A DNA stretch of 64,000 nucleotides. It comes from Periplaneta americana (lineage: Eukaryota > Arthropoda > Insecta > Blattodea > Blattidae). The notes beneath the pieces are model-generated. The model did not search any database. It was not told the origin of the DNA and saw only the letters and a list, made by a program, of their open reading frames with translations. The stretch covers positions 145,478,204-145,542,203 of the forward strand of contig NC_091126.1 in assembly GCF_040183065.1 (NCBI RefSeq), in the 5' to 3' direction. A program made the translations under genes and the position numbers. Shown one piece after another: positions 1 to 64,000 of this stretch (within the stretch, counting starts at the first letter, position 1; each line of letters begins with the position of its first letter).

Positions 1-174
1 TATGAAAAATTCAATTCTATAATGCGGGTATATTTATACACGATTGGCGATACTGACTATTATCCACGCCATCTATTCACAGAAGTCATAGCTAAAGAAG
101 CCACACTTGCACAAACAAATTATCGATCACTATCGATTAGTAATGTCAGATATCTTTGAACGTTAATAAACGAT

Positions 175-357
175 CACAGTACAGTATATAAAGTCGCGAA
201 GATCAATACGTAGTAAATATGCAAACATTAGATAGTTGCTCACCACTAGGATCGCTAATTTCGCCTCATTACAGGCAATGCAAAATAGTACCGTCACAGT
301 CTATTGTTTCTAGCACCCTCAAAACTCAAGCTTCGTGACTGTATATAATAGACTGTG
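175..357 (+). mobile_element. MITE, 180-bp family, copy 1
   Basis: A short element of about 183 bp with imperfect terminal inverted repeats; its right end reads CTTCGTGACTGTATATAATA then GACTGTG. The same sequence recurs at 18253-18434, 37973-38152 and, inverted, 40687-40869. It has no coding capacity. The left terminus has drifted most of the four copies. Mobilisation by a transposase encoded elsewhere is inferred; the superfamily is not certain. Confidence 0.7.
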
Positions 358-358
358 A

Positions 359-1003
359 TAAAATACTGAATTGCATATAAAAAGTATTCGGGTAAACAAA
401 CGGGTGGAGTGGTGGTATCCAAGGAAGAGTCGCTGTTTTCCTAATCAATAAGTTGAATGACATAATAGCCTTGTACAATATTAAGTTAATTAATTCCTGA
501 TCTAACTTATTTGCCATATTAACTGTAATAAGGCTAATGGCAAACTAATGAATTCAGTTCTATTATATAATAATATAGTATATGTTTAATACTTTTTGAA
601 GTATTCAATGTTAATTTTGCATACGTATAATTTTTAAGGGTTTGTTTATCAACGAATTCATAGCGTAATGGCTATAATAGTGGCTTACTAAATCAAACCC
701 TGCGTATTTAAATATTTAATGTTAATTTAGGTATTCAAATTTAACGTAAAGTAGTTAGTAGAGTAAAATAAGAGAAAAATATATGAAGGAGGGAAATCAG
801 TGAAATGGTGTAGGTGGGACAAAGAAAATTTTTAGTAGCGGGGGTGTCGAGGGCGGTAGCCCCAGATTAAATTCATATTTTGAAGTATTGCCATCGTGCA
901 TGACGTCATATATCGCGTCATCGATCTCCTACTGGTCTGGAAAAACAGCGACTGATTCTTGGATTTTACTGTGGAGTTTTGCTATCTCCCACAGCATCGT
1001 ACC
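359..1003. other. no gene recognised
   Basis: AT-rich DNA with no coding, RNA or repeat feature that I recognise. The bases just after the MITE (360-375) resemble 36866-36885, so a small unlisted repeat may begin here. Confidence 0.5.
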
Positions 1004-1012
1004 ACATCACGC

Positions 1013-1271
1013 TGTCCACACCTGTGGAGTAACAGTCAGCGCGTCTGGCTGCGAAACCAGGTGGCCCGGGTTCGAATCCCGGTTGGGGCAAGTTACCTGG
1101 TTTGAGGTTTTTTCCGGGGTTTTCCCTCAACCCAATACGAGCAAATTCTGGGTAACTTTCGGTGTTGGACCCCGGACTCATTTCACCGGCATTATCACCT
1201 TCATATCATTCAGACGCTAAATAACCTAGATGTTGATACAGCCTCGTAAAATAACCCAATAAAATAAATAA
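1013..1271 (+). mobile_element. tRNA-derived SINE, family A
   Basis: The tRNA-like head contains an A-box-like GTGGAGTAACAGTCAGCG and a B box GGTTCGAATCC, followed by the family body (TTACCTGG, then CCGGGGTTTTCCCTCAACCC) and a tail ending in GTAAAATAACCCAATAAAAT. The element is flanked by a perfect 9-bp target duplication ACATCACGC (1004-1012 and 1272-1280), which fixes its limits. It is non-coding; open frames on both strands here are shadows. Such elements are transcribed by RNA polymerase III and retrotransposed by a LINE enzyme (family knowledge). Confidence 0.9.
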
Positions 1272-1280
1272 ACATCACGC

Positions 1281-2319
1281 GTAAGCTACTACCTAAAGAT
1301 GATAGTGATGATGTAAGCGCTATAAATTAATTCGCAGTTTCTTATGAGATGTTCATCGTGATTGATAATTTAGACAGATGTGGAGTAAGATAAAATCATT
1401 ACCGAGATTCGTGGTACGTTTAGAATGCAGATATGGGCTACCACAATCCATTGTTTATAGTAGGCGGGATTCCCTTAGGCCATAATATTGCATTTCATGC
1501 AACTATAACCTGCTCACAGCCTAACATTTCCAAATTAATGCCGAGACTTGTGTCATTCTTTCTTTACTCTACAAAGTTATCTTCTCTGTACGTGCCTAAG
1601 CATGTAAACATTATTAATATTAAACTGAACATAAACAATGAAAAGAAACACTTGCCACTGTGTTACAGATCGGAGTGTGATCTGTAGTGTAGCGTAAGTA
1701 GATCCTGCAGAGGCATCATCATTAAGACGACTGCGTACTACAATTTTCATATAATTATGAAATGTTTATTTACCTCCACATCGCTCTTATGTGGAAAAAT
1801 CGGACTAATGATCAACAAGGTATTATAAAAATGCATTATAGAATTCAATGCCTGTCTTCATAGTAACTGAAACTAATTTCCATTTTAACAGACTGTACCG
1901 AACGCACGTAGAGTGTTTCCGCTCTGCGATAAGATGACAAATCACGTTACGTATCACAGCCGCACATTTCGCATCAGATGTTTGTTACCTGTATATTTTT
2001 CTTATCTGGATTTCAGTTTTTATACGTAGGACGGTAATTGTAGGAGCGTCACGTTCATGAGCGCTGTTTAGTGGCAGAGGAGAAAAGAATGTAATATTAT
2101 GATTTGTTTATATAGGGTTATAGGAATATAATGGCCGAGTAGCTATAAGCCTAGATCAACTATGATTTCTTTTGTCCGTGTTAAGGCAAAATTATAGTAC
2201 CAGGATCCGTATGCCCCAGTAATAAGTATACAGATTGAAAAAGTTACTATAAACTAAATCGCAAATAAAAATGAATTATTCTTATATCATGGTCATTATT
2301 ATTATTGTTCCCTAATATT
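1281..2319. other. no gene recognised
   Basis: About 1 kb of AT-rich sequence without a recognisable exon, repeat terminus or RNA gene. Confidence 0.5.
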
Positions 2320-2758
2320 GCTTTAGAGAGATTAAGGGTATTTAAGAATAAGTTTGTTAGGAAAATATTTGGGGCTAGGAGGGATGAAGTTACAGGAGAA
2401 TGGAGAAAGTTACACAAAGCAGAACTGCACGCATTGTATTCATCACCTGACATAATTAGGAACATTAAATCCAGACGTTCGAGATGGGCAGGGCATGTAG
2501 GACGTATGGGTGAATCCAGAACTGCATATAAAGTGTTAGTTGGGAGGCAGGAGGGAAAAAGACCTTTGGGGAGCCGAGATGTAGATGGGAGGATAATGTT
2601 GAAATGGATTTGAGGGAGATGAGATATGATGGTAGGGACTGGATTAATCTTGCTCAGGATAGGGAACTGTGGCGGGCTTACTGTATGTGAGGGCGGCAAT
2701 GAACCTCCGGGTTCCTTAAAAGCCGTAAGTAGGTAAGTAAGTAAGGAAGTAAGTAAAT
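2320..2758 (+). pseudogene. LINE-1 family (RTE-like) 3' fragment
   Basis: A 5'-truncated non-LTR retrotransposon. The frame from about 2320 encodes the C-terminal region downstream of reverse transcriptase: RLRVF, RKIFGARRDEVTGEWRKLH, IRNIKSRRSRWAGHVGRMGE and GRQEGKRPLG, then a frameshift (GSRDVDGR in place of GRPRRRW) breaks it. The 3' end has the family signature GGTTCCTTAAAAGCC followed by GTAA/GTAG tetranucleotide repeats up to about 2758. The same tail ends the copies at 5728-6913 and 22705-22985. The clade is assigned by protein style and not proven. Confidence 0.85.
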
Positions 2759-3048
2759 AAATATTGCTTTAGACAATTTCTGCCCTGTCCAGAAATTATT
2801 AGGAACTATGCAGAGTCTTGTGGTTGATGTAACTTTCATATTACAAGAAATAACCATTCATTTTGTGATTCGTAATATCAAACGAATTAGTTTTATGATT
2901 TTGTACCCACATTTTTTTTTTTTTTGTTTTTTGTTGTAATATACATGACATTAGAAGAGAAATTCAAATTTCTTTGCGCCAACACGGAGCATCACGTGAT
3001 ATGTCAGGTATAGTTTTCTGTTGTTCCGTCACTTCCGTAATATTAAAA

Positions 3049-3123
3049 ATGGCGTCGTTGGGTGGTAGTGTTGTCAATATGAATCCGGATGAACGCGCTG
3101 AATTGCAAGAACAATTTGTTGCT
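3049..3123 (+). CDS. putative first coding exon of an unidentified host gene
   Basis: A 25-codon open segment begins at an ATG in good context (AAAATGG) and reads MASLGGSVVNMNPDERAELQ then EQFVA, ending exactly at a codon boundary before a consensus splice donor GTAAGT (3124-3129). Third codon positions are mixed and the segment is less AT-rich than its flanks, as is the preceding 70 bp with CACGTGAT and a CpG-containing stretch. This is what a short 5' exon beside a promoter looks like. I cannot identify the protein or find a following exon in the window; large introns are usual in such genomes. It could also be chance: 25 codons is short, and the frame is open upstream to 2974. No function is assigned. 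Confidence 0.4.
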
Positions 3124-5097
3124 GTAAGTACTTTATTTGATTATATGAGTACTGTTAATGTAAGACTAACATAAGAATGTTAACAATTGATTTAAAACAC
3201 TTGAAACATTTGTTTACTCTCACAGCGAAGCCATCCTTCCTTCGTGAAGATTGTGTTGTGTTGTTGCATTGATTTAAAACACGTGGAAATAACGTGTTGT
3301 AAGAATTATGTTTAGTTTACATGTTAAACGAAGCGATGTTACTACGTACCTAACAAATATTTTGCGACTTTCAAGTGGAACCTAGTTTGAACGTGAGCCA
3401 TGAATGAATACTGTAAATGACAGTATTCGTATTCGTGAAGGCACGTAGGTAGTTCCCAGTTTCCATAATGGTACTTCAGGATACAATTGCTGGTTATGGA
3501 ACATTACACTCTAAACTTAATTTATTTTTGAGAACTTATCCTGTAGGCAGTTTCTAACTTCGAGTATTGGACAGGCCGTCGTAAATTGGTTAGAGTTGAA
3601 GTTTGTCAGTATTGAAAAGTGTGTGACGTTCGTATAATACACCTGAAGTCTGCAGGCCTAATGCAGATGCGGAAAACACACTTTCGTAAATTTGAATAAG
3701 CGGTACATATTTTTTTATTGTACGTACAATTAAATTAAAATTATGTAACAATGTGTACATTTTAAAGAATAGGTTAATTTTAGATTTAATATTGAGAAAA
3801 CATTCATTGTGTCTGTTAATAGTGTGCTTGGATACCTACCTGAAAAGAATTGTGTAATTATTTTATATTCTTTTTCTGTAATTGAGATTTATTCTTTGAT
3901 CGTGTAGGCTACTTCATTTCTCCTGTTAATTTCGTTACATCATTACCCTTTCTGGCATGAACATGTGTCGCTGACGAACAGTTCTGATTCACAAGGTAAA
4001 CAAACATATTCTGTAGCTTAATGATCCAAACGTTTTATACTGGTAGTTAAAAATATCCTGAGCAGGATCGCATCACAGTTTACGTACACTGCGAGAGAAC
4101 CATATGAATATTATACATTTTCAAACTGAATGTGATGTATTTTAACATGGTAAACATTTGACTGATTGTCACATGCATCTCTTGCTTGAGGAGTTTGTCT
4201 TTAGACAGATTGCCTGTAATATTATTTTCACGCTATATGAAAGTAATAAGCGAAAGTACAGTAATTCCAGTTTTAAGGTTTATGTTTGTGTTACAAGAAA
4301 TTTCAGTAGAAATGGGACATAAAGCAAGGGCAAGTAGGACTACTGACTGACCTCGCGAACATACTGATAATAAACCTAGCCGATATGTTTAAGAACGGAA
4401 ATGAAATTTTAGTAAATATTTATTGTGCCTCTGATTGAGGTTCTGGCTGATAAGTACATCTCTTATCAGGCAGTACATCTCAATTCACGAGTGTCAGAGG
4501 AAGAATAATTGTTTGTATGCATTTGAAGTCTGATTAGTGTATTATGTAGCTAATCGACATTGTGTGCAATTGAAGACGAAATGAACTGGCAACCCTAACC
4601 CATTATCTCCTGGCTTAGTTGCCTCATAATTGGTGCCTTGTTGGTATCACTTGTGAGGTTCAGACCTGTCTTTGTACAGGTGTTGACTAGACAACTAGTA
4701 ATTGTAATTAGCCAATATTGCATTGTGCATTCCAGGTTTGCCAAAATTAGGAAATAAAATCGTATTTATAACACATGAAACTATCACTGAGGTAGTTCCA
4801 CTGATTTCGGAAGAGAAAATAGTTAAATTTATAAGAGATTTTGGAGAAATTGTGGAGATACAGTTCATCGTATGAGCAAGGCATAATGAAAATCTAAAAG
4901 TAACCAAACCTAACCTGTCACAGATTCGTATATGCAAGGTAAGCGGAGTTATTAGACAGAGTTGCAAGAACATTACATTATGATGATTTTTTTCTACACG
5001 TGGACATGCAGTATTTAATTACAAAATTCCGGCCCAGTGTGTTACTGAGGAAAAAAATCCATACGTTAACAATAGGATAAACATATCGGAAAACAGA
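3124..5097. other. no gene recognised; possible intron
   Basis: About 2 kb of AT-rich sequence with no clear repeat or exon. If 3049-3123 is a real exon, this would be its intron. Confidence 0.4.
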
Positions 5098-5372
5098 TAA
5101 ACACACATTGTGGCGCGACAGTTCCTGTAGAATCTTGGTCGCCCTATATATGTCTTTCCAGGAAATTCTGTCCTCTATTTGTCTTCTTCATCTCTTTATT
5201 CCCACCCTTTCCAGATCTCCACAACATCAATCCATCTTCTTCTAAATTTTCTGCCTCCTGGTTTACCATGCAATGCTTTTCTTGGCATTCTTTCGTCAGA
5301 CATTCTGTATACATGTCCCAAACACTTTAACCTCTGCACTTTGATGTTACTAAGTCCATTTCGTTAGAGTTC
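5098..5372 (-). pseudogene. LINE-3 C-terminal fragment
   Basis: Reading the minus strand gives RLKCLGHVYRMSDERMPRKA, then LHGKPGGRKFRRRWIDVV, and after a frameshift DLERVGIKR and EDRISWKDIYRATKILQEL. The pattern (RL...GHV.RM.DER.P..., GRP/GKPGGR....RW.DDL..LGI....) is the conserved tail region downstream of reverse transcriptase in a class of insect non-LTR retrotransposons. It differs from LINE-1 and LINE-2 here, so it is a third lineage. Two stops or frameshifts break it. Confidence 0.7.
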
Positions 5373-5558
5373 GTAAATTGGAAAACAGATAAATGCACTC
5401 ATATTTGACACTTAAGTGGTCGGCATGTGAGTCACGGTAAAATCCTATTCAATCGTCATCTGAATTCTTAGATTACATTCATTTGTGTTTATATTTGACT
5501 AAGTTTAAGTACAACAACGTGTGCAATTGTCCGTAAAATATAATTGTTAAAGCACCGA

Positions 5559-5588
5559 ATAATAATAATAATAATAATAGGCCTAATA

Positions 5589-5646
<58 letters not shown>
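5559..5646. repeat. (AAT)n then (ATT)n microsatellite
   Basis: An AAT run, the bases AGGCCTAATATC, then a longer ATT run: a near-palindromic simple repeat just upstream of the LINE-1 copy. Confidence 0.95.
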
Positions 5647-5647
<1 letters not shown>

Positions 5648-5727
5648 TACTACTTATAGTTACAACTTCGCATTATAAATATAAAAATTTACTTACGGGT
5701 TAATACCTCCTAATACTTACCAAATAT

Positions 5728-6913
5728 TTGTTTGGACTACTTGGAAAGCAGACAGTAATCTACAGGATATTTACAGTGATACCGAAAAGCTGTACTTTAT
5801 GGGAATATTTTTCTGGTTTCAAAAAGGCATATGACTCGGTTAAGAGAGAAGTTTTATATGATATTCTTATTGAATTTGATATTCCCAAGAAACTAGTTCA
5901 ATTAATTAAAATGTGTCTCAGTGAAACTTACAGTAGAGTCCGTATAGGCCAGTTTCTATCTGATGTTTTTCCAATTTGCTGCGAGCTAAAGCAAGGAGAT
6001 GCACTATCACTTTTACTTTTTAACTTTGCTCTAGAATATGCCATTAAGAATGTTCAGGGTAACAGACAGGGTTTGGAATTGAACGGGTTACATCAGCTTC
6101 TTGTCTACGCGGATGACGTGAATTTGTTAGGAGAAAATCCACAAACGATTACGGAAAATATTGAATTTTTACTTGAAGCAAATAAAGCGATAGTTTTGGA
6201 AGTAAATCCCGAAAAGACAAAGTATATGATTATGTCTCATGACCAGAATATTGTACGAAATGGAAACATAAAAATTGGAGATTTATCCTTCGAAGAGGTG
6301 GAAAAATTCAAATATCTTGGAGCAACAGTAACAAATTTAAATGACACTCGGGAGGAAATTACACGCAGAATAAATATGAGAAATGCATGTTGTTATTCGG
6401 TTGAGAAGCTTTTGTCATCTAGTCTGCTGTCAAAATATTCGAAAACTAGAATTATGAAACAGTTATATTACCGGTTGCTCTGTATGGGTGTGAAACTTGG
6501 ATTCTCACTTGGAGAGAGGGACAGAGATTAAGAGTGTTTGAGAATAAGATGCTTAGGAAAATATTTGGGGCTAAGAGGGAGAAAGTTACACAACACAGAA
6601 CTGCACGTATTATATTCTTCACCTGAGATAATTAGGAACATTAAATCGAGACGTTTGGGATGGGCAGGGCATGTAGCACATATGGGCGAATCCAGAAATG
6701 CATATAGAGTGTTAGTTGGGAGACCGGAGGGAAAAAGACCTTTAGGGAGGCCGAGACATAGATGGGAGCATAATATTGAAATGGATTTGAGGGAAGTGAG
6801 ATAAGATGATAGAGGCTGGATTAATCTTGCACAGGATAGGGACCGATGGCGGGCTTATGTGGGGGCGGCAATGAACCTGCGGGTTCCTTAAAAGCCATTT
6901 GTAAGTAAGTAAG
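5728..6913 (+). pseudogene. LINE-1 family reverse transcriptase, 5'-truncated and frameshifted
   Basis: The 267-codon frame 5728-6531 is a reverse-transcriptase domain: FKKAYD (residues 31-36), LKQGDA (87-92, with LSLL where most copies have LSPL), the catalytic YADD box (127-130) and FKYLGATV (194-201). The first 25 or so residues do not match the domain, so the true 5' part is missing. Frameshifts near 6490 and 6585 separate it from the tail region, which resumes in the frame 6538-6804 with IRNIKSRRLGWAGHVAHMGE and GRPEGKRPLGRPRHRW. The 3' UTR ends GGTTCCTTAAAAGCCATTTG then GTAAGTAAGTAAG. The element would make an RT for target-primed reverse transcription if intact; this copy cannot. Confidence 0.9.
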
Positions 6914-7255
6914 ATATTGGACACTCTGTTATAAATTATTGTTGAAAAATGTTCCTAATTTTTAATCAAGGGGTGAAGAAGACTCAATTTATAATTATAC
7001 TGAGAAACATCTGTTTTTCCATTAGACACGAGTAGTAATCCTCTACTTCTTTAGGACATGATGTGACAATATATAAACTTATGCCATAATTAACAGTCTC
7101 AGTGCCGCACTGCTTATTCTCTGAACTCATATACTGTTCTGGCTAGAGGCTACGGACAGGGACTACATGCATCCTCAACAGACGTATAAGCAAATGAAGA
7201 GCGGATTGCTTTATTTGCATTGTGTTGATTGGGAAAGTTTATTCGTCGCTGTTAT
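6914..7255. other. no gene recognised
   Basis: AT-rich, no feature seen. Confidence 0.45.
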
Positions 7256-7400
7256 TCCAAAACCTCGTAACTCCAGCAGTCGGAACGTCGTTCTGTACAA
7301 ACCACCTCATTCTAGTGCCGAGGTCATGAAAGCATGGAGCTATAACTGCATGCCTCATATGCCTTCATGGCGTCCAAAGGGAACCTTTATCTCTGCCTTA
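7256..7400 (+). mobile_element. SINE family G, 3' body fragment
   Basis: Diverged piece matching the 3' half of the family-G elements at 20514-20791 and 44002-44294 (compare ACCACCTCATTCTAGTGCCG, AGGTCATG.AAGCATGG and TGCCTTCATGGC). The tRNA head is absent. Confidence 0.7.
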
Positions 7401-8702
7401 CATAGAATACTCTGATAAATGAAATGCTGTAAGACTAGGGTTATCCATATTCGAGAGATCGTATTTTGGGACGTTTTTAATTGACGTAAATTATCAGTAT
7501 TTTTTTCCCCCGTCAAATGTAAAGGTTATACATAATGTAGGCCTGCTAGTTAAAAGTCTCTGTGAGGGTTACATATTTCCCTACCATTTGAGGGAAGTGT
7601 AACGTGGGGCATAAATAATTTCATTCAAAGTGTTAACTTAATGTTCTGCATCAGTGCGTGGTGAACACTCTCTCTCTCTCTCTCTCTCTGCCTTTGATAA
7701 TTACATTTTATCCATTTTTAAGATAACCTACAAAGTTCACCCAAGGGAATTCATAACTTCTAAAATAATGTCAAGATTTTCATATGTGTATCTTCGCGGA
7801 AAAATGGCTATAAATAATGGAATATTACTTAAAACAGTTCTATGTTAAAAATACCACTTTTATTTTCAAAAACATTTTCTTTTACATTGCCAGCGTAAAA
7901 GCATTGTAGCTAAGAAACTCAAATCTTCAAAAATAGTACGTGCAGATATTCTTTATTAATCACTCAGAGCAACAGTAAGCCAGGTTTTAATGTAGTCCGT
8001 AACTGATGTTAGTTGTAAAATAAAAGAAATATAGTGAAGTAATACGAACATAAATCCGTTCAAAATTATTGTAAGAAGAAAATAAAAATACGCACACAAA
8101 GACAATCGAAATTGTAGAACTAGAGAAGATAAAACAAACATAATAAATTCTCATTGAAAAAAAAATGTGTTTACATCCACAGCAACATTAAGAGATATGC
8201 GCTTGAACTTACCACAGGTTTTCAGGTGACATTTTTCCGTAACGTGATCAGTATTAGCCATGGAATAGAAAATTTACTAGTAAATTACGACATTTTGTTG
8301 GAAATAATGGACACCGATTTTTGTATATCTTTTTCCCTCACTGTCTGCATTAGTCTAAATTTTTGTGACGGAGATGTTTCTGAAAAGTAACATTTTCATA
8401 ATGCACGAACTTCTTTGCTTGTCATATTTTCAGCCACACAAGTTACACAGCTGAAAACCTCCTCTGAGTGGTAACCAACAAAACTGTAATTCGTGTTTCA
8501 GGAGAAAGGAAAATAATTTCAGGGGGATATTTCGTTAAATTTATGTGTATTATCACAATCATTTGACTAAACTAGGATACAAGTTTATTCAGCCATTGAA
8601 CGCAATAATTTATTGATATAAATAAATGCTTTAAAATTACTTTTACCACCTACATAACACTTTCAAGAATCTGATGTTACATACTTTTTCCGGGGAGGTC
8701 TT
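7401..8702. other. no gene recognised; (CT)n microsatellite at 7668-7689
   Basis: AT-rich DNA with one CT dinucleotide run. Nothing else was recognised. Confidence 0.5.
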
Positions 8703-10032
8703 CAATTGAAGCGTTGGCCCGAATAATGGTCTAGGTTACAATTTTCCAAAATCGACTTTTTAATGGAATAATTCTCTGTACAGTCTTACACAGCTGTCAC
8801 AAAAATTGTTTTGCAATATCTGTATCAGAGGCACTTCTACATTAGTTACAACCATGAATTTCTTGGTTGGAACAACGGTCTATGTCACTAGTCACTTGTA
8901 GCATCGAGTTGTTTACATCGTACGGGGAGTTATTGCACGGGAGTTTGTTTTCTTTACTAATACTGGGTACTTGAACTCTGTGTATCAGGTTTCGGTTGAT
9001 CTACGTAAAATGGACGAATGCAAGACAGTGACAATTTCTACGGTAAATATTGACTGACTAAATAAATCTAAAGAAAAGAATGATCCAGACAATATTAGTA
9101 AGTGAAAAGATGTGTCACGAAAGCCCCTGAGAGATAGTGATCTTGAGTATACAACAAGACGAAGTCGCAAGTTAGTGCGAAACATTCCCCAATTTTAATT
9201 TACACTTTACCTAGTGTGAGTTGGTCTATGTTATTTTTTTCCACTATAGTTTATCTTAGAATTTTATCAAGATACGGTATTTCGTTTCAGGAACAGATTT
9301 GTGGAAATTCTTGTAAGATGTGTTCACAGCTTGTTCTTGATATCAGATAGGAGCTGTTTAAATTTATTACTCTCTTACAGTCAGCATTTGAAAACTGTGA
9401 TTGTTATTGTCTTCATTATTAATAAAATTTATATTTAACAGATATACCATCTGTTGGGGTGGATATTGAATATTCAGGACAGGGGTTCAAATTCCTCCCC
9501 CAACAATTTCTCAACTGTGATATTTAATTTTCTTTATTCGTTTGTTGCAATAATTTAATGGTGTCCCTACATCTCAATACCGCAGTTATTTTCTAATAAT
9601 AGTGTTATTATTTGATCAATATTGTACGTTCATTCATAATATGACATTTAGTGTAACTTTAATACATTACATGGTGTTAATTCATATTAATATATAACAT
9701 TTAAAAATAAATGTCATAATCATTTTGTTCATAATTTAACCTTTTTATTGATTTTATATATTTCATAATATTCTAATTGTATAAAACTGTTTGTATTCCC
9801 CAGTAGCATTTCTGTGGAGTTAAAAATGTTACAAACTTCTATGATGTGTAATATGACTTTCAGTAACATACAATCGTATACTCCGCTTAGTGTACAAAAC
9901 ATATTGATGGAATAACGGTCTATAATGCCCGTCCGATAGTAAATTTATGAGCGGAATTACGATGTAACGTTTCTCTTCCTCCTGCACAGCAGATTGTAAC
10001 ATAGACTGTTATTCGGCCCAACGCTTCAATTG
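8703..10032. mobile_element. 1.33-kb DNA transposon with 40-bp terminal inverted repeats
   Basis: The left end (8703-8742, CAATTGAAGCGTTGGCCCGA...) and the reverse complement of the right end (9993-10032) match at about 36 of 40 positions. A motif GGAAYAACGGTCTAT recurs inside the termini (about 8871 and 9907), and a diverged GAATAATGGTCTA lies in the terminal repeat itself, as expected of subterminal transposase-binding repeats. It encloses an ORF-like remnant at 9010-9198. I do not recognise the superfamily, and the palindromic CAATTG at each end hides the target duplication. Confidence 0.75.
9010..9198 (+). pseudogene. coding-like remnant inside the 1.33-kb transposon
   Basis: From the ATG at 9010 one frame reads MDECKTVTISTVNID, TGA, LNKSKEKNDPDNISK, TGA, KDVSRKPLRDSDLEYTTRRS, RKLVRNIPQF, TAA. 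It is charged and lysine/arginine-rich near the end, and both internal stops are TGA. It may be the first exon of the element's transposase or accessory protein. I do not recognise a domain. Confidence 0.35.
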
Positions 10033-10334
10033 TATTTTTTTTTTTGGAACATGAGCACGTTTATTTAGGATGCCATTTTGATTACTTTTCGAATTTTTAG
10101 CTCATGATTTTCTTAATTTCGCCATCCATAAATATCTGCTTTCATTTTTTTTTATTGGAGAAAGTATGCAAGCAAACTAATAAGACATTTCAGCATCAGT
10201 TATATCGGAAATGTGACTTTGGACATGCTGTCTCTGCAGTGATTTGTTTTGAACTATTGTGAGAATTTTGTTCGTATTCTGCATCTACGAGTCACTGTAT
10301 CCTGGAGTAACATACATAATAGTACATTATGTAA
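10033..10334. other. no gene recognised
   Basis: AT-rich spacer between two repeat elements. Confidence 0.45.
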
Positions 10335-10448
10335 CGAGCCTATAATGATAGTAATTAAGAAGCGAGTATGGATGTTTATTAAACGAGCGCAAGCGAGTTT
10401 CATAATTTTCATACGAGCTTCTTAATTACCATTATAGGCGAGTTTCAT
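10335..10448. repeat. short palindrome with GAGCGCAAGCGAG loop
   Basis: Arms AACGAGCCTATAATGATAGT and its approximate complement (ending CCATTATAGGCGAGTTTC) surround a loop containing AACGAGCGCAAGCGAGTTTC. A similarly built hairpin lies at 59590-59712. Likely a small foldback or MITE; its superfamily is unknown. Confidence 0.55.
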
Positions 10449-10454
10449 ACGACT

Positions 10455-10999
10455 TTTTATGCTCGACCATATTTCTAACTTGAAATTATTCAGATGTATA
10501 CATTTTATTTGTATCTGACAAGACCGGAAGTGACCTTGTTCTAGGTCGTGAATTGTGAGATGTGCGCAGACGCGAAAGTATTGATTTTTTCCGAGGAACA
10601 ATAATGTCATTGACCTTGATGTAATCCCGTTAAACTTGATATAACCTTGATTATTAAATACGACATTGAAAAACGAGATGACAAATTGAATTTATTTGAA
10701 TATTATTTACAATTAACGCTAATTGTTATAGTAACAGAACATAACCTTCTACGACAGTATTGGATTTCCAGCCTCCGTGACTTTTCGCTAATTCTCTTTC
10801 GATTGCATATCCGAGAATAATCGATACTTGCGGTTTTATAACGGTACAAAGCTGACTTGTCATTGGCTGAACACCTGTAAGCTGAGTTGTCATTGGCTGA
10901 ACACCTGTACTTTAATGAGTAGGTGTACTTTAATGACATGCATTAAAGGACTGCAACCAGGTGTATAATTACTACATTTCGGCATGGTCGAGCATAAAA
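10455..10999. mobile_element. 545-bp inverted-repeat element
   Basis: A perfect 16-bp terminal inverted repeat TTTTATGCTCGACCAT occupies 10455-10470 and 10984-10999. The interior holds direct repeats of GTCATTGGCTGAACACCTGT and ACTTTAATGA within 10856-10945. The minus-strand frame across them (10703-10939) shows the repeat as RCSANDNSAY and RCSANDKSAL and is not a convincing gene. Confidence 0.6.
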
Positions 11000-11334
11000 T
11001 ATAATAAATTTCAGTAAAAATAATAGGTATTTATTTGAATTAAAAATGAGGTTGAAATTGAAATAGGTTGAAAAAATTTTGAAGTTCTGTTCCTTGTGTT
11101 AAGTGAAGAAATAAATTAAATAAGTAGTCCAGTACTGTCCGTCAGGGTGGTTTTGCTGCAGGGTCGTCGAAACATAGGAAATCATATGACAGTTACTCAA
11201 CTTGGCCTTTTTTTTTTTTTCAAATTATTTTCAATAGTTGTATAATGTTACGAAGAATTCCAGTTCCTTACAGGAAATATTTTCAGGAAAGAGCCTGACA
11301 GCCCAGCCACTTCCCAAATAATAATTTTGATTAT
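11000..11334. other. no gene recognised
   Basis: AT-rich with a poly-T run near 11209; nothing recognised. Confidence 0.45.
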
Positions 11335-11652
11335 TTGACTCCCTATTATTTTTCAGATGGTATCTTTAAAACTGATGCATTGCAAAGGTCCATTACACGA
11401 CAAATCAGCCCAGAGTGTGGCAGGAGTTCAAGGCTTCCATCTTCACAGACAATCCGCATTAACGGCAGTAGGGATGTCAGTGCTACGTGGCCGCCGGTTT
11501 TACCCCCCAAAGAAATGCCCCTAGTACTTATTTCTGTTAGAGGCTGAATAAATCCCAAGGCTATAGTGTGGCCGGAAGAACTGGATTAATTGAAAATATG
11601 CACGACCCCATCGGGACTCGACCCCGCATCTTCGGCTTTGTAGCGTTACACC
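11335..11652 (-). mobile_element. SINE family H, tRNA-like head
   Basis: On the minus strand a tRNA-like head with B box GGGTCGAGTCCCG (rc of 11620-11632) is followed by about 290 bp of body with no similarity to the A/B body. The two overlapping 70-codon frames on opposite strands are shadows of this GC-richer body. Only one copy is in the window, so its limits are approximate. Confidence 0.5.
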
Positions 11653-11686
11653 TAATATACCGCAATCTTTTAAAATTGATTTTAAC

Positions 11687-11930
11687 TCCACACCTATGGA
11701 GTAACGGTTAGCGCGTCTGGCCGCGAAAGCAGGTGGCCCGGGTTCGATTCCCGGTTGGGGAAAGTTACCTGCTTGAAGTTTTTCCGGGGTTTTCCCTCAA
11801 TTCAATATGAGGAATGCTGGGTTACTATCGGTGCTGGACCCCGGACTCATATCACCGGCATTATCACCATCTCATTCAGACGCTAAATAACCTAAGATGT
11901 TGATATAGCGTCGTAAAATAATCTAATAAA
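11687..11930 (+). mobile_element. SINE family A
   Basis: Nearly full-length: CCACACCTATGGAGTAACGG, B box GGTTCGATTCC, central domain with CCGGGGTTTTCCCTCAA, and tail GACGCTAAATAACC to GCGTCGTAAAATAATC. Flanks are AT-rich and I could not settle a target duplication. Confidence 0.88.
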
Positions 11931-12107
11931 AAGATTAAAATGCCACTTTTTGTTTTGATCCCAGAAATGAATATTTTTCGCAGGAACAGCCAATTTTCGG
12001 GAAAATTCGAGAAAAACTTACTGTCATAAATAAGTGTCTATCACATTTCGTGATTATTGCTAATAATAACAAAAATTTCGTGCATATTGCTGTACTATGT
12101 TCGCTGC

Positions 12108-12268
12108 TGTGGAGTAATTGGGCTTGGGTTCAAATCCTGGTTGGGACAAGTTAACTGGTTGAAGTTTTCCGGGGTTTTCCCTCAACCCATTAAGCGCAAA
12201 TATTGGGTAACATTCGGCGCTGGACCTTAGACTCATTTCGCTGACATTATCGTCTTCATATCATTCAT
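12108..12268 (+). mobile_element. SINE family A, internally deleted and diverged
   Basis: Starts TGTGGAGTAATTGG, lacks the middle of the tRNA head, keeps B box GGTTCAAATCC, and continues with GGTTTTCCCTCAACCCATTA and GCTGGACC. The 3' tail is lost after about 12268. Confidence 0.75.
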
Positions 12269-13431
12269 AGCATAACAGAATTGTTCAAAAAACGTATCTG
12301 TGTGAGAAAGTATGTGTATGTGTGAGACTAATTTTATTAAGTTGGAGGGTCCGAGTTGCTTTCATACTGCCCTATTGCTTTTTTCTTTGCGTATTTCACA
12401 ACTTTCAATTCAAATACTGCACTATATGCAAAACTCATCATGTACAGATGACGTTGTATGTAGATTTACTATGCCGTACTTAACAACGCGTGTCATCATT
12501 CACAACAAACAACCTTCTATTGAAAGCAAAGCAAGTGCAAAGTGAGGTTAATGTACCGTAGATTTATTTCTGTCCCATCCGCTTAAGGTAATCACTTTTA
12601 GCTAACTTGGGTCGCAAGAAATGAATCTTGGAACACTCTTGTTGACTGTATGGTGAGTCTTCACACATAAGACGCCTCAAATTTTAAGTAGTATTTTTGA
12701 AGGAAATAGGCGTGTCTTTAAGATAGGTAAAAATATGGAATACACTATATCTCACCACTTATTGCTGTATTCTGTCTTCATTTTATACTTGATGTGTGTT
12801 TTGATTTTAGTTCATATCAAAGGAAGTATGATTTCTTCAGTAAATTAACTGTTTACATATTTATTTCCACCCAGGCATAATATATAGTGATTATAAATAA
12901 TACAGTATCCCACCCATCTTACAAAGCTAAACTATAACCAAAAAAGAGGGCTGGATAATTCTGCTGGACTCATATTTTACTTGGTTCATTCCGTTTCAAA
13001 TCATCAGAAAGAAGTGCAATTCTCAAACTTTGTATTTTTTATGTTAACAAAACTTATTCCACATTTAGTAGATGTAAATGTGTATAGAATGTAGTGGTTT
13101 TTAAATTTGTTTAGTTACTAGTTCTTTTAAAATTGAATATGTCAAAATTTGATGCATTGACCAGTTTTAAAAGTATTATAGGCCTATTTTCAAGACCACT
13201 AAAGTTACAGTTGTGGGAGAGGTGTCATTGGAAAGCTCATGAAGTGAACTTTCAAATGATATATGACCTGTAAATTTTGTTTAACTTTTCAAGATCATGC
13301 AACGTAATTTAGAAAAATGAAGAGAAAAAATGCGACTCATAATTTTCTTTCAAAAATATATTTGATATATCATTTAATGTATTACCTATCTTCCAAGTTT
13401 GAATTTGGGATGATCATGCGATCAAGGTGTA
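12269..13431. other. no gene recognised
   Basis: More than 1 kb of AT-rich sequence without a repeat or coding signal that I can support; the 77-codon frame at 12312-12545 matches nothing I know. Confidence 0.5.
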
Positions 13432-13640
13432 TACAGTCGGCCTCGGTAGCGTAGTCGGTATAGCGCTGACCTTCTGTGCTCCAGGTTGCGGGTTCGATCC
13501 CGGCCCAGGTCGATGGCAGGCTCATCTGAGTAGATTTACTGGTATATAAAAGGACTCCTGTGGGACAAAATTCCGGCACACCGGCGACGCTGCTATAATC
13601 TCTGCAGTTGCGAGCGTCGTTATATAAACCATAATTTTTT
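13432..13640 (+). mobile_element. SINE family D
   Basis: tRNA-like head with A-box-like GGTAGCGTAGTCGGTATAGCG and B box GGTTCGATCC (13491-13500). The body TACTGGTATATAAAAGGACTC runs to GCAGTTGCGAGCGTCGTTAT. Related copies lie at 34587-34787 (minus, with target duplication) and 19123-19205 (head only). The body has no similarity to families A and B. Confidence 0.82.
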
Positions 13641-13714
13641 TAAGATATATACATTAATATATTAAATACTCTGTGGAATTTTAAAACACATTTACAGGCG
13701 GGTTTTGTCGCACA

Positions 13715-14250
13715 TATAATTTCTGAACTTGAAGACATTCCAAATAGAAAACGGAGCATCTTCTGCAGACCTCTGGAGAAAGAACTAAGGCAGAGACTAA
13801 TGACGTGCTTTGTGTGGAGTGTAGCATTGTATGAGGCAGAAACATGGACATTACGACGAAGTGAAGAGAAGCGACTAGAAACATTTGAAATGTGGATATG
13901 GAGAAGGATGGAGCGTGTGAAGTGGACGGACAGAATAAGAAACGAAGCTGTTTTGGAAAGAGTGGATGATGAAAGAATGGTGTTGAAACTAATCAGGAAG
14001 AGGAAAAGGACTTGGCTGGGTCACTGGTGGAGAAGAAACTGCCTTCTGAAGGATGCACTGGAAGGAATGGTGAACGGGAGAAGAGTTCGGGGCAGAAGAA
14101 GATATCAGATGATAGACGACATTAAGATATATGGATCATATGCGAAGACAAAGAGGAAGGCAGAAAATGGGAAAGACTGGAGAATGCTGGGTTTGTAGTG
14201 AAAGACCTGCCCTTGGGCGTAACACTATAAATGAATGAATGAATGAAGGA
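13715..14250 (+). pseudogene. LINE-2 3' fragment
   Basis: A 5'-truncated non-LTR retrotransposon. The frame 13800-14198 gives CFVWSVALYEAETWTLRRSE, EKRLETFEMWIWRRMERVKW, TDRIRNEAVLERVDDER, TWLGHWWRRNCLLKDALEGM and VNGRRVRGRRRYQMIDDI, the domain after reverse transcriptase in one insect LINE family. It is open to its natural stop, so the truncation is the main lesion. The 3' end is a run of ATGA repeats (AATGAATGAATGAATG) at about 14231-14248. Other copies: 20133-21712 and 44563-45205. Confidence 0.88.
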
Positions 14251-15047
14251 AGATATTTCAGTGAAATAAACGACGATCGACAAAGATTCAATGTATCCAA
14301 CGTGACCTTGATTTGGGACATCTGACGTCATCTAGCGGTATTCGGAAGGGTGCATTTGGAGGGTCCAATTTAAGAACCCCGTAACTCCATTTTTCATTAA
14401 AATTTTGATTTATACTGAATTGTAGGTCTTTTCATGCTATCTTTTCACTGTATAAATTCTATCCTTACAAAATCCCCTAAGTAGTCTATTTGAAACTTGC
14501 TTCCAGGTTGTCGTTTGTACATTTATATTTAAAAAATCACCAAGTTCAGTGAATCCTGCAAACAAATATCAGAAATTACTAGGTCCATATCAAAGTGTTT
14601 TAACATGAAATGATCCCTTTGGTATTGAACTCTACTGTTATGCTGCAGAATTGTCGATCATGATGCTATAGCTGACTTCCTGTCAGTTTCCCCCAGTTTT
14701 GTTTTATTTAAGCCGGCTGCTGAAACTTAGTGTGTTCTGAATTTTGTATTGTTGTGTACAAGATACTGCAGGGTTTACTGCGTTTCTTCGACAATAAACT
14801 GATTACAAATAATGAAATAGTTGGCGAGTATCGGCTTTTGTCTGTTAGTAAATATATTTCGGTTTAAGTTTATTGCGTAGTGGCCTTATATATGCGAACT
14901 GAAATACTGTACATCAGTTTTGTATTTCCAGGCATGGAAAAAGAGTCGAAAGTTGATTTTTCTTCATCTTGGAATGAGTGGATACTAGAGGCTCAGATCA
15001 AGAAAAATAAAAATATTACATTTGTTATTCATAAAAACTTTACGGAC
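14251..15047. other. no gene recognised
   Basis: AT-rich DNA; nothing recognised. Confidence 0.5.
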
Positions 15048-15250
15048 TATCTCTGTGGTGTGGGGGTCAGCATGCTGGTCTCTTACGCAGAGAGCCCGGG
15101 TTCGATTCCCGGTCAGGTTAAATCTCCTGGTTGAAGTTTTTTCAGTTTTTTCCCCCTCAACCGTTAGGCAAATGCCAGGAAATTCGGGCCACAACATCCC
15201 TGAATATCACCGGCGTCATTCATCACCGAAATCATATTCATAACAAATCA
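15048..15250 (+). mobile_element. SINE family C
   Basis: A third kind of tRNA head (GGTGTGGGGGTCAGCATGCT; B box GGTTCGATTCC) fused to a body resembling the A/B central domain: CTCCTGGTTGAAG, then TTTTTTCCCCCTCAACCGTT, AGGCAAATGCCAGGAAATTC and ATCACCGG. Its 3' tail lacks the GACGCTAAATAACC hairpin of A and B. Confidence 0.75.
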
Positions 15251-15699
15251 GTAATACATATGCAGTCGCCATCTAGTTCACAACAATAGAACCAATCTCA
15301 ACTATAGTGCACAGGCCTTCGGATTTCACACGGAAGATTAACTCACGATATGACCAGAGATGATAAAGCGAGTATAAATAACAGCGAGAGAGAGAGAAAA
15401 AAAAAACTTCATGGCTCTCACATAATATGCCAGTTTATAGTGAAGATATTCAGACAGTTGATAATCTTCCTGTGCTGAAGGACTAAAAATCCGAGCTCAT
15501 TCTTCGGGTGTAGTAGAATTTGAACATAGGCCTAAGAAAGGAAAAAAAAAGAGCGAAGCTCGAATCCTGATACACGGCAGAGTACGGGTAATAAAAAATA
15601 GTTAAGCTGACTATCGGAACTACTGTAGTCATGTACAGCAAACTATACGCATGTTCTTGTGGATTCAAATGTGCCAATAAACTGACACTTAACTAACAA
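15251..15699. other. no gene recognised
   Basis: AT-rich; short purine runs only. Confidence 0.45.
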
Positions 15700-16310
15700 A
15701 CAGAGATATTTCGGAAAGTCATGCGATTTTCACCATACAAAAACTGTCTTCCAAAATATTTCTGATTTCTATTCCATCCTTGGACATTCCATGATGCCAA
15801 GAGGTAAAGATTTTGCAGCAATTGACGAGAAACTACTGAAAAACAGAAAAAGTGTACAATCCAGAGTACAACGTAAATTTTTTGAAAAAGTGCATCAAAC
15901 CCTTTTGATGTAGCCTACCTAGTATTTCTTGAACATAGCCTTCGAAAAAATGAGTGGCTTAAGAATGGTAATCGTTTGGTGGAAATACTCGATTACAAGA
16001 GAGTATATTATACGTACTGTATATAAAATCATCCATACTAGGGATGGCAAGTTGCAGGGAAGTCAAGTTTACGACGTTCGAAACACCAACAAACATAAAG
16101 AGATACAATGACGGACCCTTTCAACATGTCGTTAACTTTGTACCGGAAAGGAATGAGACGACTGACCACAGACAAACCTACATTATGTTATGGAGAAAGA
16201 CTTCTTCCCATCAAGTCGACAAAATTAAAAGACATACGTCATTTGTTACAGTATATACCCGGAACAGAGACCGTTCTACAATATGTTGCAAGAAACAGCT
16301 AAGGACACTA
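15700..16310 (+). pseudogene. decayed transposon-derived coding region (DUF7869-like)
   Basis: Several frames carry pieces in the expected order: RGKDFAAIDEKLLKNRKSVQ and SRVQRKFFEKVHQ (about 15795-15900), then FNMSLTLYRKGMRRLT, CYGERLLPIKSTKLKDIRHL and LQYIPGTE (16108-16290). The pattern of a (D/K).F..IE..L.K segment followed by YPERLPIK..KLKDL..LL.YIP resembles a large insect family of transposon-derived proteins usually called DUF7869. Stops and frameshifts interrupt it. The assignment comes from remembered family style and is tentative. Confidence 0.4.
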
Positions 16311-16451
16311 GAGGTCCAGAAGTAGAGAAAATAGAATGGTGGTATTTCATATCCTGTAAATGATACATTTGCTAAGCATTTAAAATGCGTTCTTTTAAAA
16401 CATTTTATTTTATGTTATCGTATAAAATATTAACAAAATATATCTTATAAC

Positions 16452-17735
16452 TAGGGCCGTGACAACCGTATATTTGTATTAGTTTGAAGGTGAACATACG
16501 ACGCCGAATAGAATGTTTCAAGTACAGGCAGCGGAAGCGAATTTGACACACACCTAAGCAAGAACGTTCCATGTTTTGTATACGATTATTGCGTATTGTA
16601 AAATCAAGACAATACAATTAACATAGGAAAGGTCTAAAATTTTGAGGTTGTGAATAATTGTTGGAAATCATACTTACATTGTCACAAATGTGGTGAAACA
16701 TAAACCTGAAAAGATTTTTTTTTTTTTAATATTTAGAGTTTTGCATTACAGTTTTGGAATGCCGAAAACGTATATGGCGTATGATGATATAAGCAAAAAG
16801 TTGTGTGCCAAAATGAACAATACATTATGCAAAATTGCAAGAGTTTTGTCAGGTGACAAGTGTGATTATTGTAAACTGTAGAAATGGATGATGTGAAATA
16901 TTTTATATATGCTCCCTTGGTTTCAGCCGATGTAGAACTCAGTTTTTCCGCATATAAGGTTATACTATCCGACACTCGGCAGTCATTTTCATTTTAAACT
17001 TTGAAAATGAATGTTGCTTATTGCAGCAGGAACCGAAATTAGGTGAACAACATGCAAGAAAAGTAAGGTACAAAAGCCACCGGCGTGGCTCAGTCGGTTA
17101 AGGTGCTTGCTTGACGGTCTGAATTGCGCTCGGGCGCGGGTTCGATCCCCGTTTGGGCTGATTACCTGGTTGGGTTTTTCCGAGGTTTTTTCCAACCGTA
17201 AGGTGAATACCAGGTAATCTATGGCGAATCCTCGGCCTCATCTCACCAAATACCATCTCGCTATTACCAATCTCATCGTCGCTAAATAACCTAGTAGTTG
17301 ATACAGCGTCGTTAAATAACCAACTAAAAGAAAGGGGTACAGCATAGATATAAATAAATTAATGTAACAGTTAAAAACACAGGGAAAGCAAAATTGCACG
17401 CCAAACCTATTCGGTATTCTAAAACGGTAATGCAAAACTCTAAATATAAAAAAAAAAACTTTTCAGGTTTATATTTTACCACATTTGTGACAATTTAAGT
17501 ATGATTTCTCAACCTCACCAGCATCTTAGACCTTTCCGATATTAATCCTTATATATAATAATTGTATTGTCTTGAATTTATAATACGCAATAATCCCATA
17601 CAAAACAAGGAACGTGCTTGCTTAAACATGTATCAAATTCGCTTCCGCTGCCTGTACTTGAAACGTCGACTACATTCTGTCCGGCGTCGTATGTTCACCT
17701 CAAACTAATACAAATATACCGATGTCACGGCCCTA
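16452..17735. mobile_element. hAT-type foldback element with about 310-bp inverted arms
   Basis: Left arm (16452 to about 16765) begins TAGGGCCGTGAC. The right arm (about 17405-17735) is its reverse complement and ends GTCACGGCCCTA. A perfect 8-bp target duplication CTTATAAC flanks it (16444-16451 and 17736-17743), as expected for hAT transposases. The loop contains a SINE B copy. No transposase remains. Confidence 0.88.
17075..17326 (+). mobile_element. SINE family B nested in the hAT foldback
   Basis: Head CCACCGGCGTGGCTCAGTCG, B box GGTTCGATCCC, body GATTACCTGGTTGGGTTTTT and CCTCGGCCTCATCTCACC, tail CGCTAAATAACCTAGTAGTT to GCGTCGTTAAATAACCAAC. The minus-strand frame 16989-17195 is a shadow. 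It sits in the loop of the foldback and so arrived after it. Confidence 0.88.
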
Positions 17736-17743
17736 CTTATAAC

Positions 17744-18252
17744 ATCTAGTAAAATCGAAAAATCCCTAAGTCTATTTTAAATTATTTGTAATACAGAGCG
17801 ATAGAGAAGTCCCTCCGCAGCTCTGTTAGTTCTAGTAACCCTAGAATACAACCATGTAGAAAGTTGGCACTCCTTTCATTCTGGTTTGACAACCTCACAC
17901 CTCCAGTCCATCATATGCTTAGCGGCCAGTGCTACCACTTGAATTCTCTACCAAATACACTTGAATTCTCAGCCTAGTGGATTCTCGGTTACACAAGCAC
18001 TGCGGAGAGACTTCTTGATCGCACTGTATAAACATTAGTTAAGTAAAATTCGCACCAAATCCAAGACAAAGAGGTAGTACATAACTTATATTGTAGCCTA
18101 TTTAAAATATTACCTACAACATTTCAGGAACATTTTGAAATATCAATCCTCAAATATCTCAGAAACGGAAAAAAGTGACAGTGATTTTTTAAATTAGAAC
18201 CTTCAGTTGAGGCACAAATTGGCGGGCCGTGTGGCAGCCGAGGCAGTGTAAT
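17744..18252. other. no gene recognised
   Basis: No repeat or coding segment recognised. Confidence 0.45.
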
Positions 18253-18434
18253 CACAGTCTAGTATATACAGTCACGAAGCTCAACACGTAGTAAATATGC
18301 ATCCATAAATATTTGCTAACCACTAGGATCGATAATATCGCCTCATTACAGACAATGCGAAACAGTACCGGCACAGTCTATTGCTCCTAGCACCCTCACA
18401 ACTCAAACTTCGTGACTGTATATACTAGACCGTG
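18253..18434 (+). mobile_element. MITE, 180-bp family, copy 2
   Basis: Terminal inverted repeats CACAGTCTAGTATATACAGT and CTGTATATACTAGACCGTG bound a 182-bp non-coding element that matches 175-357, 37973-38152 and 40687-40869. Confidence 0.85.
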
Positions 18435-18810
18435 GCGTAACCCAAGAATATGAAGCGATAGAACGTTTGTAATGTTGTGAAAATTTTCGTAAGGAACGAG
18501 GCTACAGTTTCAATTGAGCAACAATAAGCAGTCGAAAAATGAAATTGGAAGATTTCGCGAGTGAAGAGAGAATTCATTATGTCAAGGGATATGCAGCACA
18601 AATGGGAGCGAACTTATAAGCAATGGATACCTTATATTAAGCATGCCATTCTAACGGACGTATTCACGGATAAAACTTGGACTGTCTCTCTGATACAGCC
18701 TACCTAGATTTTCTCTGTTAAATTTATTTGTATACACTTTAACATTAGTTCATATTGTGTGTGTAGAATATTTGGGTATATTTGTAGTCTGTGAACTATT
18801 GTTGTGATGA
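18435..18810. other. no gene recognised
   Basis: Nothing recognised. Confidence 0.45.
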
Positions 18811-18821
18811 TTCTGTTTCTA

Positions 18822-19071
18822 CGAGCCACCGGCATGGCTCAGTCGGTCAAGGCGTTTTCCTGCCGGTCTGAAGTTGCGTTCGGGTGCGAGTTCGATCCCC
18901 GCTTGGGTTGATTACCTGGTTGGGTTTTTCCGAGGTTTTCCCCAACCATAATGTAAATGCAAGGTAATCTAAGGCGAATCCTCGGCCTCATCTCGCCATA
19001 TATCTCGCTATCACCAATCTCATCGACGCTAAATAACCTAGTAGTTGATACAGCGTCGTTAAATAATCAAC
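18822..19071 (+). mobile_element. SINE family B
   Basis: Complete copy: GCCACCGGCATGGCTCAGTC, B box GTTCGATCCC, body, and tail to GCGTCGTTAAATAATCAAC. A perfect 11-bp target duplication TTCTGTTTCTA flanks it (18811-18821 and 19072-19082), proving retroposition and fixing both ends. Confidence 0.92.
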
Positions 19072-19122
19072 TTCTGTTTCTATTGTCATATGTTATATTA
19101 CATGGCTTGTATTCATTTTAAC

Positions 19123-19205
19123 GTCGGCCTGTGTGGCGCAGTCGCTAGAGTGATGGTCTTCTGTGCCCGAGGTTGCGGGTTCGATTCCGACCCAAGTCGA
19201 TACAT
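19123..19205 (+). mobile_element. SINE family D head, truncated
   Basis: tRNA-like head GTCGGCCTGTGTGGCGCAGT with B box GGTTCGATTCC. The body stops after GTCGATACATTTAAGTG, where the TATG array begins. Confidence 0.75.
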
Positions 19206-19210
19206 TTAAG

Positions 19211-19289
19211 TGTATGTATGTATGTATGTATGTATGTATGTATGTATGTATGTATGTATGTATGTATGTATGTATGTATGTATGTATGC
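19211..19289. repeat. (TATG)n tetranucleotide array
   Basis: About 19 nearly perfect TATG units directly after the truncated SINE D head. The long plus-strand frame through here (MYVCMYVC...) is an artefact of the array. Confidence 0.97.
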
Positions 19290-19506
19290 TGTGGTTGAAA
19301 AAAATTAATGGAACTCTGCTATTTCAGAAGCCCCAAATTGCTTTGTCAGTTTTTGCCTGTATTATTTATACTGTAACTGTGGAACCCAAATACTGTTTTA
19401 CTGGAATTGCGTTCGGCCCAACTATAGCACTGTGTGTGTGTGTATATATATATATATACATACATACATACACAGTATATATATGTGTGTGTGTGTGTCT
19501 GTTATA

Positions 19507-20076
19507 CAGAGTGAACCTAAGTAATGTTATTAATTTAAGGGGGTTATTATTTGAGATATTTAAAACAAAAAGTTTAATACACTTTTGTTCGATTTTGCTT
19601 CTTTTTCGAGATAACAATAAATTGTTTTATATGAGACATTTCATAGCATGTTTTGGGAAAACCATGGATTTAGTTCCCAATATGCTCAGTCAGTTTAAGA
19701 GAGCTATGTATTATGATAATAAGTTATCGAAAGAATTTTAGTTTTGTCCTTTAAATGTGCAGAAATTTGATCCGAGCAAATGTAACATTTGACAATTTTT
19801 TTCCATAACGAAAAGTTACATTTGTTCGGATCAAATTTTTGCTCATTTAAAGAACAAAACTAAAATTCATTATCATAACACACTGCTTTCTCAAATTGAC
19901 TGAGCATATTGGGAATTCAGTCAGTGTCTTTTCCAAAACACGGTATGAATTATTTCACATAGAACAGTTTTTTTATTCGGATAGGAAGCAAAAACGAGAG
20001 AAATTGTATTAAGTTTTTTGTTTGAAATATATCGAAGGCTAACCCCCCGAAATTAATGACATTACTTTCGGTTCAT
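19507..20076. mobile_element. palindromic foldback with CAGAGTG terminus
   Basis: The left arm from CAGAGTGAACC is mirrored by the right arm ending in GGTTCAT, folding at about 19797. The arms share AATATGCTCAGTCA and the near-centre TTTGATCCGA. TG/TA runs precede it and CG/CA runs follow. Left flank TA suggests a Tc1/mariner-type target, but the right terminus is worn. The 192-codon frame at 19163-19741 is not a gene. Confidence 0.7.
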
Positions 20077-20513
20077 ATATACGCGCACGCGCATCCCCTC
20101 CCCCTCCCCCACACACACACACACACACACCTTGATAAGAATAAAGAAGGGTATATAGTATTTGTGGACCTAGAAAAGACATTTGACAGAGTCGATTGGA
20201 TTAAAGTAATCGGGATCTTGAATAAAATTGGTGTGGATTGGAAAAAAGAAGACTGTTCTGTAACCTATATATGAAACAATGAGCCAAAGTCAGGATGGGA
20301 GAAGAAATGTCAGAAGGAGATGAAATAGGAAGGGAAGTATAAGGATGCCCTTTATCACATATCATGTCCAACATCTACTTGGAGGATTTAGTTAAGAACT
20401 GTTTTCAGAATATGGGAGGGGTGATAATAGGAAGAAGAAGAATCAAGTGCATCAGATTTGGTAATGATATGGCGTTGTCAGCAGAAGAGGAGACGATTAA
20501 TACGGGATATGGT

Positions 20514-20791
20514 AAAGGTATCCCCGTCACACGCCATGAAGGAACTTGGGGGGGGGGCATGGAAGTAGAGCCCCATGCTTTCCATGACCTCGGCACTAGA
20601 ATGAGGTGGTGTGGTCGGCACCACGCTCTGACAGCCTTTTACCCCCGGGAAAGACCCGGTATTCAATTTTGTAGGAGGCTGAGTGAACCTCGGGGCCGTT
20701 CTGGAAGTTTGGCAACGAGAAATGTCCCGTCACCACTTGGGATCGGACCTTCCAGTCCGTAGCCAGCTGCTCTACCAACTGAGCTACCCGG
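20514..20791 (-). mobile_element. SINE family G nested in LINE-2
   Basis: Minus-strand element: tRNA-like head GGGTAGCTCAGTTGGTAGAG, CAGCTGGCTACGGACTGGAA and the B box (here GGTCCGATCCC), then a body with GCCTCCTACAAAATTGAATA and TTTCCCGGGGGTAAAAGGC, ending in GGGGATACC. It splits the LINE-2 reading frame between GGATATGGT and ACTGGACCTAA. Copies: 44002-44294 and the fragment at 7256-7400. Confidence 0.88.
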
Positions 20792-21374
20792 CACTGGACC
20801 TAAGTGACTGGTGTGAACAGTATGAAATGAAGATAAATGCAAATAAGACGACAAAGACCATTGTTATCGGAAGAAAAATGCAGGTAAACTTGCGAATTCT
20901 AAATGAGGCAATAGAGCAAGTGGACAGGTTCAAATACTTGGAGTATGCTATAAGCAATAACAAGAAGTGCTGCCAGGAAGTCAAAAGGAGAATAGCAAAG
21001 ACACCTTTGAAAAAGAACTAAGGAAGAGAGTAGTGATATGCTGCGTGCGGAGTGTGGCATTGTATAGGGGCAGAAAAATGGACATTACGACGAAGTGAAA
21101 AACGAATAGAAGCATTTTAAATGTGTATATGGAGAAAAACGAAGCGTGTGAAATGGACAGACAGGATAAGGAATGAGACTGTGTTGGAACGTGTGGTGAA
21201 GAAGGAATGATGCTGAATCTGATTAGGAAGAGAAAAGGAATTGGTTGGGTCATTGGCTAGCTAAGAAGAAACTCCCTACTGAAGGTGCGCTGGAAGGAAT
21301 GGTGAATGGGAGAAGGGTTCGGGTCAGAAGAAGATATCAGACGATATACAACATTAAGATGCATGGATCATATG

Positions 21375-21610
21375 GAGGGTTCAGAACCATAGTGGGCCAA
21401 GCACCATTAACTAAAACCGTAGAAAACAAGGATTAAAATGAAGTTATCACCATAATTCAATGGAAACATATAGCAAGCAATATAAAGTATACACACTCAA
21501 ACTAAATGATTTGTCAATCTTCATTAAACTATGGTATTCACTTAACTTTAACCTTTTCTTTCTCCGTTTTTAATAAATGGCGCTTGGCCCACTATGGCTC
21601 AGAACTCTTC
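21375..21610. mobile_element. MITE nested in LINE-2
   Basis: 236-bp element with termini GAGGGTTCAGAACCATAGTG... and ...GCTTGGCCCACTATGGCTCA GAACTCTTC. A 5-bp duplication ATATG flanks it (21370-21374, 21611-21615). Removing it and one ATATG restores the LINE-2 sequence. Related elements: 30368-30616 and 32879-33261. Confidence 0.88.
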
Positions 21611-21712
21611 ATATGCATAGACAAAGAGGAAGGGTGAAAATAGGAAAGATTGGAGAATGCTGGCTATTTGAAGCGAAAGACCTGCTCTTTTGCAGAAAAA
21701 TGTGAATGAATA

Positions 21713-22297
21713 TGTATAAACTAATTACGTTTTTGCACTAATCATTAGAGTGTGCCTATATCTCTATGAAATACCCATTTCATTCTCATGATCTTTTTGT
21801 TCTCTGAAGACGACAAAGAACTTTTGTTTTGTACATTTCGAAATAACAGTGACTTTTTGCTATTATGCAGAGAGCTTAACACTGACACATTTTCATCTGT
21901 ACTTTACTGAAATGTTCTGAAGTTTTGTCCGTGTCTGAACTTAAGCACATGTGCGCATTTTACATAGCTAAGCCTGATTTGAGTCGTTCTGATAGTTTAA
22001 TGTGTGCAGTTGCCAACGCTTACATGTAGATATGAGAACAGTGTTATCGTGCTTCTATGCAAGAAGGTTTTCCTTGTACATGTCAATGAAAAATTGTAGA
22101 TAATGACATACGTAGTTGTATAATGTTAGTTGGCTGTTGCGCACAATTCATTTGGTACAAGGTTAGGCAGTATAGTAGTTTTGTTCATAAATGTGTACCG
22201 TAATAAGTATGCACGGTTTACATGGCACCGAACCACCAGTTCTCGCACTCTTGGATCTGCGTCCCGGCTAATTCTAATTTCTCTTCGACAGATTAAA
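21713..22297. other. no gene recognised
   Basis: Nothing recognised. Confidence 0.45.
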
Positions 22298-22460
22298 ATG
22301 TAGGTTATGTTTCCAGGTTTTCTCCAGCTTTAAAGGCAATTGTTAATCCCGCTGCTGACATTTAGAATCAACGTGCCAAAGTACAATCTCGGTATCACCA
22401 GTTCCATCAACATCAAATGATAGCACAGTTGATATCAAGCCGTTAAATAACGTCGTCGAG
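22298..22460 (+). mobile_element. diverged SINE A/B body fragment
   Basis: Pieces in SINE order: CCAGGTTTTCTCCAGC, AATCTCGGTATCACCAGTTC, CATCAACATCAAATGATAGC, and the tail-like AGTTGATATCAAGCCGTTAA ATAAC. The head is missing. The hAT element at 22470 inserted just 3' of it. Confidence 0.5.
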
Positions 22461-22550
22461 TCGTTAATGCAGTGATTCCCAACTTTTTTTGACTGTCGAC
22501 ACACTTTACTGAAGTCCACGATATCGCAACACACTTGTTTTCAGTAGTAG

Positions 22551-22552
22551 TA

Positions 22553-22646
<94 letters not shown>

Positions 22647-22664
22647 TATTATTATTATTATTAT
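22551..22664. repeat. (AAT)n/(ATT)n microsatellite
   Basis: Long AAT run ending in an ATT run, inside the hAT element; frames translating it as poly-I/N/Y are artefacts. Confidence 0.97.
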
Positions 22665-22704
22665 TACCCATCACCGTAAAAAACAGCTTGTTACGAATCC
22701 CTAC

Positions 22705-22983
22705 AATAAGGAACATTAAATCCAGACATTTGCGATGGGCAGGGCATGTAGCACGTATGGGCGAATCCAGGAATGCATATAGAGTGTTAGTTGGGAGACC
22801 GGAGGGAAAAAGACCTTTGGGGAGGCCGAGACGTAGATGGGAGGATAATATTAAAATGGATTTGAGGGAGGTGGGGTATGATGATAGGGACTGGATTAAT
22901 CTTGCACAGGATAGGGACAGATGGCGGGCTTATGTGAGGGCGGCAATGAACCTTCGGGTTCCTTAAAAGCCATTTGTAAGTAA

Positions 22984-22985
<2 letters not shown>
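22705..22985 (+). pseudogene. LINE-1 family 3' end nested in hAT
   Basis: An intact reading of the LINE-1 C-terminus: IRNIKSRHLRWAGHVARMGE, NAYRVLVGRPEGKRPLGRPR, RRWEDNIKMDLREVG, DWINLAQDRDRWRAYVRAAM and NLRVP, stop, then CCTTAAAAGCCATTTGTAAG. It is the least damaged of the three copies and severely 5'-truncated, the usual fate of a LINE insertion. It lies between two trinucleotide runs. Confidence 0.9.

Positions 22986-23057
<72 letters not shown>
22985..23057. repeat. (ATT)n microsatellite
   Basis: Uninterrupted ATT run directly after the LINE-1 tail. Confidence 0.97.
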
Positions 23058-23059
<2 letters not shown>

Positions 23060-23102
23060 CATTGTTTTTCTTCTGGAGAAAAGGTAGTGGAACTCTGTAG
23101 AA

Positions 23103-23384
23103 TATTTTAAGACGGGTGGGGAGATGTATTTTTAGTTTATTCGGCACCATCGATTGATTTGACAAAACATTTCCGCAAATAAGACACTCGGGATTTTGTT
23201 TATATTCATCTTCACGCCACGTAAAAACATATTGCAAGTATTCATCACTATATTTACGAAACGCGGTGCGTTTTTGTGAACTCTGAGGGGAATTTTCGCT
23301 TACATGATTTGAATTAGCATTGCTGTCATTTAACCCAGAACTTGATTCAGATTGTTTTTTTTTTAGAATAAAAAATTTGTCCAT
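23103..23384 (-). pseudogene. hAT transposase N-terminus with BED-type zinc finger
   Basis: The minus-strand frame starts MDKFFILKKKQSES, a common start in ZBED/SCAND3-like hAT transposases. A Ser/Asn-rich linker follows, then RKYSDEYLQYVFTWRED and PECLICGNVLSNQSMVPNKL, KIHLPT: the C..C pair and the following H of a BED-like DNA-binding finger, with the last ligand lost. About 90 residues remain; the catalytic and dimerisation regions were deleted. A full transposase would bind the element ends and cut in the nucleus. Confidence 0.82.
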
Positions 23385-23741
23385 GATAAAGTCTAAATAA
23401 AGGACGTTTAATAAAATAGTCGCATTATCACCTGCTCACACTTATATACTGAAACTGACCCGTATGTTCTGACGATTTTGAACTCTGTTTATTACTAAGT
23501 AGGAGGAGTAAACGACTTACTAAGCATTATTCCAGGTGTTCACGTTTCATAGGTAAAGTCGGTCTCAAAATAAAATGTACCATATCAAAGACTTTGTTGT
23601 AAATAAAAAATGCGTTGTAAAGAGACTTTCTGGATGGCATAAAATTTATTTTTCAATTCAAAATTTTCGCGACGCACTCCATGGGGCTGCGCGACATACC
23701 AGTGTGTCGCGACACACTGGTTGGGAACCACTGCGTTAATG

Positions 23742-24465
23742 CACGGAAACTATTTCTCTTTAGTTAAAATAACATGACACTTGTATGGATATGGTGTGAA
23801 ACTCAAACAATAGTCACTAAACTTGCTAATTTTATTATAATTACATTGTAATAAAATTATAATTAAACAAGTATCCATGCTTAGAAATATGTTGTTATGG
23901 ACGACATAAAACGTAAAAGCTCACTGAAATTACTTCAGCTTTTTCATCACAATTGAGGTAATTGGCGCAAGAACTTGGCACGTGTTTGCAGTATCTCGAA
24001 TTTAGGTCAAAATGACCAATCCATTGACAGTGTTTACTTAGTTTCAAGGTAAATACTTCTAGAAATCAGCAAAAATATTAATATACTAAACAAAGTAAAA
24101 TTCGTCAGCTCTATCATGTCAGCTGTTGCTTTTATTTTATATTTTTCTTTTAATACTACTCTTCACTATATTCTGAAACTGCCTGGCTGTTATGTTATTG
24201 TTTGTACTCGTAGTTAGTTGCTATTAAATGTAGGTCTGACATTGTCATACACAGCACATTGGTTGTCTCAAGTGCTGTCATTCCTTATCTTTGACTTGTC
24301 TTATCACTTACTTGCTACTGTAACTTCAATTCTCAAGTTTCCATCGAAGCTTTTGTTTTCTTTTAAGGTTGTATGTTGTCTGTATAATATTAATATTATC
24401 TTTCCCCGAAAATGGTAATGTATGAAGTTTTTTTTAGTTTTATGTTCGCATGCTCTTAAACGAAA
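23742..24465. other. no gene recognised
   Basis: AT-rich, with small palindromes around 23828-23865; nothing else recognised. Confidence 0.45.
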
Positions 24466-25199
24466 CTTATTTATTTATTTATTTTTATTTATTTATTTAA
24501 TCTGGTAGAGATAAGGCCATCAGGCCTTCTCTTCCCCTCTACCAGGGGATTACAACTACAATATTAAGAATACAATTACAATTATAATTACAATTAATAT
24601 TACATTTACAGATACAATAAAATTCAAAGTACTAAAAGATTAACTGATTAATAAAAGCTAGATAGTTTATTGTAAAAGTTAAGAAGAGAGAAGCATTTCT
24701 CTTATTGATTAAGTACAAATTAAACCTACTCTACGCAGTAAGAAAATACTTAATAAACTTGCTTTTGAACGCTACTAAATTCCGACAGTCTCTGATGTCA
24801 CTGGGTAGGGTATTCCACAAGCGCCAGATTGTGTATGATGATGAATACGATGATGTCTTATGTGTTGGTATGGCTAGTATGCGGCTATTTTGCGTGCGTG
24901 TGAAGAGATTATGATACGATAACAGGTAACTGAAACGGGAGGCAAGGTAGGTAGGTGTAGAAGTGTGAAGGACTTGGAAAAGGAGAACAAGAGAATGAAA
25001 ATTTCTACGTTCGTTAAGCCGTAGCCAGTTTAGAGTTTGGAAGGATGGGATAATGTGGTCAGCGCGACGGACATCGCAAACCAAGCGAACACAAGAATTA
25101 TGAATACGTTGTCATTTTTGCGACTGGTTGACATTGAGGTCAGCCAGTAGAAAATCACAATAATCGAAGTGGGGCATTACTAGTGTTTGTGCTCTATTA
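24466..25199 (-). pseudogene. LINE-4 3' portion (CR1/Jockey-like)
   Basis: The minus strand encodes a reverse-transcriptase C-terminal region. FDYCDFLLADLNVNQSQK is followed, after frameshifts, by VCDVRRADHIIPSFQTLNWL, RRNFHSLVLLFQVLHTSTP, YLASRFSYLLSYHNLFTRTQ and WRLWNTLPSDIRDCRNLVAF KSKFIKYFLTA (24731-25084). The WNTLPSDIR...FK..I..Y.L pattern is typical of CR1/Jockey-type LINEs. The 3' UTR ends in a hairpin (24502-24545) and an AAAT-rich tail at 24466-24500. The 5' end abuts the mariner-like element at 25200. Confidence 0.85.
24502..24545 (-). other. 3'-terminal hairpin of LINE-4
   Basis: CTGGTAGAG ... CTCTACCAG with an inner TAAGGCC ... GGCCTT forms a two-tier stem just before the AAAT tail. 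The inner stem is kept in the other LINE-4 tails at 30943-31000 and 44313-44420. A 3' stem-loop recognised by the element's own reverse transcriptase is known in several LINE clades; the role here is inferred. Confidence 0.6.
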
Positions 25200-25201
25200 T
25201 A

Positions 25202-25900
25202 CAGGGTGTTTAAAAAATACGGGGCATAATTTCAGGTATGTATTTCCCACATGTAGACAATCAGAATAGTTCATTACAACATGTGTCCGGAAATGCTTTA
25301 TTTCCGAGTTATGGCCTTCACAACATTGAAATTCACCGGAACCATACCTCATGTTTTAGAAGACACTCCACTGATCAATCGTCAACACATTCACTTCTTA
25401 CATGATGGCGCTCCTGCACACTTCAGTCGTACGGATCGCCGGTACTTGGATCGAAGGTTTCCTGATCGATGGATAGGTAGAGGTGGCCCAATTGCTTGGC
25501 CTCCACGCTCACCTGATCTGAACCCTCTCGATTTCTACTTGTGGGGCCATTTAAAATCATTGGTTTATTCGTCTCCGGTGCCTGATTTGGAATCCCTTCG
25601 GAATCGAATTGTGGCATGTTCTGAGGACATACGCAATACTCGTGGAGTTTGGGATCGTGTTCGCAGGTCAATGAGACATCGATGTGAGGTCTGTATTCAA
25701 GCAGGAGGTGGACATTTTGAACATCTTCTGTAATGACAACGGCCTGCGGAAAGAAAAACGTTCCGGTCAATTTCAATGTTGTGAAGGCCATAACTCGGAA
25801 ATGAAGCATTTCCGGACACATGTTGTAATGAACTATTTTGATTGTCTACGTGTGGGAAATACATACCTGAAATTATGCCCCGTATTTTTGAAACACCCTG
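25202..25900 (+). mobile_element. Tc1/mariner-type element with about 140-bp inverted repeats, internally deleted
   Basis: Ends CAGGGTGTTTAAAAAATACG and its complement CGTATTTTTGAAACACCCTG lie between TA duplications (25200-25201, 25901-25902). The inverted repeat continues to about 25341 and 25760. The enclosed transposase frame has lost its N-terminal half, so the 699-bp element is a deletion derivative. It is inserted at or beside the 5' edge of LINE-4. Confidence 0.9.
25338..25733 (+). pseudogene. Tc1/mariner-type transposase, C-terminal catalytic part
   Basis: Open frame to a natural stop. The second catalytic Asp lies in FLHDGAPAHFSR and the third in WPPRSPDLNPLDFYLWGHLK, with 41 residues between them if the final Asp of NPLD is used, so a DD41D-like arrangement (family inference). 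The end VRRSMRHRCEVCIQAGGGHF EHLL matches the usual C-terminus of this group. The first Asp and the helix-turn-helix DNA-binding region are missing because the left inverted repeat runs straight into the middle of the gene. No frameshift is seen, so the deletion looks recent. Confidence 0.88.
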
Positions 25901-25902
25901 TA

Positions 25903-27076
25903 TATTAAATAAGGAAATATACAAAATTTCTTTCTGAAAAGTTTTGAAAATACATTTTAACCTCGAGATTAATGTATGAAATTTGTATATTTTTTTATGT
26001 AGGAAATCCCGAAACTGTAGATTCAATTTCCACAACAAAATGTCGTAATTCATTAATACCGAAAAAATCCTTGGAGAACGCGTCACTGAAACTTGAAGGC
26101 TGCGCTCATAGTTTCTTCGTAATCCAGTTTTACTTTTGTATTAATACGCTGCAACGAGACTTGAAACGCCTTACGTGCAGAAACACTTCTTTCTCATACA
26201 ACACAAAGTAACATATTGCCATCTTCAACAAAAATGTCGTTTTCAATCTTGTTTATAGGAGTGGGATGAAGAGAGAAGGAAGTGGGCAAATACTCATCTT
26301 CGGAAAACGTAATTCTTCATAAATGAGGAAACCATTGATTATCTGAACCTATCCATTGGCCCAATTAACCACATAACGATTGAATCAGTAGGAATTTCCG
26401 AGGCACTTTCTTGCTTCTGTTTGATATGCATACAGCATGTTTGTGTTCCCAGACCTTAACCACATAACTTCATTTCACAATACCCACAATTAACTATTAT
26501 ACACACATGCACACACACCTACTTACCTTTGTTTAGTTAGAGATGTATTAAGTTAAACTATCACAAGGAAGGAGAAAGAGTCATTATTATTTTTGCCACA
26601 AATAACTTACAAATGAAATACTAAATTTATAATGAATAATAAAATAAGTCTTGAAGTAGTAGTGAATTTATGCCTGTTGTCGAACAACTGTATAAGAATG
26701 AAATGTGTCACGTATTATTAAATGTTAAAAGTATAACATTTTTCACGAAGAACATTTTATATTTTCAGACACGTGTAATAGTTTATTTTGCAAATGGTAT
26801 ACATTTTGTATTCAAATTATTTTTGGGGTCATGCATATTGCATATAAATCCGTGCTGTCTATATAAATGAGTTTTTCTTTGGTTATAATTCTTATATTAC
26901 ATTTAATAGAATTATGTGTGTAATAAATCTCTTTAATTTGCTCAGAATTTTTAAATATTCTATGTTTGAGGGTCATTATGTGGGCAATGAAACAACACAT
27001 TATTTCATTAGAAACAATGGCCAGAACAAATTAAAACAGCGATAGAAACATAATGTTTGTGGAGTGCACATCTAAC
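25903..27076. other. no gene recognised
   Basis: AT-rich; short frames on both strands have no recognisable similarity. Confidence 0.5.
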
Positions 27077-27186
27077 AAGCAAACGTTCTGATGGGGGCAG
27101 ATAAAAAAGTTATTTTTTTTTCTTCCACCATGTTAATAATGTCAAAAGAAGTGCTTATACAAATTTTGGCCACTCGACCGCAATTA

Positions 27187-27563
27187 CGAGGTCGTCCAGA
27201 AAGTGATTTTCCCTGGGGCCGTTTATAGAAAAAAGCGCAATTTCATGGAAACATTTATTGAAACAGAATCAGCAATTGTTATGCTATTTGTCAACGTATC
27301 ACCCACTGGAATTGAAACATTTGTCATACCATGGGATCAATTTTTGTGTCGTAGAAGTCAGCTGCCTCAGATCGGAACCAGCGTTTGACTGCGTCTGCAC
27401 CTCTCTCTGTCGATCCCATGATATGTGAATGTCTCAATTCCGATGAAAAATATGTTGAAAAATGGCTCAACAATTGCTGTGTCCGTTCCAATAAATTTGT
27501 CCAATGAAATTGCGTTTTTTTTCTGTTAACGGCCTCTGGCAAATTAATTTTTTACGGCCCTCG
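27187..27563 (-). mobile_element. mariner-derived foldback remnant
   Basis: TA-flanked, with ends CGAGGTCGTCCAGAAAGTGA and, diverged, ...GGCCCTCG. The first sequence resembles mariner termini. The arms fold onto each other up to CATGGGATC/GATCCCATG around 27332-27421, leaving a loop that encodes a mariner C-terminal segment on the minus strand. Confidence 0.7.
27327..27440 (-). pseudogene. mariner transposase C-terminal fragment
   Basis: Minus-strand ERGADAVKRWFRSEAADFYD followed by TKIDPMV matches the conserved mariner C-terminal block (..V..W.....ADFY..GI..L..). No catalytic residue is retained. It lies in the loop of the palindrome. Confidence 0.7.
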
Positions 27564-27673
27564 TAATTGCGGTCGAGTGGCCAAAATTCGTATAAGCACT
27601 TCTTTTGACATTATTAACATGGTGGAAGAAAAAAATTTAACTTTTTTATCTGCTCCCATCAGAACGTTTGCTT

Positions 27674-28284
27674 TTAAGTTCGAGATACCCATAAAGAATA
27701 TTGTACAAAATGAGGAAGGCAATGGACATATGATGCAGTCGAAAGGTGGTTATTTTATTGTAATGCAAAACTTTCAGGACTGAACATTTTTTGGGTTTTC
27801 TTTAATGCCTTCACATAAATGCTGCCACAGTGCATTTCGAAACATTATAACTGTTCAAATCCCCTATTCTGCAATCCATTAATATCGTATAATCTCATAC
27901 AAACTTAAAACTCTACTTTTCAGTGTATGAAATATTTTTCGATAACAGATTGGGGATATTTGAACATCATGTATGCGAGAACATGCAGAAAATGTTCGTT
28001 AACGTTTAGGAATCATTTTATTTTGAAGTTGTTACTTCAGGAAAATACAAGGTAAATCCACGTGTGGCAACGTGAGAGTGACGTTTTGCTGATACAATTA
28101 TCTCTACTTTATCATGTGGTGTGATATTTCAAGGTGAACCTGCACATTTAATGTCTGCATTACTTTCGTATTGTCTGCCCACTCGATTTCGACCATGTTA
28201 AATGTATTATTTGGTTTAGGACATCTAGCACAAATTTAACATTTTAGTACAAGTTTGCAAAACTTTTACCAATTCTGAATGTGG
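27674..28284. other. no gene recognised
   Basis: Nothing recognised. Confidence 0.45.
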
Positions 28285-28866
28285 TTAAGGGGTTAGGTAC
28301 AGCTTACAGCAGTAGAATTTTGGAAATATTCAACATTTTTTCCCTCCATTACTGTATCTTGTACAATAATGAAAATTAGTATGTGTAAAATACTGTCTTT
28401 CTGCTATATGAAAAAAATATTTTTACGATTAAAAAAAATTCCATTTTTTTTTTCAAAACTCAGTTCACTGTGCAGTGATGAAGCGTTTCCCACTTGACTC
28501 AAAAACTATCCAACATTCTGTGATGAAATTGCTTGTATGTATTTATGCATGTCATATCTACAATATGATGCAAGATCACTTCTCTACCTTTGATAGATTG
28601 TCTGATAAAAAATAAATTCATTAAAAAATGGTCAATTATCACTATTTTCTTGTAACACAAAATAAAAAAAAGTATCATGGATAAATATATTTATCCATGA
28701 AAGTATTATTTATTAAGGAATGTAGTTGAAAGAGCATGATTCTGTAAACATGAGTTTCAGCAATAAAATAAAAGAGAGAGAACATGAAAAAAAGTTAACA
28801 AGTTTATGAGTTATGAGGTAAACGCTTCATCACTGCACAGTAAACTGCCATCATTTTGAATTTTGA

Positions 28867-28931
<65 letters not shown>

Positions 28932-29037
28932 TTTACACATACCAATTTTCATTATTGTACAAGATGCAGCAATGAAGAAACAAAGTGTTGAATATTTCCA
29001 AAAAATTTACTGTTGTAAGCTGTACCTAACCACTTAG
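28285..29037. mobile_element. foldback element with TAAG(G/T)GGTTAGGTACAGC ends
   Basis: The left end TTAAGGGGTTAGGTACAGC and the complement of the right end CTAAGTGGTTAGGTACAGC begin long arms. These match through ACAATAATGAAAATT and again at GTGCAGTGATGAAGCGTTT, leaving a loop near 28520-28800. The right arm has gained a (TA)n(TG)n run at 28869-28930. Non-coding. The target duplication is unclear. Confidence 0.78.
28869..28930. repeat. (TA)n(TG)n compound microsatellite
   Basis: TA repeat switching to a TG repeat, inside the right arm of the foldback element. Confidence 0.96.
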
Positions 29038-30077
29038 GATGTTTTGCAATCACCCCTCCATTCATTATAGTAGACTCGGGAATTTTTGGGAAAAAAAACA
29101 CAATACAGACTCATAATGGCTGTACAAATGAAGCAGTGGGCATATTACTCTGCACACAATTTCACCGTTTTTTTTTTCCTCCTGAGAAACAACACTAGCA
29201 GGATTTACAAGAGGCGTTATATACCGCTTGGCTTATATCTTCCAGATGATACATAATTGTTTGTACCACACTCATTCAAATATTCAGACACTTCTTCCAT
29301 AGAGCTCTCTTTCGCTCCATGTGAATTGAAGAGTTTACTTTCTAGGTTTGTTTTCTTCCGATGCTGAAGCATTGGTAAACTACATATTTTTGGAAATCTT
29401 GTTCTTATGGTCATGTATATATATATATATATATATATATAGGGCCTTCTCTTACACTCCACTTAGCTATTTAAAGTAAGAAAACAATGGTCCAGTTTTG
29501 TTGTACGCTATCTGTGTGAATCTATAATTTTTTTCAGGAGTAAGAGGTAATTCACAAATCAGTACTACTCCTCCCTAAACTAGATTTTCTGGAACTAATT
29601 TTTGTCGCTGCTGACTGGATAGAAAAAATACAAGTATTGTTGCCTACGCAAATGTTTACATTGTTGTATGAACCATATTGAATAATTTCGAGGCTGCAAA
29701 AATACCGTATTTTTCCTTAGCTACTAATATACTTTTCTTTAATTTATTTCACTTTATTAAGTTTTGTCTATTTCCAATTGGTTCTCGGCATCCTTCGACA
29801 TGCAAGACTTTAATAAGCTTTGAGATTGCGTACATTTCGAGTTAGGTATAAGATTACCAAGCTCGACAGGACACAAAGTTAGAATTTTACGATGAATAAA
29901 AGCTGTTGGTATGTATAGCGTAAGTGGAAATAGAGTTTCGAAACATTGCGTTGCAAACTGCATATTAACTATTGGGGTATGTTGTAACGTAAATGTTCGT
30001 ACAACTTCACGACATACATATTCTTGACACGTGGGTTCGGCCAGAGCCGAATGATGATCTGGCAGCAGTCTTTGCGT
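29038..30077. other. no gene recognised; (TA)n at 29416-29440
   Basis: About 1 kb with one TA run. The minus-strand 110-codon frame 29757-30089 starts inside a probable transposon terminus (30078) and matches no family I know. Confidence 0.45.
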
Positions 30078-30367
30078 CAGTGTTGCCAACTCTTGTTGGA
30101 TTGGTACCTGCTAACTAGCTCGTAGAATCTGCGTAGCTGGTGGAAAATCTGCCAGGAAATTTATTTTGTGTTTAATAGTGTAACTTTGCTGTGTACAATT
30201 AGTTTAGAATTTGCTATGTATAACTAGTTTTAGAATTATTTTTTAATCTTATTTGACAAGCCTGGGCACAAGTCGATTGCGTTGGACAGATCGCGGCCTG
30301 TGTTTTTGTCGATCAGTATTGTGTTCTTAACTTTTAATATGATGTGTTTATGAATTTACGATGATAT

Positions 30368-30616
30368 GAGGGGTTCACAACCAGAGTGGACCAAGTCCAT
30401 CTGGAATAGTTCTGAGATATTGAGTCCTAAAGTTCCTGACTCACGCTTAGCAACCTTCACCTTCCATAGGAAATGCTGCCCTCTGTGAAGTAACAAATGA
30501 GTTATGGACTTTGTTTGTTATGGCAATGAATAAATCTAAGTTTTCTTCATCCGAAATTGTATTAATCCACAAACTGATCACTAGTGGACTTGGTCCACTC
30601 TGGTTGTGAGTCCCTC
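30368..30616. mobile_element. MITE, GTTCANANCC...GGNCCAAG family, copy 2
   Basis: Termini GAGGGGTTCACAACCAGAGT GGACCAAG and their complement (2 mismatches in about 32) bound a 249-bp non-coding element; ATAT flanks each side. Related to 21375-21610 and 32879-33261. Confidence 0.85.
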
Positions 30617-30866
30617 ATATATAACAATGCTGGTTCGGGGATTTCATTACTAATGCGGAAGGTTGAAACCACTGTCGACCAATTACAGATGATTGATTGT
30701 TATCGATATATGTATTTGATATTTTTTCGATATTGTTAGAGTTTAGATTGTACGCATGTGCAACGTGAAGCGTGAACAAACAAAGATTTTCTGCTTGTGT
30801 TTATTGTTAACGAATGCGAATTTTGAGGTTTTTGTTTTAGTTGTGTTGTGATACACGAGTGCAACA

Positions 30867-30872
30867 AATAAT

Positions 30873-30919
<47 letters not shown>

Positions 30920-30936
30920 TAATAATAATAATATTT
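30867..30936. repeat. (AAT)n microsatellite
   Basis: AAT run with a few interruptions next to a LINE-4 tail fragment. Confidence 0.95.
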
Positions 30937-31000
30937 ATTTTGGCGAAGTTAAGGCCATCAGGGCTTCTCTTCCACTTAGCCAGAGAAGAGAAGTCTAACG
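30937..31000 (-). mobile_element. LINE-4 3'-tail fragment
   Basis: TTTATTTTGGCGAAGTTAAG then GCCATCAGGGCTTCTCTTCC matches the 3'-terminal hairpin region of LINE-4 (24485-24540) on the minus strand. Only the last 60 bases or so are present, next to an AAT run. Confidence 0.65.
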
Positions 31001-31856
31001 GATTACTTTCATGTCGACTTGGAAAGTGAATATTTGTTTACTGTGGTTAGTCCTTAACCCGAAAGATATATTAAAAACACACTTACAGAAAGTTCGGCCT
31101 AGGAGACAGGACATATTTCATTATTGTTCCCATGATTAATTTATACAATTTTCATTCAAGATAATATATTTTATCAATAAACACACATTTTACAATAAAT
31201 ATACTTACAAATATTTAATTAAAGATAATTTATATGTGTTTCCGTTATAACCCGAAATCCATTGAAACGAGCTTCAATTAGTAAAAACTAGTTTAAACAT
31301 ATGTAGATAGATAGAAAGCGAATTTTCGTAAGTTCTAGAATCAGTGACAGGTTAGGTTTGGTTTGTTTAGACTTTAGAAATCGAGTTTTCGTAAGGTCTG
31401 GAAACAGTGATAGGTTAGGTTTTAGATTATAAATTTATTTTAAAGTTTCAGTCACATGATTTATCGTTTTTGCAGAATTATTATTTGCTAATATATCTTA
31501 CAGAAGACATTTTATGAACGTTTTCGCCTATACGGCATCATCAGGTATTCAAATTGTTACAAGGAAATCTAAACGTAAGTCGTACAGAACTAAACAGAAC
31601 TGAACTAGACTTCCTGACCTCAAAAGTCACCAAATCAAATGTCCTGCCAATAGCTAAGAAATAAACTATGGTGAAAGGTATATTTGGTGAAAGCAAGAAA
31701 ACTCTCCTAAAGAATCTTGGTGGACTCTTTGGAAAAAATCGACTCCAATTTTGGGAAAACCTTCCAGTGCTATGTTAGTTTGCCTATATCGTGAAATGTA
31801 GAAGAAAAAGAATATTTATGCAGAGTGCATTGTGACAAAATGTTTATAATTTTAAC
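31001..31856. other. no gene recognised
   Basis: AT-rich. CGCCTATACGGCATCATCAG at 31529-31548 is locally GC-richer but unassigned. Confidence 0.45.
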
Positions 31857-32507
31857 CAGTGAGGGAATAACCCAGAGGCGGTATGCTACCTCAAGATTTT
31901 CCCCTGGCACACCTCGATTTAAAAAAAAGGCATACGTCCTCCCTAACAACATACGCATACATGATGTATACAATAAATTGTTTCTTGGAGTCAGTAAAGC
32001 GAATCTTTGAAGCTTAAACAACACACTAATTTCTTAATAAAATAATTTCAAGTTACTTAAGTTATTTACTAGATTATTTTGCAGTGTCCATTGAGACTTA
32101 TCATTTAAAATAATTGTTAAAGCTTCAAAGTGCCTTACTTAATTAGTAATAAAAAGTGCAACAACAACAAAAATGACAGTCACTAAATTGGCAACAATGA
32201 CCACCACAAGCTATAAACCGTAGCCTTATTATATACTTGAAATAATACCGTTGTAAGTATTCCAGAGGTTGACTTATCAAATAAACCTGTCTAAATACGC
32301 GTTGAATACAGTTCCAGAATGCTGTGGTTTAGATTTACGAAGCAAACAGATAGTAGTCTTTGCTGTGAAGAAATGTATAAACAAATTTTTTACGGATCAC
32401 ATTTTTTCAGTGACGCTATGTCATTTTTCACTAACGGTATGTTTTCTGGACATAGAAACCAGAGGCGGTATTCCATACCGGCGCATACCGTCTCACTTCC
32501 CTCACTG
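31857..32507. mobile_element. hAT-type MITE, 651 bp
   Basis: Ends CAGTGAGGGAA and TTCCCTCACTG are perfect 11-bp inverted repeats. The flanking octamers ATTTTAAC (31849-31856) and ATTATAAC (32508-32515) agree at 7 of 8 positions. CCCAGAGGCGGTAT recurs near both ends in direct orientation. Short frames inside are not recognisable. Confidence 0.78.
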
Positions 32508-32878
32508 ATTATAACCTGCTATTACGTCAATATAACAGTTTCATGTAACTTTGATTTTATAACATTCTCGCATTCATCGTACGTTTGAAATGTTTCTTTT
32601 AAACGATATGTAATTTTGCTAGTTGAATGAAATAACCAGTTAATAATTTCACTACTTAAAATAATGGAGTGGATTAAAGCAATGTAAAATTTTTTTTGAG
32701 ATATTCGGTTGTCGGCTTATAATATTTATCTGGAGTAACTATATTTAAAAAAAAATTAAAAGCAAGACATGATAACAGGACACGTGATGTGACGCTTATT
32801 TTCCGCGTTTTAGATAATAAAGTAAATTGCTAGTCATAGTATACAAATAAAATTAATACAAAACTATTATTAATAATT
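32508..32878. other. no gene recognised
   Basis: AT-rich spacer between two small transposons. Confidence 0.45.
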
Positions 32879-33261
32879 GAGGCGTTCAGAGCTAAAGTAG
32901 ATCAAGTCACAAATTTTCATAAATTGGGTTTAATTCATTTTCTGATTATCTGAAGATGGATCTTTTCCGATCTGTAATGGATCAAGTCTTAATTCCAAGC
33001 ATTCGCCGGTAGGTGGCACCAGTCACTTTTGGCTCAGAATATTTGTTCACGATGTTCTGAGCCATAGTGGATCAAGTCACCAAAGCGTTGCATCAATTAA
33101 CATCACAATTATTTATATTTTATAAATATAGAATTTGAGAATGGAGTAATAAAATTATTGCTAGTGAAATTAAATAATCTACTAGAGCAAGTTAACTTTT
33201 AAGTCCTGTTATCTCGAAACTACGTCTCATGAACTTGATCCACTTCAATACTGAACGCCTC
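32879..33261. mobile_element. MITE, GTTCANANCC family, copy 3 (diverged)
   Basis: Ends GAGGCGTTCAGAGCTAAAGT and the complement of CAATACTGAACGCCTC, with AATT on both sides (32875-32878, 33262-33265). An internal GTTCTGAGCCATAGTGGATC (33053-33072) repeats the terminal motif. Confidence 0.78.
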
Positions 33262-33780
33262 AATTAATTAAATTAACTGTTTAATTGTGAAGAAGGTATA
33301 TAAGCGTATACTTTTTTTTTTTAATTTCCTGGTTGTTGGTACATTTGAGTATAAAATTTTGTTTAGTCATCCAGTAAATACTTGTGGAAAACCATACAAA
33401 ATAGATGTCTAGAACTAAGCAGGACATGTCCGGCGAAATCCAGACGTTTGGTAACCATAAATTTACCGGCTTTGAGAAGTTTAAATCTGCTAGAATTAGG
33501 CGCAAATCGACTGAGTTGGCAACACTGTTGTGCGTTCAGTGTGTCTACAGATTACTAAAATATTACGTCAAAGCAAAAAAGAAAAACGGCTTGGTACCAA
33601 AGACAGACATTTGCAGAACGTGTCGTTCACTGAAATAATCCATTAGATGGTAATCAGGACTTTATTTTGTTACTAGAATGTCTCTTGATTTTTAAATATC
33701 TTATTACGATTGACTAGAAAATAGCAAGCGTGTCTCGTGCTACATGGCTTCGCTCTGGCGTAAGTTTCAAGTCGCGCATG

Positions 33781-33945
33781 AGCTGATTACCTGGTTCAGT
33801 TTATTTCAAGTTTTCCCCAACTTAACTTCCAACGAGTTCGAAGTAATAGGTTAATCATTGGACTAATATCGGTATCACAAATTCCATCCACGATAGATAA
33901 TCTTGAAGTTGGTACAGCGTCGTTAGATAATCGATTAAACAGATA
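33781..33945 (+). mobile_element. SINE family B body fragment, diverged
   Basis: GCTGATTACCTGGTTCAGTT, GTTTTCCCCAACTTAAC and the tail AGTTGGTACAGCGTCGTTAG ATAATC follow SINE B order; the head is missing. Confidence 0.7.
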
Positions 33946-34576
33946 TGATAGGGAGCGAAATATCTCGGAGAATACTGAATTTATCGGTGCGATTCCCTCA
34001 TCAATCATGTTAGCTCTGACACTTCATTTTCATGCCGTTGGAAATTTTTTTTTTATAATTGTCCGAGTTATTGAAGACGTGCGCAACAGGAAAAATTGAG
34101 TTTTAAAAATCTTGTAACGTCAAAGCAATGAAGACAAGAACTTCGATGGAAAGTATTTAACCTCCACAATGCCTCCTTATGTTAGACCAGTCACACATAC
34201 CACAGCCGAGAGAGAGCAGCTCTAATCTGGAAATTTTCCGTTTTGAGGGATAGATCGTTTTTACGCAAGTCTTATATTCAAGATAGCCAAACAATCCACA
34301 TATGAGAGAGCATTGTTTCAATTTTCAAACCGTATTAAGTCCACTGGTGGACATGTTCATATAAATTCTTATTCGATCTTTCGTGCTGTGTAGTTTGAGC
34401 GTTTGAAATCGTATTTGTAAAGCGTGAAAACGAGTGCTTAAAAGTGACTTGTTTAAAATCATATTCAGCCCTGTGAAGTGTCTGATCAAATCGTATTATG
34501 TCCAAGAGTCATTTTAATGAGCTGAAAAAAATCCTTCGAAAAAAACTCTGAAATGCTGACACCCAAAGATTGGCAT
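33946..34576. other. no gene recognised
   Basis: Nothing recognised. Confidence 0.45.
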
Positions 34577-34586
34577 AACGTTTAGA

Positions 34587-34787
34587 TGTTAAAGTTATGT
34601 TTTATTTAACTACGCTCGCAACTGCAGAGGTTATATCAGCGTCGCCGGATGTGCCGGAATTTTGTCCCGCAGGAGTTCTTTTATATGCCAGTAAATCTAC
34701 TGACATGAGCCTATCGCATTTAAGCACACTTAAATGCTATCGACCTGTCCCGGGATCGAACCCGCAACCTTGGGCATAGAAAGCCAG
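34587..34787 (-). mobile_element. SINE family D, complete
   Basis: Minus-strand copy with B box complement GGGATCGAACC (34750-34760), body GGCATATAAAAGAACTCCTG complementarily at about 34668-34688, and end near CGCTCGCAACTGCAG. A perfect 10-bp duplication AACGTTTAGA (34577-34586, 34788-34797) flanks it. Confidence 0.88.
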
Positions 34788-34797
34788 CAACGTTTAG

Positions 34798-35168
34798 AAA
34801 TCTGTGGCTTGTGTTCACGTTTTCAATGAAGAATGGAGCGTGAGGAATTACAAATACTGTGTGAATAACCTAAGAAAATTGATGGCATCAGTGAAATAAG
34901 ACGAATTATGTACAAAAGTCAATCAAAGGTGAAACTGTAACAGGATAAAAATAGAGCACACTTATCATTATGATGACCCATCAAACGAATTTGTAAATAT
35001 TCTTAAAAAGGGGGAAAGCTAATGGCTCTTGTCTCTGAACCATTACTAATTGCACCAAACAGCAGAGTGAAGCAAAAAAACTGATCTGAATAATCTATTA
35101 AGCGAGGAGTTCGTGAATGTTCGGAGGAGCATGAGAAACTTAGATTTCTTTGCTGATAACTTATCAGT
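34798..35168. other. no gene recognised
   Basis: Nothing recognised. Confidence 0.45.
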
Positions 35169-35830
35169 AGGGATCGGAAATTAAGGCATTAAAAAATGTT
35201 GTTTTAGACTCCTAAAGAGGCACTAAGATGGTACTTTAGGCTCCTAAAAAGGCACTAAAAATTGTATTCCAGGCACCTAAATGGCACTAAAAATAAAAAT
35301 TTAGGGAAAATTAACCATTAAAAATTTATTCCACACACAATAATTAATTTGGGCTATTTCCTTACACGATGTTTTATTTAAATGCGAGTATTTTTTTTTT
35401 GTTCATTATGTATACACAGCAAATTAACATAACACTGCATGACCACTTAAAAAAATTAGATAAGTGGTATTTGTCCTACAGAATGTTTAATTTAGTGTGC
35501 ACTTATTCGTCTCCATGTTCGTAATTTTAATGACAGTACACAACAAGCAACTTTTCAAGATTAAAACACTCGCTCTTGTGATGTATATTGGACAAAATCT
35601 GTTTATATGCCGAAAAGGATCTCTGAACATGCACTTAAGTGACTGGAACGTGCTTATACAGTACCATCCTGGCTACATTAAACCACTCAGGAAGCTCACC
35701 TCCAGTCTCACTTAGAACATTATACACTGAATTAATGATTTCATATCCAGGATTTCTTGAAATAACCCTTTTTAGCTTCTCATATATAAGAGCAACATAG
35801 GCTACTTGCCATGAGCTACACACAATCTGT
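35169..35830 (-). pseudogene. hAT element remnant with C-terminal dimerisation domain
   Basis: The minus-strand frame 35635-35823 reads SSWQVAYVALIYEKLKRVIS, RNPGYEIINSVYNVLSETGG, ELPEWFNVARMVLYKHVPVT. After a stop it continues with VQRSFSAYKQILSN, the ERSFS.YK..L..KR block of the hAT C-terminal dimerisation region. To the left, TAGGGATCGGAAATTAAGGC (35169-35188) looks like a terminus. It is followed by repeated GGCACTAAA/GGCACCTAAA motifs (35209-35295), probable subterminal binding sites. The other end was not found. Confidence 0.75.
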
Positions 35831-37204
35831 TCTTTGCATTCAAAAGTAGGGACACGGATTCACAAAATGACAGACTGATAGATTATAAAAATGTGTCCTA
35901 CTTTTAACATACAACAGCTGCCATGTCCATGAAGCTATAGCAGTCATATTTTTCCCATGGTTACAGTTGTTGAAAAATAATTATGGAACGTTACAACATT
36001 CCACAACGCGTAGAAATCGTTAAAATTTAATGTCAGGAACAATGTTGCCAACTTACGGCACTAGGCCACGTACGTTATATGTTGCTTTCGTTCGCTATAT
36101 CATTGCCGCTATTGCGAGTGTAGAAGTGTAAATCATAACCATTTCAAGTACTCCGTCATACGCGTACTTTAAATATTCTAGTGAAAACTACAAAGTCCTT
36201 AACTCAATTTGAACTCGCGCCACGACTATGTGGCAATCGAGCAACTGACAGCAACATGATGTCACTTCCTGTTTAGTTACCTCGTAAGGTGAAAACTAGT
36301 ATAGTTTGATAGTGAAGCAGTTGAGATACTGTTGCGAAACGCTGTATCGAAATTATGCCGGGTGTAACTCTTGTCCCTATTGTTTTTGAAGTTATATAGT
36401 CCCCGCACATTTACTGGCAGTTCCATGAATCTGTGCCCCTTGAGCCGGCGTCCGTATGTCTTGTGGAGACAGTTTCGTAGATACAAATAACTGTTCCCTT
36501 GTTTATCAAAGCCATCAGTCGAGTAGAGTAGTCACAAAGTGTCTGGATTGTGTGCAGGGAGATTTCCATATACGAAGGTCTCCTGAATTTCAATGTCATT
36601 CCTTAAAATTCAATGTTGCCTGCTTTCCGAAAAATAGGTGCAAGAGGTACACCCGGTATTACATTTCTTAAATATGCGATACAAAATTGCTACACTTTTT
36701 TCCAAGAGCTCAATGTGTAAACATTTACATATAGTGGAGATGAAAATTTCGTAATGTGTCCGTTTTGAGGGAGGGGCGTCTGTCAGGCGGAAGTGACGAC
36801 TATGAGTTTCCAGAAAAGGAGCCAGTGCTGTGTGCGGCCGTAAATGATCTAGGCTGCACTAGACTGTATAAAATAATACTGAATTGCATACTTGAAAATG
36901 GTCCTCACGACAACACACCTCAGGCTAGCATTGTTGGCGCTCAGAAAAGTGACTGGAGCATGTGTGATACAATTTAAGGGTTGGAACTTCACTTCGACAT
37001 GAAATGTCGTTTTAACTTCCTTGTGTATAGCGTAGTACCTGGAAGACTGAGGGCGTAAAAAATTTCATATTCTGCTGTGTTATTTTCAAGGATTGTAATT
37101 CTAAGTCTAAAGATTAATAATGTAAGACGAATCAGAGATTAATCATTAAAATCAAAACATCAAAACAAAGATGAATGATCAGTTCTTTTCTTGTTTGCAT
37201 TATA
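35831..37204. other. no gene recognised
   Basis: About 1.4 kb with several short frames and no family resemblance. AATGTTGCCAACTTA at 36042-36056 resembles a hAT terminus, but no partner was found. Confidence 0.45.
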
Positions 37205-37812
37205 CTGGGTGTTCAGTTCAAAGTGTGTCATGACGTCACTGTTGATGAGTCAGCGATTTGAAGCGAGTTTCAGCTTTTGTGTCAGAGAAGTTGCCTATTA
37301 ATCAAGGCGTTCAATCTGAACTTGAGAACGTGTACGGTATAACTTGAAAGTCGTAGCAACAGATGGCGTTCTGTACGGTCTGTGTGCTACCATAACATCT
37401 TTCGAACTGTGTTTTGCGCGGCCAAGTCGTACGCAGGGTATTTGTTATCATCGGTTGCGTACGGCAACATTCCACAATACAAATCAAATGCTCCGTGTCC
37501 ATATTGACCGTCGAAGTTAATGTCAACAAATACGTAAGTAATCGTCTTAACTCTCTCCCCATATCCCGACAGTAAGAAAAAAACTCACCTCAGTACATGT
37601 TTCGAAACAGTTCACATTCCTGCCACTACAGGCGTTACCGAACGTATCGGTAAGTACTCTTCTGAATGAACGCCGTACTTGCTAGGCAACTTCTCTGGCA
37701 GATAAGTAATACACCTCTGCAGAAGTGTAGGAAGATTGAATTCTCTAGGCTCATCGACTAGCCACGTGACGACATACAGCGAGCCATGACACACTTTGAA
37801 CTGAACACCCAG
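37205..37812. mobile_element. 608-bp TA-flanked inverted-repeat element
   Basis: Perfect 27-bp ends CTGGGTGTTCAGTTCAAAGT GTGTCATG and complement lie between TA dinucleotides (37203-37204, 37813-37814). AGAAGTTGCCTA and TAGGCAACTTCT near the ends continue the symmetry. Non-coding; the Tc1/mariner-like target is the only clue to its class. Confidence 0.82.
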
Positions 37813-37972
37813 TAGTAAGAACTTTGAAACAAAATTTTGTTCTTTGCTGAACTCGGTACATAATGATAATTTACATTAAATACATACCTGGAAGACCGAC
37901 CATCACTCGCTAAAGAGGGGCTGAGGCATAAAATGTTATATTTTGCTATGTCATTTCAAAATCGTGTAATAC
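37813..37972. other. spacer between two MITE-like elements
   Basis: Nothing recognised. Confidence 0.4.
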
Positions 37973-38152
37973 CACAGTCTAGTATATACAGTGACGAAGC
38001 TCAATACGTAGTAAATGTGCATCCATAGATAGTTGCTAACCACTAGGATCGCTACTATCGCCTCATTACAGACAATGAGAAATAGTATCTGCACAGTCTT
38101 GTTCCTAGTACTCTCACAACTCAAGCTTTGTGACTGTATATACTAGACTGTG
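37973..38152 (+). mobile_element. MITE, 180-bp family, copy 3
   Basis: CACAGTCTAGTATATACAGT to CTGTATATACTAGACTGTG; AATACC lies on both sides with TA at the edges. The best-preserved inverted termini of the four copies. Confidence 0.88.
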
Positions 38153-38271
38153 GTAATACCAAGAGTGATGATTGTCAGAATCAGAGAACCTTATGTTTTG
38201 TAGCTATTCGGCTGCGGTGTTGAAGTCCACCATGTTGTCAGGGTAACTGTCAATTCATTCGTAGTCAAGTT

Positions 38272-38507
38272 TGTTAGTTGGTTATTTAACGACGCTGTAT
38301 CAACTACTTGGTTCTTTAGCGTCGATGGAATTGGTGATAGCGAGGTGGTATTTGGCGAGTGAGGCTTATTATTCGCCATAGCTTACCTAACATTCGCCTT
38401 ATGGGAAACATTTTGGAAAAAATCCAATCGGGTAACGAGCCCAAGCGGGAATCGAACCCACGCCCGAGCGCAATTCCGGATCACCTGTCAAACGCGCTCG
38501 TGGTCTA
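38272..38507 (-). mobile_element. SINE family B, minus strand
   Basis: Reverse complement of the B tail (GTTATTTAACGACGCTGTAT CAACTAC), body, and B box complement GGGAATCGAACCC (38448-38460). The 5' end of the tRNA head is diverged. Confidence 0.82.
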
Positions 38508-38628
38508 GTTACGACAATTCAAAATCGCGGCGCGGGGGAGTCTCGTTCAAGGGGTTAAACATAGACTAATTAGCGTGTTACTATTCATAAATCGCCTTTT
38601 TTAGTTATAAATAAATGTGCATCTTAGA

Positions 38629-38678
<50 letters not shown>

Positions 38679-39249
38679 CATCATTATCATTAAAGTCGAG
38701 ACCTAGCTAAATCGCTTTCTCGCACTTGAAAACTTTTGATTCACCTCTATTTCATCAAACTCTTTAGACTTGTTTTGAGTATAAATTTAAAAATATACAA
38801 GAATTGCTCAGTATTCTATCTGAGCTTTGACGCCAATAAATTTGCCTGGGTTGGTAGTTTATAGCTTTGCCGAAGGAAGCCGTGCTATCATCTTTAAAAT
38901 TCATCTCACTCGGTAGGGTTTAATGGAAAATTTTAACTATTAGATCACGTAAGATGACACATCAATTAAAACTAAATCATGAGGTCAAAGATTCCATATG
39001 AATGTTTGACTTTTTCAAATGGTGATAAATTGGGAATGTTAGTGGTTCAATTTCAGGAAATATTTTGCGGAGTGGGAACGATATGACGACGATGAGCATG
39101 TGGTTCCCAAGCAACGAATTAATATATTCAAAGGAAATTAAAACCTCGTGTGATTTTTAAATATACTGTTTCGCGAATAGCACAATAATTAATCAGATTA
39201 TTTATCGAATTAAGGTAATGACGCATGTTATTTACTTACATCATATGTA
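38508..39249. other. no gene recognised; (ATT)n at 38626-38678
   Basis: An ATT microsatellite in otherwise featureless AT-rich DNA. Confidence 0.5.
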
Positions 39250-39458
39250 CACTATCGGTCAAATGTTTCGATTAGCTATGAAAACAACTATATACTTTAT
39301 TTCAGTGTACAAACACATCGGAAAAACTAAATAGACCAACAAAATAAATATTTTCTCTCTCTAGCATTATGATATGATAGAATATTCAAAACGAAATCCA
39401 TGTTTTAACCACAAATCTATAGTTGTGATAGGTGATCGAAAACTCTTGACCGGTAGTG
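39250..39458 (-). mobile_element. Tc1/mariner-type MITE, copy 1
   Basis: 209 bp between TA dinucleotides, with ends CACTATCGGTCAAATGTTTC and complement of AACTCTTGACCGGTAGTG. The interior matches 47127-47336 in the opposite orientation, including the AACAAAATAAATATTTTCTC region. Confidence 0.88.
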
Positions 39459-39668
39459 TATATTGTTTCGTTCGAATTCACACAGAAAAAAATATTTATT
39501 TACAAATAAGATTAGAGGAGCCATCTAGTATTAACTATTCTAGCTACAACAGACTAATTAATTAATTAATTAATTTAAGTACTACATTTAGATAATAACG
39601 CATGTTATTTACTTGCAGTAGAACCCGGGAAATACGAAATTCCGTATAATCCGGACATGCCGGAGAAC

Positions 39669-39893
39669 ACGCGTCTGGCCGTGAAACCAGGTGGTCCGGG
39701 TTCGATTCCCGGTCAGGGCAGGTTACTTGGTTGAGGTTTTTTCCGGGGTTTCTCTCAACCCAATATGAGCAAATGCTGGGTAACTATCGGTGCTGGACTC
39801 CGAACTCATTTCACCGGCTTTATCATCTTCATTTCATTCAGACGCTAAATAACTTGAGATGTCGATACAGCGTCGTAAAATAACCTACTAAAA
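39669..39893 (+). mobile_element. SINE family A, 5'-shortened
   Basis: Begins within the head at GCGTCTGGCCGTGAAACCAG, B box GGTTCGATTCC, full body and tail to GCGTCGTAAAATAACCTAC, then an A-rich end. Confidence 0.85.
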
Positions 39894-40686
39894 AAAAGAG
39901 AGATCTAGGTCAGCATAGTTTATTTGTACTGGTAAACTATGCATATATTACAAAATTTAATGTAATTTAGTTAAAAATAAGTGCAGTTAATTCTGTAAAA
40001 TTAGTTTGTATATTTTACCTATAGTAAAGTATGTAATTAAGCTAAAGTCAGTAGAATTCTTTATTAGTTCATGGTATTGAATCGTACATCATTGCGCATA
40101 TTCTGATGTGTATGCATATATATGCCACTTTCTGTGAGGTTCGAATTTTCCTTGGACTGATTACATGATTGAGATTTTTCCTAAGTTTTCCACGACTCTA
40201 AGGCGACCTGAGTTGATAACATAATTTGATGTGACTAATAGACAAGAAACGTCATCCGCACGTTAATTCTTGCAACACGTTTTGACGAAGGACAGCAATC
40301 TGTCCACACATACAAACAATGTGTTTCCTCTAGGCTAGGGCTTTCTGCAACAATTACCAATACATGCGGACGTGACTGTGAGTTGTTTAGAAGTTCACTT
40401 CCGGTAAGATATGTGTCGATGTCTGTGCATTCAAGAAACTCGCCAAATGTCTCTGCGTTGTTCTTGCTATAGATATATCTAGATGCAAATTTGTCTGATA
40501 TTATTCAATGTAAGAGTCTTGAAACAGACGATAGAGGAAAAAGAACCGCCTTTTCTTGTTTAGTAGCTCAGTTTGTGTAGCGAAATGTTCGTAATTATTG
40601 AGTACATAATGCATGTTCTTCGATTCTAATCTTGGGAAAGATGCCTATTAATTCACAATTTTAATATATTACATGTGAAGTATTAT
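39894..40686. other. no gene recognised
   Basis: A faint SINE-B-like piece (GATTACATGATTGAGATTTT TCC) lies at about 40158-40180. Otherwise nothing. Confidence 0.4.
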
Positions 40687-40869
40687 CACAGTCTAGTATA
40701 TACTGTTACGAAGCTTGAGTTTATGAGGGTACTAGAAACAATAGACTGTGCAGGTACTATTTCGCATTGTCTGTAATGAGGCGATAGTAGCGATACTAGT
40801 GGTTAGCAACTATGTATGGATGCATGTTTACTACGTATTGAGCTTCGTGACTGTATATACTAGACTGTG
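40687..40869 (-). mobile_element. MITE, 180-bp family, copy 4 (inverted)
   Basis: Matches the other copies as reverse complement (TACTACGTATTGAGCTTCGT near its right end), bounded by CACAG and CTGTG. Confidence 0.87.
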
Positions 40870-41310
40870 GTATTATGTTGTTCTTAAAATAACTATTTAA
40901 TCCGGCATGATTCAATATTGTATATAAAAATCCCACGCGGCTAATGTCAACCTCATTCGGTGATGCAAGATCTGGATAGCGCAATCCTTCCGTCTCTTTC
41001 CATGATCCTTGCACGATTTCTCAGATTTCTTTGAGAATTCTGTGGCATGAATCTGGCGAATCCGTTACCAACCACTACATTCTTTAAATAAGATTTATGT
41101 ACAAATAAGGAAATAAAATTTGAAGCTCCCTTATTGTGTAAGTTTCGTTTACAACACACTACGCATGTAGGCTACAGTAAACAAGAGCCCCTGTATACTG
41201 TATATCGTCGTTGATCTTGCAATAACTTCTATGTGACATATTTATCAATTTTCAGATTTTTGCTCTATTAAATAATTATTTTATTTTATTTTTTTATTTT
41301 TTTTCTTTAT
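40870..41310. other. no gene recognised
   Basis: Nothing recognised. Confidence 0.45.
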
Positions 41311-41418
41311 TTTAATGTACCGAAGTACATATGATATTTCCATGCAGATATGCTGCGTCATCATATGATGAAAGAAATCTATCTGCATGGAAATATCATA
41401 TGTATTTCGGTACATTAA

Positions 41419-41461
<43 letters not shown>

Positions 41462-41775
41462 ATGCGTAAATCACTTCGTGATTTAAGACGGCGCTTATTC
41501 CGTCGGATCCCGGCCAACTAGTCACTCATTACGAGTGCACCTCAGCACATGTGTGGACTTTGGTCCTAGGTTCATAGATATCTATGATGTAGTGCAGAGG
41601 GCGGCCATTAGAGGGAACCCAAAAGTTGGAACTTAAAACTGAGACGATTCTGTCCGACGCCGGGGTGGAATCCGGTGCGGCTTAGTGGATAAAGCGTCAG
41701 CACGTAGAGCTGAAAATCCGGGTTCAAATCCCGGCGCCGGAGAGAATTTTTCTCCGTTCCATTACTCTTTCATCT
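41311..41775 (+). repeat. tRNA-like repeat unit 1, with inverted leader
   Basis: Starts with a 40-50-bp inverted repeat (ATGTACCGAAGTACATATGA...; mirrored at about 41374-41421). A TA run follows (41422-41458), then the unit proper: GATATGCGTAAATCACTTCG, GGATCCCGGCCAACTAGTC, a tRNA cloverleaf (41671-41741), and CTCCGTTCCATTACTCTTTC. Units 2 and 3 lie at 42192-42565 and 42566-42915. Confidence 0.85.
41671..41741 (+). other. tRNA-like cloverleaf 1 (71 nt)
   Basis: Acceptor TCCGGTG/CGCCGGA, D stem GCTT/AAGC, anticodon stem TCAGC/GCTGA with loop ACGTAGA, T stem CCGGG/CCCGG with loop TTCAAAT: all stems pair. The nominal anticodon is GTA (Tyr), but position 33 is C instead of the near-universal U and no CCA is encoded. 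It is embedded in a repeat. A working tRNA is therefore doubtful. Confidence 0.6.
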
Positions 41776-42191
41776 ATTAAATAACTTAAACAGTGATACA
41801 GCAAATAACAAAATCTCCTATAAGTAATTATATTTCTTTGTTTCGAAAATGTAAGAATTCACGGTCTCCAATCGGCTGCCATAGGAGGAATAAATGTGTT
41901 TTTTCTTCCTACTGAAAAATACTATATTTTGCACATAGGAGTTATTGCAGGAACAACGGCGATATGGTACTTGTGGACAGTCGTACGAAATTGTTGCCTA
42001 CATACAGGTGGACTCCCATCAAGAATCGCTCCAAATTTTAATTCCGTATCTGTACAAGCATACAGCAAGCGACAGTTTAGAAATGTTGTAGTCCTTCTAC
42101 ATGCGTGTATATCTTTGTGTCGTGTTATAAGTAGGAGGCAATGAAATATTATAAATACAGTATTTTAAACATGTTATATTTATATATATTA
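41776..42191. other. no gene recognised between repeat units
   Basis: The 82-codon frame 41896-42144 has no family resemblance that I recognise. Confidence 0.4.
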
Positions 42192-42565
42192 TTTTAATGT
42201 ACCGAAGTACATATGATATTTCCATGCAGATATTCTGCGTCATCATGCGATGAAAGAGTAATGGAACGGAGAAAAATTCTTTCCGGCGCCGGGATTTGAA
42301 CCCGGGTTTTCAGCTCTACGTGCTGATGCTTTATCCACTAAGCCACACCGGATACAACCCCGGCGCCGGACAGAATCGTCTCAGATTAAGCTCCAACTCT
42401 TGGGTTCCCTCTAGTGGCCGCCCTCTGCACTACGTCATAGATGTCTATGAACGTAGGACCGAAGTCCACACATGTGCTGAGGTGCACTCGTTATGAGTGA
42501 CTAGTTGGCCGGGATCCGACGGAATAAGCGCCGTCTTAAATCACGAAGTGATTTACGCATATCAT
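42192..42565 (-). repeat. tRNA-like repeat unit 2, inverted
   Basis: Reverse complement of the unit: leader ATGTACCGAAGTACATATGA, then CATGCGATGAAAGAGTAATG, the cloverleaf (42282-42352, minus), ACTAGTTGGCCGGGATCC and CGAAGTGATTTACGCATATC. The 66-codon plus frame here and the 76-codon minus frame at 42670-42900 share a long identical peptide because of the inverted duplication. Confidence 0.88.
42282..42352 (-). other. tRNA-like cloverleaf 2 (71 nt)
   Basis: Same fold as 41671-41741, except that one acceptor pair changes to G/T-type pairing. Loop ACGTAGA, T loop TTCAAAT. Confidence 0.6.
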
Positions 42566-42915
42566 ATATATTATTTTAATGTACCGAAGTACATATGATA
42601 TTTCCATGCAGATATTCTGCGTCATCATGCGATGAAAGAGTAATGGTCGGATCCCGGCCAACTAGTCACTCATAACGAGTGCACCTCAGCACATGTGTGG
42701 ACTTCGGTCCTACGTTCATAGACATATATGACGTAGTACAGAGGGTGGCCACTAGAGGGAACCCAAGAGTTGGAGCTTAATCTGAGACGATTCTGTCCGG
42801 CGCCGGGGTTGTATCCGGTGTGGCTTAGTGGATAAAGCATCAGCACGTAGAGCTGAAAACCCGGGTTCAAATCCCGGCGCCGGAAAGAATTTTTCTCCAT
42901 TCCATTACTCTTTCA
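42566..42915 (+). repeat. tRNA-like repeat unit 3, with inverted leader junction
   Basis: An inverted leader piece (42566-42643) joins abruptly at AGTAATGG/TCGGATCCC to a plus-strand unit with cloverleaf 42814-42884. The junction shows a local inversion with loss of the unit's first part. Confidence 0.85.
42814..42884 (+). other. tRNA-like cloverleaf 3 (71 nt)
   Basis: TCCGGTG acceptor pairs with CGCCGGA; D, anticodon and T stems are intact as in copies 1 and 2; loop ACGTAGA. Box A and box B (GGTTCAAATCC) are present, so polymerase III transcription is plausible (inference). Confidence 0.6.
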
Positions 42916-43506
42916 TCGCATGTTATATTTAGCCCATCGAATCTCTGTGATGATAATCTGTTGAAAATGTATTTATTTTTCAGAAGGTTCGTTATAGCTG
43001 AGATGATCACTAGAATTAGTGACGTGTGATTCCTCGTTTAATTCATTAGAAACAAGAGTAATTTATTATGTATACATATTAATAAAGACCAGCGTTTGGT
43101 CACTGAATGAAGAAAAGAGATCAACTATGCCATGTGGTATAGATGATAAAAACACACACACGGTATAGTCAGCGCAGAAGACAATAGAAAAAGATCACCG
43201 ATGGTAACATGGTTAGATGTCAATTATAAATTTGATTGAAACTGTTCTTTTTACTGACCTGTATAAGAAATTGAAACATACAATCACTTCATAAACACGC
43301 AACACACCACACCTCATCTGACTCCATTTCAATTAGTAAAAATTTGCATGTTCTGGTGGACGAAGATTGTGCCAATGCAAACATCGATGTATTACATTTA
43401 ATGTGCGTATGTACCAGTAACTTGTGAAATTGAAAGACGTTTTCTGAAGAACAAAGCATTGTTTATCCGGAAGGAGAACGTTTTCGTTTGAAATTTTTTT
43501 AAATGT
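42916..43506. other. no gene recognised
   Basis: Nothing recognised. Confidence 0.45.
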
Positions 43507-43867
43507 ACAGTAGTGCCAAAAAACCGGAACGACAGAATATTCAAAGTCCCCGAAATGAGCCACTGCGCATGGCACGCCCGCATTCACAAGATAGGGAGTA
43601 ATTTATTGAAATTGTTGTAGTTTCGACTGCTGACGTAGCCCATTTCGGAAGCCGTTAGAAAATAAGCTGGTAAAATTCATGTTCTGGTGAAATATCGCTG
43701 CAATCGAAAAGTATTGGGAATAAATTTGAATAAAGAACAAAAAAGAGTTTCCTTCCCAGGCAGGATTCGAACGATGGAATTCTTAGTTACCAGTCTATCA
43801 CGCTCTGGAGTGAACAAGGCTCTGAAATCAGCTGCAAGGGTCGGTCCGAATTTGTTTGCCACTGCTG
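43507..43867. mobile_element. foldback family F, copy 1 (left arm replaced)
   Basis: TA-flanked (43505-43506, 43868-43869), starting CAGTAGTGCCAAAAAACCGG. The right arm matches the family (CAATCGAAAAGTATTGGGAA, TCCCAGGCAGGATTCGAACG, TCAGCTGCAAGGGTCGGTCC). The left arm past the terminus is unrelated sequence. Confidence 0.8.
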
Positions 43868-43957
43868 TACATAAATAATTCTTCATTGTAGGCCTGATAG
43901 ATATAAAGATTGCTGTATATCAGTCATAAAATTTGTCAATTATGTATGAACAAAAGT

Positions 43958-43958
<1 letters not shown>

Positions 43959-43991
<33 letters not shown>
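43959..43991. repeat. (AAT)n microsatellite
   Basis: AAT run; another short one follows the SINE at 44296-44313, so the SINE lies within the run. Confidence 0.95.
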
Positions 43992-43996
<5 letters not shown>

Positions 43997-44001
43997 GGTA
44001 A

Positions 44002-44294
44002 AAAAAAGGTATCCCCGTAACATGCCATGAAGGCACTTGGGGGGCATGGAGGTAGAGCCCCATGCTTTCCATGACCTCGGCACTAGAATGAGGTGGTGTG
44101 GTCGGCACCACGCTCTGACCGCCTTTTACCCCCGGGAAAGACCCGGTACTCAATTTTATAGGAGGCTGAGTGAACCTCGGGGGCCGTTCTGAAAGTTTGG
44201 CAACGAGAAAAAATCCTGTCACCACCTGGGATCGAACCCCGGACCTTCCAGTCCGTAGCCAGCTGCTCTACCAACTGAGCTACCCGGCCGCCCA
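44002..44294 (-). mobile_element. SINE family G, complete
   Basis: Minus strand: GGCCGGGTAGCTCAGTTGGT, AGAGCAGCTGGCTACGGACT, B box GGTTCGATCCC, body through GCCTCCTATAAAATTGAGTA to GGGGATACC and a T-rich end. Inserted into an AAT run, which hides the duplication. Confidence 0.88.
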
Positions 44295-44312
44295 TAATAA
44301 TAATAATAATAA

Positions 44313-44420
44313 TTTATTTTATCTGATAGAGTTAAGGCCGTAAGGCCTTCTCTTCCATTCAACCACCAGAAAGTATGCATGCTGTACATATGAATAATAT
44401 TATAAAGTTATAAAGATTAC
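44313..44420 (-). mobile_element. LINE-4 3'-tail fragment
   Basis: TTTATTTTATCTGATAGAGT TAAGGCCGTAAGGCCTTCTC matches the LINE-4 3' hairpin region on the minus strand; the inner stem AAGGCC/GGCCTT is perfect. Confidence 0.72.
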
Positions 44421-44562
44421 AACAAACTGAGCTCAAAAAGTGATTACGTGTATACATGATTTATGAATTAAACAGTAAAATACCATGGATTATGAATAAA
44501 TGTAATACATACTGTGTAGCAGATTTCAACTAATGTACATAGTATGTGTGTGTGTGTGTGTT

Positions 44563-45205
44563 TTCTGCCAATGGGCAGGTTTTTCACTGCAAACCCAGCA
44601 TTCTCCAATCTTTTCTATTTTCTGCCTTTCTCTTTGTCTCCGCATAGCCTGTGATCCACATATCTTAATGTCGTCTATCATCTGATAGCTTCTTCTGCCC
44701 CGAACTCTTCTCCCGTTCACCATTTTCTCCATTGTATCCTTCAGTAGGCAATTTATTGTCAGCCAGTGACCCAACAAATTCCTTTTTCTCTTTGGATCAG
44801 TTTCAGCATCATTCTTTCTTCACCCAATCTTTCCAACACAACTTCATTTCTTGTTCTGTCTGTCCACTTCATACGCTTCATTCTTCTCCATATCCACATT
44901 TCAAAAGCTTCTATTCTTTTCTCTTTATTTCGTCGTAATGTCCATGTTTCTGCCCCATACAATGCCACACTCAACACAAGTACTTCACTAGTCTCTTCCT
45001 TAGTTCTTTTTTCCAAAGGTCCGTAGAAGATGCTGCTTTTTCTATTAAGCTTCCTTTGCCATCGCTGTCCTCCTTTTGACTTCCTGGTTGCAGCTCATAT
45101 TACTGTTTATAGAATATCCCAAGTATTTGAAGCTGTTCACTTGCTCTACTGCCTCATTTAGAGTTCACAAATTTACGTTCTTTATTCTTCTTGCGGTGGA
45201 ACCTT
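44563..45205 (-). pseudogene. LINE-2 3' portion, minus strand
   Basis: Minus-strand frames give VLVLSVALYGAETWTLRRNK, EKRIEAFEMWIWRRMKRMKW, TDRTRNEVVLERLGEERMML and, in a shifted frame, MLGHWLTINCLLKDTMEKMV NGRRVRGRRSYQMIDDIKI. The upstream part to 45205 covers the EQVNSFKYLGYS-like block in other frames. A frameshift near 44770 separates the two halves. A CA/TG run sits at the 3' end (44545-44561). Confidence 0.87.
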
Positions 45206-45429
45206 GTCATTCTAATGCAACGGTATCTTGCACTTAATCTTACTAGTAAATTTTCCCGCAAGCTGTCAAATGATTGAACACTGAATTCGGAAGTAGTTCC
45301 TAAACTTTTCTGGATTTTCTCATAAATTCGAAAACGATGTACGGAATCTACAGTACTTTTGTAAGTCTTGTATTATGTGAATGGATGTATCCAGTATTGC
45401 CCCTTTTGTTTCAAAATACATTTGTTGTA

Positions 45430-45825
45430 CAGTAGTGGCAAAAAAAACTGGGACCGACCCTTGTAGCTGATTTGAGAGCCTTGTTCACTGCAGAGCACGA
45501 TAGACTGGTAACTAAGACTTTCGTTGTTCGAATCCTGCTTGGGAAGGAAACTTCTTTTTGTTCCTTATTCAAATTTATTCCCAATACTTTTCGATTGCAG
45601 CGATATTTTACTACTTAATTAACGTATTATTCCCAGAACATGAATTTTACCAGCAATCGAAAAGTATTGGGAATAAATTTGAATAATGAACAAAAAAAGT
45701 TTCCTTCCCAGGCAGGATTCGAACCACGAAAGTCTTAGCTACCAGTCTATTGTGATCTGGAGTGAACAAGGCTCTGAAATCAGCTACGAGGGTCGGTCCG
45801 TTTTTTTTTTTTTTTGCCACTACTA
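45430..45825. mobile_element. foldback family F, copy 2 (complete palindrome)
   Basis: 396 bp between TA dinucleotides. Each arm of about 185 bp carries CAGTAGTGGCAAAAAAAACT, AGCTGATTTGAGAGCCTTGT, TTCGAATCCTGCTTGGGAAG and AATACTTTTCGATTGCAGCG. The arms meet near 45620. The arm contains a tRNA T-arm-like stretch around GTTCGAATCC. Confidence 0.9.
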
Positions 45826-46319
45826 TACACAATGTAGGCAAACACTACAAGTTTCCTTTTATACACATCTATCTCAGATGGCGGCAGAATGCGTACTTGC
45901 GTCATTTCACGGAATAGTGTGCATTGAGTTTTGCGATGCTGGTCCGGCCACGCAGCGGTACCGTACATTTAAACAACGTATGTGTGCACTGGGCCTAAAG
46001 TCGATGTGTGCATGTTCACGACGGTTGGAAACGTTGGAATCTGCTGCAAAAACAAACCTAACATGTTTTGAAGATGTTACCACTCATTAAGATACGGGAA
46101 AGCATGTACACCCCTGGGAAAAGCACGCAGAAAGTATTCGGACTGCTGCACAAGTAGGTTGTGTGTGAGCGGCTTATCTGGAATCTTCAGTGTCGTAGAT
46201 CGTGACCTTATATGTGACTTATCCTTAATGATGGAAGTACAGGCACACCTTGCATTATGACATTGAGAGTGTATGTATTCTCTCGGTGTGTGTTTTGAAT
46301 TACTTGCAGTTGGGAGCTG
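45826..46319. other. no gene recognised
   Basis: Nothing recognised. Confidence 0.45.
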
Positions 46320-46645
46320 TTTTTACTAATGCGCCGTAAAGGAAGAGAAACTAGTCAAGATATGAGGAGAATAATTTATTCGTCTGCATAACCAGAGCAG
46401 ATCACTTAGTGAAATCATCAAGACTGCGGAGATCTCGTTCTACACCGTATATCATTGACAGATATTGTGTCAGAAGAATGTCAAGAACAAGCAAAGAAAT
46501 GGACGTTCATAGAAGTTTAATGAGCGTGAGAAACGAGACAAATGGAGAAAAATTAAAGGCAATCCAAAACTCAAGTGCTCTTAAAATAGCAGCGGGAACA
46601 GTAGTTTTACAAATACCTGTCTGTCACATGCTGCGAAATCTTTGA
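46320..46645 (+). pseudogene. Tc1-like transposase N-terminal (helix-turn-helix) fragment
   Basis: Frames in order give MRRKGRETSQDMRRIIY, SLSEIIKTAEISFYTVYHII, then KFNEREKRDKWRKIKGNPKL and ALKIAAGTVV. This follows the paired-like HTH layout of Tc1 transposases (..SL.EIAK....S..TV..II..., ...L.EREER.I...V..NPKLSA.KLA). At least three frameshifts; no catalytic domain follows. Confidence 0.6.
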
Positions 46646-47126
46646 TATGGTCAAGTAACATGCTGAAAAATGCTATACGCACTGTATGTTATCGTCGATT
46701 TCTCAGTAAACTGAAGCTCTAGTTTTCCTTTTGAATAAAATTTTATGAAATATGTGCTGTTCATAGAGAATAAAGTGGGCGACATATCGGAAATCCCGAA
46801 CTGCTCTTCACCAACTATAAGCTATACTGTTCATTCACTGATGTTTTAGCCATTGGGAAAGGGGGTAGTATCTGTAGAGGTTGCAGGCAGTGAAGCGTAT
46901 CGGTACGCGACTGTGACAAGAAACCAAGCGCTATTGCAACAGTTTATTTGGTTCAATTCTTCGCATAGACAATTTTTTTTTGTCGCATTAAGTACTTACG
47001 AGTTCACAGTGAACCACGTTGATTCTGTCACAGCTAGGCTATGGTTTTTGCAAGTAGCTCGTGGCATTGCCCTCCCATTTTTAATGATTTTAGCTGACTA
47101 TGTATGGGGTTACCACGTCAAATGTA
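46646..47126. other. no gene recognised
   Basis: The 107-codon plus frame 46853-47176 runs into a MITE and has no family resemblance. Confidence 0.45.
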
Positions 47127-47336
47127 CACTACCGTTCAAAAGTTTTCGATCACCTATCACAACTATGGATTTGTGATTAAAACAGAGATTTCATTTTGAA
47201 TATTCTATCATATCATAATGCTAGAGAGAGAAAATATTTATTTTGTTGGTCTATTTAGTTTTTCCGATGTGTTTGTACATTGAAATAAAGTATATAGTTG
47301 TTTTCATAGCTGATTGAAAACTTTTGACCGGTAGTG
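47127..47336 (+). mobile_element. Tc1/mariner-type MITE, copy 2
   Basis: 210 bp between TA dinucleotides; ends CACTACCGTTCAAAAGTTTT and complement of AACTTTTGACCGGTAGTG. Same element as 39250-39458, inverted. Confidence 0.9.
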
Positions 47337-47379
47337 TATATGCATGTATATGCATATTTATTGTAATTAAAATTATGTA

Positions 47380-47774
47380 CCGTAGTGGCAAAAAAAAAAA
47401 AAGAACCGGACCGATCCTTGAAGCTGATTTCAGAGTCACAGATCCAAATTTTGCTAGTCCCAAAACATCCATATTGTATAATTAATTGCAACAATGAAAT
47501 TTATTGCATTTATTCGATTCTTACCGTCTTTTGTTTCCTTCAGTGCCCCAAACTTACAGACGAAAAACCTTTGAGAGTTTTATTTTCGTCTGGCATCAAT
47601 ATTACATTTCTACCTCTATTCGGCAAAGATAACTGCGTATTTTTACATTAAATAGCACTACGTACCTCTGACTTCACTATCCGTATTGAAATTACCACAG
47701 TTTGACACAATACACAGCGCAGGATTCTTTTGTATCAGCTACAAGGGTCGGTCCAGTTTTTTTTGCCACTACTG
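47380..47774. mobile_element. foldback family F, copy 3 (different interior)
   Basis: Ends CGTAGTGGCAAAAAAAAAAA and GGTCGGTCCAGTTTTTTTTG CCACTACTG between TA dinucleotides. Only about 60 bp at each end match the family; the middle is unrelated. Confidence 0.78.
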
Positions 47775-47882
47775 TACAATTTGTGTATCATTCGTTAATG
47801 GTGGTCCTGTTACATTTCTGTTTTCCAGGAAAACACCCTTAACTACATTTACTATTAATAACTATTACTATATATTTCATAC

Positions 47883-48150
47883 AAGCCACCGGCGTAGCTC
47901 AGTCGGCTAAGGCGCTTGCCTGCCGATCCGGAGTTGCGTTCGCGCGCGGGTTCGATTTCCGCTTGGGCTGATTACCTGGTTGGGTTTTTTCATAGGTTTT
48001 CCCCAACCATAAGCAAATGTCAGGTAATCTCTGGCGAATCCTCGGCCTCATCTCGCCAAATATCATCTCGCTATCACCAAACCCATCGACGCTAAATAAT
48101 CTCGTAGTTGATACAGCGTCGTTAAATAACCAAGTAAAATAAAAGAAAAA
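47883..48150 (+). mobile_element. SINE family B
   Basis: CCACCGGCGTAGCTCAGTCG, B box GGTTCGATTTCC, body and tail to GCGTCGTTAAATAACCAAG, then an A-rich end. Flanks ATATTTCATAC (47872-47882) and ATATTCCATAC (48151-48161) form an 11-bp duplication with one mismatch. Confidence 0.9.
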
Positions 48151-48161
48151 ATATTCCATAC

Positions 48162-48837
48162 TATATACTGTACAATCATTCTAGACATTTCTTAACAAAC
48201 TCTTTCCTTTTAATTAATATTTCTTATATACATATGTTTATACCTTAGTTTTCTCTTCCCATTTTTTCTTTATTATATACTGTACAAAAATTTTCCGAGT
48301 TCCCTCAGTTTTCTTCCGTTTACTATTCTATACAATTTCCTATGTGCTGATTTTACATTTAGTTTTAGTAATGCCTCCTGAATAACAATTTTTCTTGTTC
48401 TTTCATTTTCTGTGCAAGATAGAAGAATGATACCACGTCAAATTGGTGATTCAACAACGTTAATTTTCATCGTCACTATCAAAATTTCGAGCCACAGACT
48501 CCTCTAGGACGCCACATAACAACTGTTGCAGTTCTAGAACTCGTATTGTTCATTGTACGGTTCCAGTGAACTTATTTATCCAAAATATCATACCTTATTT
48601 TGTTGACATTCTTAAAGTTTAAGGGATGAAACTTTGTTGACAATTTTTTTTTATTGATTTTTAATATGTAGCTCTAAGTAGATTATGAAAATACAATGCA
48701 ATTTTTGTGGTTTATTAAAACCATAGAAATTTGATAAGAAAGATATTGGAACCTGGCTCCTATATTAAATAAGATTTTACAATTTGTATCAAACATTGTT
48801 TAAAATAATTAATGAAACGTGAATTCAAGCAGCATGT
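48162..48837. other. no gene recognised
   Basis: AT-rich. A minus-strand stretch near 48300-48420 hints at EALLKLNVKSAHRKLYRIV but matches no family I can name. Confidence 0.4.
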
Positions 48838-49204
48838 AGAGACCCTTGTAGCTGATCTCAGAGCCTTGTTGACAGTAACAGCACGATAGACTGGTAACTA
48901 AGACTTTCGTGGTTCGAATCCTGCCTGGGAAGGAAACTTTTTTTTGTTCCTTATTCAAATTTATTCCCAATACTTTTCGATTGCAGCGATATTTTACTAC
49001 TTAATTAACTTATTATTCCCAGAACATGAATTTTACCAGCAATCGAAAAATATTGGGAATAAATTTGAATAAGGAGCAAATAAAGTTTCCTTCCCAGGCA
49101 GGATTCGAACCATGAAAGTCTTAGTTACCAGTCTATCGTGCTCTGGATTGAACAAGGCTCTGAAAACAGCTGCAAGGGTCGGTCCGGTTTTTTTGCCACT
49201 ACTG
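48838..49204. mobile_element. foldback family F, copy 4 (left terminus lost)
   Basis: Arms as in copy 2, folding near 49010; the right end CCACTACTG then TA is intact, while the left end starts inside the arm at GACCCTTGTAGCTGATCTCA. Confidence 0.87.
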
Positions 49205-49261
49205 TACACTGTATTCTTCGAATACTAGCCTTTCTAATAACTTTGACTTAGGACTATACAG

Positions 49262-50280
49262 CAGAGGTCTCCAAAAAGCGTACGTATAGTCATTCGTGAT
49301 CCCGATGCTGCCCTCCGGACACAGGGTGCTGTAAAGCTACAGACTCGTACCTCAACAGATGGGAGCGGTCAGTGGGGGATTGCGGCAACGATCTGCTTAT
49401 GTTTACAAATAATAACATCAAAAGGATAAGAAATATACGTTTGTATATTATTTTGACATACAGTAAAATGTTCATTAACTGCTCGGATGAAATTGGCTAG
49501 GTGAGCTTTGTCATTTCTATCTGTGCTTTCGTCCAATGCTACAGACTGGTTAATTGTGGTTTCGGCTTCAGATTCAATTACATTTGCAATCTTGCAAATC
49601 CTTCTCTGAACTGTGTTTGGGGACAATTTAATTTTCTTAAACTTGTGACTTTGTTCTGGACACAGTATTTTAGTAACGTCCTGTATGCACGATTTTACAA
49701 ATGCTCATTCTGCAAAGGGCTTCATTGATTTTCGATTATTCCAAGTCAGAACATAGCTAGTAAGAAGTTTTTTTGTGTAAGACTGAGGATACGTGTGTGA
49801 TTTATGTTTGCATGTTCTTGTTTCAAATTTATCAAAATATTTGTACGTATTTCACTTAAAATGAAACGAAAAAGTATAAGTATAACCAACAGTTATACAG
49901 ACGTCCCAAAATAAATTATTGTCACATGTCCAGCATACCTGTAATTGTGTGATATTCTTTGCGAAGAGTCGAGTAGTGTCGTCGCATGTTGAATATTAAT
50001 TTTCGAATAAATTAAATATTTCATATTCTCCCCACTAACACAAAAAAATTTATCTTCCTATTCACCCTTGAATGTACTACGTCCATGATTAGAAGATATT
50101 GTGAAACGGTCGAACACTCCGACCAACACAATGATAATGGCAGTCCGCCACTGCTCTTCGTTTGCGCATAAACATTGAGTACAGTACAGGTGGGGATGGG
50201 TGAGGTGGAGGGCGCTCATTACGTACTGGCTTCGGTTCCGTTCAGGGGCTTACTCGCGAGTACGCTTTTGGAGACGTCTG
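49262..50280 (-). mobile_element. hAT transposon, 1.02 kb, internally deleted
   Basis: Inverted ends CAGAGGTCTCCAAAAAGCGT ACG and complement of GTACGCTTTTGGAGACGTCTG (one mismatch and a one-base gap). A perfect 8-bp duplication CTATACAG flanks it (49254-49261, 50281-50288). A piece of the transposase remains on the minus strand. Confidence 0.93.
49369..49735 (-). pseudogene. hAT transposase fragment (GTF2IRD2/SCAND3-like)
   Basis: Minus-strand, open from about 49700: FVKSCIQDVTKILCPEQSHK, FKKIKLSPNTVQRRICKIAN, then NQSVALDESTDRNDKAHLAN and FIRAVNEHF. The LSxNTVxRR and xLALDESTDxxDxAQLxxFIR blocks are diagnostic of this hAT subgroup; the D of DESTD is a catalytic-region acid. About 120 residues are left of roughly 600. 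Confidence 0.88.
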
Positions 50281-50288
50281 CTATACAG

Positions 50289-50696
50289 TATAGTGGAATG
50301 CAAATGAAGCAGCTATCAAGTAATTATTCTCCCCTCTTTTTAAACTGTACGACACGTACATTGTACGATAACTGGGGGGAGCGAGTTAAAGGGTGTTAAT
50401 ATTTAGGTAGTCTCAATTGCCTGGACGCTACCCAAAGTCGTCCTGCTGCTTACAAGAAAGATTCGCGACAATTTAAGTTTCATTTTTCAAAGTGAATTAG
50501 CATGCTAAAGCGGCATGTAGGTGGGTGCATCTCCTAAGGTTGTTACCTTTGCCCGTAACAAGAGGAAATGCATGATGCGTGCATTGCATGCACCACAGAT
50601 TCCTCGTGCAAATCGGCAGTTCTACGCAAGCGACAGCATTTATACGTTTATAAAAGAGTGCTCCAATAACTCTTCGGTGCGGTCACCGCTGTCGTG
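50289..50696. other. no gene recognised
   Basis: Nothing recognised. Confidence 0.45.
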
Positions 50697-50851
50697 TAAA
50701 GGCTTGGTTTTTCAGAACCGACGCATGCGAGGTGGGCCTCGCAGAAATCCGGACTACACGAGCAATATTAAATGGTTTCTAAGGCTGCGAGGTGCGCAGA
50801 CCACGGCGGGCCTCGCACCTCGCATGCGTCGGTTCTGAAAAACTAAACTTT
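50697..50851. mobile_element. 155-bp MITE with TTAA-like target
   Basis: TAAAGGCTTGGTTTTTCAGA ACCGACGCATGCGAGGTG at the left is mirrored by CACCTCGCATGCGTCGGTTC TGAAAAACTAAACTTTAA at the right. TTAA/GTAA at the edges suggests a piggyBac-like target. Half copies lie at 55069-55115 and 60592-60640. Confidence 0.8.
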
Positions 50852-51083
50852 AATGGTTAGCATGCCTGACTGAAACGAGCGGGTCCGGGTTCAAATCCTG
50901 ATTGGGACAAGTTACCTGGTTAAGATTTTTCCGAGGTTTTCCCTCAGTCCATTAAGAGAAAATTTGAGGTAAATTTAGGCGCTGGACTCTGGACTCATCG
51001 CTGGCTTTATCACCTTCATACCACTCGGACGCTGGATAACCATAGCAGTTGATAAAGCGTCGTAAAATAACCAATTAAAATAG
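50852..51083 (+). mobile_element. SINE family A, diverged
   Basis: Head partly lost, B box GGTTCAAATCC, body with CCGAGGTTTTCCCTCAGTCC, tail TTGATAAAGCGTCGTAAAAT AACC. It directly abuts the MITE. Confidence 0.8.
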
Positions 51084-51373
51084 ATGACTGGTATATTTCT
51101 ATTTATATCTATTTACAGTCGTTACATACAGTTGAAGAGGCTTCGTGCGTGTGCATGTTGGCGACCATTTTTAGAAATAATTGGTGTAGTGTGTGATAAT
51201 GTGTAGTTTTAACATATTAAAAGAAAATTTGAAAATCTTAAGCCATTTTCTTCCTACCAATTAAATTGCATGTAACAGAATTTATGCTAAGATTAGATAG
51301 CATGGCGTTTTGACCTCCCGAGAGTTTCAACTAGAGACGATATCGCAACTCAAAATACAGATAAAACCATACA

Positions 51374-51375
<2 letters not shown>

Positions 51376-51427
<52 letters not shown>

Positions 51428-51452
51428 CATCATTATTATTATTATTATTGAG
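51376..51452. repeat. (ATT)n microsatellite
   Basis: ATT run with one ATC interruption. Confidence 0.97.
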
Positions 51453-51684
51453 GACCACGCTCTCTTCTATTGAATATTGTGTAATCAAATGACTTTTATA
51501 TAGTCATCACGTAGATACTTATTAATGGAGAAGAATTCGTTCCGGCACCGGGTATTGAACCCAGGTCCCTTAGCTTGGCGCGCTGAGTGCTTTTACCATC
51601 TGAGGAGCTATGCTGGAAACCGATCAACAGCGTCGGCTGAACTCTCCTCTGTATTATCAATGACCTACCTACATCTTAGACATA

Positions 51685-52700
51685 CAGGGTGATTCACGAG
51701 GATTTACAGTTACTTACGAAGCTTATTTCCGAAGACATTCTGAGCAAAAAAGTCGTATAAACATGTGTCCTAATCTCAATATTTTTAGAGTTACACTAAT
51801 TTGAAGTTGTTAGTAAAATATATTTCTTCTTTAGTTTTAAGGTTAAAAGAATATTACAAATAGAGAATGGACTATTCAGAAGTATAATTTCTTTAATTGG
51901 CTAGTGTTCAGAAGCAAAAAAATGTGTTGTTAATTGCTTTGTACAGATTTTGTTTTTCAATTTTTAACTAAAATTTAGTCCACACCTGTGGAGTAACGGT
52001 TAGCGCGTCTGACCGCGAAACCAGGTGGTCCGGGTTCGAATTCCGGTTGGGACAAGTTACCTGGTTGAGGTTTTTCTGGGAGTTTTCCCTCAACCCAATA
52101 TGAGCAAATGCTGGGTAACTATCGGTGCTGGACCCCGGACTCATTTCACCGGCATTATCGCCTTCATTTCATTCCACGCTAAATAACCTAAGATTTTAAT
52201 ACAGCGTCGTAAAATAACCCACTAAAAACTAAAAATTACACCATTCTTATGCACTTATCACAAAAATTGTTACAAATCGTACGACTTTAGGAACTTGATT
52301 GTTTACAGTTTAATTAAGCGTCCTAGTGTAAATCTTAGAAGAATTTACAAGAGCGGCGTGATTTGTAACAATTGTTGTGATAAATGCGTAAGAAAATGTA
52401 ATTTTGTAGTTAAAAATGGGTAAAAAAAATTTACGGAGCAATTATGGAATTCACAACATATTTTTTAGCTTCAGAATACGGGCTAATTAAAGAAGTGATA
52501 CTCCTGAAGAGTTCATTCTTTATTTGTAATATTCTTTTACTCTTAAAAACTCAAGAATAATGGTATTTTACAAACAACTTCAAAATAGTTTAGCTCTGAA
52601 AATATTGAGATTAGGACCCATGTTCATATGACATTTTTTGCTGAGAATGTCTTCGGAAATAAGCTCTGTAAGTAACGGTAAATCCTCGTGAATCACTCTG
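51685..52700. mobile_element. foldback element with CAGGGTGATTCACGAGG ends
   Basis: Termini CAGGGTGATTCACGAGGATT and AATCCTCGTGAATCACTCTG between TA dinucleotides (51683-51684, 52701-52702). The arms are complementary throughout (TTCCGAAGACATTCTGAGCA; CACAAAAATTGTTACAAATC near the centre, about 52320) once the SINE is removed. Confidence 0.87.
51978..52229 (+). mobile_element. SINE family A nested in foldback arm
   Basis: GTCCACACCTGTGGAGTAAC, B box GGTTCGAATTCC, body and tail to GCGTCGTAAAATAACCCAC. An AACTAAAA(T/A)TTA duplication flanks it (one mismatch). The opposite arm lacks it, giving an internal empty site. Confidence 0.9.
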
Positions 52701-52848
52701 TATGTTTTGATGCTACAAAGGAGGAGAGTTCGGCCGGTGCTGTGGATCGGGTTCCAGCATAGCTCACATGGTAAGAGCACTCAGCACGCAAAGCTGAGCG
52801 TCCTGGGTTCGATTCGCGGTGCCAGAACATTTTTTTTTTTCCATTAAT

Positions 52849-53596
52849 GAATAGAGATAAAGCAGTATTATTTTTTCAAATACCACAAAAGAAAACACTA
52901 TATCCTTAATATTGGTATGAGGTCATTATAGCACGTTTGTACCGGAATAGACTTAAATCAATGAAATGTTCTTATAATGCTGGTAAAACCATCTAAAATG
53001 AATGAAGCACGAATAGTTATAATTAACTTAAAATGTGTTTTCAACAGGTCGTTCAGCCATTACTTTTACATGGCAAAGGTGACGCATCTGACCGACTGTT
53101 TATTCACTTAGGCCTACAGTGAAAAGAACTGCTGTGACGTACACATCTGTCACTCTGTTGTCTTGTTGCGAGGTGCGTGCATACATTAACCTTCAGTCAG
53201 ACTGTATTCTTTAAGTCCAGCTGTATGGCGTGCTGGTTAAACTAGGAAGGAAGAATACAAATCCCGCATACCGATATTTTGATTACAAGGCAAAATCCAG
53301 CAAATTCCATGCACATAATAAATCTTGCAGTGACATTATAAGATTATATAGAATGTAACACAGAGGTATGTAAAACCGTTCAGGACATATTATTCACATG
53401 TAGAGGATGAAAATATGTTACATGAGCATGGGTCTGGAAAGCTTTACTTCCTTGCTAGAATCCTTTTTTTATAACTCTGCTTACATTGTATCATGCGCAA
53501 GGTAGTTAGTGTGGAATGCTATCATAGCTATCATGTAATAACTACCGTACATCAGAACAGTCAGACAGCAGGTTTTGGGTCCCGATTCTGAACACT
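52849..53596. other. no gene recognised
   Basis: Nothing recognised. Confidence 0.45.
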
Positions 53597-53608
53597 AGGT
53601 ATACAATT

Positions 53609-54224
53609 TTTTTCTCTATGAGGGCGGGAGAGGAACATCCCATGCACCGCGACCTGAGGTCTGTTGTGCTCCCCTGGGATGAGTTGTATGCCCACCGACC
53701 CCACATTCGCCGAACCGACCTAACTGCTAATATCCTGACGACCAGTCCCACCATCCTTCCAAACCCATGTACCATTCTACGCCAACTGCTCCCCATATTT
53801 CCCCTCTCAATCGTTCTGAGTTGTAAGCCCCCTCTCCCGTCTCCTCAACGGTCTGAGGTGTAAGCCCCTTCTCCAGTCGGGAGGGGAGTTTGTTTCGCTG
53901 CTGACCACGAACTACCACAACTTGACATATCCATGGAGGCCGGCCGAGAGAGCCAGCAGCTTCGGAGAGCCGCCGCTGGCGCGATTTGAAAACCAAGTAG
54001 GACAACCAGAAATGAAGAGGAAAGGGTGATAAGGGAGGAAAGAAAGTGGCGAGAATGAATGGGGTTCCATACGCCTGATAAAGTTACCTGATATTCATCC
54101 ATAGGAGTGAGGGGAAAACTCCCCAAAAATTCTCATCCAGGCAACTTGTCCTAAGCGGGGAATCAAACCCCGGCCCTCTGGGTTCGGGAGCGAAGTCGCT
54201 ACTACGAGACCACAGCGGTGGACC
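53609..54224 (-). mobile_element. long (616-bp) GC-rich SINE, family L
   Basis: Perfect 12-bp duplication AGGTATACAATT (53597-53608, 54225-54236). Minus strand: tRNA-like head with GTGGTCTCGTAGTAGCGAC and B box GGTTTGATTCC, an A-like central block (GACAAGTTGCCTGGATGAGA, GGAGTTTTCCCCTCAC), then about 450 bp of novel GC-rich body and an A-rich 3' end (AGAGAAAAAAA). Overlapping frames on both strands (53542-54126) are shadows. Confidence 0.9.
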
Positions 54225-54236
54225 AGGTATACAATT

Positions 54237-54792
54237 ACTCTATACTTCGTTTCATAATGTCTGAAAAGAGAATTATCTCAATTATCTGATTATATATGAA
54301 AGATGAAATGTTTAAATTAAACAAATTATTTATTCTAAGCTGCCAACATACTGTAGAAAAAAATTCAACTTCCTGGGTTGGCTTACCTGAGTTGGCTTAA
54401 ATAAACTAAAACTCTTTTTGGCCTCTACTGAAAATTTTTGACAAATGAACGTGGCCGCATTTGTAATTAGGCTGCTCAATTGTATGTCAGTTGCAGAAAG
54501 ATTATTTCGCTCAGTGCTACGCTCCGTACGCCAAGGGCTGTGACCCCTTGTCGCTATGTAGGGACCGAAACTCGCTGCTGAAGGCATAATAAAATGAATA
54601 TTCTCATACAAGGGAAACAAGCTGTCGCACACAGTAAATGTGTGTTCTTTATTAAATCATATTTTTGTCGTACTATAAAATACCGTAATTTAAAAGTATT
54701 GGTACCATAATGAGTAGCTCACAGGTTGGCATCACTGGACGGGAAAAGTTGCCTTGCTTTAAGTATTTGACTCATGTAAACCAACCCCATCT
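54237..54792. other. no gene recognised
   Basis: The 100-codon minus frame 54330-54632 is unassigned. Confidence 0.4.
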
Positions 54793-54806
54793 GAATCAGG
54801 CTAAAG

Positions 54807-55051
54807 TCCACATCTGTGGAGTAACGGCTAGCACGTCTGGCTGCGAAACCAGGTGGCCCGGGTTCGAATCTCTGTCGGGGCAAGTTACCTGGTTGAGGTT
54901 TTTTCCGGGGTTTTCCCCTAAACGCAATATGAGCAAATGCTGGGTAACTATCGGTGCTGGACCCCGGACTCTCTTCACCGGCATTATCACCTTCACTTCA
55001 GTCAGACTGTAAATAACAGCGTCGTAAAATAACCCACAAAAAAATAAAAGA
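54807..55051 (+). mobile_element. SINE family A, complete
   Basis: Perfect 14-bp duplication GAATCAGGCTAAAG (54793-54806, 55052-55065). Head TCCACATCTGTGGAGTAACG, B box GGTTCGAATCTC, body, shortened tail ending AACAGCGTCGTAAAATAACC and an A-rich end. Confidence 0.94.
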
Positions 55052-55068
55052 ATCAGGCTAAAGGCCAC

Positions 55069-55115
55069 GCCCTCCTAGCACCTCGCATGATTCGGTTCTG
55101 AAAAACCAAGCCTTT
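55069..55115. mobile_element. half copy of the TTAA-type MITE
   Basis: CACCTCGCATGATTCGGTTC TGAAAAACCAAGCCTTTAA is the right terminus of the 50697-50851 element. Confidence 0.75.
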
Positions 55116-55137
55116 AAGGATCTGGTTCTCGGACGAC

Positions 55138-55300
55138 AGATCGAGCATCAGCCTGTGAAATGCTGCTTACAACGGCGAAAGCGGAAATGGATTATGAAAC
55201 CTCCTTTACAGTGTCTGTTGAAAGTGTCGTTCTTCCGCTCGTATACAAGCTTGATATCGCGAGAGTAAGTTGTCACTCGTCCAAGTTCATCAACGGAAAC
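55138..55300 (+). pseudogene. coding-like segment, paired with 58795-59000
   Basis: One frame reads TAKAEMDYETSFTVSVESVV then LPLVYKLDIAR. The inverted counterpart encodes TAEAEMDYETYFTTDVESAE SVVLPLVYKLDIVR. The two differ by a 9-bp in-frame indel and several third-position changes, which suggests a past protein. No domain is recognised. Confidence 0.4.
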
Positions 55301-56957
55301 TCTAATTTTAAGCTCGATATGAGCCTTGTGTTCCTTTAATGTGTATGGATTCGTGTGAAACACTTGTCTTTCCTCTGTCAAAACTGTTCGTGTTTTTCTT
55401 TGTAAAGTTTATTTTCAAAAAAACAGTGTTCTGCTCGTAGAGAGTTTATTGAAACATCCTAATGCAGTGCCCCTTTCCACACGTTTTATAGAAAAACTAA
55501 CGATAAAATTTGAAACCACAGATACATCGTTGAATAAAAACATTCCTGGACACGAACAGTTTTAACGGAGGAAAGACAAAAGTGTTTCGCACGAATCCGC
55601 ACACATAAAAGAAATTCAAGTATAATGTTGAGTATAAAATAAGAATTTCAATAATGGATGGTGTTATGCATCATTTGACCAAGCGCCAAAAGTCAGTTCT
55701 GAGATATTTGCACAAACGTGAAAGCTTGTGTATAAATTTACATTTTCTGTGGAATGTAGAGTCTTATATAATTATTAAAATGAAGATGAAGATGTAAATT
55801 GTCTTGCGTAGGTGTCAGAACTAATCATATCTTTCTGATCTTGCCATTATTCAAGAAAATGTCATTTGATGCGTTATACACTTAATGCATTTTTTGTTTT
55901 GTTTTGCATCATTTGACTAAGAGACAAAAATGTCGGTTTGGTCATTTGACGCATTTAAGAAGATATGAGTATTGTGTAGGAAATTGCGACTACTCTACTA
56001 TTTATGTGAAATGCAAATGAAAGATTTACTTACTCAAAGACTACATGTTCCACATTAAGTATTACACTTACTCTCCAAGGGAATTTGATTATATATACAA
56101 TTTTACGAGTAAAATTAAATAAAAACCGGACGTTTTTTAGCATTAAAACTTTCTTGCATAATAATCATAAATTATTATATTTCAAGCAAAAACCAACACG
56201 GAATTACCGTAATTATTTACACTTCAGTAAAGAAAATTACGAAATTTGTAATATTTAATATACTGTACTAATAATAAAGTACAAAAGTTACATTTGGAAA
56301 TGAAACAATTTCAATCAAAATATTTATTGATACAAAAATAAAATTTCTGTGACTAAGAAAATGTAAATCAGAATCTTCAGATTGATCGAGGTCAAAAATC
56401 TATATTTTCATAATCAGATCACTCTATATCTTCACCTATGTACTTCTGAGTCACTGCACAGATAGATTTTGCGTCGTTTGCAGTAAGTTTCATGAGGGAG
56501 TGTAAGTCATGAAGTTTCACTTTTGAAATAGATTTTCCACTGGGTCATAAGGGAGGGTGTAGATCATATAGAATTGATGCATTTTCATTTTGAATCGGGT
56601 GACTAGCTGTAGATTTGTCCATAGCTTGTTCTGCATTGAACTGAGTTTTGAAGAATATGCTGTGAGGTTTGTTCTTTAGTTCTCTTTCTCTAAATTACAG
56701 GCAGTTTATTTTTTCATTGTTTGTTCCTGATTTCTGTTTACAATATGCTTCTCTAGAGCAACTGTACTATGGAAATCGATCCTGGTCATTCTGTGAATAA
56801 CTAGTGGATTCTTCTTTCAGCACATTTTCATTACATTTAGGCCTATACAGTCTTCTGTGGTAAAGAGACTTTGATGGAGTTTTGAAGTACGTTCTTTGTC
56901 GCCGAAGTTGCTGTCATTTTAACTGGTTTATTTTTACGAAGCTTTATTAAATACGAA
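55301..56957. other. no gene recognised; repeated TTGACGCA-like motifs
   Basis: GCATCATTTGACCAAGCG (55668), GTCATTTGATGCG (about 55860), GCATCATTTGACTAAGAG (55907) and GTCATTTGACGCA (about 55951) recur here; related motifs flank the partner segment at 58580-58800. Confidence 0.5.
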
Positions 56958-57115
56958 GGTTGTCTAGCGTCCGATTGAGATTAAGGTGATAATGCCGGCG
57001 AAATGATTCCAGGGTCCAGTGCCGACAATTACCCAGCTTTTGTTCTTAATGAGTTGAGGGAAAATTCTGTTAAAAACCTCAACCAAGTAACTCGTCACAA
57101 CCAGGATTTGAATCC
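56958..57115 (-). mobile_element. SINE family A, minus strand, diverged
   Basis: Reverse complement of the A body: GGTGATAATGCCGGCGAAAT, CAGGGTCCAGTGCCGA, GAGTTGAGGGAAAATTC, and B box complement GGATTTGAATCC (57103-57114). Confidence 0.75.
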
Positions 57116-57159
57116 GGGCCCGCAGTCGCTATCACTTGGGAGGGAACTATGGCCTGGAA

Positions 57160-58109
57160 CAGGGTTGCCAAATTTTAGATCTATCAAGGAGGGACATCCT
57201 TCTTCCATCACATACAGTACTTACGTTTTGTCTTAAAGGAAGAGTGATATGAATGTGGGCAGAGTTGACATTTTCGTAACTACAAAAATTTATTAAAAAT
57301 TATCTTTTTGTATGCAGTTAAAGAACTAATAATATGAATATCAAAATTGCAATTTTAATAAAGAAATATTGTAGATACAGGTTTTCAAGCGCAAAACAAT
57401 ATTTATCTGGCTGTAAGTTACACCGTTACACCACATTCGTCTGGCGTCTTTCTGAAGGGCTTGTGACAATAATTTGTTATGCCAAATTATTATTAACTCA
57501 ATGACTTAATAGTAATTCTGTCTCATAGATTTCCCCAACTGTTTATTTATAAAGCACAAATTCCATAAGATAGCATCACATGTGACAAAATATTTAAATT
57601 TCAATGTTTTTCATTGATTACAATGACATAAAATATGATAGCTAAATTAATATTTATTTCGTGACTTAACATATTACCGCTCTAAACCCATCATTTAACA
57701 TACAATATACATTTTCAGAGCTTATATACATATTTATCACTGTACTTTAGCATTTTCAACAAACTTTTTTTCCATTCTCTGTGCCATGCATTTCTGATGA
57801 ACGTCTCTTTTTAAATGCTCAGAAATATTACATTCACAACTGAATTCGTTGTCACAAACCTTACACTTGCCAAAATAATTTTTTTCTAATGTGCAAACCT
57901 AAATTGTTAAAAAAATTAATTTAAATTTAATGTAATTATTATTTAGGCCAAGTAGAAAATAGTTACTAGGTTACGATAAAATTATACAACTGATGTTAAT
58001 TTTCTAATGGTTGGACTTTTTGCGTTCCGTCTGGAATAGAAGCGGGACTCGGGATTTTTATATGAATATCGGGACATGTCCTGCCAAATCGGAACATCTG
58101 GCAACCCTG
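57160..58109 (-). mobile_element. hAT transposon, 950 bp, internally deleted
   Basis: Inverted ends CAGGGTTGCCAAAT and complement of ATCTGGCAACCCTG, and a perfect 8-bp duplication GCCTGGAA (57152-57159, 58110-58117). A zinc-finger segment remains on the minus strand. Confidence 0.9.
57729..57905 (-). pseudogene. zinc-finger N-terminus of a hAT transposase
   Basis: Minus-strand, open: KKNYFGKCKVCDNEFSCECN ISEHLKRDVHQKCMAQRMEK. C-x2-C followed by H-x5-H is the finger found at the start of one hAT transposase group (..CKVC...S...GG...L..H..T..H). It ends before any catalytic block. Confidence 0.65.
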
Positions 58110-58117
58110 GCCTGGAA

Positions 58118-58794
58118 GAATGATTCTGTCTAATATTTTCACTCGTAGGGTGCTGCTCCAAACTGGTTTTCAAAATTAAAAGAACTTCGAAATTGCAGTT
58201 TTGGCCTCTACAGTAATTTGGCCATAATATAATTTCTTTAACTGCGAGAATAGTTCCCATCAATTCTTGCAGTTAATGAAAAAACATTGAACTTCACTCA
58301 CCTTAAGTACCTGCCACTTCGCTAGCAGAATAATACATTCAGACCGGGATACATACGGCTCCATTATCCACTTTACATATTGACTCTATTTAAACATTTT
58401 TTTTATTACTGAGTTCTCGAAATCCAAATTAGGGTTGCTGGTACTAAAGTGATGAAACGTTGCAGAAACAACGAAGCTTGAAAGTAACTTCAATATACGA
58501 GCAGTATAGGCAGGAACATGCTACGCGGGAATCGACAATAGAATTAGCATTAATATGAGTAAGCGACTGCAAATTGTCGCATAGTAATTTGATGCGAAAT
58601 TCAGACGTCGGAAAAGGTCGATAGTCACTTGATGCATATATTAATCTTTATGATTACTGAATCGGCGTTTGCTTAAAACTAATTTTCCGCCGAATTATGT
58701 TGACATAGAAAGAAGGAACAATTTGTATAGGGAGTTTAATCCTTTAGCTAGTAGATTGAGCAATAATCCAAAAAGAATCGATTTTGACGCTTGG
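58118..58794. other. no gene recognised; TTGATGCA-like motifs
   Basis: GTAATTTGATGCG (58580), GTCACTTGATGCA (58625) and GTCAGTTGATGCA (58790). Confidence 0.45.
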
Positions 58795-59112
58795 TCAGTT
58801 GATGCAAACACCATCCAATTGACGAGCTGTGACGAGTGAGTGACAACGTATCATTCTCACGATGTCAAGCTTGTAAACGAGCGGAAGGACGACACTTTCA
58901 GCACTTTCAACATCTGTTGTAAAGTAGGTTTCATAATCCATTTCTGCTTCCGCCGTTGTAGGCAGCGGCTTTTGCTCGACCTGTCGCAATTTAAGAATTC
59001 TGTGGTATGATCTGACCCTGATCCTTTGAGAAAGAACGATCCTTTGGTTATGTGCGTGTTGCGTCGTATTCGGTGATGATTCTTCTGGGGTGAAGTCTGT
59101 TGAAATTTCCAT
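58795..59112 (-). pseudogene. 105-codon coding-like frame, inverted partner of 55138-55300
   Basis: Open from an ATG (MEISTDFTPEESSPNTTQHA HNQRIVLSQRIRVRSYHRIL...) through AEMDYETYFTTDVESAESVV LPLVYKLDIVRMIRCHSL to a stop. The second half is shared with 55138-55300. It could be a young exon copy or part of a large inverted-repeat element enclosing the hAT. No function assigned. Confidence 0.4.
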
Positions 59113-59140
59113 AGTGTTTTACTTACGAAGATTCTTATGT

Positions 59141-59360
59141 CGAGCTCGGTGGTCTCGCGGTTACAATGTCGACCGTTGCATTCGTGGTTCGCGGGTTCAA
59201 ATCTGGCTGTGGGGATGGATTTTGAAAGGTGGTTAAATCTTCACCGTGTCTTCTTCCGGGAGGGAAGTGTCGTAGATTATGGCAGATATAAGAACACTAT
59301 TTTTCCGCCAAAATTTATCGGCCACTTTTCGTCCAGGTTGAATTTCGACGTCGAATAACT
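59141..59360 (+). mobile_element. SINE family E, tRNA-like head
   Basis: CGAGCTCGGTGGTCTCGCGG, TTACAATGTCGACCG and B box GGTTCAAATCTGG form a tRNA-like head; body GAAGTGTCGTAGATTATGGC to TCGACGTCGAATAACTTAC. Single copy here, followed by a CTG/CTA run (59368-59394). Confidence 0.6.
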
Positions 59361-60591
59361 TACTACAACTGCTGCTACTGCTACTGCTACTATTATGATA
59401 TACTGTAAATCCTTGATCTTTCCCATTACATGTTTTTCTGTCAAATCTAAGAGCACCAAGCAGAAGTTTACATCTAAAAGAATGTTTACCTTACATAACA
59501 GAAAACTTATTAAAACTACAAAGGACACTTTATATTAATCTGACTCAAACTACCCAACCATTTATTTAACGGAAACAACACAATAGTAATATACGTTACA
59601 AGAGCGGTATGTTGACGTTTTCATGTTCGAGGAAAAGATTGAAAAAGCGAAACGTAGTTGAGCTTTTTAAATTTCCGAGAACATGAAAACAAACATACCG
59701 CTCGTGTATCGTACATTATTTTGTGCGAAGATCGTTTATTACATACCTGAAAGACGAATTACTAATTAGTTGCAATGAAATCTCCATGTTCGGAACACCA
59801 AAATATCTTTCTTCAACATTGTTGCTGTAAAATATTTTCTGTGCTTACTATACTCCAGCAGGCCGTGATATACGTCTGTCTTTTTTTTCCCCCAGTCTAT
59901 AAATGCGAACTTAAAACAAACGGTAAGGTTATGTAATGATTTATTTTTCATTTTAATATTTTAACAATATTATTTATATAACATATTGCAGTAATAACAT
60001 CGGCATATGGAATCTCGTTGATTTTTTCACGGCTTCCTTAATGTTACTTGTATCAGGAATGCAATAAGTTTCGTGGAGTAGTAGACTTTACTTAAGTTTT
60101 GCAAATATTTAAAAACAATAATTAACATTGCAATTTAGGTGAAATTGCAGTGGTAAGTTTCCAATTTATATTATTACTATGTTAAACGTCTCTAAAAATA
60201 ATATGTTAAAAGCCTAAAGCAGTAAAATGAATGTCGCGCTTAAGCGGTAAGAAGAGGGAAATTGTCATGTGTGTTATGTTGGGAATACTGAATGTGGTAT
60301 TTCACACTTACCGCGTATTGGTTCTGTGCGGAAAACAAGCAAATACGCACGATCTCGCACAAAATATTACTTTTTATTGATGTAATGTGAAATATAGACA
60401 AGTGTTAAAAATGTAATATTATTTTTTTTGAGCAGGGATCATTGCGAAACGATGTCGCAGGCCGAGTGGAGCAAACAAATCCTATAAATTGAATAAAATA
60501 ATTTTTAACATGTCGAGGGCAACATATCAGAAGATCGTAGGCATCGCTGCTCGCGGTCGAGGTCTCCATCGCGGTAGAGGTCGATGTCGCT
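59361..60591. other. no gene recognised; hairpin 59590-59712
   Basis: GAGCGGTATGTTGACGTTTT CATGTTC and its complement ending ACATACCGCTCGTGTATCG flank a 30-bp spacer with AAAAAGCGAAACG. The layout recalls 10335-10448. Confidence 0.5.
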
Positions 60592-60960
60592 ATCTAAAGG
60601 CTTGGTTTTTCAGGACCGACGCATGCGAATTGCGTGGCGCGAGGCGGGCCTCTCACAAATCAGAACTGCACGAGCTATAGTGAGTGGTTTTTAAGCTGCC
60701 AGGTGCGTGGTCTGCGCAGCTTCGCAGAGAGGCCTCGCTTCGTCGCCTCGGACCGATTCATCTGGCCGGATTTGTGCGAGGGATCAGCAAATAACTTTGG
60801 ATCTAGAGCAGGGATGTCAAGGTCAGAGCACGTGAAAGATGCTACGTGCTCCCAATCGCTCACGGGTTCCACTGCAGGCCGTAGCGGTGAAAAAGAAGGG
60901 ATGAGCAAAATGAACTCTCTTAGCCTACCACTGCAAGTTGAATTAAACTGCTCTTCAGTA
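60592..60960. repeat. GC-rich patch starting with a half MITE
   Basis: TAAAGGCTTGGTTTTTCAGG ACCGACGCATGCGA is the left terminus of the 50697-50851 MITE (to about 60640). GC-rich DNA with no assigned feature follows. CAGGGATGTCAAGGTC at 60808-60823 looks like a hAT terminus without a proven partner. Confidence 0.55.
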
Positions 60961-60970
60961 ATACGTGGTA

Positions 60971-61928
60971 CAGTCATTAAGTTCTGACACTGACGCCTGA
61001 AGGGTAGGCACCCACATGAATCTGGATGTCTCAGAAGATGCCGCGTGATACGGCGTACACTTAAACAGATCGACATCCTCCCTCAATATAGTCGCCGTTG
61101 GCCGCTATGCACGTCTGCCAACGTTGGTGTAGCTGCTGGAAGCACCGCTGAAAGATGTTGGCAGGAAGATGCCGTACGGCTTCTCTTGTGGCAGTCATGA
61201 CCTTTTCGGCCGCATAAAAATTACGCCCTCGTAGAATTGATTTCATGAGGGGAAAGAGAAAAAAAATCGCATGGTGCGAGATCAGGTGAGTACGGAGGTT
61301 GTGGCAAAACAGCGACCTGTTGCCTTGCAAGTTCCTCTTGGACAAGGATGGAGCGATGTGCAGGGGCGTTGTCGTGTAGCAACAGCCAATTCTTCCTATG
61401 CCAAAGCTCAGGACGCTTACGACGAATTGAATTGCTTAAACGGCCAAGAATCTCTTTGTAGAGGATCTTGTCTACAGTTGCACCTTGTGGGATGAATTCT
61501 ATGTGAACAATTCCATTTGAATAAAAAAAACTGTTAAAGCATCACCTTGCCTTTTGACCTGTCTTGTTGCGGATTTTTCTGTCGTGGAAATAATGGCGTT
61601 TTCCAGGTGGCGGATTGTCGCTTCAGTTGCGGATCGTAAAGGAAATACCATGTTTCGTCTCCAGTTATGATCGGTCATAGCAGTTTCGCCTAATTTCTGA
61701 CAGAACGTGATGTTTGCCCGTTGCTCAAACTGCAACATACTCGAGTTCCGACGCGCGCATTCAAATCACCGTCACAACAAAGACCGTAGCTCTGCTTACA
61801 GTGCATGCACTCAACTGTCTCTTGTTGGGTCGAGAGACTAACTGACAAGGTATCATACCATGGCGCCACCTATGCGCTATAGTGCACCACAACGCCACTA
61901 TGCGCTCAGTATTAGAACTTAATGACTG
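60971..61928 (-). mobile_element. mariner transposon, 958 bp, decayed
   Basis: Inverted ends CAGTCATTAAGTTCTGACAC and complement (GTATTAGAACTTAATGACTG), between TA dinucleotides (60969-60970, 61929-61930). It encloses a broken transposase on the minus strand. The flanks form a perfect 16-bp palindrome TACGTGG-TA-CCACGTA. Confidence 0.93.
61070..61738 (-). pseudogene. mariner transposase (DD34D type), frameshifted
   Basis: Starts MLQFEQRANITFCQKLGETA and then jumps to the ETWYFLYDPQLKRQSATWKT block, so most of the helix-turn-helix region is deleted. Next come SKGKVML and an equivalent of the first-Asp strand (VFFIQMELF, Asp lost), HIEFIPQGATVD, RKRPELWHRKNWLLLHDNAP AH (second Asp), a damaged third-Asp block around ISHHAIFFLF, then MKSILRGRNFYAAEKVMTAT and RWQTCIAANGDYIEGG. 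Several frameshifts; inactive. Confidence 0.88.
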
Positions 61929-62204
61929 TACCACGTAGATAATGTGTTATGCTCATACAAGGAAACAAGAAATAAAGGCATGTTTTGCAACATGTACCTC
62001 TCTAATAAATGCAATTAATTATAAAATAGTAGGATATAACAAATAATAAACATAGCTTCTCTTTAACTTAAGCAGTTTCACATAATGAGGCCTATAGTTA
62101 GCCTAATAAAATTATGTTGTTATTAACTGTTGTAATATAATAATGTACTACTTATATGAGCATCATCACACTTCTAGAACAAATTTAAATTCCTGACTAA
62201 TCGC
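61929..62204. other. no gene recognised
   Basis: AT-rich spacer. Confidence 0.4.
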
Positions 62205-63010
62205 GTAATTCAGAAGTTCTCTTTCTGATGTTTGCCGATCCCAGTCTTCTTATGTCCGGTGGAATGTTGTTTCCTGCAGCAAAATAATTTCTAATGGAAG
62301 ACCTGAATTGGCTAACATTTCAAGTCCATTGAAGTAATTTTTTCAGGACCGCAAAGAAACTATATAGGCTTGCATTATCAGTATTGAAGTAAATATTTGT
62401 ATGATTAAAAAACACAGACTTTGAGTCGGAATTGGGATATTCTTTTTTACAGAGTGACAGCCTACGTAAAACACAACTTGTTAAGTAAAAAGTCGAATTC
62501 GGTAAATTTTGGACTTGGAATGTTTACCAATTCAGGTATTCAATTGTAATTGTGTTGGTATATTTTCTGGGTTTGGTGAATAAGGATCACAAAACAAATC
62601 CAACTTGGGCTGGAGCAGGTCAATATCTTTAAATCGTCTATGGAACTCTTCCCAGAGATTTTTTAAAACATTGCAGTATGTTATACTGTTGAGCAGAAGT
62701 TCAATGACTGAAGGCGTTGAAATTATAAAAAATGTGCTGTGAGATCTGTGAAATCTTCATCTGAAACTTTTTAACAATATCTTAATTCATTCTTTCCTTG
62801 CGATCTCAAATTCAAAACGTTCAGATGCTCTAATATATCCTTGATAAAGTTGCGTTCCTCGATCCATGTAGAGTCAATTAGTTCTGGACTGTATCTATTT
62901 TTCTATTATGAATTCTGATAAATATTCACGCAGTTCAAAATACCTGGACAGAACAATATCGCAATGGTAAGAAACATGGTCAAACTGAGAATTTATGTAC
63001 GAAATTCTGG
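62205..63010 (-). pseudogene. hAT transposase, central/C-terminal remnant (GTF2IRD2/SCAND3-like)
   Basis: Minus-strand frames give FDHVSYHCDIVLSRYFELRE YLSEFI, then SPELIDSTWIEERNFIKDIL EHLNVLNLRSQGKNEL, then FHRRFKDIDLLQPKLDLFCD PYSPNPENIPTQLQLN. These follow the order of a hAT transposase (W..DL.FL.DI..HLN.LN..LQG, F.RRF.D......L.LF..PF). Multiple stops and frameshifts. Its inverted repeats were not located with confidence. Confidence 0.75.
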
Positions 63011-64000
63011 ACAATTTATGGACACAACTGGTAACTGACATGTAACGAGTCTACGCCATTAGCTGCATACACCTTTGTTTGTACTTTATTATATAAGCAT
63101 AAATACAATGCTGTGAGGAAGAAGCGCTACAATACATCTTCACATACATTTACTACTATTTAATGTCAATGAAAACAAACTAATTTGAATATTATATCAT
63201 TCTGTAGATGAACTAATAATTTCAGGCCTTCGGCACTGCTTGTCTTTGTAACTAAATAAGTTTCACAAACCAACAAAGAGCATCACCTCATCTCTCACTT
63301 ACATAAGAAGTTACGAGTCTAGTCAGCCTGAAACTTACTGAACGACTTGTTCGTCAGTGTGTAATGTACAACCCTTGTGTTCACCAGTGACTTGTACCTG
63401 CGTGCCTTACGTGCTCTGATCAGCGCATACGGGCTATGAGCACGTTTGCGCTCTCGTTGACGTCACTGATCTAGAGGGAAGAAACAGTGATGCATTGTAA
63501 AGAAGAGTTGTAGATTGGATTTTTTTTACGGTACTTAATTTTAAATTAATTCATAATGCTCCGAAGACTGGTTCTATCTTCGTCTTCAAGTGAGAAAAAG
63601 AATGGATGAGAAGGGTAGCCTACTTTTTGGAGTCGTTGCAAACAGCCATTCAATTTGACTTATCAACGATGGATTATATAGAGCGAAATATAAAATACGT
63701 TGAGCATTGAAGAGCAATGTGAGGATTTACAAGAACGGATATATGAAAAAATAATAAAGTAACTCATGTAGGAAAATAATGCAATTCCAATTTAGATACG
63801 TGGAGTAGAGAAAGACTGTCTACTGGACGCAAATAACCGTGCACCTAGCAATAAAACAGTATAGGGAAGCGTAAATCTGCACACAGTGTAAAAGAAACCG
63901 GCACTCGTACTATTTTTTTTCGCAGACTGTTATCTAGCTGTTCAAAGATATGTGGCAGAGATTTATAGTATTTTATATCGATAAATTATCTACTTTAATA
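63011..64000. other. no gene recognised
   Basis: AT-rich to the window edge. AGTGACGTCAACGAGAGCGC (complement of 63454-63473) is a GC-richer patch near a possible hAT 5' region. Confidence 0.4.

Follow-up and report, generated by a model that had tools for sequence, protein, structure and literature searches.

Three tRNA-like cloverleaves lie close together, in direct and inverted orientation, in the stretch of 64,000 nucleotides of the Periplaneta americana genome analysed here (the window). Do they belong to one rearranged tandem array or to elements that inserted separately, and what kind of element carries them? The initial annotation had recorded the three cloverleaves and an anticodon loop reading ACGTAGA, with C at position 33, and both points were confirmed. 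ARAGORN identified each cloverleaf as tRNA-Tyr(GTA), the Rfam tRNA model matched them with 55, 62.9 and 62.9 bits (E values for the whole window 4.2e-9 for the 55-bit match and 2.9e-11 for those of 62.9 bits), and the loop with its C33 is read directly from the window. The unit copies around them, present in both orientations, had been described as a tandem array with local inversions and a unit of about 450 bp. Neither description held: the unit is 382 bp long, and the copies belong to two insertions that have their own target duplications and are separated by about 0.4 kb (Table 1). A single rearranged array is ruled out, since two pairs of flanks indicate two separate insertions.

Both insertions, A and B, consist of one inverted and one sense part. 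Their target duplications are perfect, 12 bp for A (TCTATTAAATAA) and 13 bp for B (CATGTTATATTTA), and possibly 1-4 bp shorter, as the end of the unit could also account for the inner bases of the right-hand copies. The RNA of the unit folds better than 100 of 100 shuffled sequences on both strands, with a z of -8.5 in the sense of the tRNA and of -6.5 on the other strand; another copy of the unit gave a z of -6.5. Insertion A lies inside the loop of an older inverted repeat (41098-41255/41912-42056; 54 nt at 80% and 29 nt at 86%).

Table 1. Features of the two insertions and of the second family in the window (positions in the window; unit positions refer to the complete 382-nt unit of insertion B, which served as query)
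Feature	Position	Strand	Basis or remark
Target duplication A, left copy (TCTATTAAATAA)	41264..41275	.	Flank comparison
Insertion A (older)	41276..41772	-	BLAST and nhmmer of unit against window; bounded by TCTATTAAATAA
Insertion A, AT-rich end	41276-41306		
Insertion A, end fragment, unit 378-310	41307-41375	minus	
Insertion A, unit 314-382	41358-41427	plus	Followed by (TA)n
Insertion A, unit 1-318	41456-41774	plus	
tRNA-like gene, insertion A	41671..41742	+	ARAGORN; Rfam, 55 bits
Target duplication A, right copy	41773..41784	.	First 2 bases also readable as unit end
Target duplication B, left copy (CATGTTATATTTA)	42170..42182	.	Flank comparison
Insertion B	42183..42918	-	BLAST/nhmmer; bounded by CATGTTATATTTA
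Insertion B, complete unit 1-382 (query)	42566-42185	minus	
T5 run 3' of tRNA, unit 291-295	42272..42276	-	Possible Pol III stop
tRNA-like gene of full unit, unit 215-286	42281..42352	-	ARAGORN; Rfam
Constrained segment over unit junction, unit 321-382|1-112	42455..42628	-	Fisher p=0.0009 against unit 113-320
Insertion B, unit 303-382	42646-42567	minus	
Insertion B, unit 47-323	42646-42922	plus	
tRNA-like gene, other part of insertion B	42814..42885	+	ARAGORN; Rfam
Target duplication B, right copy	42919..42931	.	CATG also readable as unit end
r1, diverged tRNA module, second family	51521..51655	-	21.8 bits, below Rfam cut-off
r2, diverged tRNA module, second family	52715..52848	+	26.8 bits, below Rfam cut-off

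A first look at the 3.23-Gb assembly gave 2703 candidates for the 382-nt unit, the best 40 of which were scored. Each of these 40 loci contains at least one near-complete unit (at least 378 of 382 positions) with an identity of at least 97%. All but the window's own locus were fetched with 1.5 kb on either side, and the resulting 39 copies represent the best-scoring part of the family, chosen for a full unit. They revealed a fixed insertion layout throughout the genome, which had been overlooked in the earlier reading. In 30 of the 39 copies, an inverted part that begins at unit 315-325 runs to a variable inversion point and is joined there to a sense part that ends at unit 380-382. The outer end of the inverted part was at unit 322 in 11, 319 in 8 and 325 in 4 of these 30 canonical loci; that of the sense part was at 382 in 27. 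The canonical inverted end is absent from nine copies, which were left out of the counts of end positions. Inverted parts measured 54-1280 nt (median 253) and exceeded one unit in 6 of 30 loci; sense parts measured 270-1128 nt (median 468). At the inversion point the two parts overlap by 1-18 nt in 25 of the 30 loci. No sense-side end was found at unit 123-258 (0/30). The distribution of these ends was not uniform (KS p=0.0002; p=0.08 for the inverted side), which we attribute to the selection of copies with a full unit.

Target duplications were common. Excluding the locus L026, which runs off its stretch, the two flanks shared a word of at least 9 bp in 28 of 38 loci, compared with 36 of 1444 mismatched flank pairs. 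The most frequent length was 12 bp (exactly 12 in 21 loci), and in 10 of the 38 a long common word was absent. Unit copies also carry a (TA)-rich end. The element is real, young and regular. Dispersed units with target duplications had been named beforehand as the mark of a normal SINE; such units do exist, yet the shape of the insertions is not that of a normal SINE.

Two or more adjacent full units were present in 7 of the 39 loci and one in the others; L026 contains four full units plus an incomplete one cut off by the edge of its stretch. In 39 windows around head-to-tail junctions the junctions were much alike, and in L039 both junctions carry an identical private insertion of 5 nt. Agreement between the segments of one insertion was measured at 12 polymorphic sites of the unit. 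Head-to-tail segments, which have the same orientation, agreed in 354 of 373 comparisons; 500 null draws gave a mean of 0.727 and a maximum of 0.783. Between inverted and sense segments the agreement was 368 of 391 (mean of the null 0.682, maximum 0.737). Most private variants occurred in a single segment (220, with 24 shared), which fits an origin of the majority after insertion. Shared private variants are weak evidence for a single template, and we relied on the polymorphic sites instead. The template of the unit behaves like a tandem or circular RNA; a circle and a homogeneous tandem transcript both fit these data, which do not separate the two.

Variants were divided into lineage-level variants, found in at least two loci or in at least two segments of one locus, and variants of a single segment. 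At non-CpG sites, lineage-level variants occupied 18 of 152 sites in unit 321-382|1-112 and 47 of 178 in unit 113-320 (Fisher p=0.0009, a somewhat flattering value, as the regions were drawn after the density of variants had been viewed). For single-segment variants the corresponding numbers were 60 of 152 and 80 of 178 (p=0.37). Since the first segment is poorer in lineage-level but not in single-segment variants, a selected segment crosses the unit junction 382|1, which is present only where the unit follows itself. A hot spot of variants was seen just upstream of the tRNA, at unit 193-214 (window 42374-42353, minus strand), and of the family's 12 common polymorphic sites, 8 are located at unit 196-211.

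The tRNA-like part gave a different picture within the family. The initial annotation had the stems kept while the surrounding unit diverged; however, the sequence around the tRNA is conserved between the window copies about as well as the tRNA itself (u2 and u3 are 98.6% identical over 277 nt and u2 and u1 94.7% over 319 nt), and the stems are not preferentially preserved. Among the 39 copies, 9 of 32 stem sites have lineage-level variants, compared with 38 of 146 neighbouring non-CpG sites (Fisher p=0.83). Within-family selection on the stems was rejected, as they do not differ from their neighbours. Among 89 tRNA segments the A box was exact in 69 and the B box in 76, and the T run after the tRNA was exactly 5 in 81 and longer in 2. 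The loop CACGTAG was exact in 81 of 89 segments and C33 was present in 84 (counted from the loop table). Judged by its sequence, the tRNA-like gene is not a decoding tRNA, because position 33 is C and not U. It occupies unit 215-286 of 382 and not the 5' end. A Pol III transcript ending at the T5 run would stop before both start sites and could not be the template, so at best the gene would act as a promoter with read-through, give a separate small product or serve as a processing signal. Exact-pattern scans of viral contigs and genome contigs gave 0 matches, and BLAST against phage and plasmid sequences gave nothing beyond short, weak matches to the tRNA part.

Two diverged tRNA modules, r1 and r2, are located at 51.5 and 52.8 kb of the window in inverted order (Table 1). 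A first look for the r2 module in the genome gave 1943 candidates, 40 of which were scored; the 39 places other than r2 itself were 84-91% identical, and 5 of the 40 had an adjacent inverted partner. Fourteen of the 39 were fetched. They showed a unit of about 235 nt that has a (TA)-rich end and two alternative outer ends, one near 142-145 and one near 228-236. A run of at least 5 T followed the tRNA in 12 of the 14, and candidate target duplications of 8 bp were present in 3 and none in 11, these being older copies. The u family (that of the 382-nt unit) and the r family have in common the tRNA together with about 40 nt on its 5' side and about 15-20 nt on its 3' side, T run included. The second family is older, and shares the tRNA module and the inverted layout. 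In the window, the r modules flank inverted arms of 457 and 450 nt that are 78% identical and begin with ACAGGGTGATTCACGAGG (51521-52848); a copy of an abundant SINE lies between them (51978-52228). The arms may be transduced flanking DNA, since in the 14 loci the shared part ends close upstream of the module.

For a comparison of the stems, 11 u sequences (2 from the window and 9 from chosen loci) were set against 16 r sequences (14 loci, r1 and r2). Between the commonest pairs of the two families, two had changed on both sides (acceptor 7 from G-C to A-U, D4 from U-A to C-G) and in four more the change was one-sided; for one of the latter, acceptor 4, the commonest r state was the non-standard A-C (7/16). 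Standard pairs made up 227 of 231 cells in u and 300 of 336 in r, and C was found at position 33 in 14 of the 16 r sequences. That the module was kept while the rest of the element changed argues for a use, and these sequences lend some support to a long-term retention of the cloverleaf in both families; an alternative would be that the two families took it from two source tRNA genes.

Other repeats were seen in the window. Another dispersed repeat headed by a tRNA occurs at 1014-1264, 11687-11939, 39670-39905, 51978-52227, 54806-55048 and other places (32.8 bits with the Rfam tRNA model for 1018-1090). Four copies were seen of a short repeat that has inverted ends and is about 185-195 nt long (175-361, 18251-18435, 37964-38159 and 40679-40875). 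By eye, the open frame 25281-25733 resembles the C-terminal part of a mariner/Tc-type transposase. For a reverse transcriptase (RT) fragment at 5728-6528, 112 of 120 among the matches listed were Periplaneta americana proteins, with up to 86% identity.

The layout of the insertions resembles that of Penelope-like elements (PLEs). The PLE protein is described as cutting and extending both target strands and starting at two adjacent internal sites of its RNA; PLEs have a 'tail' between the two start sites, AT-rich targets and a tandem organisation (PMC11167929). This two-site internal priming has so far been demonstrated in vitro for one lizard enzyme (PMC11167929). Bdelloid PLEs are reported with inverted pLTRs, a 'tail' and duplications of 9-10 bp (PMC3846280). 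The cockroach genome has an autonomous PLE carrying both RT and GIY-YIG. Among 150 scored of 7668 candidates, 108 matched GIY-YIG, and all 9 neighbouring pairs at most 5 kb apart were in the order minus, plus, which is the order of an inverted part followed by a sense part. One frame of 604 aa contains both RVT_1 and GIY-YIG, whereas for a second, 569 aa long, the same cut-off gave RVT_1 alone. Two PLE loci, L071 and L072, out of the 108 matches were fetched at length. L072 has an inverted end of 288 nt, offset by 44 nt from the other end, a direct repeat of 74 nt and a target duplication of 12 bp (TAAACTGTTTTA). The duplications of the unit resemble it (mode 12 bp, 21/38, against 12 bp in this one PLE). 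L071 has no inverted end; this copy lies within an array of a 125-bp satellite (L071:1814-1905 and 4816-6001). The unit was compared with 32 PLE stretches, 30 of them about 3.2 kb and two 6.0-6.5 kb in length, and gave short matches only. A weak profile match in L072 (5142-5244, E 9e-6) is a tRNA-like stretch outside the element. Homology of the ends is said, of LTR-type elements, to be no fixed requirement for mobilisation in trans (PMC10886601).

Taken together, we consider it very probable that the unit, about 382 nt long, is a PLE-mobilised, non-autonomous retroelement similar to retrozymes, with a complete tRNA-like gene of the Pol III type and no detectable ribozyme. An RNA in which the unit follows itself, as a circle or a tandem transcript, would be bound by a PLE reverse transcriptase with GIY-YIG nuclease, and both target strands would be cut about 12 bp apart. 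Priming would then take place at unit 382 from one end and, within the RNA, at unit 315-325 from the other. The two cDNAs would run backwards over variable distances, sometimes past whole units, and would be joined to each other, mostly at microhomology. The tRNA-like gene probably provides a Pol III promoter, an RNA-processing signal or both. The earlier idea of an array-type RNA element rather than an ordinary SINE stands in so far as the insertions do not have the form of a SINE and the template is tandem or circular in character, but what is found is not one array.

The source of the tandem units divides the possibilities further. Mobilisation by PLEs with linear transcripts of genomic arrays as template, and no circular RNA, has about an even chance. 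Loci of a lizard PLE yield mRNA of several copies (PMC11167929), and long arrays of the unit do exist, as in L026; against this, only 7 of 39 loci have at least two adjacent full units, and the private 5-nt insertion at both junctions of L039 is simple to obtain from a circle, although a homogeneous source array would do likewise. For a circular template, host tRNA enzymes (RNase P, tRNase Z, an anticodon-loop nuclease and the RtcB ligase) might replace the ribozyme, cutting multimers and closing them into circles of 382 nt that the PLE reverse transcriptase would read round and round. This is a doubtful proposal; if true, it would mean a class of retroelements that form circles with no ribozyme and go back at least two families.

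A tRNA SINE mobilised by a LINE, with unusually frequent twin priming and tail-to-head insertion, would explain the target duplications, the (TA)-rich end and the A and B boxes kept exact in 69 and 76 of 89 segments. LINE twin priming yields inverted 5' parts; to our knowledge, twin priming at a single fixed site is not expected, and here the second priming site was at unit 315-325 in 30 of 30 loci. The internal position of the tRNA, the T5 run behind it and a host PLE (L072) with the same layout also speak against a LINE, and we regard this origin as unlikely. Rearrangement of a foldback element or satellite by recombination of DNA, with no RNA step, is very improbable: inverted and tandem copies do lie side by side, but the insertions are dispersed, their outer ends fixed and their duplications mostly of 12 bp, and the inner ends vary, with overlaps of 1-18 nt in 25 of 30 loci. 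We give almost no credence to a TRIM element of the Helenus type. The tRNA-like sequence within a repeated part would fit such an element, and tandem arrays are reported for one Helenus (PMC10886601); here, however, the outer ends are inverted relative to each other, the duplications are mostly of 12 bp against 4 bp in animal Helenus (PMC10886601), and no primer-binding site was recognised by eye.

PLEs are among the least understood retroelements of eukaryotes, and there are hardly any descriptions of small elements that depend on them. In the many young insertions of this family, the two start sites, the point of joining and the duplication are visible in the sequence itself, so that two-site internal priming becomes testable on a natural, short substrate. 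It also links tRNA SINEs, TRIMs with a tRNA and retrozymes with circular RNA, which have been treated separately so far. Programs that search for tRNAs may report units as tRNA-Tyr genes, as ARAGORN did here. Tandem units of 150-450 bp, the PLE layout, non-autonomous PLEs and non-SINE elements with a tRNA are each known; among the titles and abstracts listed in the literature searched, outside subscription papers and Repbase, none described their combination in a PLE-mobilised element with a tRNA.

The closest known systems are the non-LTR retrozymes of metazoans (Cervera and de la Pena 2020, PMC7229834), which are alike in their tandem units of 150-450 bp (here 382 nt), target duplications of more than 4 bp, strongly folded RNA and lack of an LTR organisation. 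PLEs are named there as their likely mobilisers. In these retrozymes a hammerhead cuts the multimer and a tRNA ligase most likely closes the circle (PMC7229834). They differ in having a type I hammerhead, none being detected in the unit, which instead has a tRNA gene. Most copies of the unit (30/39) also have an inverted part at one end. Circular RNA in tissue is a mark of the retrozymes; for the unit it would be a possible form. No Rfam ribozyme matched the unit, so a ribozyme known to Rfam was rejected; for the hammerhead there was no match at E up to 1 or up to 5, and the core CTGANGA was absent from both strands of the window unit. Rfam found no hammerhead in L071 and L072 either, and a Hammerhead_1 search of the genome gave none in 72 scored of 394108 candidates, the control genomes likewise having no match; this negative, which has no positive control, applies to the scored candidates and not to the genome as a whole. 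By eye, unit 319-352 resembles a hammerhead without C3. Below-threshold matches to miRNA families in Rfam were taken as chance matches to hairpins.

Helenus TRIMs (Kojima 2024, PMC10886601) are likewise small and non-autonomous, with an internal tRNA-derived sequence that keeps conserved A and B boxes and is not a functional tRNA; the unit differs from them by its duplications of 12 instead of 4 bp, its inverted end and its PLE rather than Gypsy layout. The cockroach tRNA SINEs Sbg1-9 (PMC9191728) share a tRNA-derived Pol III promoter, dispersed copies and target duplications. They are set apart here by their description rather than by sequence: an Sbg element has 11 bp in front of its A box, whereas 215 nt precede the tRNA in the unit. 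Short non-autonomous Penelope elements of heliconiine butterflies (PMC6685494) show that non-autonomous PLEs are known in insects, and the accessible text mentions no tRNA in them. With autonomous PLEs the unit shares two start sites with a tail between them, an inverted end and partial tandem copies (PMC11167929, PMC3846280); it differs in encoding no protein, in the lack of a common sequence in the stretches compared, and in the spacing of its start sites, which lie about 60 nt apart, compared with 44 nt in L072 and published tails of 30-40 bp.
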